A program made the translations under genes and the position numbers. Of a stretch of DNA of 35,819 nt, positions 1 through 35,819 are shown piece after piece. The DNA lies in the IMG/VR virus record IMGVR_UViG_3300027896_000019, positions 1 to 35,819 of that record; one strand, written 5' to 3'. The DNA comes from a virus. Position 1 is the stretch's first letter. The number at the start of each line of letters is the position of its first letter. The notes beneath the pieces were generated by a model. That model ran no database searches and had not been told where the DNA came from. It saw only the letters and a list, made by a program, of their open reading frames with translations.

Positions 1-68
1 TTTCTGACTATAGCAGAACCAACCATTCCTGTAGAACCTAAAACTAATATTTTTGAATCAATATTCAT
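1..68 (-). CDS. fcl: GDP-L-fucose synthase, N-terminal fragment (cut by window edge)
   Basis: Only the first 22 codons are inside the window. They read [20 protein letters not shown] and then VRK, which is the start of a Rossmann fold with the GxxGxxG dinucleotide-binding loop (GSTGMVG) typical of GDP-L-fucose synthase (GDP-4-keto-6-deoxymannose epimerase/reductase). The start codon overlaps the gmd stop in an ATGA, so the two are translationally coupled. The family normally follows gmd and converts its product to GDP-L-fucose with NADPH. The assignment rests on the motif and the gmd linkage. Another short-chain dehydrogenase/epimerase (for example a GDP-rhamnose-forming reductase) is possible, because only the cofactor loop is visible. 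Confidence 0.8.
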
Positions 69-1102
69 CTATTATCCTCCAACTTCAAATCAGCATCCAT
101 CATTAAATTAACTAAATCTTCAAATGTTGTTTTTGGACTCCAACCAAGTATTGACTTTGCCTTACTAGAATCACCTAGTAAAATATCAACCTCAAGTGGT
201 CTGAAAAACCTTTTATCAACTTCAACAACTTTTTTGTTGTTCCTAGCATTAATCCCAATCTCGTCAACTCCACTTCCTTGCCATTCGATATTTATATCTA
301 CATATTTAAATGCCTTCTCAACAAATTCTCTAATGGTATGCGTTTCACCTGTTGCCAGTACATAATCATCAGCACTATCTTGTTGTAACATCATATACAT
401 TCCTTCAACAAAATCTCTAGCAAATCCAAAATCTCTTTGCGCATCTAAATTACCCAAAGTTAAAATAGATTGTTTGCCAAAATATATTCTGGAAACAGCC
501 TGTGTAATTTTTCTACACACAAATGTTGGTAATCTTCTAGGACTTGTATGATTAAACAATATTCCATTACATGCAAACATATTATATGCTTCTCTATAGT
601 TAACTGTTGCCCAATATGCGTATAATTTTGCTATTGCATATGGGCTTCTAGGAGTAAATGGAGTGTTCTCATTTTGTGGTTGTGTTCCTTCTAACCCACC
701 AAATAATTCACTTGTAGACGCTTGGTAATATTTTGTTTGTATCTGTGTATCTTTGATAGCATCTAACAATCTAATCGCTCCTAAAGCAACAGTATTACCA
801 GTAAACTCTGGTAATTCAAATGACACCATAACATGACTTTGAGCAGATAGATTATATATTTCATCAGGTTTAACCTTATTTAATATTCTATTAATACTAT
901 TTGCATCTGTCATATCACCATAATGTAAATGTAAAGTTTTATATCCAATATTAGGATTTTCATATAAGTGGTCAATTCTATCTGTATTAAATGAGCTAGA
1001 CTTCCTTATTAATCCATGAACATCATAACCTTTATCTAATAATAATTCAGTTAAATAACTACCATCTTGTCCTGTTATTCCTGTTATAAGTGCTTTTTTC
1101 AT
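65..1102 (-). CDS. gmd: GDP-mannose 4,6-dehydratase
   Basis: 345 residues, the usual family length. Converts GDP-D-mannose to GDP-4-keto-6-deoxy-D-mannose in the cytosol, the first step to GDP-L-fucose. Visible motifs are the NADP loop GITGQDG near residues 8-14, the segment TSELFGG with T130 and E132, and YAIAK with Y155 and K159, matching the T/E/Y/K catalytic set of the family. An in-frame ATG four codons upstream (position 1114) exists, but the GGGTGA ribosome site is spaced correctly only for the start used here. The gene starts 4 bases after the upstream methyltransferase stop and overlaps fcl by four bases, so it is mid-operon in the sugar cassette. Confidence 0.95.
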
Positions 1103-1106
1103 ATAA

Positions 1107-1676
1107 TCACCCATTTGTATTTATATAGTCCCAATTCCAATGCTCCATTTGAGCAACAATTACATCTTCTGGTACATAACCATCGTCATAACTAATTAAA
1201 TAATTTTCATTAATTTCTTTAATCTTTTCAAGTATATCTGATTCAAGTACTTGATATTTTTGATATAATGCACTATTATTATTCCACATTCTTCTATCAT
1301 CAATTAATAAAGTATGTGTTTTAATTTTATGTTGTTTAATAATATTAAGTTCGTCAATCACAGGACACATTTTATCGCCAAATAATGTTGTATTATCGCT
1401 GAAATGTGCATCTAACCAAAAACATATATTTTGGTTTATATCCTTAATTATATCCCAAAGTATTTTCGAACTATCACCTAATATAATTTCTACTGTTTCG
1501 TTATGTTTAAATTTTGCCTTACAATGTTCATAATATCTTGGAGTGATTTCAATTGATATTATTTTTTTAAAGCCTGATTCCAATGCATGTTCGATTCCTC
1601 TACCTAAATAACTACCTGTTTCCACGAACACATTATTATTATTATAATTATTAAAGATATTTTTAACACCTGACAT
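1107..1676 (-). CDS. Putative class I SAM-dependent methyltransferase
   Basis: 189 residues. The segment [17 protein letters not shown] near residues 16-32 resembles motif I of Rossmann methyltransferases (E/D-x-G-x-x-x-G). It is followed by an acidic strand end (IISIEITP) and by GDSSKIL and FWLDAHF, which look like motifs II-IV. Such short proteins occur in glycan clusters of bacteria and large viruses. The likely role is O-methylation of a sugar. It sits between another methyltransferase and gmd with tight spacing and has an AAAGGAG ribosome site. The exact substrate is unknown and the fold call is from motifs only. Confidence 0.6.
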
Positions 1677-1693
1677 TAATTCTCCTTTAATTG

Positions 1694-2278
1694 CTATTGT
1701 TTTTTAATTATAGCCAATGATGCACAAACTTCATCTAATTTTATTTTATTGTCTGTAACAAATTCATCTACTGCAATCGTAACTTCATTAATTATACCAT
1801 AATCATGTATCAACATATATCCATTATGCACTAACTTGTTATAAAAATATTCCATTGCCAACCATGTTGTATGTCCAGTATCTACATCTATATGCACTAA
1901 ACTATAGTTAATTTTTTTATTTTTTATATGTTTTAATGTTTCTGTAGGAAACACACCTTTGTAAAATTTAACATTAAAATACTCTTTTAGGTAATTTTTA
2001 ACATCATCTATGTTACTTATATAATTATCTTCTCTGTATGCAACATTACTTTTTTCTAATACTGTACCTTCGAATGTATCAAATAAATGTAAAACCTTAT
2101 CATTTTTTTTAAGTTCACAAATAATTTTAGCAGAAGCACCTTTCCATACACCAACCTCAACAATATCACCATTTAGTTCTTTAATTTCATTTAAAATATT
2201 ATATAGTTTGCTTGCTTCAAAAAAATTTAATCCATAACAAACTTCTGACTGTATTTTAGAATATAGCTTATTAAACAT
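1694..2278 (-). CDS. TylF/macrocin-type O-methyltransferase
   Basis: 194 residues. Motifs in order are IVEVGVWKGASA (SAM loop), HLFDTFEG, YKGVFPET, LVHIDVD (metal and substrate aspartates) and YMLIHDYG. This succession is characteristic of the TylF family, metal-dependent O-methyltransferases acting on sugar hydroxyls of antibiotics and polysaccharides. It is preceded by AAAGGAGATATAATT as ribosome site. Its place among glycosyltransferases suggests it methylates a sugar on the glycan made by this cassette. The family is clear from motifs; the substrate is inference. Confidence 0.8.
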   Translation of the reverse strand: MFNKLYSKIQSEVCYGLNFFEASKLYNILNEIKELNGDIVEVGVWKGASAKIICELKKNDKVLHLFDTFEGTVLEKSNVAYREDNYISNIDDVKNYLKEYFNVKFYKGVFPTETLKHIKNKKINYSLVHIDVDTGHTTWLAMEYFYNKLVHNGYMLIHDYGIINEVTIAVDEFVTDNKIKLDEVCASLAIIKKQ

Positions 2279-2292
2279 AATTATATCTCCTT

Positions 2293-2916
2293 TTATTTTC
2301 TTATAAATAATGAGTTACCACATTGTAAATAGTTGTAAATATTTTCATTTAACACTTCTACAAAACCAATTTCAGACATAAATTGTTTAAATTCACCATA
2401 TAATGTCAATCCCTCATAAAACTCAACAAGTGAATACTCTGCAAAAATAGCTTTAGTTGTATGCAAAATTTTATCAGCATGTTTCAAAACTTTATGTTCA
2501 TTACCTTGTAAATCTAACCACATAAAATCAATTCTATCAATATTAAAATCTTCAACAAATTTATTAATAGTAATTGTTTGAACAACTTCTTCTCTATCAA
2601 ATGTGCATGTTGGAAACATCGTTAAATGTTCTTTTGGTTTTAATAATGAACTTGACTGATTGGAATATCCATCACTTATATATATTGTTTTTTCCCCTAT
2701 AGTATCATCTAATGCTAAATTATAAGTATGAATGTTTGGTATAGCACATGTACTCTCTGATAACAATTTATATATATGCGATACTGGTTCAAATGAGTAT
2801 ATCGTAGAGTTTTGAAATAATTTAGAAAAGTCTATTGAATCATTTCCATTAAATGCTCCTGCATCTAAAATTACAGCATCATCACTAATATATTGTTTTA
2901 AAATATTTTTGTCCAT
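2293..2916 (-). CDS. FkbM-family methyltransferase
   Basis: 207 residues with the FkbM layout: VILDAGAFNGNDS near residues 16-28 (SAM loop), TIYSFEPV (acidic end of strand 2), YNLALDD, then RIDFMWLDLQGNEHKVL near 140-156 and IFAEYSLVEFY. FkbM enzymes are O-methyltransferases frequently found in lipopolysaccharide, glycopeptide and capsule clusters. The first 32 bases overlap the 3' end of the upstream glycosyltransferase in another frame, implying coupled translation. The sugar position methylated cannot be told from sequence. Confidence 0.85.
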   Translation of the reverse strand: MDKNILKQYISDDAVILDAGAFNGNDSIDFSKLFQNSTIYSFEPVSHIYKLLSESTCAIPNIHTYNLALDDTIGEKTIYISDGYSNQSSSLLKPKEHLTMFPTCTFDREEVVQTITINKFVEDFNIDRIDFMWLDLQGNEHKVLKHADKILHTTKAIFAEYSLVEFYEGLTLYGEFKQFMSEIGFVEVLNENIYNYLQCGNSLFIRK

Positions 2917-3613
2917 TTATCGTTAACCTTTCTTCTATTGGTAAATACATTCTTCTAGAATAAGTTTCTCTATCTTGGTTAAAGTTTTTAAAATTTGCTT
3001 CATCAAATTCATCTTGTTTTCTTTTTCCAGAAACATAATGTTTATGTTGAAATATTACTCCATCTGTATCTCTATCATCTTTCAATAATCCAAGTTCATT
3101 TAAGTTATGATAGGCTTCATTATCAGAAAAACAATGTGTATATTCTGGATGAAATACAATCTTATTTAATTTTTTTAAACAATAATAAGTCATACAGGCT
3201 AAAGTAATACATAAACATCCAACTTTAGAATATTTATTTTGATAACCATCATCTAAAAATACTGCTCCATTCCAATCTATAAATTTGTTTTCTACCCATT
3301 CATCCCAAAATACATTATCTGGTGGATAAAAATCATCTGATAATAAAATCAATATATCTGAATCATTGGCTTCTAAACTTGTTGTTAATTTAGATATTGC
3401 ATAATTATAACCTTTGCGCTCATTATCATATATAATATATCCATTGGCATCATTGAACATTGTATAATCAATTAATTCTTCATCATTAATTTGTGTAATT
3501 ATTAAATGAAGGGACACTCTTTCTGGATGTTTACAATGTTTTAACCATTCTTTATATGTATTCATAAACATTTCTGGTCTAATTGTTGCACCTAAAATTA
3601 AAATGTTTTTCAA
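2885..3613 (-). CDS. Putative GT-A-type glycosyltransferase
   Basis: 242 residues, TTG start behind a GAGGTGT ribosome site. The N-terminus MKNILILGATIRP leads into alternating strands and helices. ILILLSDDFYPP near residues 87-98 looks like the DxD metal/nucleotide-sugar site of GT-A enzymes, and HCFSDNEAYH near 160-169 resembles the late acidic acceptor site. No full family signature is present, so it is a distant GT2-like enzyme at best. It lies between a CgeB-like glycosyltransferase and a sugar methyltransferase, which supports a role in glycan assembly. A non-enzymatic sugar-binding role cannot be excluded. Confidence 0.6.
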   Translation of the reverse strand: MKNILILGATIRPEMFMNTYKEWLKHCKHPERVSLHLIITQINDEELIDYTMFNDANGYIIYDNERKGYNYAISKLTTSLEANDSDILILLSDDFYPPDNVFWDEWVENKFIDWNGAVFLDDGYQNKYSKVGCLCITLACMTYYCLKKLNKIVFHPEYTHCFSDNEAYHNLNELGLLKDDRDTDGVIFQHKHYVSGKRKQDEFDEANFKNFNQDRETYSRRMYLPIEERLTINGQKYFKTIY

Positions 3614-3625
3614 TTATACACCTCA

Positions 3626-4639
3626 TTATATTCCAAGATTAATAATTTCATCTATAATTACTCTTGCTCTTATATCATAATTATGATTCCTTACAACAAA
3701 GTCTCTTGCAATCTTTGCTTTTTGTCTACGATGTTCATCATTCATATTTAAAATTTCTTCAACCATTAATTCTGCTTCATTTGAATTTTTTGCATGATAC
3801 ATATGCTCTCCGAAAATTTCATATTGTGCAGGTTGATAATGTGCTAACATTAAACTCTCGTGACTACAAGCAATAGTTTCATATGGACGCATAGAACAAT
3901 GAGTGTTACTGTTAACAGGCACATTCATTCCAAGCATACATTTACTAGAGTTTGTAACAACTGGTAGCCATTCATAAGGAAGTTCAGCATAACCATCTTT
4001 TGTCCAATAATTATTTGGATAATTTTTTAGATTAACAGGTCTAGTTTCATCCATCCACCAAATGCCATAAATCATCATATCGTATTTTTGCTTTTCTAAT
4101 AAATTCATAACAAACCATTTAGTTTCATCGTATCTATTAGAGTAATTTCTAGCGACTAAGCTAATATCATGTGTAAACGCTTGTTCTTTTGGAACAGGTT
4201 TATGAAAATCAGCATTACATCCAAACAGCAAATTACCACATTTTATATTTCTTAATTTGAAACTAGATAACTTTTCACCCATTGTAGTCCATAGAAAATC
4301 ACAATTAGCACTCATATATTCACCTATTTGTGGTGTGCAATCAGCTTCTATATCCCAACAATGAAATTGAATTCCTTTATGTATAAATAAAGTATATAAT
4401 AAATTAATGGGTAAATTGCTATACCCCTCAGTAAATATTACAGTTGGTTTAAAGGTTTCAACTCTATCCATAATTAACTTAATATGTTGTTCCAAAGGTT
4501 TATCCCATATTGCACAACACTCATTATCTAAAAATGAAGTTTTACAACCAAGATTATCAAAACCAGATTTTAAACCATATTTAATCAAAGGGGTTTGTGA
4601 TAAAAATAATACTCTTATATCCTTATAGTCCTTAATCAT
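3626..4639 (-). CDS. CgeB-like GT-B glycosyltransferase
   Basis: 337 residues. The N-terminal half starts with a Rossmann strand (IRVLFLSQTPLIKYGL). The C-terminal part has SMRPYETIACSHESLML, the donor-binding acidic helix, followed by GEHMYHAKNSNEAELMVEE and the ARDFVVRNHNYDIRARVII ending. This is the pattern of the CgeB/Glyco_trans_1_2 group of GT-B retaining transferases, named after a Bacillus spore-coat maturation protein and common in phage and flagellin glycosylation loci. A GAGGTAGATT ribosome site precedes the ATG. Donor could be the GDP-fucose made by this cassette, which is inference. Confidence 0.8.
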   Translation of the reverse strand: MIKDYKDIRVLFLSQTPLIKYGLKSGFDNLGCKTSFLDNECCAIWDKPLEQHIKLIMDRVETFKPTVIFTEGYSNLPINLLYTLFIHKGIQFHCWDIEADCTPQIGEYMSANCDFLWTTMGEKLSSFKLRNIKCGNLLFGCNADFHKPVPKEQAFTHDISLVARNYSNRYDETKWFVMNLLEKQKYDMMIYGIWWMDETRPVNLKNYPNNYWTKDGYAELPYEWLPVVTNSSKCMLGMNVPVNSNTHCSMRPYETIACSHESLMLAHYQPAQYEIFGEHMYHAKNSNEAELMVEEILNMNDEHRRQKAKIARDFVVRNHNYDIRARVIIDEIINLGI

Positions 4640-4647
4640 AATCTACC

Positions 4648-5640
4648 TCAAATTTTGATATTATTTTTTACTGCAAACTTATCAATTGCTTGTTCAATCA
4701 CATCAACACGACTATACCAACTATTCTGACTTGCTATGTTTTTACATTTATTAATAATTTCTATATCATCTTTACATCTTAATGCCCTATAAACATTATT
4801 AATAAATTCAATATGATTTCTACTTGCATAAACAGCATCAGGGTATATCGTAGCTTCTGGTATATCTGTTGCAACGGTTATTTTGCCGTGTGACATAGCT
4901 TCGTAGTTTTTTATTGGATTACTATAATCCGCTACTTGGCAACGCTTAAAAGGAAGGATATTAACGTCACAGTGATGATAGTATGCCTGTAAATCTTTAT
5001 AAGATTTTTTGCCAATATATACAATGTCTTTTGGTGCTTTGGATAACCCCCATCCTATTCCTACAACGGCTAAAGTGAATTTTGAGGCTAGTTTCTCAAC
5101 TAATTCAATATCACACCAACTGCCTGACAAAGCCCCAGAAAACAATAAAATTGGACGTTTTAAGCCTATGAATTCTTGGGGAACTTGATAAGCCTGATTA
5201 CCCAACTCTGGGAAACATGCATTTCTACACATATGTATATTAGGATGTTGGTTTTTTCTTAAATCATATAAAGGTTGTGAGGTTGTAAGTAGAATATCCG
5301 CTTTTTCCACCATTAGATGTTCATCAGATGCATTTTCTTCAAAATTATCTAATGAATCATAGATGTGAATTTTGTAATTAAGTTCGTTTAATTCTTTATG
5401 TTTATGTGACCATGAAGTAAATGCTATATCAATTTTAGGAACTCTTTTTTTAAATAAATCCCAATTATGATAAAGAGTAAAATTGTCATTTAGTCTTTCT
5501 CTATTACAATGAATATTAAATGATTTATTTATCCAATATACATGATAGCCACGTTGACTAAATATATCCATTAAATGATGTGGACGTTGTTTTAACGCAA
5601 AATCATAGTCAATTGTATTAAAATATGCTATAGATTTCAT
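4648..5640 (-). CDS. GT-B (family 4-like) glycosyltransferase
   Basis: 330 residues from the internal ATG at 5640, which has an AAAGGGGTATCA ribosome site. A longer frame extends 23 codons upstream but would run back through the terminator and promoter. RPHHLMDIFSQRGYHVYW near residues 18-35 is the usual GT4 N-terminal acceptor region. RPILLFSGALSG opens the C-terminal domain, and NPIKNYEAMSHGKITVATD is the E-x7-E-like donor site. First gene of the sugar cassette, directly behind its own promoter, so probably the committed transferase of the pathway. Confidence 0.8.
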   Translation of the reverse strand: MKSIAYFNTIDYDFALKQRPHHLMDIFSQRGYHVYWINKSFNIHCNRERLNDNFTLYHNWDLFKKRVPKIDIAFTSWSHKHKELNELNYKIHIYDSLDNFEENASDEHLMVEKADILLTTSQPLYDLRKNQHPNIHMCRNACFPELGNQAYQVPQEFIGLKRPILLFSGALSGSWCDIELVEKLASKFTLAVVGIGWGLSKAPKDIVYIGKKSYKDLQAYYHHCDVNILPFKRCQVADYSNPIKNYEAMSHGKITVATDIPEATIYPDAVYASRNHIEFINNVYRALRCKDDIEIINKCKNIASQNSWYSRVDVIEQAIDKFAVKNNIKI

Positions 5641-5658
5641 TGATACCCCTTTTTTGGC

Positions 5659-5700
5659 TAAAAAAAATAATAGGGATATATTATCTATATCCCTATTATT
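5659..5700 (-). terminator. Intrinsic terminator of the virion operon
   Basis: A perfect 15-bp inverted repeat (5666-5680 with 5686-5700, stem AATAATAGGGATATA) around a 5-base loop. On the minus strand it is followed directly by seven T residues. It sits 42 bases past the stop of the probable tail tube gene, so it should end the structural-gene transcript. Confidence 0.85.
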
Positions 5701-5729
5701 ATAATACATCTATATATTAATATTGTCAA
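5701..5729 (-). promoter_or_regulatory. Promoter of the sugar cassette
   Basis: TTGACA (5729-5724) and TATTAT (5706-5701) are separated by exactly 17 bases, with an overlapping TATAAT three bases on. The expected start is near 5694, inside the upstream arm of the terminator stem. RNA from this promoter would therefore lack most of the 5' arm and not form the terminator, while read-through RNA from the capsid genes would. Confidence 0.75.
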
Positions 5730-5741
5730 TATAATTTCAAT

Positions 5742-6506
5742 TTATGCAGGAACAACAATAAACTCCCACATGTTACCATCTGACCTTCTAGGGTCAAGAC
5801 CTTGTAAGTCTAGTTTAAATGTCGAAGCACTCTTGTAACTTCCACCAATTTCATAGGTAGGCATTACTTTCATTTTGTAGCAAGTAAGCTGTGCATATGC
5901 TTCAATTGTAGAATTGGTAGCGTCTGCATCACTATAAATTGGGAATTGAATTGTGCAAGAACAAGCTTCTGCAAAATCGTTTGTTTGAACAGTTAAAATT
6001 TCAGTTGTAGGAGTAGTAGCAACCTTATATGCAGGATATACTTTTGTTCCTGCTAATGCTACGTTAAAACTTAATTCAGTAACACCACCAACTGTTTGAG
6101 CAAAAAATTCAGAAGCACTAGGTGTAGCAGTTCCTAAATCTAAACCATTAATTTCAATACTTCCTGCAACAGCTAAATGAGGTAGAGTAATTGTATTAGT
6201 AACTGCACCTACTGTATAAGGAGTACCAAAATAATAATATTCTGATGCTGAAATTGTTTTAGCTCCACCTGATGTAATTATAAGTTGGTCAAAATCCCAT
6301 TGTGCATCAGTCATAGCAATTGCAATAGATTTCTTTGTATCAATTCTTGCTAGATTATAAAAACTCCAACCACCATTGATTTCTAAGGAATCTCCACCCA
6401 AAGTTATTGAACCCTGACTAGCAGTCGCAACATGCAAGTTTCTACTTGCTGTTCTAATTAATGCTTTTGGAGCATCAACGATAAAGCCTTTTCCTGTAAA
6501 AGCCAT
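5742..6506 (-). CDS. Probable major tail (tube) protein
   Basis: 254 residues, beta-rich and rich in Ala, Thr, Ser and Gly, with almost no charged runs, as expected for an abundant virion subunit. It has the strongest type of ribosome site (AAAGGAGGAACTATAA) and is the last structural gene before a terminator. It follows the neck and tail-completion candidates, where the tail tube gene sits in most long-tailed phages. The C-terminal segment around LDLQGLDPRRSDGNMW may form the inter-ring contact. No decisive family motif was recognised. A decoration or other tail protein remains possible. Confidence 0.6.
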   Translation of the reverse strand: MAFTGKGFIVDAPKALIRTASRNLHVATASQGSITLGGDSLEINGGWSFYNLARIDTKKSIAIAMTDAQWDFDQLIITSGGAKTISASEYYYFGTPYTVGAVTNTITLPHLAVAGSIEINGLDLGTATPSASEFFAQTVGGVTELSFNVALAGTKVYPAYKVATTPTTEILTVQTNDFAEACSCTIQFPIYSDADATNSTIEAYAQLTCYKMKVMPTYEIGGSYKSASTFKLDLQGLDPRRSDGNMWEFIVVPA

Positions 6507-6576
6507 TTATAGTTCCTCCTTTAATATTTTTTTATTTATTTAAGTCTAAATAAGACTAGTAAATGATAGAATTGAA

Positions 6577-7026
6577 CTACTTATAGATTTTTTTAAATTC
6601 AAACCTTTGTGCTATTCTTCTATAATTTGTAGAATTAGAAATGAGTTCATAACAACTTATAAAATATAATTTGTTTGAATTAACATATTTTTTATGTAAA
6701 AGTTGTTGTATTCTATCAGTTATTTGAAAACATTTTGATTGAAAACCTGATTGAACATCTTTATTTTTTGGAACATATACTTCAATAATGATGGGAGTCC
6801 ATTTCACAAAGTCATTTTCTGTATCACTTTGCATTGCATTTCTCATTAATATTCTACAGCATCCATCATTTGTGAATTTATCACTTATAAATGTTTGTAG
6901 AAAATATTTGTCTAATAAGACACCAAAGTTGTTTTTCTCTGTAATTGGAATATCCATTAATGACTTTAAAGCATCATCATTTACTAATACTTTATAAATT
7001 GAAGCTATGTCTAAAGCTAGGCTCAT
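6577..7026 (-). CDS. Putative tail terminator/completion protein
   Basis: 149 residues. No clear motif. It has an alternating helix and strand pattern (VKWTPIIIEVYVPKN, then FQITDRIQQLLHKKY) similar to small tail-terminator proteins, and it lies just before the tail tube gene, the usual place for them. Ribosome site GGTGATATT. The role is inferred from order and size only; hexameric ring proteins at the tail end are typically 120-160 residues. Confidence 0.4.
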   Translation of the reverse strand: MSLALDIASIYKVLVNDDALKSLMDIPITEKNNFGVLLDKYFLQTFISDKFTNDGCCRILMRNAMQSDTENDFVKWTPIIIEVYVPKNKDVQSGFQSKCFQITDRIQQLLHKKYVNSNKLYFISCYELISNSTNYRRIAQRFEFKKIYK

Positions 7027-7038
7027 AATATCACCAAC

Positions 7039-7650
7039 TTACTTTTTTTTAACAACCTTTATATATTTAGAAAAATTAATTTTATTTACTGCTAATGTAA
7101 TAGCATCATTAAAATCTTTTTCTATTAATTGTTCAGAGTTGTAGAAAATTTTAGTAAAAAATGGGTGTCCTTTTTGTCTAAACGCAGTAATTTCTTCTGT
7201 ATGCTCTGCTTGACTTTCTTCCCACCATCCATAATCAATATTATAAACATTTTTACCTTCTCTACCATATACCTTCATACCATCTCTATCCTCAGCATGA
7301 TAATATTGAGATGATAAATAATCAGAAATCCAAGGATTATTGAAAGTATCTGCTTCTGTACCCATACCAAATTCAATTATCATAGCTTTATAAATTGTAT
7401 CATCAGATTGGTCTAAAACACCGATTTTACGCATTAAATCCAAACCTTTACTAACTGCTTTAAAGTTTAATGCTTCAATAATATCTCTTCTCCATTCTGG
7501 TTTACCAACAGAATCAATAGTTCCACTGGATGGTATGGTTGAAATTTCATATATCATATAAGCAACAAACTTATTTGATAATTTATCTAACTCTATTTCT
7601 AAATATTTTTTAAGGTCACTTATTAACTTTTGAGTATCAAATTCAATCAT
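7039..7650 (-). CDS. Putative neck protein (HK97 gp10-like position)
   Basis: 203 residues from the ATG at 7650, chosen because GGTGAT is correctly spaced there, while the ATG four codons upstream has no site. Starts with an amphipathic helix (DTQKLISDLKKYLEIELDKL) and has WWEESQAEHTEE and the segment RQKGHPFFTKIFY near the C-terminus. A 'hPFh' motif before a final helix is typical of gp10-like head-tail joining proteins. Overlaps the upstream gene by 8 bases. Function inferred from order and the late motif. Confidence 0.5.
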   Translation of the reverse strand: MIEFDTQKLISDLKKYLEIELDKLSNKFVAYMIYEISTIPSSGTIDSVGKPEWRRDIIEALNFKAVSKGLDLMRKIGVLDQSDDTIYKAMIIEFGMGTEADTFNNPWISDYLSSQYYHAEDRDGMKVYGREGKNVYNIDYGWWEESQAEHTEEITAFRQKGHPFFTKIFYNSEQLIEKDFNDAITLAVNKINFSKYIKVVKKK

Positions 7651-8302
7651 GTTTATCACCATCTATAATTTTACAATATAACATAAGTACTCCATCTACA
7701 TTAGTACAATTTAATTGAGAATAATCTATATCATAAATCATATATTGTGAACCATAATAATTAAATTCATCTGTAACCATTAAATTTTTAGTATCATCGT
7801 TATATTGGACTCCAACTAGGATAGTTTGACTTGCTTCAATACCAATAGTACCTTCATTTTGCATCCAAGCCCTTGCATTTACTCTACTAACAAACCCATA
7901 AGTATTTAATGAAATATCAATAAAACTAGCAGGAGTTGAAGCTATACCATCAGCGTCTAATTCAGCATATGTCCATCGTTGAAAATCTAAACTAACTGTA
8001 CATAATTGAATTTGAGTTTTATTACAATTAATAGCTCTAAAAGGAAACCAATTAACTAAATATATATGATTTTGAGTATCAGTAACATAGTCACCTTTTT
8101 TCAAGTCTATAGACTTAGAACATGTAAATAGCTTTGATGTATCACTTAAACCTTTCATATTAGATTTAAAATCTAAATCTTCTATTAATGCTTTACACAA
8201 TATAGGTGTAGCAGAAGTAAAATTAATTGTACAATCTTCTCCTAGAGATAATAATATATCATCGAAATCTTGTTCTAAATAAGAGGGTACATAAAAGTCC
8301 AT
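7643..8302 (-). CDS. Putative head closure / head-tail joining protein
   Basis: 219 residues, beta-rich. The part KGDYVTDTQNHIYLVNWF near residues 69-86 resembles the beta-barrel of head-closure proteins, in which 'GDYV...YLV' strands recur. Strong GGAGGGAATAACA ribosome site. It lies in the series of joining genes between capsid and tail tube. Assigned by context and the strand pattern; not recognised at family level. Confidence 0.4.
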   Translation of the reverse strand: MDFYVPSYLEQDFDDILLSLGEDCTINFTSATPILCKALIEDLDFKSNMKGLSDTSKLFTCSKSIDLKKGDYVTDTQNHIYLVNWFPFRAINCNKTQIQLCTVSLDFQRWTYAELDADGIASTPASFIDISLNTYGFVSRVNARAWMQNEGTIGIEASQTILVGVQYNDDTKNLMVTDEFNYYGSQYMIYDIDYSQLNCTNVDGVLMLYCKIIDGDKHD

Positions 8303-8304
8303 TG

Positions 8305-8595
8305 TTATTCCCTCCTTTTTAAAAAGTCAAAAAACTTTAAATCAGGTTTTTTGACTTTAGTACAATTGTTTTCGTCTGTTCTGATATTATCTGGCAATCT
8401 CTCTATACTGCCAGCTAAATTAAATATATATTTTTTGACATCATTATATTCTAATTTATTATTGGCTAAATCTTCGATTTGATATAATAAACTTAAAGTC
8501 TTTTGACTAAGTAGATGGCAATATTCACTGATAGTAAATTCTTCTACACCTATTATTTCAAGGTCTTTGTTTTTATATTTAATTTCTATACGCAA
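8305..8595 (-). CDS. Small protein of the head-tail region, unknown
   Basis: 96 residues, TTG start behind GGTGGTG. Highly charged and mostly helical (EYCHLLSQKTLSLLYQIEDL), ending in basic FFDFLKRRE. No signal peptide or membrane segment. It ends 2 bases before the next gene's start in the virion operon, so it is probably co-expressed with the joining proteins. It could be a chaperone or a minor structural protein. I do not recognise it. Confidence 0.6.
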   Translation of the reverse strand: MRIEIKYKNKDLEIIGVEEFTISEYCHLLSQKTLSLLYQIEDLANNKLEYNDVKKYIFNLAGSIERLPDNIRTDENNCTKVKKPDLKFFDFLKRRE

Positions 8596-8606
8596 AATTA
8601 CACCAC

Positions 8607-9074
8607 CTATCCACTATAATCAAATGATAAACCAGTTTTTGTAATTGAGTTTATTTCTGTCATATTCGAATACTCAGTCATTTTATGGAATAAATCTGTT
8701 AATTGATTTTCTCTATCTTGAATTATTTGAGTTAAAAATTCGAATGGCTTATACGCATACGCAACACTTAAAGCGTTGGTAGTATAACTAACTAATGTAT
8801 TCCAATAATTCCTAACACATTGAAAAAACTCAATTTCAGACGCAGTAATAACATAATTTGTCTGCAATATATCTAAAGTAGTATTGACTGTAGGAGTAGC
8901 ACCGTCAACATACTCACTATCCCAAGACACAGCTCTGCCAGTATCACTAAATAATCGTTGGCATCCAGAGATACAAAAATTTAAATAATCATCATCAGTA
9001 AACACAATAGGTGTTCTTTGATTGCGTACATTTTTCACCAATTGTTCTTTTAAGTCTAAAAGAGATGTTGACAT
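8607..9074 (-). CDS. Putative head-tail connector/adaptor
   Basis: 155 residues. The N-terminus (SLLDLKEQLVKNVRN followed by FTDDDYLNFCISGCQRLF) has the 'helix, then Asp-rich turn, then helix' pattern of adaptor proteins of the gp6/gp15 type. These form a 12-mer ring under the portal and usually read 'lrlrtDe...Ddelleliea'. A long central helix and a polar C-terminus follow. It is the second gene after the major capsid gene, a usual adaptor position. Inference from order and weak pattern. Confidence 0.45.
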   Translation of the reverse strand: MSTSLLDLKEQLVKNVRNQRTPIVFTDDDYLNFCISGCQRLFSDTGRAVSWDSEYVDGATPTVNTTLDILQTNYVITASEIEFFQCVRNYWNTLVSYTTNALSVAYAYKPFEFLTQIIQDRENQLTDLFHKMTEYSNMTEINSITKTGLSFDYSG

Positions 9075-9094
9075 TTAAATCACACCTTTATATT

Positions 9095-9520
9095 TTATTT
9101 AATATCATTTATTAAAATTTCTCTACCACAAAATTCACTTAAAAATTTTAATTTAGCTCCACTTAATTCGTTAGCAATACTTGTTGCAACAAAATAAATA
9201 AAACTTATAGTATGTGGTTCAGTAATTTCTCCAAGTTCTTTTTTCATCTTTAAAAAATTACCTCTTAAAATAGCAAATATTTGTTCTTCGTCTACAATAT
9301 TGGGATTTTTTTCAATAAATCCTAAATTGATATTTACATCTGCATTATCAATAACAAGCATACCTCTTTTAAGTAATGAACAAGTAGTATCTAAATAATA
9401 CACATCATCTTCTTCTACGATTGTAAATGAACCAGATTTAATATTTTGTTCACGAATAGGATTTATTAATTTAATACCAATATCAAATTTATTTTTATTA
9501 AAAAGTTTTACTTTTGCCAT
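9095..9520 (-). CDS. Virion-operon protein of unknown function
   Basis: 141 residues, immediately downstream of the major capsid gene and its hairpin. N-terminal half is beta-rich and lysine/asparagine-rich (VKLFNKNKFDIGIKLINP) and the C-terminal half helical (ISFIYFVATSIANELSGAKL). Ribosome site CGGAGGTTATAAGG. The position suits a minor head or head-tail protein. Not recognised. Confidence 0.55.
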   Translation of the reverse strand: MAKVKLFNKNKFDIGIKLINPIREQNIKSGSFTIVEEDDVYYLDTTCSLLKRGMLVIDNADVNINLGFIEKNPNIVDEEQIFAILRGNFLKMKKELGEITEPHTISFIYFVATSIANELSGAKLKFLSEFCGREILINDIK

Positions 9521-9540
9521 CCTTATAACCTCCGTTGAAA

Positions 9541-9567
9541 AGTAAAAGGGGATAGTAATCTATCCCC
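9541..9567 (-). terminator. Hairpin with T-run after the major capsid gene (attenuator)
   Basis: 8-bp perfect stem GGGGATAG/CTATCCCC (9548-9555 with 9560-9567), 4-base loop, then TTTTACTTTT on the minus strand. It lies between the major capsid gene and the next gene, so it may partly stop transcription and favour capsid protein over joining proteins. Confidence 0.55.
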
Positions 9568-9580
9568 AATTTTATTTATA

Positions 9581-10567
9581 TTAAAGTGCAGTATCTTCAT
9601 AAACACCAAGGTAAGCATTATCACCAAAGATAACAGCAGTACCAAAGTATTTGCGTAGATTAACTTCCATTGTGTTATCGTTGATGTTTGTAGCATCCAT
9701 AGATTCTACATCACCTTCCATAACAACTTTTAATGGTGATTCTGCGCCCTGTGGAACAATGTATAACAAATCTTGTCTCAAAACAGGAGTTGTATTGCTT
9801 CCTCTTAGGAATGGATTATCTAATTTCGATACACTAGCACCTTTGTAAGCACCAATATATCCATTTTTATTAAATTCATCCATAATGCTGTTAGAGAACA
9901 TTTTTGTAGAAGTATAAGTTGTGAAACCAGTAGCTTCTGCAAGTTTGGAAACTATGTTAATATCACCCAATAAAGCAACATTACCATATCTCTGCATTGA
10001 CCTAATCATAGGGTCTAAAGTAGCTGTAACAATACCAGAACCACTTGCATAATTAGGACTTGAATATCCACTAAATGAAGCATATAAAGTAGCTTCAATC
10101 AATGCAACAATTTTTCTTTCCATTTCATTTGATGCATCAGTAATACATTCATCAAAATTAACTTTGCCACTTGCAAGTTCATATAAGTTAACATATGGTC
10201 TTGCAGATACCTCTACTGTATCAACAGTTTGATAAGCGTTCATGATTCTGCTTCTTTGAGTTGTTCCATTTTTAGCCTGTACAAAAGCTTCAATACCTGC
10301 TTTTTTTACTTTAAATAAAGCCTTTTCCCCAATACCAACTCTTTTTGTATCAGCAAATAAATCAATATAATTAGTGTTTGTATTGATTATGTTATTAACT
10401 ACAAATGCAAGTAACTGTGAAATCTCATATCTATTATTAGGAGATGGATTTTTAGCCAACTCTTTAATTGCACTTCTTGCTTCTAAAACTTCAATTTCAC
10501 TCTCTTTAATTTGATTTAGGTGTAAAGCAGAAAATACTTCTACAGCCTTATCAGTTCTTAATGCCAT
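9581..10567 (-). CDS. Major capsid protein (HK97 fold)
   Basis: 328 residues. Has the HK97-type order: helical N-arm rich in charged residues (KAVEVFSALHLNQIKESEIE), central region with TQRSRIMNAYQTVDTVEVSA, long spine-like helix (NEMERKIVALIEATLYASF), and C-terminal strands ending in RKYFGTAVIFGDNAYLGVYE, typical of the last P-domain strands. Very strong ribosome site (AAGGAGGACAATAAA) fits high expression. Position after portal, protease/scaffold and decoration genes is canonical. Exact subfamily cannot be stated. Confidence 0.85.
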   Translation of the reverse strand: MALRTDKAVEVFSALHLNQIKESEIEVLEARSAIKELAKNPSPNNRYEISQLLAFVVNNIINTNTNYIDLFADTKRVGIGEKALFKVKKAGIEAFVQAKNGTTQRSRIMNAYQTVDTVEVSARPYVNLYELASGKVNFDECITDASNEMERKIVALIEATLYASFSGYSSPNYASGSGIVTATLDPMIRSMQRYGNVALLGDINIVSKLAEATGFTTYTSTKMFSNSIMDEFNKNGYIGAYKGASVSKLDNPFLRGSNTTPVLRQDLLYIVPQGAESPLKVVMEGDVESMDATNINDNTMEVNLRKYFGTAVIFGDNAYLGVYEDTAL

Positions 10568-10598
10568 TTTATTGTCCTCCTTATATTATATTATTTTA

Positions 10599-11033
10599 TT
10601 AGTCTAATACGATGCATTTATAAACAGTTTCGCCCCATTTAGTAGGCTTTTCGATAATTTGATATTTCTGATTAGGTGAACTTGAAGTTGCAGTAATCTT
10701 ACCAGTAGTTCCAACGTCAACAATATCACCAACCGCAGGTGTTCCAACAACTTTATCAGTTACGAAAATTTCACCCTGTAATAGTCTTTTAATTCTTAAA
10801 TATTTTCCTGCTGATACAGTAAAGTCCAAATCATTAATCATTTGTTCGTCAACAGTATCAATTACGTTTTCTACGAAATATGGAATTTGCGAATTAACAT
10901 TAGGTGTTGCACAAGTACCTGCTGACCAACTAACCACTTGAACAAACATTCCATTATGAATCGCAGTTTCACCAGTTTTAAGAACTAAATTTCCAATATA
11001 TTCGTTATTTCCTTTTGCTACATAACCAGCCAT
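10599..11033 (-). CDS. Putative capsid decoration/stabilising protein
   Basis: 144 residues, small, beta-rich, glycine- and threonine-rich, and placed directly before the major capsid gene, as gpD is before gpE in lambda-like head modules. Segments LVLKTGETAIHNGMFVQVV and VGDIVDVGTTGKI suggest a beta-tulip or barrel of the head-decoration type. Strong AAGGAGGACAAATAA ribosome site predicts stoichiometric amounts. Assigned by context and composition; a capsid fibre base is an alternative. Confidence 0.55.
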   Translation of the reverse strand: MAGYVAKGNNEYIGNLVLKTGETAIHNGMFVQVVSWSAGTCATPNVNSQIPYFVENVIDTVDEQMINDLDFTVSAGKYLRIKRLLQGEIFVTDKVVGTPAVGDIVDVGTTGKITATSSSPNQKYQIIEKPTKWGETVYKCIVLD

Positions 11034-11060
11034 TTATTTGTCCTCCTTATTATTAAATAT

Positions 11061-12623
11061 TTATTTATACATTGTTATGTATTTACTAATTACGTCTGAA
11101 CCATGTAAATCCATTGTGTCTAGCACTCTTGATGCTGTTATCATAGAATCTTTAGGTTCAACCTTTTTTGTTTCTGCTTTTTCTAAAGCATATTCAACTA
11201 CTTTCGCTTGAAGAGTTAATTCATCAAGATTACAAATAGCTTCTGCGATTTCTGTTGAATCCAAAATTGCATCACTCAATAATTTAGAATATTTATCTCT
11301 TAAATTATTTTGTTTTTCAATTTTTTCATTTTCTGCTTTTTCTAAATTAATTTTATCCATTTCTGCTTTGAGTTCTGCTAATTCTGCTAATTCTGAATCT
11401 TTTAAAACAACAGTTTCTGAAAGTGTGTTAACCTTTTCAGTTAACTCATTAATTAATGTTTCTTTTTCAGCAATGATGTTATTTAGTTCAGTGATAATAG
11501 TTTCATCAGAACTCTGCACTTCATTAACCTCTGATTCTTCTACACTACATGTTGCTTTTTTCTTACTTTCTTCAACATCTGCCTTCATCTTTGTTTTACA
11601 AACTGCACATTCATCAGAACCACAATCACATTCTGATTCTTCAACTGCATTAGTTGATTCGTCTACACTTACCTCATTAACACTCATGTCTTCTGAAAAT
11701 GGAGATTCCATTGAATCTGATGAATTACTTTCTGGGTCTGGCTCTACAACTTCTGGTGGAGTTACAGGCATATAATTTTTAGTAACTTTATATAATTCAC
11801 TTATAGTTACATCTGATTCGCCAACTGTGTAATCAATCCTGAAATAATCTCCACTTGTATAATCTTGTAGTACCATGTAATTAACACCAAAATCAGTGCA
11901 ACACATACAGCAAACTTCCTCACCATAAGTTTCGCAAATTTTGTTATAAACTTTCATTCTCACCTGAGTAATATCAAGTTCAGAATTTTCAAAATGAAAT
12001 AAAGTTTTTTCAAAAAATTCTTCAATTGGTTTAATGTTCACTTTGTCACCACCTATATCAATATTTAATGCTTCTGCTATTAATAATCTAGCTGTAGATT
12101 TTTTTTCAGCAGGAGTTGTTACTATGCAATCACCAAATAGTCTATTATCTTGATGTGCATTTATAGTTCTTTCTTTTTCTGTAAAACTGTCATACTCACC
12201 AACAACCACTTCAACACTAAAAAACAATGATTTTTCTTGAAATAATTCTAATATTGCACTACATACTTTTTGATACCTTTTGAAAACTTTAACAACACCA
12301 TATAATTCTATTTCATTTTCTTCTGTCTCTAATTCATAAAAATCAACAAAACTTCCAACTTGTTGAGTAGCAAAGCTACCATCACGTTTTAAAGCGTGAC
12401 CTAGATTTTTATATTTTCCATTTTCTAGTTTGTCTCTTTCACAAACTAAAGGTATGCCAATATAAAACTCTTTATTTTCAACTATTTCATGAATAAAATC
12501 AGGAAGAAATTTAGCACCATTTAGATTAGTATTACTAGTTATCAAAAGGACATTCATAGTCATGTATATGTCATTAGAATCATTTAACTCAATAATGTTG
12601 GCTTGTATTTTTTCAATACTCAT
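11061..12623 (-). CDS. Prohead protease fused to capsid scaffold
   Basis: 520 residues from the ATG at 12623, which has AGGTGATATTA as ribosome site; a GTG three codons upstream is less well spaced. Residues 1-190 look like a serine-protease domain of prohead type (LGHAL for the histidine, LFFSVEVVVG for the serine region, then FGDCIVTTPAEKKS). Residues about 215-285 form a small domain ending in DYFRIDYTVGESDVTISELY, seen in other phage protease/scaffolds. Then come an acidic Ser/Glu stretch, a cysteine cluster (CDCGSDECAVCK), a coiled coil (about 385-445) and a helical tail that would bind capsid protein. Probable autocleavage during maturation is inference. Confidence 0.7.
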   Translation of the reverse strand: MSIEKIQANIIELNDSNDIYMTMNVLLITSNTNLNGAKFLPDFIHEIVENKEFYIGIPLVCERDKLENGKYKNLGHALKRDGSFATQQVGSFVDFYELETEENEIELYGVVKVFKRYQKVCSAILELFQEKSLFFSVEVVVGEYDSFTEKERTINAHQDNRLFGDCIVTTPAEKKSTARLLIAEALNIDIGGDKVNIKPIEEFFEKTLFHFENSELDITQVRMKVYNKICETYGEEVCCMCCTDFGVNYMVLQDYTSGDYFRIDYTVGESDVTISELYKVTKNYMPVTPPEVVEPDPESNSSDSMESPFSEDMSVNEVSVDESTNAVEESECDCGSDECAVCKTKMKADVEESKKKATCSVEESEVNEVQSSDETIITELNNIIAEKETLINELTEKVNTLSETVVLKDSELAELAELKAEMDKINLEKAENEKIEKQNNLRDKYSKLLSDAILDSTEIAEAICNLDELTLQAKVVEYALEKAETKKVEPKDSMITASRVLDTMDLHGSDVISKYITMYK

Positions 12624-12637
12624 TAATATCACCTACC

Positions 12638-14131
12638 TTATTGATTAGAAGGTTTGGGATTTTTACCAGTTGCACTTTTATTCTTATCTGTAGTCGCATT
12701 AGGATTTGGCGGTCTACCTCCTTTGTTGTCTGTAGGCGGTGGAGTGTTACCAGATGATGTATGTGTATTAGTTGGTGGTGCAAACACAGTAGCAAAATCA
12801 CGACTAGATTCATCTAATCGTCTTTCATACTCTTGTTCAACATCCAAACCATGTTCTTCTAATAAAGTTGTACTACTAATACATCCCTGTTGCCATAATT
12901 GAAATGCTTCTTCTTTGATTTTATCGTCACCAATTAAATCAACTTCATTAAAAACAAAAGTTGGTATTTTATTACTTCCAACTCTCCATATTTCAGCCAA
13001 TCTTCTATTATATTTCTTCATCATTTCACAAAAGTTATTTTGATTTTGCTTAATGCGTTCTGATGCTGTTCTAACAGATATATTAGCTTGTGCAAATGAA
13101 CTACCATCACTTTCGCCTGTCACAATAACAGGACTTATTCCACCACTTGATAAAATTTGACTATTTACTTCTGTATATTTAGATTTATCAAATAAATTTT
13201 GGTTTTCAACAGCAATAAATTTTGCATCAACAAAATGTGATGTTACTGCTAAAGGGAATTTATTTAATGCATCTTGAAATATCTTTGCCGTAGCATTTAA
13301 TTGTGCCTGATTTGGCTTAGGTAACAATTCATCATGACCTAACTTAGCATGTAAAAAACCTTTTGCACCAATATTCATTTGATTATCTTCATAAAATGAT
13401 ATTAATTCTTTTTTTGCTAAAGGTTTAAGGCATGAAGTCACCATTGGAATAGCGTATTTCTGCCACATTGGCTTAGGCTCTTGTAGAACAAATGTATTAA
13501 CAGGATTTAATTGTATCCATGCTGATGCATTTCCGCCTTGAAGTGCCTGAGTTATTTCAGGAGGATAACCTTTATATTTTTCCAATAAACTATCAAGGAA
13601 ATCTTCTTTTACATTTAATACCTGTCTACGATTAAGTTCTGCTACATTAAAATCAATAACAGGTTCACCATTAACCATTACTGTTGAAATTCTACAACGA
13701 TGTGGTGGTAGCGTTAATATACTTCCATCTGGCATAAAATATATAAAACAATTTGCAAACAAATACATTTCATAAAAAATGCTTCTAGCAATATCTAAAA
13801 AATTTATAGCTTCATAATAATCAAAATATTTTTGTTTAGCCTTTTCTGAAATGCCTTTTAATTTATATCCACATGAAAGTGAAAATGGTACTAAAACACG
13901 CTTAATAATTCCACTAAAAATACTATCAGCATCAACAAAATAATTAGATAGTTCATAAAGTTTAATAATATTTGTTTGTTTATCTTTTAATATTGCTTCA
14001 TAGTTATAATTTTTTAGTTCGCCTGTAAACGTATAATCTTTACTTTCATATGAAAATACCTGATTAAGTATATTAGTATTTAAATCTGCTCCAACCAATA
14101 TATCAGATGTATCTTTTTCTTTATTGCTCAA
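12638..14131 (-). CDS. Portal protein
   Basis: 497 residues, TTG start 7 bases after GAGGTG. Forms the dodecameric DNA channel at the capsid vertex. Seen: an N-terminal clip/stem-type region, KYAIPMVTSCLKPLAKKELI, then SSGGISPVIVTGESDGSSFAQANISV, a typical portal segment in the wing/stem region with 'lt g...g.s.a.a..s', and a long C-terminal helical part followed by a disordered Pro/Asn/Gly-rich tail (about 455-497). It lies directly between large terminase and the protease/scaffold. Family call from order, length and the wing motif. Confidence 0.85.
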   Translation of the reverse strand: MSNKEKDTSDILVGADLNTNILNQVFSYESKDYTFTGELKNYNYEAILKDKQTNIIKLYELSNYFVDADSIFSGIIKRVLVPFSLSCGYKLKGISEKAKQKYFDYYEAINFLDIARSIFYEMYLFANCFIYFMPDGSILTLPPHRCRISTVMVNGEPVIDFNVAELNRRQVLNVKEDFLDSLLEKYKGYPPEITQALQGGNASAWIQLNPVNTFVLQEPKPMWQKYAIPMVTSCLKPLAKKELISFYEDNQMNIGAKGFLHAKLGHDELLPKPNQAQLNATAKIFQDALNKFPLAVTSHFVDAKFIAVENQNLFDKSKYTEVNSQILSSGGISPVIVTGESDGSSFAQANISVRTASERIKQNQNNFCEMMKKYNRRLAEIWRVGSNKIPTFVFNEVDLIGDDKIKEEAFQLWQQGCISSTTLLEEHGLDVEQEYERRLDESSRDFATVFAPPTNTHTSSGNTPPPTDNKGGRPPNPNATTDKNKSATGKNPKPSNQ

Positions 14132-14163
14132 TCTTTAACACCTCATTTCCATACATCATATTG

Positions 14164-15933
14164 CTACCAATTATAAGCAGTGCCAATGCAAAAATCACCT
14201 TGGTTTCTTTTATTATCCTTATTTTTTTCTTCTTGTGTAAGAATATATTCCATTGCCATTGCTAATGCTGTGTATCTGTCTTTATGTAAATAATTACTTT
14301 GTGTGTCATATTGAATATTCCCTGATGCTGTAATTTTAGGAATGATATTACCCATTTCATGTTGTAAGGCATCAGTTTCAATATATATTGCAGTTTCTTC
14401 TAATAAAAATTGAGATTTATTCTTAGCAGTTTCACTTTTTTCTTCTTGATTTAACTCTGATTCACGCCTTATGGTAGCACTAGAAACAGGTAACATTAAA
14501 CTCTGATTCTCTAAAAACATTCGTGTAGCAGTAGCCATCCTACCATTAAACTTATTATCTGCCCTGACTCCACGAATGATAGGCAATCCACTTCCTGCCG
14601 TTTTCTCAAATGTATCTAAAATAAAAGGAGGATATTCCTTATTATTTTCATCAACAAATGGTGCATTTAAAAGTGAAATAATACCTTCTCCTAAAGAGTT
14701 AACGTCAATAAGAACTTTTTCTATATTAGGAAACCTCACACACATTTTTCTAATTTCTGTTGCGAGAATTTCTAATTGTTGTCCATGAAATGAGCGAATA
14801 TTAACAAGATATTTTAGAAATGTACCATCAGACTTTTCAGACATTTTAATAATGCACATACATGTATTATCTGCATAGGTTGAACCTGATGTTGCAATAT
14901 CACAACTTAATATATATCTTGACTTACTACCCTTTGCTTGAATTAATTCAACAGGCTCTAACTTACGGCATGGTTCAGTAAGTTCATATGGGAAAAAACT
15001 ACCTTCTGTAGCTCCAATGAAACGACTGTTCCATTCCATTTCCCATGAAGTAATTGGCATTTGTTTCTTTTGTGCTTCAACAAATTGTTCATCAATTATT
15101 CCATATCTAATTCCAGTTTTGTAATTTAATGAACAAGCAAACTTTGAAGTATCTCCTTGTTTAATATCCTTTAGTGTTTCTTTAAATCTAGCAAAAAAAT
15201 CACATGATTTTAAATAGGCAGAAGTTGTTTGAATGAGTTTAGATTCAACATCTTCAAACTCAACTCCATCACCTTTAAACTTCCAAAATATATCACGTTT
15301 ATATTGTAATATTGGAAATAGTACAGATGTAATAACTTCACTCTTAACCCACGCTGATTCATCTATGTAAATTACCTTTTTACGAAGTCCTCGAATATTA
15401 GAACCATCAACATTCATTGCCAACGCTTCAATTGTTGAACCTGATTTGAAATTTACTACACCTATATCTTTTTGAATCCTAATTGGGAAATTGATTTCTC
15501 TGCTTATATTAGGATTGTCAGATGCTAACGCTTGTATGTATTTAATAGTTAATAAAGCCTGTCTAACAGTCTTAGAAACTATTAATATTTGATTATATGG
15601 ATATAATATAGCCAATGATATTAAAACTAAAGCCATTTTAAAAGTTTTACCCAGTGACCTTGCTTCAACATCATCAATCATATTGCAATTACCACAGGCT
15701 CTAACAATAACCTCTTGAAATGGAAATAAACTAATAGGCTTATTAGGAGTAGATAAATATTCTTGAATAAAAACATCTAAATGTGACCTATAATACCAAA
15801 TTTGTTTTTCCCATTCTTCTGTATTAGGTATTGCTTGTTGCCTTGCTACTTTATTACTAAGCGGATTGCTAGGGTCTAAATATTGTCCTGATTGTTTTGC
15901 AAATTTCTTTTTGGAGAAGTTCATATAAGCCAT
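14164..15933 (-). CDS. terL: Terminase large subunit
   Basis: 589 residues. ATP-driven DNA packaging motor plus nuclease. The ATPase has a deviant Walker A (ARSLGKT, 91-97, K96), Walker B with catalytic acid VIYIDES (187-193, D191 and E192), and a coupling motif near LIQTTSAY. The RNase-H-like nuclease shows three acidic sites: ILSCDIATSG (D345), KVLIDVNSLG (D410) and HKDRYTALAMA (D552). GGAGAGGATATATA precedes the ATG, which overlaps the upstream stop as TAATG. All motifs are intact, so it should be active. Confidence 0.95.
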   Translation of the reverse strand: MAYMNFSKKKFAKQSGQYLDPSNPLSNKVARQQAIPNTEEWEKQIWYYRSHLDVFIQEYLSTPNKPISLFPFQEVIVRACGNCNMIDDVEARSLGKTFKMALVLISLAILYPYNQILIVSKTVRQALLTIKYIQALASDNPNISREINFPIRIQKDIGVVNFKSGSTIEALAMNVDGSNIRGLRKKVIYIDESAWVKSEVITSVLFPILQYKRDIFWKFKGDGVEFEDVESKLIQTTSAYLKSCDFFARFKETLKDIKQGDTSKFACSLNYKTGIRYGIIDEQFVEAQKKQMPITSWEMEWNSRFIGATEGSFFPYELTEPCRKLEPVELIQAKGSKSRYILSCDIATSGSTYADNTCMCIIKMSEKSDGTFLKYLVNIRSFHGQQLEILATEIRKMCVRFPNIEKVLIDVNSLGEGIISLLNAPFVDENNKEYPPFILDTFEKTAGSGLPIIRGVRADNKFNGRMATATRMFLENQSLMLPVSSATIRRESELNQEEKSETAKNKSQFLLEETAIYIETDALQHEMGNIIPKITASGNIQYDTQSNYLHKDRYTALAMAMEYILTQEEKNKDNKRNQGDFCIGTAYNW

Positions 15934-16859
15934 TATATATCCTCTCCAATACTAGCAATAATCCACCTAAAATCATTTATAATTGCATCAATTTCATCTT
16001 TTTTAAATGTAATTTTTTTCTGTAAAAATCCAGTAGTTTCTAGTTTTTTCGTAAGTTCTCCAAAACTTCCTAAACCAATTGAATCATTTTCAGTTCTAGT
16101 CTTTTCTGCAAATTTAGCAGATTGAGATAATTGGTCGAAAATATCCTTAAAATCCTTATATCGTTTTTCTGCTCCAGTGTGACCTTCACACATATCAGAA
16201 AACGCTTTGTCCATCGCTAGACTGGCTTTACAAACTTTTTTAGCATAATCTATATAGGCAGAATTTTCAAGCTTAAAATCACGCTCTAAGCCTGCAAAAT
16301 ACGTTTCTAAATAATTTAATTCACCAACAGTATAAAACCCATGCCATATTGGACTATATTTTTTTTCACCATATTCTAACTCCAAAGACATTTCATTAAA
16401 AGGTAAATCATCGTCTTCTGGTATTTTACCAACCATTCCAATGTCTTCTCTTTCCTTAACTTCTCCAAATTCATCAATAAATTTATACCATTGGACACGA
16501 TTCATCATCCTAAAAAACCAATTAAATTGTTTCCCTGTTAAAATTTTAACTTTTTCATTTAAATCCCTATTGTCTCTATATTCACTACTTCTATTCAATT
16601 CTTCTTCTGCTTTAGGATAACACCATTCCCATAAATCATGTCTATATTCTCTACGATTATATTTACAATAATCTTTAACTCTATCAGCACTTGTACAGAA
16701 TTTTCTAACACATTCTTTACACCATGCATCATGATAAAATTCATGTTTCCAATCCTTATTTGAATAAAACATAGATATGGGAGTTTTTTTATTGCATTTA
16801 TGACATGTTTTTTTTAATTCATCTATTCTATCTAATTTACTAGCCAATTTATACACCAC
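15933..16859 (-). CDS. Zinc-ribbon protein, candidate small terminase subunit
   Basis: 308 residues. N-terminal zinc ribbon with C19-x2-C22 and C47-x2-C50. The rest is helical and charged, with WFFRMMNRVQWYKFI near 114-128 and a late coiled segment. Directly before and overlapping terL by one base, the usual place of the DNA-recognition subunit, so a small-terminase role is likely but unproven. Its zinc ribbon resembles the C-terminal one of the HTH protein at 19533-20666. Two consecutive GTG codons and a TTG at 16847 are all possible starts; the TTG has the best spacing from AAAGGTGG. Confidence 0.5.
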   Translation of the reverse strand: MVYKLASKLDRIDELKKTCHKCNKKTPISMFYSNKDWKHEFYHDAWCKECVRKFCTSADRVKDYCKYNRREYRHDLWEWCYPKAEEELNRSSEYRDNRDLNEKVKILTGKQFNWFFRMMNRVQWYKFIDEFGEVKEREDIGMVGKIPEDDDLPFNEMSLELEYGEKKYSPIWHGFYTVGELNYLETYFAGLERDFKLENSAYIDYAKKVCKASLAMDKAFSDMCEGHTGAEKRYKDFKDIFDQLSQSAKFAEKTRTENDSIGLGSFGELTKKLETTGFLQKKITFKKDEIDAIINDFRWIIASIGEDI

Positions 16860-16876
16860 CTTTAATAACTAATTGG

Positions 16877-17350
16877 CTATTCACTATATCCATATTCATC
16901 TAGCATATCTTCCAGAGAATCATTAAGAACTCTGATATTTTTTTTCATACTTGATGCATAAGATTTGGTTAATTCAATTTGTCCATGATAATTACCAAGT
17001 TTATATTGAAGTGACATTTCCTCTAGCAATAACTCAATAGCATCTGGCATATCCATTTCTCTAACATGATTAATAATATTAACGATATAATCTATATGTT
17101 TTTGTTCCACTTGTTCACCAAACTGAAAGTTATTTTGACTTTCAACATCAGTCTTTAATGTTGAATTTTTATTTGAATTTATTGTTTCATGAATTGCAAA
17201 ATTTTCAACAGGACTTTGTACTATCCTATCCTCTAGTAATGTATAATAAGTATTAGCATCAACCTCTTTATTATTAATAAAAAATGTTTCACATAATTTA
17301 CCATTAATAAATTTATCAGTACGTCTAAATTCAGGGTAATTTTTTTCCAT
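16877..17350 (-). CDS. Unknown protein upstream of the terminase genes
   Basis: 157 residues from the ATG at 17350, which has AGGAGTGATATGC as ribosome site. Acidic, with a mixed N-terminal domain (KNYPEFRRTDKFINGKLCE), a polar linker rich in Asn and Ser (about 55-80) and a C-terminal helical bundle (DMPDAIELLLEEMSLQYKLG). No known motif. It lies between a metallophosphoesterase and the terminase candidates, so it could help packaging. I do not recognise it. Confidence 0.6.
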   Translation of the reverse strand: MEKNYPEFRRTDKFINGKLCETFFINNKEVDANTYYTLLEDRIVQSPVENFAIHETINSNKNSTLKTDVESQNNFQFGEQVEQKHIDYIVNIINHVREMDMPDAIELLLEEMSLQYKLGNYHGQIELTKSYASSMKKNIRVLNDSLEDMLDEYGYSE

Positions 17351-17361
17351 GCATATCACTC

Positions 17362-18306
17362 CTAAACTTTAGTATTTTGAATTAATACTAATTTACTTTT
17401 ATTATAATCAAACTTATTATTATCTAAAATTAAATAAACGAAACCTTGTGATTGAGGTTTACTCAAACTACCATCATGATTATATTCTGGAGACTCACAC
17501 AAACATCCGCTCTCATAGAATATACATTCTCCATACCTAGTTAACGCAGAAGCGTGTGTATGTGCTGTAACCAAACATTGAAAACGCAATCCTAATTGAT
17601 TAAAATAAGTAAATGCTTTTTCTGTAGTTTGTAATATGTTAGTTTTATAAGCCTTTGGATGGCTAAATATAACATCACCAATTTGAAGCCACCAATCACT
17701 ATTATAAACAATTTTAATTCGCTTATTCTTGTATATCTCTATTAAGGAATCATAATATATCTTTGATTTATTTTGATGGTCATATTTAAAAAAACCATTA
17801 TTAACAATTAAATCTAAGTTTGTTTCTGGCATTAATTGTAATAAATCATCTGATATTTTATCGCTTAAATAATTTATAAGCCTAACATTATGATTGCCTT
17901 TAATAAAATATACTTCTTTAGGTTTAATATATTCAATTGTATCAATTATCATTTTTCTAGCACCAATCATTTCATCAATGAAAGGTATTCTATATTTTTT
18001 TCTAAATTTGCTTAAACTTTGTGCATCTGTTTCATCTCCACCAAAAATCAATATATCTATCTTACCAACATAATCACTCAAAACTTCATGTGTTATGTTA
18101 AATGGATAATGTTGGTCTGATATAAATAGAATTTTAGTAATATCTTTTTTATATTCACCATCAATTTGACCTTGTTTATATAAAAATTGTTTTACAATGC
18201 ATCTACATTGTTCACCAGTTTTATTAAACATATCACCTATTTCATTCCAACTTAAATCAATATCACCATTTCTTTTTTGAATACCTAACTCAATTAATTT
18301 ATCCAT
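17362..18306 (-). CDS. Calcineurin-like metallophosphoesterase with N-terminal HTH
   Basis: 314 residues. All metal motifs are present: SDQH (D64, H66), GGDETD (D91), GNHN (N138, H139), FSHPKA and TAHTH. The first 50 residues (LSWNEIGDMFNKTGEQCRC) resemble a helix-turn-helix, so the enzyme may bind DNA. Such phosphoesterases next to terminase genes occur in many Bacillota phages; substrate could be DNA ends or nucleotides, not determined by sequence. Ribosome site AAAGGAT is 10 bases from the ATG. A weak promoter lies just upstream. Confidence 0.85.
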   Translation of the reverse strand: MDKLIELGIQKRNGDIDLSWNEIGDMFNKTGEQCRCIVKQFLYKQGQIDGEYKKDITKILFISDQHYPFNITHEVLSDYVGKIDILIFGGDETDAQSLSKFRKKYRIPFIDEMIGARKMIIDTIEYIKPKEVYFIKGNHNVRLINYLSDKISDDLLQLMPETNLDLIVNNGFFKYDHQNKSKIYYDSLIEIYKNKRIKIVYNSDWWLQIGDVIFSHPKAYKTNILQTTEKAFTYFNQLGLRFQCLVTAHTHASALTRYGECIFYESGCLCESPEYNHDGSLSKPQSQGFVYLILDNNKFDYNKSKLVLIQNTKV

Positions 18307-18330
18307 TTTATCCGCTTATCCTTTGTGAAA

Positions 18331-18360
18331 TTAATATTTACTAGACACATTTTTTGTCAA
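18331..18360 (-). promoter_or_regulatory. Possible promoter before the phosphoesterase gene
   Basis: TTGACA (18360-18355) and TATTAA (18336-18331) with 18-base spacing. The -35 box lies next to one arm (AGACACA, 18343-18349) of a separated inverted repeat whose other arm (TGTGTCT) is at 18409-18415. It would start RNA about 20 bases before the phosphoesterase gene. The -10 is weak. Confidence 0.4.
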
Positions 18361-18425
18361 CAATTAATTGCATTAATCATAATTTAAATTATATGTATAT
18401 TTGCTGTTTGTGTCTAAAATACAAT

Positions 18426-18614
18426 CTAAAAATCCAACTTATTCTTCACTTTAATACTAATTTCTTTTCCATTAAATTCTTCAAATACATCAAACTTAAA
18501 TTCAGTAATATTGTTTTTATCATCTGTTAGCTTAATACATTTATCATCTACCTCAATAACTGTACCACTTACACTAATATCAACAATTTGACTTCTCTTA
18601 ATTATTACTCCCAT
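18426..18614 (-). CDS. Small beta-rich protein, unknown
   Basis: 62 residues with alternating Val/Ile and polar residues (GVIIKRSQIVDISVSGTVIE, then EISIKVKNKLDF), suggesting a small five-stranded barrel. No cysteines and no membrane segment. Excellent ribosome site GCGGAGGAATTAAA. It is in the same operon 28 bases after the PhoH-like gene. A nucleic-acid-binding barrel is possible; function unknown. Confidence 0.6.
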   Translation of the reverse strand: MGVIIKRSQIVDISVSGTVIEVDDKCIKLTDDKNNITEFKFDVFEEFNGKEISIKVKNKLDF

Positions 18615-18642
18615 TTTAATTCCTCCGCTTATCCTTATTTAT

Positions 18643-19458
18643 TTATTCAAATAAATCTGCAAGTCCAGCCAACTGACTTCTAACAGTACTGCAAAGTTGA
18701 ACCACACCAAACAGCTTATTTCCCTTTAATGTTTCTGTTAATACTTCAATACCAGAATTTTTTTCAAATATAGTTTTATCTACTTGACGTTTATCACCAT
18801 CAAAAATAATAACTGTATTTTTACCACATCTGCTTATCAAAACTTCAATATGCTCTTTGGTTAAATTCTGACATTCTGAAACTAACAAAATACAATTGTC
18901 AAACGTCCTTCCTCTTATAAAACCTAAATGACATAATTCAATTTTATCTTGTAATAAAAATTGATTTAACGCCATTTCACCACCTAGAATATCTGCAATA
19001 GGCATTGCCCAAGGTTTTAACTTACTATTTTGGTCGCTAGGTAAATAACCAATAGGGTTACTGTCCTTAACTTCTACATTATTTCTAATATAAACTAATT
19101 TTCTATAATGATTTTTATTTATCGCTCCTAACGCCCAACATAATGCGATATAAGTTTTACCACTACCAAATTTACCAAAAACAGTTTTACATGATATTGC
19201 ATCATTATCCAATAAATCAAACCAACATTCTTGATAAATATTTAATGGCTTAATATCTGCATCAAAGCCAGAAGATATTTTTTTAGGTTTGACTTTATCA
19301 AATTTAGTTCCATTCCATCTAAGTTTATCTATTACATCACCTTCTGGGTTGAAAATTAATAGATACTGATTTTCTAATAACTCAATTTGATAATTGCCTT
19401 GATAAAATAATGCCAGATTTTCATCGTTTAAAGTGATTTCTTTTATACCATTGTACAT
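18643..19458 (-). CDS. PhoH-like P-loop ATPase
   Basis: 271 residues. The first 75 residues are a beta-rich extra domain, then the PhoH core: Walker A GKFGSGKT (95-102), the family segment GYLPSDQNSKLKPW (138-151), FIRGRTF (180-186), ILLVSECQNLT (190-200), VIIFDGDKRQVD (216-227) and sensor TVRSQLAGL. PhoH proteins are common in phages and are linked to RNA or phosphate-stress functions, without a settled role. The Walker B aspartate is replaced by Ser (S194-E195), an oddity. Ribosome site AGGAGTGATTGA. Confidence 0.85.
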   Translation of the reverse strand: MYNGIKEITLNDENLALFYQGNYQIELLENQYLLIFNPEGDVIDKLRWNGTKFDKVKPKKISSGFDADIKPLNIYQECWFDLLDNDAISCKTVFGKFGSGKTYIALCWALGAINKNHYRKLVYIRNNVEVKDSNPIGYLPSDQNSKLKPWAMPIADILGGEMALNQFLLQDKIELCHLGFIRGRTFDNCILLVSECQNLTKEHIEVLISRCGKNTVIIFDGDKRQVDKTIFEKNSGIEVLTETLKGNKLFGVVQLCSTVRSQLAGLADLFE

Positions 19459-19532
19459 TCAATCACTCCTAAGTAAATTATTTGCAAGTTCCTTACATAT
19501 AAGATTTTAAACTATACATAATTTTCATTTTT

Positions 19533-20666
19533 CTAATGAAATTCATTGAAGCACTTTCTACACCAACTACTGTATATCTTAATTGTATTTGTAAACATAA
19601 ACATACGATTGTTTTTAAGTTTAATTTCTCCACATTTTGAACATTTTTTATAAACACCCTTGCAAATATAAGTATAGTACCAATCATCATATAAGTCTTG
19701 ATATTTTTTGCAAATATTTTTTGAAATTCTCATTATTTTATTTTGAATATTAGAATATTGACATAATAAATTTTTTGCAATTTCATTGTAAGTATATCCT
19801 TGAAATAGCAAATTCAATATTTTATCATCATTAATTTTTAATGGAGTTTGTTTTAAAATATTTTTTAAGTCATATTTTAAACATCCTAAATCAGTCAACA
19901 GACTACCATTGCAATCTAACAATGCTGTAATATGTTTAGGATTTGTAAAGTCACATTTATCATAATCAATTTCTGTAGAATCCTTTAATGGTGCTTTAAA
20001 ATATATAGTTCCATTAATTTTGTCTTTGCTAATAATCTGGTCTGATTTTAATTCTTTTAATAATTTAACTAACTTTTTTTGACTTGTCTTGTTTAATTTA
20101 TTTGCTCTTAACATTTTGAGATTTTTACTAATTATTAATTTTAAATCTTCATATTCTCTAACAGGTTGAATGGTAGCAATATCATGCGAAGTAATTATTT
20201 GTTCAATAGGTTTTTTATAATTATAGCCATTATTTAATAAAAAACTTATTGAATTTGCATTTTCTAATTGTCCATAAGTCTTTTCCATTAATTCTTCAAT
20301 TGATAAATCTTTACCAAACTTATTTTCTAATTGTTGTCTAGTATAATAATTATATTCAGTCTTTTTAACCTTTTCAGCATCATCAGCAAATAGTATGTAG
20401 TTAGCCATAGATTCTAAAATTTTACATACATTATTGTCGCTACTTATGTAATCATTTTGATTTAAATTTACTTTAAATTTTTCATCAAAGTAAGTTTCAA
20501 AATATTGGTCAACATAATTATCATGTTCACCATTTTGAGTATAAAGTACTTTATTAGCGTTCTTAATTCTATCAGATTGACATAAGTTAAAGTCTAATTC
20601 ATTTAAAAATTCATATGCAGATTTGTTATTGATTTTACCTTTAAAATATTTTACTGGAAATGCCAT
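19533..20666 (-). CDS. HTH and zinc-ribbon regulator at head of the virion operon
   Basis: 377 residues. A long asparagine/lysine-rich helical N-terminal part of unknown fold is followed by a helix-turn-helix at about 290-325 (LLFQGYTYNEIAKNLLCQ) resembling sigma region 4/LuxR-type HTH. A C-terminal zinc ribbon follows (CSKCGEIKLKNNRMF to SSWCRKCFNEF). It is the first gene after a promoter and a hairpin-rich leader, and the virion genes follow in the same direction, so it may control late transcription. This is inferred from place and HTH only. DNA cleavage by an HNH relative is less likely because no HNH core was seen. Confidence 0.55.
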   Translation of the reverse strand: MAFPVKYFKGKINNKSAYEFLNELDFNLCQSDRIKNANKVLYTQNGEHDNYVDQYFETYFDEKFKVNLNQNDYISSDNNVCKILESMANYILFADDAEKVKKTEYNYYTRQQLENKFGKDLSIEELMEKTYGQLENANSISFLLNNGYNYKKPIEQIITSHDIATIQPVREYEDLKLIISKNLKMLRANKLNKTSQKKLVKLLKELKSDQIISKDKINGTIYFKAPLKDSTEIDYDKCDFTNPKHITALLDCNGSLLTDLGCLKYDLKNILKQTPLKINDDKILNLLFQGYTYNEIAKNLLCQYSNIQNKIMRISKNICKKYQDLYDDWYYTYICKGVYKKCSKCGEIKLKNNRMFMFTNTIKIYSSWCRKCFNEFH

Positions 20667-20695
20667 ATGTTGTCCTCTTTAATTATTTAGTTTTT

Positions 20696-20763
20696 GCTAG
20701 GGTGTGCAGGTTCACCCTAGCATGTAGTAAGTTTTGCAATGAGATTAGTCTGTAAGCTAATCT
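20696..20763 (-). promoter_or_regulatory. Two-hairpin 5' leader of the HTH/zinc-ribbon gene
   Basis: On the transcript, a 7-bp stem (AGATTAG/CTAATCT, 20742-20748 with 20757-20763) is followed by a 9-bp stem (GCTAGGGTG/CACCCTAGC, 20696-20704 with 20713-20721, 8-base loop). The second lies 30 bases before the start codon and is followed by A residues, so it is not a terminator. It may protect the RNA or bind a protein. Confidence 0.5.
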
Positions 20764-20764
20764 T

Positions 20765-20793
20765 ATGTTAACACAGTATTTTAATATTGTCAA
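20765..20793 (-). promoter_or_regulatory. Promoter of the virion operon
   Basis: TTGACA (20793-20788), 17-base spacer, TAACAT (20770-20765). It lies between the rep stop and the HTH/zinc-ribbon gene and is the only good promoter found before the structural genes. The -10 is imperfect (TAACAT), which fits a regulated promoter. Confidence 0.6.
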
Positions 20794-20821
20794 CATATAA
20801 TTTACAAAAATGTATGTATTT

Positions 20822-21619
20822 CTACAAAATTTTATATAAACTATCAAAATAACTTTTATCATAACTTCTTTGATTATATTGTTTATACATTGGTGTAGAT
20901 GTATTGGATTTTTTATATTGTTTTGGTTTTTCCTCGATTGGTTTTTCGCTTGATTTAATTATATTTTTTTTGATAATAAATTTGATTGCAGTAACTTTCC
21001 TACCAGTTTTTATTTCTTCAAACTCAAAAGAAATATCTGTCTTTTTTGCAAGTTCTTTTTGTGAAATTAAAATAACTTTTTGTTTAAAATTGCTATACAA
21101 ATCATATTTTTTTTCTAAAATATCTTGTAGATAATCTACAGTGTAAATAACATCTGCTTTTGTTTTAAATTCATTAGCCTTTAAAATTTCATATATTCTA
21201 ATAGCATATTTTGATTTAAGAGATAAAATATTTTTTAGATTATATTGTGTATACATTTCTTTCAATCCTAAAAAAAATGGTTTAGTACTAGACCTTAATT
21301 GTAATTCAAATCTTTTTGTTTTGAAATTATATGGTGCTTCTTTTAACCAATGGTATGGTTTCATTTGTATATCATCTGTAATTATAAATGATTTAGCATG
21401 TAGCTTCATAACAATATCAATTATCATTTTATAATTGGAATTACTAATTTGTAATAAGTTTGCTATTTCACTTATTGTAAAATAATAAATTTTAAAATCA
21501 TCATCCTCGGCTTTAACTAATGATGCCAAGGTTAAAATAATTTTTTGTTCAAATTCTGTCAATGAATATTTGGCTGTTACAAGTGAATTTGCTTTTCTCA
21601 CTAACAAATCTTTATTCAC
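20822..21619 (-). CDS. Rep_3-family plasmid replication initiator
   Basis: 265 residues, GTG start 7 bases after AAAGGAG. Opens with the Rep_3 signature region (KANSLVTAKYSLTEFEQKII), followed by the first winged helix (ISEIANLLQISNSNYKMI), the linker and second winged helix (LKNILSLKSKYAIRIYEIL, then the DILEKKYDLYSNFKQKVI segment typical of RepA/RepE). Binds iterons to open the origin, and dimers usually repress their own promoter. Six iterons lie immediately upstream and overlap its promoter, completing the expected replicon. The C-terminal 40 residues are polar and probably disordered. Confidence 0.9.
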   Translation of the reverse strand: MNKDLLVRKANSLVTAKYSLTEFEQKIILTLASLVKAEDDDFKIYYFTISEIANLLQISNSNYKMIIDIVMKLHAKSFIITDDIQMKPYHWLKEAPYNFKTKRFELQLRSSTKPFFLGLKEMYTQYNLKNILSLKSKYAIRIYEILKANEFKTKADVIYTVDYLQDILEKKYDLYSNFKQKVILISQKELAKKTDISFEFEEIKTGRKVTAIKFIIKKNIIKSSEKPIEEKPKQYKKSNTSTPMYKQYNQRSYDKSYFDSLYKIL

Positions 21620-21655
21620 GTTAAATCTCCTTTGTAATTTGTCATGATAAATCTT

Positions 21656-21684
21656 ATTTTATGTATTAGATATTACCTTGTCAA
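21656..21684 (-). promoter_or_regulatory. rep promoter overlapping iteron 1
   Basis: TTGACA (21684-21679) and TAAAAT (21661-21656) with 17-base spacing. The last four bases of the -35 region are the start of iteron 1 (21681-21700), so Rep bound to the iteron would block RNA polymerase. Confidence 0.75.
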
Positions 21685-21889
21685 TGTAAAAGTAATAGTT
21701 TCAATGTAAAAGTAATAATAACTCAATGTAAACGGAATAGTTCCTCAATGTAAAAGTAATATTATTCAATGTAAACGTAATATTTAAAATTTGAAACCCT
21801 TACTACTGTATGTCTGGACAACCTCCTGAAATTAGAAGTATTAAAGAAATAAGGAAAGAACGAATTGTTTCAATGTAAAAGTAATAGTT
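21681..21889. repeat. Iteron array: five tandem and one separate copy
   Basis: Consensus TCAATGTAAAAGTAATAGTT. Copies start at 21681, 21701, 21723, 21745, 21766 and 21870. The first five are spaced 20, 22, 22 and 21 bases, about two helical turns, and the sixth lies 104 bases further, about ten turns. Copies 3 and 5 carry CGG or CGT in place of AGT. Direct orientation and placement before a Rep_3 gene identify Rep-binding iterons. Confidence 0.9.
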
Positions 21890-22070
21890 AGCATTATAAA
21901 TAACCCTACACAACATTCATATGTAAGGATTCAATGTTCACAAACATAGTAATATTTCACTCCTTTTTTGTAATAGTTCATATATCACAATCCTGTAAAT
22001 AGAGAAAAACACTAACCCGATATTCTTTGTTAGTATCTTGAAATATGACAGCAAAAATCACCACATTAAC

Positions 22071-22105
22071 AAAACGCTCAAATTTTAGTTTTGAGCGTTT
22101 TTTAT
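22071..22105 (-). terminator. Terminator after the RecD2 gene (symmetrical)
   Basis: 12-bp stem AAAACGCTCAAA/TTTGAGCGTTTT (22071-22082 with 22090-22101), 7-base loop. T-rich tails occur in both directions (GCGTTTTGTT on minus, GCGTTTTTTATG on plus), so it can work both ways. It ends the early transcript before the origin. Confidence 0.8.
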
Positions 22106-22185
22106 GTTAGGTAATATGATTAGACCTTTTTATCGTTTAAACACGAAATAAGTACAATTTTGGAGCAAATTAGGGTATGTCTGAA

Positions 22186-24450
22186 CTATTTCTTCAACAA
22201 AACTTTCATTATGCCTGATAAGAATGTTTTTTTGACAGCAACACTATTATTCGCCAATGCCATATTACACGCTTTCTGTTGAATCACCATATATATTGTC
22301 TCGGACGCTCTGGTAATCATCGTGTATAGCAAATTTCGTTTAAGATTCATGTAATGGCTCATATCCATGCAACCTATCACAACATTGGCTTGTGAGCCTT
22401 GTGAACTGTGACAAGTTATCGCATACGCTAAATCAACATAGGCTAATTTTTTTGTAGAATATTTAATAATTTTATCACCATAATCAACATACATAGTTTG
22501 GGTGTCATTGTATATATGCTTAATTACTCCAAAATCACCGTTAAAAACTCCTAATTTATCTTCAATGGGTTCTAGCATATCATCATACCAAATCGCCCTA
22601 TAATCGTTTTTAGTGTGCCTTACCTTATCACCCAATCTAAACTTACACCGCTTAGTTTCAAATTCTGGTTTACAATCATCAGGAGGATTGGCTATTTGTT
22701 GTAAACAGTTATTTAAATATTGAACACCAGAATATCCCTTTTTCATAGGACTAATCACCAGAATATCTTCTAAGCTTGTATTCTCTATGCATTTTTTATA
22801 AAGCTTTAAAATTTTATCACAACAATCTTCCTTTGTGCTAAACCATGCTTTAAAGTCTTTATTCACTCCAATTTCTAAAGTTTCATCTTTGGATGAATAA
22901 AATTTCTCACCACTTCTCACTTGTGTAGCAACTGACAATATGCCAGAATCTAACGCTTGTCTAAATACAGTTTCAAGTTTAACAACAGGCAACATTTCAC
23001 TTGTTATTAAGTCTTGTAATATATTTCCAACACTGATTGATTCTAACTGTGCAGGGTCACCAACAATGACCACCTTACATCCATCAGGAATAGCAAATAA
23101 TAAGTGTCTAAACAGGAATATATCTATCATGGATGCTTCGTCAATCACAATTATATCCATTTCTTTTTGATTATCTTTTTTATAAAAAAATCCCATTGGA
23201 GTAGTAATTAAGGCTCTGTGAATTGTCATAGCGTTTCTACCAGTAGATTTAGCCAAAACTTTTGAAGCTTTAGCAGTAGGTGAAACAAGTAGTATATTTT
23301 GTGTAACATTCTCTAGCATTTTCAAACAACCATTCAACAATGTTGTCTTACCAGTTCCAGCATACCCAGTTAGTATGACTACATTATTGCTATTAACTCT
23401 ATAAAACAACTCCTTCTGTTCATCTGTATACTGAATATTTAACAGGGTTTCAAGGTGTTGGATTTCTTTTTGAATAGCATCATTTCTGTAAGGAGGTAAT
23501 GATACAACAGAGGATAAACGCTGTAATTCTAATGCAATATCAACCTCACAATTGTAAATATGAATCATGGATAACATATTATCCTTAACATAAAAAATCT
23601 CATTTTGTATAATATCATCAAAATCAGGAATGTAAGTATCTAATACTCTTTCAGCAGTTTCTTTAATTTCATACTTATCTGCCCATGTATTACCTAAGTT
23701 TTGTGACAATTCTAACGCATAGATTATTCCTGCAAATTTTCTTTGACTACAATTTGGTTCAAGTCCTATACTTGTGGCTATTTCATCAGCAGTTTTAAAT
23801 CCTATGCCTTTAATATCTCTATATAACACATAAGGGTCATTCATAACAGTTTTAATGGCTACCTCTGGAGATTTATATTGTTTTACAAGCTTTTTAATAA
23901 TACTGAATGATATTCCAAACTTACTTAATCCTGTTAACGCCTTAGCATAATTAATAAACTCTTTAGCCTTAATAATTAGATTATCATATTGCTTTTGTTG
24001 CATACCCTTAATTTTACTTTTAACAAAAGTTCCATCTAACAAAGACGAAATGGGTTTTGGATATACATCAGTTATCTTTTTAAACATTGAAGGTGATACA
24101 AGTTCTTCTAACAATGACCATTCATCATCTTTGGTAATCTCAACAGTGTGCAAAGCAACAAGCGTATAGTTGTCACCATAAGTTTTATGATAGCCTTTAG
24201 TAGCAGTAATTTTATACTCTTTACCTATCACTAATTCTGGCATAGTTCCTACAACTGTGATTTTTTCTAGCTTATATTTAACTTCATCAAAAATATCAGT
24301 ATTTTTTCTTGATTTTATATCATAGTCTTTACCCATGTTATAGCACATATAGATACCATAACTGGATTCATCTGAATAAAATCTTTTAGCATAAGGTTTG
24401 ATAGTTATATCAAAAACATCAGTATTCTTTAACTCTAGCCTTACAGACAT
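22186..24450 (-). CDS. recD2: RecD2-type DNA helicase (SF1B)
   Basis: 754 residues from the ATG at 24450, which has GGAGG 8 bases upstream; the upstream ATG at 24465 has no ribosome site. N-terminal OB-like and helix-hairpin-helix part (YRDIKGIGFKTADEIATSIG, about 210-229), then motif I GYAGTGKTT (362-370), motif II IVIDEASM, motif III VGDPAQLESI, motif IV-V region VFRQALDSGI, an SH3-like insertion with GDKVRHTKNDY, and motif VI ITRASETIY after CHSSQGSQ. RecD2 is a 5'-3' helicase without RecBC partners. Here it probably serves replication or recombination of the phage-plasmid. Length and motifs are complete. Confidence 0.92.
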   Translation of the reverse strand: MSVRLELKNTDVFDITIKPYAKRFYSDESSYGIYMCYNMGKDYDIKSRKNTDIFDEVKYKLEKITVVGTMPELVIGKEYKITATKGYHKTYGDNYTLVALHTVEITKDDEWSLLEELVSPSMFKKITDVYPKPISSLLDGTFVKSKIKGMQQKQYDNLIIKAKEFINYAKALTGLSKFGISFSIIKKLVKQYKSPEVAIKTVMNDPYVLYRDIKGIGFKTADEIATSIGLEPNCSQRKFAGIIYALELSQNLGNTWADKYEIKETAERVLDTYIPDFDDIIQNEIFYVKDNMLSMIHIYNCEVDIALELQRLSSVVSLPPYRNDAIQKEIQHLETLLNIQYTDEQKELFYRVNSNNVVILTGYAGTGKTTLLNGCLKMLENVTQNILLVSPTAKASKVLAKSTGRNAMTIHRALITTPMGFFYKKDNQKEMDIIVIDEASMIDIFLFRHLLFAIPDGCKVVIVGDPAQLESISVGNILQDLITSEMLPVVKLETVFRQALDSGILSVATQVRSGEKFYSSKDETLEIGVNKDFKAWFSTKEDCCDKILKLYKKCIENTSLEDILVISPMKKGYSGVQYLNNCLQQIANPPDDCKPEFETKRCKFRLGDKVRHTKNDYRAIWYDDMLEPIEDKLGVFNGDFGVIKHIYNDTQTMYVDYGDKIIKYSTKKLAYVDLAYAITCHSSQGSQANVVIGCMDMSHYMNLKRNLLYTMITRASETIYMVIQQKACNMALANNSVAVKKTFLSGIMKVLLKK

Positions 24451-24506
24451 AAGGTATTCCTCCATTTTTTATTCATTATTTTGTATTCTACAATGTACAA
24501 ATTACA

Positions 24507-24644
24507 TTTCTAAAAGGTTATAAATATGCCTATCCTAGCAAGAAGTAAGTCTAAGGGTTAAATTTAGTCTCTTCCTTATAATAACGCACGCGCACGCATG
24601 TATATATCTTACAAAGAATAGGCATATTTATAACCTTTTAGAAA
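24507..24644. repeat. 27-bp perfect inverted repeat around an 84-bp spacer
   Basis: The arms are 24507-24533 and 24618-24644 and match base for base as reverse complements (TTTCTAAAAGGTTATAAATA and the rest). The right arm touches the stop of the winged-helix gene; the left arm ends 57 bases before recD2. The spacer has an unusual GC-rich alternating purine-pyrimidine tract (GCACGCGCACGCATG, about 24586-24600). No target duplication flanks the arms. No ribosome site is hidden in it. It could be an origin element, a protein site or a strong RNA stem. Confidence 0.9.
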
Positions 24645-24645
24645 A

Positions 24646-25371
24646 TCAATTTTCAATTGCAGTATAAATATTAGCTTTCTTATTTTTCCCTGATACGTCA
24701 TACTTAGCATGAATCGTAAATAAAAAACCAAACTCTTCCAGAGTTCGTATAATATTTCTAATCTCTCTATCTGATATATGTAAGTTATTAGACATTTCAA
24801 CATAACTCATACATAAATCCTTATTCTGTTTAATGTATAAATAAACTAATAATCCTAAATATTTCAACTTTTGATTTTTTAAAATTGATTCAATAGTTTT
24901 GATTAATATCCTTGTTGTATTGTAAGTATTAAAAAAAGTTCCTGTTAAATCATTATCTTCTTCATCTGCAATATTCCTATAAAAACCCTTTACTGGATAT
25001 TTGATTGAAAATTTCTTAGGAAAATTTATAACCTTTTCTTCCTCATACATCATCAACTCTGTTGATTTTTTGTTAAATAATACCATATGATTCTCTGTTC
25101 GAGTATATCCTGATAAATCCAATAAACCATTTTTCTTAATAATATAATCTACCGCTTTATTATCTCTGTTATAGCCTATAAACTCCTTTATATCCTGTTG
25201 ACTAACCAATTCAATACGATAGTATTCTGAGTAATATAAAAAGCTCACAAACGTATAATATGCAATGGTAAATGCATAGTGTGTTGTTGATTTATATTTA
25301 ATACGACCTAAATCATCAAAAATTTCATTTGGAATAAATATATAGCTGTCCTTTTTAAAGTTTAATTCCAT
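24646..25371 (-). CDS. Two-winged-helix protein, possible replication or regulatory factor
   Basis: 241 residues. An aromatic N-terminal domain (YKSTTHYAFTIAYYTFVSF) leads into a first helix-turn-helix (VSQQDIKEFIGYNRDNKAV). A second one stands at the C-terminus (SYVEMSNNLHISDREIRNII, then RTLEEFGFLFTI). The layout recalls plasmid replication or DnaD-like helper proteins but no family signature was recognised. Ribosome site AGGGGATAGCAG. It precedes recD2 and is followed directly by the long inverted repeat, which may be its binding site (inference). Confidence 0.5.
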   Translation of the reverse strand: MELNFKKDSYIFIPNEIFDDLGRIKYKSTTHYAFTIAYYTFVSFLYYSEYYRIELVSQQDIKEFIGYNRDNKAVDYIIKKNGLLDLSGYTRTENHMVLFNKKSTELMMYEEEKVINFPKKFSIKYPVKGFYRNIADEEDNDLTGTFFNTYNTTRILIKTIESILKNQKLKYLGLLVYLYIKQNKDLCMSYVEMSNNLHISDREIRNIIRTLEEFGFLFTIHAKYDVSGKNKKANIYTAIEN

Positions 25372-25387
25372 CTGCTATCCCCTACTG

Positions 25388-25501
25388 CTAATACTGTTGA
25401 AATAATAATATTGCTTTCGCCATAATATATATAAACACAACAAATACGACAAATACAATGAAATAAGCATAAAAAATTGAATTTATTTTAAACTCTTTCA
25501 A
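25388..25501 (-). CDS. 37-residue membrane peptide (short gene, TTG start)
   Basis: Starts with TTG inside the end of the preceding gene, 7 bases after GAGGTG. Translation is a short basic start (KEFKINS), one hydrophobic segment of about 22 residues (FYAYFIVFVVFVVFIYIMAK), and a polar end. Coupled to the upstream gene by a 14-base overlap. Plausible single-pass peptide; the TTG start and small size keep the confidence moderate. Confidence 0.45.
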   Translation of the reverse strand: MKEFKINSIFYAYFIVFVVFVVFIYIMAKAILLFQQY

Positions 25502-25715
25502 ATCTAGCACCTCTATTTCCACATTCAAGTATTTTACTTATTGCTGAATCTAACCATACACTTTCAGAAAATATAATAAACTGTTCAAGTAACTGTTGAT
25601 ACTCATTTGACTCTGTTATACTGATGTTATAGTCAAATGTTTGACTATTTATTAATTTCATAATTGCAATTGCTTTCAATTGATTAACTGTGTATGAATT
25701 TTTATTATCAGACAT
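25488..25715 (-). CDS. Small helical protein, unknown
   Basis: 75 residues, helical (VNQLKAIAIMKLINSQTF; YQQLLEQFIIFSESVWLDSA), no cysteine cluster, no membrane segment. Strong AAAGGAGACATTTAA ribosome site. Lies between the inverted repeat at 25753-25823 and the winged-helix gene. Not recognised; it might be a regulator partner. Confidence 0.6.
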   Translation of the reverse strand: MSDNKNSYTVNQLKAIAIMKLINSQTFDYNISITESNEYQQLLEQFIIFSESVWLDSAISKILECGNRGARFERV

Positions 25716-25752
25716 TTAAATGTCTCCTTTGTATGTTATTATCGTCAAAATT

Positions 25753-25823
25753 ATACCTAGAATCAATTTAAATACTTTAAATGTCAAATTATATTGCCAA
25801 TATTTAAAATGGATTCTAGGTAT
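25753..25823. repeat. 12-bp inverted repeat between LuxR-type gene and next gene
   Basis: ATACCTAGAATC (25753-25764) and GATTCTAGGTAT (25812-25823) are perfect reverse complements around a 47-base AT-rich spacer. A TATAAT word lies at the lower arm. It sits just after a LuxR-type HTH gene and about 40 bases before the next start, so it may be an operator pair or a weak terminator. Confidence 0.6.
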
Positions 25824-25853
25824 GTTTTTGGAGCAAATAGAGCTATATGATAT

Positions 25854-26093
25854 TTATTCAATATATCCTAAATATTTAGCCAATAAATTCATGATATTTT
25901 TAGATTCAGATTTCTGTAATGCATTATGCATATAAACTCTTACTGTTCTAGGCTTTAGTCCTAATATTACTCTAATTTCTGCATAGGTATGTCCATCAGC
26001 TAACATGTTGAGTATTTGTATCTCTCTTGAAGTTAATTCAAACTTATTAACTGGAACATAATTAACTTTAATTGTTATATCTGTTGTAAGCAT
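25854..26093 (-). CDS. LuxR/GerE-type HTH regulator
   Basis: 79 residues from the ATG at 26093, 8 bases after GGAGG; upstream ATG codons are too close to the ribosome site. Nearly the whole protein is a GerE HTH: LTSREIQILNMLADGHTYAE followed by IRVILGLKPRTVRVYMHNAL. There is no receiver or ligand domain, as in short GerE-like regulators. The start overlaps the stop of the upstream 48-residue gene in a TAATG. Probably binds DNA near its own operon, perhaps the dyad at 25753-25823 (inference). Confidence 0.8.
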   Translation of the reverse strand: MLTTDITIKVNYVPVNKFELTSREIQILNMLADGHTYAEIRVILGLKPRTVRVYMHNALQKSESKNIMNLLAKYLGYIE

Positions 26094-26239
26094 TACCATA
26101 ACCTCCAAACATACCATTTTGTTCGTATAACACTTTCTAGTCTATCAATTTTTCTATTGTATATTGTGAACAAGTGTTCTGTTTTCCTTATTACCTTATG
26201 AATTCCAAATAAATTTCTTTTTAAAATTAAAATATGCAT
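26093..26239 (-). CDS. 48-residue basic protein (short gene)
   Basis: MHILILKRNLFGIHKVIRKT and on to KWYVWRLW: very basic (many Lys and Arg) and aromatic at the end. Start follows GGAGATGATAAT and the stop overlaps the LuxR-type start by one base (TAATG), so it is translationally coupled. No motif recognised. A nucleic-acid or membrane-surface role is possible. Confidence 0.6.
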   Translation of the reverse strand: MHILILKRNLFGIHKVIRKTEHLFTIYNRKIDRLESVIRTKWYVWRLW

Positions 26240-26253
26240 ATTATCATCTCCAA

Positions 26254-26454
26254 TTAATCATGTTTACAAGCTAAATAAACTTTTAACAAAGTTCCAATTG
26301 TTGATTCAGAAAACTCTTCTTCTAAAATAAAATCCATATTAATTTCATAGAGTTTAAGTTTTTTATAACATACATTTTTTACTACTTCTAAAAATTCATT
26401 AGATTTTAAAACATTTAGCAATTCTACTGCGTTTTGGAGCTTTATTGTGTCCAT
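26254..26454 (-). CDS. Small helical protein, unknown
   Basis: 66 residues, helical and acidic (LQNAVELLNVLKSNEFLEVV; MDFILEEEFSES), with two cysteines but no CxxC pair. Ribosome site AAGGGGATAAAA. Same operon as the XRE repressor and the LuxR-type protein. Not recognised. Confidence 0.55.
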   Translation of the reverse strand: MDTIKLQNAVELLNVLKSNEFLEVVKNVCYKKLKLYEINMDFILEEEFSESTIGTLLKVYLACKHD

Positions 26455-26469
26455 TTTTATCCCCTTATG

Positions 26470-26649
26470 TTAGTTTGAATTTTTATAATTATCCATTAAA
26501 AATTGTTGATTCATCAAAATTATTCCTGTAACTAAACTTTCAAAATCTTCATTACTGATACCATATTTTTCAATTAATAATGTTAATGCAATTGATACTT
26601 TTTCCATGTTAATTTCGTTATTTTCAATATCTTTATCAATTAATGTCAT
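26470..26649 (-). CDS. 59-residue acidic protein (short gene) after the XRE gene
   Basis: MTLIDKDIENNEINMEKVSI, then ALTLLIEKYGISNEDFESLV and on to NSN. The ATG lies one base past the XRE stop and is preceded by the near-perfect AGGAGGGTTAAT ribosome site. Acidic and helical, with no cysteine and no membrane segment. Could be an anti-repressor or repressor partner by place alone; not recognised. Confidence 0.65.
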   Translation of the reverse strand: MTLIDKDIENNEINMEKVSIALTLLIEKYGISNEDFESLVTGIILMNQQFLMDNYKNSN

Positions 26650-26650
26650 A

Positions 26651-26962
26651 TTAACCCTCCTGATATTGTTTTTCTAATAATTGCATAAACTTTTCCCCAT
26701 ATTTTGTTTGAATCTCATTTTTTTTAATTTTTAGTACAGATTGTATTATATGGTACTTATCAACATCATCTACAACTTTATTCAACAAATCTTCATTAAT
26801 ATTTAACATATTGCTCAAAGCAGATAGTTTATTCTTTCCTATTTTTCTAAACCCTCCTTCCCAAGTGCTGACTGTTTGTCTTGTTACTCCAAACTTATCA
26901 GCTATTTCTTGCTGTGTCATTTCTAAAATTTGTCTAGTATAATACAATCCTGTTATTGCCAT
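26651..26962 (-). CDS. XRE-family HTH repressor
   Basis: 103 residues from the ATG at 26962, behind AGGGGGGTTATT; the frame opens 7 codons earlier without a better site. HTH near residues 7-60: ILEMTQQEIADKFGVTRQTV followed by STWEGGFRKI, the classic Cro/CI-type fold. C-terminal 45 residues are a charged helix. First main gene after a promoter with an 11-bp palindrome, so likely autoregulated. Might control lysogeny or copy-number genes (inference). Confidence 0.85.
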   Translation of the reverse strand: MAITGLYYTRQILEMTQQEIADKFGVTRQTVSTWEGGFRKIGKNKLSALSNMLNINEDLLNKVVDDVDKYHIIQSVLKIKKNEIQTKYGEKFMQLLEKQYQEG

Positions 26963-26972
26963 AATAACCCCC

Positions 26973-27038
26973 CTACTTTTCAATTTTTGCTGTTAACTTA
27001 ATGATTAATAAAACTAATAAAATTAAAACCTTTTTCAC
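26973..27038 (-). CDS. 21-residue hydrophobic leader peptide (tentative)
   Basis: GTG start 5 bases after AGGGGG, reading MKKVLILLVLLIIKLTAKIE and K. One hydrophobic stretch flanked by lysines. It ends 10 bases before the XRE start, and its stop overlaps that gene's ribosome site, so it could couple translation or be a membrane peptide. AT-rich DNA readily yields such strings, so this is tentative. Confidence 0.35.
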   Translation of the reverse strand: MKKVLILLVLLIIKLTAKIEK

Positions 27039-27072
27039 AATATCCCCCTCATAATTAAGCTTAATATCTAAC

Positions 27073-27101
27073 ATAATACTACAAACCGTACATAATGTAA
27101 A
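27073..27101 (-). promoter_or_regulatory. Promoter and palindromic operator of the XRE operon
   Basis: TTTACA (27101-27096), 17-base spacer, TATTAT (27078-27073). A perfect 11-bp palindrome TACATAATGTA (27089-27099) overlaps the -35 and the start of the spacer, the right place for a repressor to block polymerase. Confidence 0.65.
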
Positions 27102-27122
27102 CAAAATAAAAAAATAAACAAC

Positions 27123-27160
27123 AAAAAAAGGCATAAATTAGGATAAAGATGCCCTTTTTG
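27123..27160 (-). terminator. Terminator before the XRE operon
   Basis: Stem AAAAAGGCAT pairing with ATGCCCTTTTT (one extra C) around a 15-base loop, ending in TTTTTTTG on the minus strand. Ends the transcript of the 31-residue peptide gene. Confidence 0.7.
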
Positions 27161-27217
27161 TGTAAAGCTTTTTGCTGTATGAAGTTAGTCTTATGTTACA
27201 ATATTATGTTGTTTGTG

Positions 27218-27313
27218 TCAATCAAAATCATCCCTATATACAAAAAAATATAATAACCATACTAAAAATACCGAACCTGTGATAGACATTATTACATAGG
27301 ACAATGGACTCAT
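27218..27313 (-). CDS. 31-residue membrane peptide (short gene)
   Basis: MSPLSYVIMSITGSVFLVWL, then LYFFVYRDDFD: a single membrane segment with a charged acidic tail. ATG 7 bases after GGGGG. Has its own promoter (27415-27443), a terminator-like hairpin in its leader and a terminator behind it. Size and architecture recall small toxic membrane peptides of type I systems or regulatory membrane peptides, but no family was recognised. Confidence 0.5.
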   Translation of the reverse strand: MSPLSYVIMSITGSVFLVWLLYFFVYRDDFD

Positions 27314-27332
27314 ATTATACCCCCATTACGCA

Positions 27333-27358
27333 CAAAAAGCCTTATGAAAGGCTGTTTG
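27333..27358 (-). terminator. Terminator-like hairpin in the leader of the 31-residue peptide gene
   Basis: 6-bp stem AGCCTT/AAGGCT with a 4-base loop (27338-27353), followed by TTTTTGTG on the minus strand. Flanking CGCA and TGCG extend it. It ends 14 bases before the GGGGG ribosome site, so it may stop transcription or shape access to that site. Confidence 0.6.
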
Positions 27359-27414
27359 CGAATTGCTACCATATTTGAGAATACAAAAATAGATTGAACG
27401 ATTTTTGTAGCCTT

Positions 27415-27443
27415 ATACTATTACATAATATATATTTTGTCAA
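27415..27443 (-). promoter_or_regulatory. Promoter for the 31-residue peptide leader
   Basis: TTGACA (27443-27438), 17-base spacer, TAGTAT (27420-27415). Directly downstream is a 9-bp inverted repeat TACAAAAAT/ATTTTTGTA (27382-27390 with 27401-27409) at the start of the RNA. Lies between the zinc protein gene at 27473 and the peptide gene. Confidence 0.65.
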
Positions 27444-27472
27444 TACTAAAAACATCATTTATTCATCGTTTT

Positions 27473-27787
27473 TCAATCATTTTCATTGATTTTTGATACA
27501 TTTTCATTCATTTTCGATGGTTTTTGAATAATTTCAACGATTTCTCGTATTTTGTTCCATCCATCAAAATCATCATATTTTAACGAACCTCTGTTAATTT
27601 CATCATCACTCTCCATATATAATCTCCAATATGCTTTACATGTTTCGCACCAATATATAGACTTAATTAATAATCCATCTGTACAAACGTGCATAAACAT
27701 ATATGAACCTTTAGTAAACTTTCTATTACAACCCCAACATGAATGGTCTTTTCTAATTTTAGTATGCTTAATCCTGATAATTGCCAT
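27473..27787 (-). CDS. Zinc-binding microprotein
   Basis: 104 residues. C17-x2-C20 in SCWGCNRKF and C47-x2-C50 in YWCETCKAYW form a zinc ribbon, with a basic N-terminus (IIRIKHTKIRKDHS). Asparagine/lysine-rich tail. Last gene of the early block before a promoter region. Likely protein- or DNA-binding; function unknown. Confidence 0.65.
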   Translation of the reverse strand: MAIIRIKHTKIRKDHSCWGCNRKFTKGSYMFMHVCTDGLLIKSIYWCETCKAYWRLYMESDDEINRGSLKYDDFDGWNKIREIVEIIQKPSKMNENVSKINEND

Positions 27788-27788
27788 A

Positions 27789-27980
27789 TCATACCTCTAT
27801 AGTTTCAGAAATAAAATTATCATAATATTGATTACATACAGCAACTTCAATTGTAGTTCTAGTGTTTCCATCTCTTAGATTTTCAGAAATTCTATGAACT
27901 TCATATTGTGTACCATTCACCAATATTATATCACCAATATCTAGTTCGCCTTTTTTGACATATAAATTTTCTGGAATCAT
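27789..27980 (-). CDS. Small beta-rich protein, unknown
   Basis: 63 residues; DIGDIILVNGTQYEVHRISE and TRTTIEVAVCNQYYDNF suggest a small barrel. AAGGAGAAAATAAC ribosome site. One base from the next gene and overlapping the previous by 4 bases, so within a coupled early operon. Not recognised. Confidence 0.6.
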   Translation of the reverse strand: MIPENLYVKKGELDIGDIILVNGTQYEVHRISENLRDGNTRTTIEVAVCNQYYDNFISETIEV

Positions 27981-28153
27981 GTTATTTTCTCCTTGTTTAT
28001 AATAGGGTAGTGTTGTTGTCTATCCTTATCCTCAACAGGCTCAATACTAATGTTATAGCACGTTACAGTAATGTGTTCCATTAGTTGTGTAATGAGTTGA
28101 TTCACATCACCTTCGAACACTAGTTCTAGTTTATATAGTGCAGGTTTTGACAT
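27977..28153 (-). CDS. Small early protein, unknown
   Basis: 58 residues from the ATG at 28153 (AAGGGTGATGCTA ribosome site); the frame opens earlier but without a site. KPALYKLELVFEGDVNQLIT is a strand then helix, and the C-terminus is charged. Overlaps both neighbours, 23 bases upstream and 4 downstream. Not recognised. Confidence 0.55.
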   Translation of the reverse strand: MSKPALYKLELVFEGDVNQLITQLMEHITVTCYNISIEPVEDKDRQQHYPIINKEKIT

Positions 28154-28493
28154 TAGCATCACCCTTCCAGTTTTCGCCATACATATCTTCATAAAATAAC
28201 TTCCAGTAACAATTATTACACAACATTACATCAAAAGGTGCAATATCAGCATACTTTTTTGGTGGAATGATTAAATCATATTCCAATCTAAAATCTTTAT
28301 TACATTCCATACATTCATGATATTCAATTTTATTGGCATAATAAACTGGATTTTTTTCTACTTCAATCTCAATATCTTTAGCACAATTAGGACATTTCAT
28401 ATCATAACTATCTGCTCTATCTAAATGTCCATCAGGACATATTTCAGCAATATCTAATCCTACAAAACAATAAGGACAATAACAATCAATCAT
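28131..28493 (-). CDS. Multi-CxxC zinc protein
   Basis: 120 residues with four CxxC pairs: CPYC, CPNC, CMEC and CNNC, enough for two zinc ribbons in tandem, joined by IEIEVEKNPVYYANKIEYHE. Resembles rubredoxin/zinc-ribbon proteins that bind nucleic acids or RNA polymerase. No catalytic domain. Overlaps the upstream 53-residue gene by 8 bases. Function unknown. Confidence 0.65.
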   Translation of the reverse strand: MIDCYCPYCFVGLDIAEICPDGHLDRADSYDMKCPNCAKDIEIEVEKNPVYYANKIEYHECMECNKDFRLEYDLIIPPKKYADIAPFDVMLCNNCYWKLFYEDMYGENWKGDANVKTCTI

Positions 28494-28647
28494 GTTTTTT
28501 CCTACTCTCTTCTAATAATTTTTCTGTTTCAATAACTAACATTGCAACTTCTTTTTCCAACCTTTGAATTTTCATTATTTCATTCATTAATAAATAAGTA
28601 AAAATACATGACGTTAATAATGATATTGCCATTATCAAATATCTCAC
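28486..28647 (-). CDS. 53-residue membrane protein (short gene, GTG start)
   Basis: GTG start 7 bases after AAGGAGG and overlapping the upstream stop as GTGA. An ATG two codons earlier is only one base from the ribosome site. MRYLIMAISLLTSCIFTYLL is a membrane segment, followed by a charged coiled-coil-like tail (QRLEKEVAMLVIETEKLLEE). A spanin-like or Rz-type role is possible by shape only; no lysis genes are nearby. Confidence 0.6.
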   Translation of the reverse strand: MRYLIMAISLLTSCIFTYLLMNEIMKIQRLEKEVAMLVIETEKLLEESRKKHD

Positions 28648-28955
28648 ATCCATTCCTCCTTGATAACAAATATGTTATCATCAATATTTCCAGTGATAGA
28701 CTTTTGAACAATAGTAAGTTCATCACGATTTAAGTTAGGTTCATGATATGCAATTTCACATCTATGACCTCTACTATACTCAGTAGGTTCTAATAAGTTA
28801 TAAAAACTTTTATTAGTAAGTATCATTGCATCACTAGGGCTTTGTATTATTTTTATATTATAGTCACCTGATAATAAATTACTAACTATATTAAGAAACA
28901 TATCTTTTCTTGCTTTTTTATCAATATTTGATTTTAAAAATATATTAATTCTCAT
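28644..28955 (-). CDS. Small early protein, unknown
   Basis: 103 residues from the ATG at 28955 (AGGTGATGAAT site). Mixed strand/helix: RINIFLKSNIDKKARKDMFL and YNIKIIQSPSDAMILTNKSF. No motif. Its stop is used in the GTGA of the next gene. Not recognised. Confidence 0.55.
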   Translation of the reverse strand: MRINIFLKSNIDKKARKDMFLNIVSNLLSGDYNIKIIQSPSDAMILTNKSFYNLLEPTEYSRGHRCEIAYHEPNLNRDELTIVQKSITGNIDDNIFVIKEEWM

Positions 28956-28960
28956 ATTCA

Positions 28961-29152
28961 TCACCTATTTGAAGTATTTTTTTTAACACTAGCTCTAAAT
29001 ATTTTTTTTAGCTCCTCAACATCAATAGTAATATATTGCCCATCTAATGGTATGGCTAAAGCATAATCAAATGATACTGGATTCATACCTATTTGGATTC
29101 CTGTTTCCTCATGTTGATAAATTTGTTTTGTAGTTTTATTATTTAAACTCAT
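28961..29152 (-). CDS. Small early protein, unknown
   Basis: 63 residues from the ATG at 29152 (AAAGGAGAATAATTTA site); the open frame begins earlier but lacks a site. Contains YALAIPLDGQYITIDVEELK, a strand-helix pattern, and a basic end. Stop lies 5 bases before the next start. Not recognised. Confidence 0.55.
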   Translation of the reverse strand: MSLNNKTTKQIYQHEETGIQIGMNPVSFDYALAIPLDGQYITIDVEELKKIFRASVKKNTSNR

Positions 29153-29171
29153 TAAATTATTCTCCTTTACG

Positions 29172-29435
29172 TTAATAATAAACTTTACGTTTTTTGTATG
29201 ATACATTACCTATTTTGTAAATATTTTCACCTGTTTTAATTAAAAATTCATATTCTAATAATGAAGCAATTGCTACTTTAAAACCTCTCAAATCAATTTC
29301 TTGAATATCTTCTAACTTAGTCATCATATCCAAGTATATATCAAAAGTAAGTTCAAATTCTTCATCAACATCAAATAATTCCTTGCATGTTAAATATATA
29401 TTGTACATTTGATAACCCATTCTTCTTTTTTTCAT
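29172..29435 (-). CDS. Small acidic helical protein, unknown
   Basis: 87 residues with a basic start (MKKRRMGY), acidic middle (DVDEEFELTFDIYLDMMTKL) and a basic end (YKKRKVYY). Looks like a small winged-helix or helical domain (DLRGFKVAIASLLEYEFL). Ribosome site GGGGGGTTACAA. Not recognised. Confidence 0.55.
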   Translation of the reverse strand: MKKRRMGYQMYNIYLTCKELFDVDEEFELTFDIYLDMMTKLEDIQEIDLRGFKVAIASLLEYEFLIKTGENIYKIGNVSYKKRKVYY

Positions 29436-29468
29436 TTGTAACCCCCCTATAATGTATATTAAATGTAA

Positions 29469-29639
29469 TTACTCTCTCAAATCACTTTCCTCAAAGTCTA
29501 ATAATAACGTAATAGCATAATTAAATCCAGAAATAAATGTAAGTTTATCCTTATCATTTTGAAATTCTTTTTTAACCCTTGCTTCATATTCTGCAATAAC
29601 CCTTCTCATTGGAAAGTTCATTAATTCATTTTTTGTCAT
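29469..29639 (-). CDS. Small helical protein, unknown
   Basis: 56 residues from the ATG at 29639 (AAAGGAGAATGAAC site); earlier in-frame ATG codons are too close to that site. MTKNELMNFPMRRVIAEYEA and the final acidic DFEESDLRE. Overlaps the upstream gene by 14 bases. Not recognised. Confidence 0.5.
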   Translation of the reverse strand: MTKNELMNFPMRRVIAEYEARVKKEFQNDKDKLTFISGFNYAITLLLDFEESDLRE

Positions 29640-29841
29640 GTTCATTCTCCTTTTCATCGTATTCCATAGTCAAAGCATTTGTCCAACAAGCTTCGCAATC
29701 TGAATGTATTTTTCCAATTTCACAGATATTATTTAGTCCAACATTATGTGGACATAATGAACCAGATTCATTGGCATATGAAACTAAGTAATGAATTACT
29801 AATTGCCTATGTTCATGTACAAATTTATCTAATCCAAGCAT
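29626..29841 (-). CDS. CPHxVGL-type cysteine microprotein, copy 1
   Basis: 71 residues. Helical start (DKFVHEHRQLVIHYLVSY), then LCPHNVGLNNI, two spaced cysteines and DCEACWTNALTMEYDE. The arrangement C-P-H-x-V-G-L ... C-x2-C-W-x-x-A-L-T is repeated in the 34461-34643 protein, so these are paralogues. Probably a small zinc-binding domain; such proteins are frequent in Bacillota phage early regions. Function unknown. Confidence 0.65.
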   Translation of the reverse strand: MLGLDKFVHEHRQLVIHYLVSYANESGSLCPHNVGLNNICEIGKIHSDCEACWTNALTMEYDEKENEHDKK

Positions 29842-30125
29842 AACACTTCAACCTCTTCCTTGTTATCTAGTTCTATTAAAGTCATGATGCAATAATTTGC
29901 TAAATCTTCTAGGCTATCAGCCATTGATTCATGAACAATGTTCATATCTGAATTAGTAGCCAGTTTTTTAATCCTGTTAAATTTATCTTGCATCCTTGTA
30001 ACAGCAGATATAACACCTAACTCTTGAAATGTCTTACCAAAGCTATCACCATACTCAGTATTCTTAGAAATATAAACATTGTTAAGCTTTTCACAAATCT
30101 GTTGATGCTTTTCATATTTTTTCAT
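29829..30125 (-). CDS. DUF1599 / nucleotide modification associated domain 1 protein
   Basis: 98 residues, one small helical domain: NTEYGDSFGKTFQELG, then RMQDKFNRIKKLA and ESMADSLEDLANYCIMTLIE. The YGDSF, DK...R, ES..D.L.DLANY series is that of the DUF1599 family, related in shape to MazG-like nucleotide pyrophosphatase helices and found in phages, sometimes beside base-modification genes. No other modification gene is visible here. AAAGGAGAATTTAA ribosome site. Confidence 0.7.
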   Translation of the reverse strand: MKKYEKHQQICEKLNNVYISKNTEYGDSFGKTFQELGVISAVTRMQDKFNRIKKLATNSDMNIVHESMADSLEDLANYCIMTLIELDNKEEVEVLCLD

Positions 30126-30145
30126 TTAAATTCTCCTTTATATTT

Positions 30146-30355
30146 TTATGGTATTCCTAAAATTGTTTGATTAGTTACATCCATTGAATTCTGCCATGAT
30201 TGATTTAGACTATCATTTGAATTAAAATTATTAAATAAATTATTATCCTTTGTTTGTTGATAGTCAATAATCTCCATTACTAAAACTATTGGAACTATAA
30301 TAAATATAAATACTAATATAATAATTACATAAATGTTAGCTAGTATATCAAGCAT
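30146..30355 (-). CDS. Small single-pass membrane protein
   Basis: 69 residues from the ATG at 30355 (AGGAGAGTTCTA site). A hydrophobic segment (IYVIIILVFIFIIVPIVLVM) near residues 8-27, then a polar Asn/Ser-rich tail (FNSNDSLNQSWQNS). No signal peptidase site seen. Overlaps the upstream gene by 8 bases. Unknown role. Confidence 0.6.
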   Translation of the reverse strand: MLDILANIYVIIILVFIFIIVPIVLVMEIIDYQQTKDNNLFNNFNSNDSLNQSWQNSMDVTNQTILGIP

Positions 30356-30641
30356 TAGAACTCTCCTCATGTTTTGATTTTAATATTAATCCATTATGGC
30401 ATTTGCCACAGCTTACCATAATAGATGTGCCTGTTGTGCTAACATTGCAATAAACATCAATCATTGAACTTGTTCTGTTGGCTGAAATATTACATAAATA
30501 ACCCTTACCATTACATGTTGGACATTTACATAGATTAACTTGATACGTTTCTTGCAACATTTTATACCTTTGTTGCAAAGCATAAATTTTATTTTCTATA
30601 GTTTGTAATTCATTGATAATTTGTTTATCATTCATCTTCAT
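30348..30641 (-). CDS. DnaJ-like zinc-finger protein with coiled coil
   Basis: 97 residues. N-terminal helix (LQTIENKIYALQQRYKML), then CKCPTCNGKGYLC, a CxxCxGxG-type zinc centre as in DnaJ, and later VSCGKCHNGLIL as the second half. Zinc-binding chaperone-like fold without J domain; may bind protein partners. AAGGATATAAAAA before the ATG. Function unknown. Confidence 0.65.
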   Translation of the reverse strand: MKMNDKQIINELQTIENKIYALQQRYKMLQETYQVNLCKCPTCNGKGYLCNISANRTSSMIDVYCNVSTTGTSIMVSCGKCHNGLILKSKHEESSNA

Positions 30642-30798
30642 TTTTTATATCCTTGGCAAAACCACAACCAATTAACAGTTTAACATAGTTTAATTCAAAT
30701 TGTAATAATTCATTTTCCTTAGTTAACCTTTCATTTTCTCGCTCTAACTCACTAATCATATTGATATGAGTATCTATTAACTTCATAAAAGCATCCAT
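30628..30798 (-). CDS. Small coiled-coil protein
   Basis: 56 residues from the ATG at 30798 (AAAGGAGATATAAT site). Heptads in INMISELERENERLTKENEL followed by LQFELNYVKLL give a clear coiled coil, leucine-zipper-like. Likely a dimer. Overlaps the next gene by 14 bases. Unknown role. Confidence 0.6.
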   Translation of the reverse strand: MDAFMKLIDTHINMISELERENERLTKENELLQFELNYVKLLIGCGFAKDIKNEDE

Positions 30799-30799
30799 A

Positions 30800-30970
30800 T
30801 TATATCTCCTTTTCGCATCCACAATCATTTTTTTCACATATCATACTAAGTCCACACAAACAATAAATTTTCATACTAGTATCAATATGATGTATGACAA
30901 AGGTGTCTTCTTTGCATAATGGACAGGTTTGTAATTTAAGCATAATTACAATTGCTTCTTCAAACGTCAT
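30800..30970 (-). CDS. 56-residue CPLC zinc microprotein, copy 1 (short gene)
   Basis: MTFEEAIVIMLKLQTCPLCK, then EDTFVIHHIDTSMKIYCLCG and a Cys-rich end (DCGCEKEI). Four or more cysteines form a ribbon of the type CPLC-x20ish-CxCG. ATG follows AAGGAGAATCAGC. It overlaps nothing but ends 2 bases before the next start. A related 57-residue gene lies at 31996-32169, so this is a duplicated family. Confidence 0.65.
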   Translation of the reverse strand: MTFEEAIVIMLKLQTCPLCKEDTFVIHHIDTSMKIYCLCGLSMICEKNDCGCEKEI

Positions 30971-30991
30971 GCTGATTCTCCTTAAACTTTA

Positions 30992-31159
30992 TTAATCATT
31001 TTTTATCATTAAATATGCCAAATAGCTAAATTGACCAAATGCAAAGCTTAATGCAACAGTATATGGAATAGATGTTAAATAATTTGTAGCAATAAATCCA
31101 CATAGAAAAAATCCAACAGCATTAATACAAAATAATTTTAATACATCATTCAGATTCAT
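30992..31159 (-). CDS. Small two-pass membrane protein
   Basis: 55 residues from the ATG at 31159 (GGAG 9 bases upstream; the ATG at 31165 is an alternative). Two hydrophobic segments: VLKLFCINAVGFFLCGFIAT and SIPYTVALSFAFGQFSYLAY. Overlaps the preceding gene by 14 bases. Function unknown. Confidence 0.55.
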   Translation of the reverse strand: MNLNDVLKLFCINAVGFFLCGFIATNYLTSIPYTVALSFAFGQFSYLAYLMIKND

Positions 31160-31331
31160 TTTCATTTTCTCCATCAATCATAATTTTACAATCTAAAAAA
31201 TCATTCAACATATATAAATTAATGTGATGAATAGTAGTAGTATTTGTTTCATCATTCTCCAATTCATCAACATACATGGTTAATATATCAATCTGTTTCC
31301 TTAGATAGTTGATAAATTCTATTTTCTCCAT
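31146..31331 (-). CDS. Small acidic helical protein, unknown
   Basis: 61 residues, two helices (EKIEFINYLRKQIDILTMYV and LYMLNDFLDCKIMIDG) and an acidic C-terminus (GENENESE). AAGGGGGAATAATT ribosome site. Not recognised. Confidence 0.55.
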   Translation of the reverse strand: MEKIEFINYLRKQIDILTMYVDELENDETNTTTIHHINLYMLNDFLDCKIMIDGENENESE

Positions 31332-31347
31332 AATTATTCCCCCTTAT

Positions 31348-31755
31348 TTATTTAATAGATGCTAACATCTTCTGAGCCATTTCTATAGCTTCTTCTTTAG
31401 TTTTACAAACAATACCAATTGAATAAACCCATTTATCATATTCTTCATCATGCCAAATACGATGCCCAAAACACGAATTTAATGAGTAATAACCAAAGCA
31501 TGGTACATAATATTCTTCTCCAGCTTTAGGCTTCCATTTTCTAGGTATTTTTTGAATAGTATAATTACCTATTAGCACTCTTTGTAGTGTTTCAGATTCT
31601 TTAACAGGTAAAAAATCCTCTACACATTCATCATGACCTCTCCACATTAAACCATTATTGTTAAACTTATATACATTAAAATTCTGTTCCTTAATTAAGA
31701 ATTCTTCATCTAATTCTAAATCTAATAGTTCAGCAACTTTAGTAATATGATTCAT
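31348..31755 (-). CDS. Conserved-looking phage early protein, unknown
   Basis: 135 residues from the ATG at 31755, overlapping the upstream stop as TGATG. N-terminal helix, aromatic centre (KWKPKAGEEYYVPCFGYY) and a C-terminal CKTKEEAIEMAQKMLASI helix. The 'W.P..GE.Y..' and 'C.T.EEAI..A..ML' words recur in small early proteins of Bacillota phages in my experience, without known function. Confidence 0.6.
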   Translation of the reverse strand: MNHITKVAELLDLELDEEFLIKEQNFNVYKFNNNGLMWRGHDECVEDFLPVKESETLQRVLIGNYTIQKIPRKWKPKAGEEYYVPCFGYYSLNSCFGHRIWHDEEYDKWVYSIGIVCKTKEEAIEMAQKMLASIK

Positions 31756-31973
31756 CAAACCATCATCCAATCTATAATTTTAATTGCTGGATTAGCCTTT
31801 AAACATAAATCATTATCATAAGCTTTATCATAGTATTCAATTTTAGTATTTATCTGAACAGTGTTCGTAATAATCTCAACAGCACCAGTGGGCAATTGAA
31901 TAGCAACAACTAATGCATTGCAATCATCCATATCATAATATTCATTTATAAATGCTTCTTTTCTAGTTCCCAT
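31755..31973 (-). CDS. Small early protein, unknown
   Basis: 72 residues from the ATG at 31973 (AAGGAGAATTAAT site). Strand-rich centre (ALVVAIQLPTGAVEIITNTV), hydrophobic end IKIIDWMMV. Coupled to the next gene through TGATG. Not recognised. Confidence 0.55.
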   Translation of the reverse strand: MGTRKEAFINEYYDMDDCNALVVAIQLPTGAVEIITNTVQINTKIEYYDKAYDNDLCLKANPAIKIIDWMMV

Positions 31974-31995
31974 ATTAATTCTCCTTAGTGTTATA

Positions 31996-32169
31996 TTATT
32001 CACATTCTATCTCAAATTTCCAACATAATAAACAAAATCCGCAATCACATACTGCTTTTATATCTGTATCAAAGCGAGCATGTGCTATATGAAAAATTTC
32101 TGTTTCTCTATTGCATAGAGGGCATATTTTAATGAAGTTTAAAGTTTTAATTGATTCTTCATCATTCAT
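31996..32169 (-). CDS. 57-residue CPLC zinc microprotein, copy 2 (short gene)
   Basis: MNDEESIKTLNFIKICPLCN, then RETEIFHIAHARFDTDIKAV and CDCGFCLLC: same plan as the 30800-30970 gene, with an acidic helix, CPLC, a strand pair containing FxIxH, and CxCG. ATG is 7 bases from GGAG (AAGGAGAATATGA), overlapping the upstream gene by 8 bases. Zinc-binding, function unknown. Confidence 0.65.
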   Translation of the reverse strand: MNDEESIKTLNFIKICPLCNRETEIFHIAHARFDTDIKAVCDCGFCLLCWKFEIECE

Positions 32170-32467
32170 TCATATTCTCCTTAGTATATACAGTATCATT
32201 TACAGCATCATAATATTCTTGTTCATCTTCCTCTTCATCTTCATAAAATTCATCACCAAAAGCTTCTTGTAGGTTAGGAAGATTAATATCATCTAATGCA
32301 TCACTTTGATAACCATATAAATAATCTTTATATTCTTCTAATTGTTTACCAATATCCCAAGTCCATTCTCCATAACCTGTTTTAGTACAACCCCATTTAA
32401 TTTCCCTACCATTAATCTCTGTTGTAGCAGTAGCAGTCAATCCATCAATATCAATAATTATTCTCAT
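32162..32467 (-). CDS. Very acidic small protein, unknown
   Basis: 101 residues. Starts with a strand pair (RIIIDIDGLTATATTEING) and ends in a strongly acidic stretch (FYEDEEEDEQEYYDAV). Acidic proteins of this size can be DNA mimics, which is only a thought; no family recognised. GGAGGGAATAT ribosome site. Confidence 0.55.
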   Translation of the reverse strand: MRIIIDIDGLTATATTEINGREIKWGCTKTGYGEWTWDIGKQLEEYKDYLYGYQSDALDDINLPNLQEAFGDEFYEDEEEDEQEYYDAVNDTVYTKENMNE

Positions 32468-32477
32468 ATATTCCCTC

Positions 32478-32822
32478 CTAATCTGGCAAATATATTTTAA
32501 CTACTATACATTTTTTCCACTCATACTTATCAACTATATCACAAGCCATTTCTTCTTTAAGTTTATCTGGACAGCTTTCCCATTCATCAATATTATTATC
32601 AACTTCTTTGTCAACTAAATCGTCATAGTGCTTAGATTTAAAATATATTCTTTCGTCAGTATGCCAAACTTCATCAAGCCTAGCTTCTTGCCAACTACCC
32701 ATCCAATAGTTAAAATCTTCTCCACAACATACTTCATAATATACCATTGGATATATAGGAAGTTCAGGATTATTTTTAACTAATTCTAACAACTGATTAA
32801 TTTTTTCTTGATGATTATTCAT
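32478..32822 (-). CDS. Conserved-looking phage protein, unknown
   Basis: 114 residues. LVKNNPELPIYPMVYYEVCC, then GEDFNYWMGSWQEARLDEVW and DERIYFKS. The words 'NP.LPI.PMV..EV', 'YW.GS' and 'DERIY' recur in small proteins of Bacillota phages. Cytosolic, mixed fold. Start overlaps the upstream stop as ATGA. Function unknown. Confidence 0.6.
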   Translation of the reverse strand: MNNHQEKINQLLELVKNNPELPIYPMVYYEVCCGEDFNYWMGSWQEARLDEVWHTDERIYFKSKHYDDLVDKEVDNNIDEWESCPDKLKEEMACDIVDKYEWKKCIVVKIYLPD

Positions 32823-33043
32823 TCTATACCCCCTTTAATCGTCACATCACAAAAAGTACATTTCGCTGTTCTCTCTTCTAGTTCATAATCTATATCTAAA
32901 TCTTTTAATGCTTCTAAATAGCCTGTTATCATATATTCAATCTTATCATGATAACTGTCGCCAAACAGTAATATATGACCTGTTTCATTAGATAGCCTTG
33001 TAGCACCACAACAATCGCCATAATACGTTTCAACAAGTCTCAT
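32819..33043 (-). CDS. Small cysteine-containing early protein, unknown
   Basis: 74 residues: MRLVETYYGDCCGATRLSNE, then a helix and a CTFCDVTIK end. CC near the start and CxxC near the end could form a zinc site. GGAGGATGATAT ribosome site and 4-base overlaps with both neighbours. Not recognised. Confidence 0.55.
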   Translation of the reverse strand: MRLVETYYGDCCGATRLSNETGHILLFGDSYHDKIEYMITGYLEALKDLDIDYELEERTAKCTFCDVTIKGGIE

Positions 33044-33219
33044 ATATCATCCTCCATTAATTCAATTCCACCATCCATGTATTCAATCAAATATGATAAA
33101 TCCATTCCCATTAATATTAGCTTAATTCCACCATCATCATTATTTTCTATATCATTTGATAATGTCAATATATCCTTAGAAATCATGCGTAGCCAAGCAA
33201 TAAACCATTCTTTGCCCAT
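33040..33219 (-). CDS. Small helical protein, unknown
   Basis: 59 residues from the ATG at 33219 (GGAGG 7 bases upstream); the frame opens earlier inside the Tad2-like gene. Helical and amphipathic (EWFIAWLRMISKDILTLSND) with an acidic C-terminus (GGIELMEDDI). Not recognised. Its place directly after the anti-defence candidate makes it a possible partner (inference). Confidence 0.5.
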   Translation of the reverse strand: MGKEWFIAWLRMISKDILTLSNDIENNDDGGIKLILMGMDLSYLIEYMDGGIELMEDDI

Positions 33220-33232
33220 CATATAACCTCCA

Positions 33233-33535
33233 TCAACGATATTCGTCCAACAACATCCAATCATCTGATAATAAATCTGTCTGTGATGCTAACCATGGAA
33301 CAACATTACCTTGTGCTGTTTTCATAGCAATATAAGCACCATATGGAACGTATTCACCAAACTCTTTTTTAGCAACATCAGTAACAGATTTATATGTGTT
33401 TTCTGGCACATAGTATATATACATATCTTTGCCATTCCAACCTTTTCTAGCAATCCTAATTCCTTTTTTCATTAATAATAATGCTGTGCCAAATGAGTAT
33501 AGTGGATTTTCAATAGCTCCATGTTCATTTGTCAT
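33233..33535 (-). CDS. tad2: DUF2829 / Tad2-like anti-Thoeris protein
   Basis: 100 residues with the full DUF2829 pattern: FGTALLLMKKGIRIARKGWN and GKDMYIYYVP, then VPYGAYIAMKTAQGNVVPWL and ASQTDLLSDDW. Tad2 proteins of this family are sponges that bind the cyclic ADP-ribose-like signal of Thoeris defence and so stop host defence. Members differ in which nucleotide they bind, so activity here is not proven. Very good TAAGGAGGTTTAAC ribosome site. It lies among tiny early genes, the typical anti-defence location. Confidence 0.85.
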   Translation of the reverse strand: MTNEHGAIENPLYSFGTALLLMKKGIRIARKGWNGKDMYIYYVPENTYKSVTDVAKKEFGEYVPYGAYIAMKTAQGNVVPWLASQTDLLSDDWMLLDEYR

Positions 33536-33559
33536 GTTAAACCTCCTTAGTATTATTTA

Positions 33560-33832
33560 TCATATATCATACCAAAATTCAGTTCCATAGCCTACATAGT
33601 ATGTTTCTATTCCAATCATATTACCACATTTCAAACATTTATAATTTTTTGTATACTTTGGATTAGCGTTTATATGCAATGTCATTTGTAATTCAACATT
33701 ACCACATTCACACTTATATCCATTGCCATGCCTTATTACATTACCATATACAATTGAATATTCTTCACCTTCGCAATAGCAGTATTCATCTTCGTTTAGA
33801 CTTCTATGACACCTCATACAAAATGCTTTCAT
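33560..33832 (-). CDS. Double zinc-ribbon microprotein
   Basis: 90 residues with CMRCHRSL and YCYCEGEE, then KCECGNVELQ and KCLKCGNMIG: two CxxC/CxC ribbon centres. Resembles small rubredoxin-like or RNA-polymerase-binding zinc proteins. TAAGGAGATTAT before the ATG, which overlaps the upstream stop by 4 bases. Function unknown. Confidence 0.65.
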   Translation of the reverse strand: MKAFCMRCHRSLNEDEYCYCEGEEYSIVYGNVIRHGNGYKCECGNVELQMTLHINANPKYTKNYKCLKCGNMIGIETYYVGYGTEFWYDI

Positions 33833-34047
33833 ATAATCTCCTTATTAGTGCTTATATCAGTTTTTTGAAATTCTACTTGACATCTTTGTTCATCCAACAC
33901 AATAACCTTACCAACACCTACTATTTCAGCTTTACTTACTCTACCTATTTCCATACACTGTTCACCTTCATCAAACCATAATGTCAAATCTCCATCACCA
34001 TTATCAATTAACATATTAAGCGTATCTGCCAATTCATACACTGTCAT
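33829..34047 (-). CDS. Small early protein, unknown
   Basis: 72 residues: MTVYELADTLNMLIDNGDGD, then strands ending in VIVLDEQRCQVEF. A short helix plus strand set ('ADTLNMLI.NGDGD..L' ) recalls a family of small phage proteins with 'l...L..l...GdGd..v'. TAGGAGGTATTAT ribosome site. Function unknown. Confidence 0.55.
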   Translation of the reverse strand: MTVYELADTLNMLIDNGDGDLTLWFDEGEQCMEIGRVSKAEIVGVGKVIVLDEQRCQVEFQKTDISTNKEII

Positions 34048-34062
34048 ATAATACCTCCTACT

Positions 34063-34305
34063 TTATAATAATTCACTATCATATTGATGTTGTAAGTTAA
34101 TCCAAAAACTAGCATCAATATTTAATGAATATTGTAGATGGTTAGCAAACCCATCAGTAATAGGTTTAATACCATTTAATACTTGGTTTATATAAGCAAC
34201 TGATGAACCTGTTCTAATTGCTAAATATTCAACAGTCATATTTCTTTCCTTCATAACATCTCTTAGCGTATCTCCTGCATGTAATCTAATTTTTCTTTTA
34301 GCCAT
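34063..34305 (-). CDS. HigA-like XRE antitoxin/regulator
   Basis: 80 residues from the ATG at 34305 (AAGGAGAATGATA site). Pattern of the HigA/VapI family: RLHAGDTLRDVMKERNMTVE, then INQVLNGIKPITDGFANHLQ and ASFWINLQHQYD. HigA normally neutralises the RelE-like HigB encoded beside it; no HigB-like gene is adjacent, so this is an orphan that may act on a host toxin or as a transcription regulator. The family call is strong; the role is inference. Confidence 0.8.
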   Translation of the reverse strand: MAKRKIRLHAGDTLRDVMKERNMTVEYLAIRTGSSVAYINQVLNGIKPITDGFANHLQYSLNIDASFWINLQHQYDSELL

Positions 34306-34468
34306 TATCATTCTCCTTAATAGTAACCATACCTAAAATATTTACTAATACAATCGCAACACACAAACCAAATCCAACATAATCATGAGTAGATAGAAAT
34401 AATAAAGCTCCAACAGATGATAACAAAGCTACAATAAACATTAACAATTGAACTAAATGTTTACCCAT
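34298..34468 (-). CDS. Small two-pass membrane protein
   Basis: 56 residues from the ATG at 34468 (GAGGTATACG site). Two hydrophobic segments (LVQLLMFIVALLSSVGALLF and VGFGLCVAIVLVNILGMV) and a short charged end. Overlaps both neighbours by 8 bases. A holin or exclusion peptide is possible by shape; unknown. Confidence 0.55.
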   Translation of the reverse strand: MGKHLVQLLMFIVALLSSVGALLFLSTHDYVGFGLCVAIVLVNILGMVTIKENDNG

Positions 34469-34643
34469 CGTATACCTCATAATCTTTAGTTAGAGCAATA
34501 TCCCAACATACATAACAGTCTTTATTATCACAATTACTGATAAGTCCAACATGGTGTGGACAGCAATGTGTAGGTTCATGTTTACTTAACAAATACAATA
34601 GCATTATTTTATTTTCATTCCAAGCCTTGCATATACCTATCAT
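34461..34643 (-). CDS. CPHxVGL-type cysteine microprotein, copy 2
   Basis: 60 residues: helical start, then CCPHHVGLISNCDN and DCYVCWDIALTKDYE. Same arrangement as the 29626-29841 protein (CPHxVGL, spaced cysteines, C-x2-C-W-x-x-A-L-T), so a paralogue. First gene of the early operon, 45 bases downstream of a promoter, with AGGAGAGAGAT before the ATG. Function unknown. Confidence 0.65.
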   Translation of the reverse strand: MIGICKAWNENKIMLLYLLSKHEPTHCCPHHVGLISNCDNKDCYVCWDIALTKDYEVYDG

Positions 34644-34687
34644 ATCTCTCTCCTAAATATTTGAATTTAACATCGAACTATAGTACT

Positions 34688-34716
34688 AGTATACATTTTA
34701 TGTAGCTTTATGTCAA
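34688..34716 (-). promoter_or_regulatory. Early-operon promoter (fifth of a series)
   Basis: TTGACA (34716-34711), 17-base spacer, TATACT (34693-34688). Expected RNA start near 34681, 38 bases before the first early gene. Confidence 0.85.
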
Positions 34717-34750
34717 TTTGAAATTTTAGAATACCCCTCATATATATAAC

Positions 34751-34773
34751 AAAACCCCAACATATTGAGGGGG
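34751..34773 (-). terminator. Terminator upstream of the early promoter
   Basis: Stem CCCC-CAA/TTG-GGGG with a one-base bulge, TATG loop, then TTTTG on the minus strand. Ends transcripts from the two promoters further right before the early operon begins. A larger pairing (CCCCTCA/TGAGGGG, 34734-34772) is an alternative fold. Confidence 0.6.
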
Positions 34774-34850
34774 CTAATTTGTAGGTTATTAGCATATCAA
34801 CATGTTAGGGCTTTATTATACACAATTCATACTATACAAAAGATAAAGGC
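34751..34850 (-). ncRNA. Candidate small RNA, unit 4
   Basis: About 100 bases between the start expected from the 34857-34885 promoter and the 34751 terminator. No ribosome site with a reading frame longer than a few codons. Contains a 6-bp hairpin (GCTAAT/ATTAGC, 34773-34793). Whether it is made or does anything is not known. Confidence 0.5.
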
Positions 34851-34856
34851 AAACTT

Positions 34857-34885
34857 AGTATACTATGATTAATTAATTATGTCAA
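34857..34885 (-). promoter_or_regulatory. Promoter of small RNA unit 4
   Basis: TTGACA (34885-34880), 17-base spacer, TATACT (34862-34857). It starts directly after the long hairpin of unit 3. Confidence 0.8.
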
Positions 34886-34888
34886 TAC

Positions 34889-34980
34889 AAAATCCTACTT
34901 GGTTGATTTTATTTCTACTGGGAAGAAGTATAGTCTAATCAACTAGTAGGATTTTATATATAAGTATACGCTACTGAATT
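34889..34980 (-). ncRNA. Candidate small RNA, unit 3, with long hairpin
   Basis: Expected start 34980 from the promoter at 34987-35015. The RNA would fold into 11 plus 7 base pairs (AAAATCCTACT with AGTAGGATTTT; GTTGATT with AATCAAC; 34889-34955) with a 28-base loop containing CUUCUUCCC. The 3' arm ends in TTTTG, so the stem may also terminate. No coding potential. Confidence 0.55.
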
Positions 34981-34986
34981 AATTAT

Positions 34987-35015
34987 ATTATACATGTTTA
35001 TTTTAATATTGTCAA
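34987..35015 (-). promoter_or_regulatory. Perfect consensus promoter of small RNA unit 3
   Basis: TTGACA (35015-35010), 17-base spacer, TATAAT (34992-34987): both boxes match the sigma-A consensus in every base. Confidence 0.85.
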
Positions 35016-35062
35016 TAGAGAATCTATTGATGTTCTGTTAATTATCTGCTGATTGTCTGTTA

Positions 35063-35094
35063 ATACAAAAAAAACATCTACTGATAGATGTTTT
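35063..35094 (-). terminator. Strong terminator of small RNA unit 2
   Basis: 10-bp perfect stem AAAACATCTA/TAGATGTTTT (35071-35080 with 35085-35094), 4-base loop, then eight T residues on the minus strand. Confidence 0.85.
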
Positions 35095-35129
35095 AATGTG
35101 TCTCAACAATAAATTAGTAAATCGTATGT
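35067..35129 (-). ncRNA. Candidate small RNA, unit 2
   Basis: About 63 bases from the start expected of the 35136-35164 promoter to the terminator at 35063-35094. No reading frame. The 5' half is single-stranded by eye (CACATACGATTTACTAATTT), the 3' half is the terminator hairpin, a layout like plasmid antisense RNAs. Confidence 0.55.
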
Positions 35130-35135
35130 GGTTAC

Positions 35136-35164
35136 ATTATATATTGTTTTATTATATTTGTAAA
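35136..35164 (-). promoter_or_regulatory. Promoter of small RNA unit 2
   Basis: TTTACA (35164-35159), 17-base spacer, TATAAT (35141-35136). Confidence 0.75.
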
Positions 35165-35255
35165 TAGAAAAACTATATAAATTAATATATAGTTTATCTA
35201 TAACAAAAATTAGAAAAGGAAAAAAATGAAACAAATACAACTCTCAAGCACCATT
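35165..35255 (-). ncRNA. Candidate small RNA, unit 1
   Basis: About 90 bases from the start expected of the 35262-35290 promoter to a 9-bp AT-only hairpin (AACTATATA/TATATAGTT, 35171-35179 with 35186-35194) followed by TTTTTC. The middle is pyrimidine-rich. Read-through would end at 35063. No convincing reading frame. Confidence 0.5.
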
Positions 35256-35300
35256 ATATTCATTATAAGTTTAATTTTTTATTTTGTCAACCTATTTTGA
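35226..35300 (+). CDS. 24-residue hydrophobic peptide on the plus strand (tentative)
   Basis: ATG preceded by AAAAGGAAAAAA; reads MKQIQLSSTIIFIISLIFYF and VNLF. It is the only candidate gene on the plus strand and overlaps the promoter and start of small RNA unit 1, which would be antisense to its ribosome site. No clear plus-strand promoter was seen. T-rich DNA easily gives such hydrophobic strings, so confidence is low. Confidence 0.2.
   Translation: MKQIQLSSTIIFIISLIFYFVNLF
35262..35290 (-). promoter_or_regulatory. Perfect consensus promoter of small RNA unit 1
   Basis: TTGACA (35290-35285), 17-base spacer, TATAAT (35267-35262): both boxes fully consensus. Confidence 0.85.
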
Positions 35301-35451
35301 TTATTGGTATTTATTTACATATTTAACATGTTATATGGCTAATTTGTAGCTTAATAGTTTTTTTTATTTACTCAATGTACGGTAGAAGTAAATAACTTGT
35401 CTGTAAATGAGTGTATATGAAATATATGGTTGTAACGTAGTCATATCAAGG

Positions 35452-35504
35452 GGTTCAGCGTTTGAGTATTAATATTTATATAATGCGTGAAACGCAGTAG
35501 AACC
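35452..35504. repeat. Imperfect GC-richer dyad
   Basis: GGTTCAGCGTTT (35452-35463) and AAACGCAGTAGAACC (35490-35504) pair except for a three-base difference, around a 26-base AT-rich centre. A smaller hairpin GCGTGAAACGC is nested. It stands out from the surrounding AT-rich DNA and may be a protein-binding site. Confidence 0.5.
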
Positions 35505-35564
35505 AAGGGTCACAGGGTTTTGACTTATTTATTATTAATTTATCTCGGTATTAAAGTGAATCTA

Positions 35565-35724
35565 ACATGATGTAGGTTATTTGGCATAGCGATTAACTAT
35601 AGTGTGGAATTGTAGAGTAATTTGACATAGTGTAGGATTGTAGGAGTAATATCTTATAGTGTAGGAATCTAGGAGTATAGAATTCTATAAGAGAAATTCC
35701 TTATAGTGTAGAATACTGGGAGTG
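35565..35724. repeat. Degenerate direct repeats (TATAGTGTAGGAATNTAGGAGTA)
   Basis: At least four units, starting near 35598, 35626, 35655 and 35702, with a weaker one near 35565. Steps are about 28, 29 and 47 bases. Each has TAGTGTRG followed by a 'TAGGAGTA'-like end. The stretch from 35301 to the window end has no supported gene; these repeats and the dyad are all that was seen there. Confidence 0.6.
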
Positions 35725-35819
35725 GACTGTGGTTAGCAAGTTCTATATGGATTTTTTTCAACGTAAAGTTACCCCGTACCTAAAACATAGATGTATCAAC
35801 GCTTTTAACCTTTTTTAAT

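Follow-up and report, generated by a model that had tools for sequence, protein, structure and literature searches.

The window, by which we mean the whole stretch of DNA that was analysed (35,819 nucleotides), comprises bases 1-35819 of a 99,819-base IMG/VR virus record and has a G+C content of 29%. The terminase is 67-77% identical to those of several uncultured contigs, and its nearest named records, at 27% identity, are from large Firmicute phages (Lactococcus 949-type, Bacillus and Clostridioides). Genes are directed leftward as far as 34643, followed by a mostly non-coding gap of about 3 kb, after which they are directed rightward. The leftward block includes the following early genes.

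34461..34643, minus strand: first early gene, 60 amino acids, no family match
34063..34311, minus strand: early gene with a helix-turn-helix (HTH_3; plasmid antitoxin-like PHROG) from family searches
33233..33535, minus strand: early gene, Tad2-like (Thoeris anti-defence domain; Pfam PF11195, E 9.5e-25)

Relatives of the Tad2-like protein are encoded at 63 viral loci, and no promoter cluster was found at any of these. Searches of viral contigs for relatives of the 60-amino-acid first early protein and of the helix-turn-helix protein returned none. A gene for a Rep3 plasmid-type initiator was identified by family search at 20822-21619, with six iterons of 20-22 bp (TATTACTTTTACATTGA) upstream of it at 21680-21900. 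These constitute a separate plasmid-type origin at 21.7 kb, away from the promoters described below, and because both the initiator and its upstream iterons are encoded, a phage-plasmid life style is possible and the virus may be a phage-plasmid. No tRNA or known RNA was found within the window. At its left end (65-5709), genes resembling those for glycosyltransferases, sugar epimerases and methyltransferases, as judged by eye, adjoin structural genes.

Just before the early operon lies an array of five leftward promoters, preceded by a set of direct repeats.

35598..35712, minus strand: direct repeats, four CCTACACTATA-like copies at spacings of 47, 29 and 28, upstream of P1
35262..35290, minus strand: promoter P1, TTGACA-17-TATAAT, 12/12
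35136..35164, minus strand: promoter P2, TTTACA-17-TATAAT, 11/12
34987..35015, minus strand: promoter P3, TTGACA-17-TATAAT, 12/12
34857..34885, minus strand: promoter P4, TTGACA-17-TATACT, 11/12
34688..34716, minus strand: promoter P5, driving the early operon, TTGACA-17-TATACT, 11/12

The repeats are possibly operator or (lytic) origin repeats. The five promoters occupy 603 nt and have 17-nt spacers throughout, with start-to-start distances from P1 to P5 of 126, 149, 130 and 169. An earlier note made from the sequence had described exactly this: five leftward promoters at these positions, 126-169 bases apart, with 17-base spacers and near-perfect boxes. It had also assigned the early genes to the fifth promoter, and P5 is indeed followed by an AGGAG Shine-Dalgarno sequence and then, at 34643, by the start codon ATG of the first gene in this operon. 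When this AT-rich stretch was simulated with a first-order Markov model, the expected number of such promoters with a 17-nt spacer was 0.02 per 760 nt, and more than two occurred in 0 of 2000 simulations. The plus strand of the same DNA has no promoter of 10/12 or better. Over the 99.8-kb contig there are 21 sites of at least 11/12, five of them being P1-P5, and when these 21 sites were placed uniformly, none of 20,000 trials had five of them on the same strand within 574 nt. At a loose threshold of 9/12 there was no excess (16 versus 17.1), and the promoter signal is therefore confined to the near-consensus class.

Each of the first four promoters would give a short RNA ending at a hairpin.

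35164..35255, minus strand: predicted P1 RNA, non-coding, about 90 nt, weak hairpin at 35201-35164
35063..35129, minus strand: predicted P2 RNA, about 65 nt, 10-bp hairpin at 35094-35071 and T-rich tail
34886..34980, minus strand: predicted P3 RNA, about 95 nt, long hairpin at 34958-34886
34740..34850, minus strand: predicted P4 RNA, about 110 nt, very long hairpin at 34824-34741

All four promoters are thus followed by a hairpin, as had been proposed, but these are uneven, with P2-P4 standing above shuffles and P1 not. The P1 hairpin, which abuts the P2 -35 box, consists of A-U pairs only and is chance-like (fold z -2.3; an equally strong terminator-like hairpin in 15% of interval shuffles). 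The P2 stem (AAAACATCTA-TCAG-TAGATGTTTT, 10 bp) followed by its T-rich tail is a textbook small intrinsic terminator (z -1.7; matched in 3.5% of interval shuffles). In P3 and P4 a long outer stem is combined with an inner hairpin. The apical loop of P3, UCUUCCC, lies inside the element UCUUCCCAGU, and a U tail leads into the P4 -35 box (z -5.1; 0.5%). P4 has a 28-bp outer stem and a 6-bp inner stem and contains a CCCC-GGGG-TTTTG terminator found by a terminator scan (z -7.4; 0 of 200 shuffles). The description of the hairpins as mostly having a T-run is strictly correct for P2 only, the U tails of P3 (TTTTGTATT) and P4 (TTTTGTTAT) being modest.

In the direction of transcription, the four intervals contain no Shine-Dalgarno-led frame of at least 10 amino acids, in agreement with the claim that the first four promoters drive no reading frame. 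Comparison of non-overlapping units revealed no similarity beyond shuffles, save a marginal score between U1 and U3 (p 0.04); high scores between neighbouring units were an artefact of overlapping query ranges. Having no sequence in common, the four units are not repeats, and a reading of them as repeated decoy RNAs is not supported. TAGTATACTA was considered as a shared operator and rejected, since its two copies are not above chance. Against Rfam there was no match at gathering score, only chance-level miRNA-like matches to the long stems. Another promoter, at 5729-5701, resembles that of P3 (86% over 36 nt). Taking the promoter simulations, the hairpin shuffles and the missing frames together, regular non-coding units before the early operon are beyond chance. 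The array is real and non-random; its elements are ordinary host-type promoters and terminators, and their combination is unusual.

We searched for DNA relatives of the array region and found none among phages, plasmids or seven related virus records; a search for relatives in bacterial genomes gave one distant match. An independent, analogous array with the same layout was found in G005, a 128-kb relative with a 67% identical terminase and the same overall gene arrangement, which supports the interpretation as regular non-coding units. The divergent gap of G005 is different and short, and its array is located elsewhere, in the early arm, where four non-coding promoter-terminator units extend over about 1 kb (51.9-50.7 kb).

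51887, minus strand: G005 promoter, 12/12, followed by hairpin and T-run
51349, minus strand: G005 promoter, 10/12, followed by hairpin and T-run
51218, minus strand: G005 promoter, 12/12, followed by hairpin and T-run
51060, minus strand: G005 promoter, 11/12, followed by hairpin and T-run

The genes flanking these units are on the plus strand, opposite to the array, and hence the array is no promoter stack for its neighbours. This predicted array is the only strong outside support for a small-RNA cluster. No such array is present in the relatives G008, G009 and G010 or in Clostridioides phage LIBA6276, and five related or comparable genomes have no promoter cluster at the strict threshold. 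Clusters of at least three such promoters were also absent from 556 kb of phage DNA not selected for promoters, an approximate control made up of 63 loci of mixed composition.

One of the G005 units resembles P3. In that unit UCCCAGU starts 65 nt after the promoter, compared with about 63 nt in P3, and a strong hairpin there has the apical loop CUCCCA. UCCCAGU occurs 30 times in ten genomes or fragments, and only these two sites have such a setting; in a promoter-anchored survey, a UCCC loop was present in 4 of 130 promoter-terminator units. As the G005 array is located elsewhere and the sequences differ, homology of the two units rests on one 7-mer and the layout, and a MAFFT alignment of them misplaced the loops. 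The likeness, noticed post hoc in two sequences, is a lead, not proof of homology.

Stacked promoters were then considered in unrelated viral contigs. A pattern scan for pairs of near-consensus promoters separated by 115-145 bases led to loci among which arrays of three to seven promoters numbered at least 49, and three evenly spaced promoters occur in 17 viral contigs, many of them with a gene that has a ribosome-binding site at the end of the stack. Like the array described here, the stacks in unrelated IMG/VR contigs have 3-7 near-consensus promoters, 17-nt spacers, steps of about 100-250 nt and mostly non-coding DNA between. They differ in that most intervals are without a terminator (one was present in 29 of 120 intervals among the matches listed) and in that commonly one gene stands at the end. 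Promoter stacks as such thus recur in phages, and it is the hairpin in every interval that is unusual. To say that the array is not explained by any annotated gene, as in the earlier note, was too strong given the recurrence of early-gene promoter stacks, but those stacks do not have a terminator in every interval. Five of the contigs (L114, L186, L187, L190 and L196) have one triple-promoter stack in common, and in each of them the first interval holds the same terminator hairpin (-13.9 kcal/mol). Two others (L191 and L192) have seven near-consensus promoters at steps of 64-98 bases, and most of their intervals have no hairpin.

Our preferred explanation, to which we give a little less than an even chance, is that P1-P4 form a head-to-tail cluster of four immediate-early small-RNA genes followed by the early promoter P5. 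The promoters, the hairpins, the missing frames and the analogous array in the relative can be read from the DNA itself; transcription, termination, RNA stability and targets of the units are what we infer. A host sigma factor would drive the four genes, each of about 65-110 nt. When the phage infects or is induced, transcription by host RNA polymerase would begin at every near-consensus promoter and for the most part end at the hairpin ahead of the next one, giving discrete structured RNAs, and mRNA would be made from P5 alone. The likeliest role of the RNAs would be regulation in trans via base pairing. P3 is the clearest candidate, being the only unit with UCCC in a predicted loop (it is absent from those of P1, P2 and P4), and this loop could pair with Shine-Dalgarno sites of host mRNAs. 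The UCCC motif is a mark of Shine-Dalgarno-blocking sRNAs in low-GC bacteria (Firmicutes), and the P3 loop thus points to Shine-Dalgarno pairing, as in several Firmicute sRNAs (PMC4132741). Antisense pairing of the units with phage start regions showed no clear excess over shuffles, and for this reason the targets of P3 would be host mRNAs. The same result, together with the separate Rep3-iteron origin, speaks against the copy control that had been suggested for these RNAs; a copy-control antisense RNA is also unlikely because rep, at 20.8-21.6 kb with its own iterons, has no overlap in cis with the array.

Perhaps the array is instead a stacked early promoter giving redundant, strong recruitment of host polymerase to the early operon, in which the hairpins would act as attenuators or insulators that are leaky and may be relieved by anti-termination, with the short RNAs as by-products. 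We consider this less probable than the small-RNA cluster, and retain it since stacks recur among phages, though with a hairpin in every interval only unusually. Strong early expression does account for part of the array, because terminator-less stacks recur in unrelated contigs; the early operon is driven by P5, and the weak terminator of P1 may let transcription read into P2. Beyond the rarity of terminators in the intervals of other stacks, however, the P3 and P4 stems exceed the needs of termination and the G005 array is directed away from any operon. A further explanation is a transcription-activated replication origin in the style of lactococcal phage c2, where non-coding transcription between divergent gene blocks would open or prime the origin. 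The array does sit where cumulative GC skew is lowest, at the edge of the AT-rich non-coding gap that separates the divergent blocks, and it adjoins the four CCTACACTATA repeats; such an origin is conceivable from this position and from these upstream repeats. It is nevertheless improbable, given that a complete Rep3-iteron origin is present elsewhere, that GC skew also tracks gene direction and that the G005 array lies outside the divergent gap of that genome.

We regard as very improbable the idea that the units are empty regulatory cassettes, that is, promoter-terminator modules left behind as early genes came and went, comparable to the PeSLs of T4-type phages. PeSLs are recurrent sequences, whereas the units here have no sequence in common, and comparison of the array with the rest of the contig gave only matches of promoter length, at 5.7 and 20.8 kb; no gene remnants are visible in the four intervals. 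With no recurrent homologous promoter-stem-loop motif, the units were not placed in the PeSL class. The idea does agree with the location of promoter and stem-loop modules in a plastic early region and with the account of PeSLs, in the work cited in PMC4503421, as composite promoter-terminator motifs in which an early promoter is coupled to a stem-loop terminator and which are said to mediate gene shuffling. PeSLs are repeated motifs dispersed between genes; the units here are in tandem, non-homologous and enclose no genes.

Returning to the small-RNA cluster, several known systems are comparable in part. The multicopy sRNA LhrC1-5 of Listeria is likewise encoded by several short genes that have a promoter each, and it has UCCC in its loops, including the terminator loop, compared with the predicted loop of P3 only (PMC4132741). 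All copies of LhrC are versions of a single sRNA, related to each other and located on a bacterial chromosome, whereas here there are four unrelated phage units, and the array is thus not a multicopy one of the LhrC type. In lactococcal c2-type phages, PE1-T is a non-coding transcript from the first early promoter at the origin, and like the array it is found in the gap between divergent gene blocks, ahead of an early-gene promoter (PMC7150918). In c2, two promoters flank the origin (PMC7150918); the array here has five, accompanied by hairpins, and the Rep3-iteron origin is a separate one. In Staphylococcus kayvirus 515A1 an abundant non-coding RNA of unknown function, lncRNA2, is made from an early sigma-70-type promoter; there, two highly transcribed non-coding regions of 525-570 bp lie near tRNA genes and do not form a tandem array (PMC7698491).

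It is conceivable, with a rather low probability, that such arrays are batteries of unrelated immediate-early phage sRNAs, the array being kept and its members changing fast across the phage group. Made by host polymerase, these RNAs would precede any phage protein, and they would reprogram host translation, with UCCC loops masking Shine-Dalgarno sites, or inhibit RNA-based defences. Four candidate RNA genes in a compact array ahead of an early operon with a Tad2-like anti-defence gene would offer a defined system in which to study takeover of the host at the RNA level. That G005 has such an array too suggests that phage genomes be searched by promoter-hairpin arrays, not by sequence similarity. 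Little of the non-coding RNA of phages has been charted, and most of it has no known function, as has been said of kayviruses (PMC7698491).

Two other places were noted. To the right of the window (contig 37680-38500; L012 3880-4700), a non-coding stretch between small rightward genes is rich in short inverted repeats of the TGGAAAT..ATTTCCA type, with no Rfam match. At L013 5708-5820, a tRNA-like Rfam match of 113 nt exceeds normal tRNA length, perhaps by an insert or intron.
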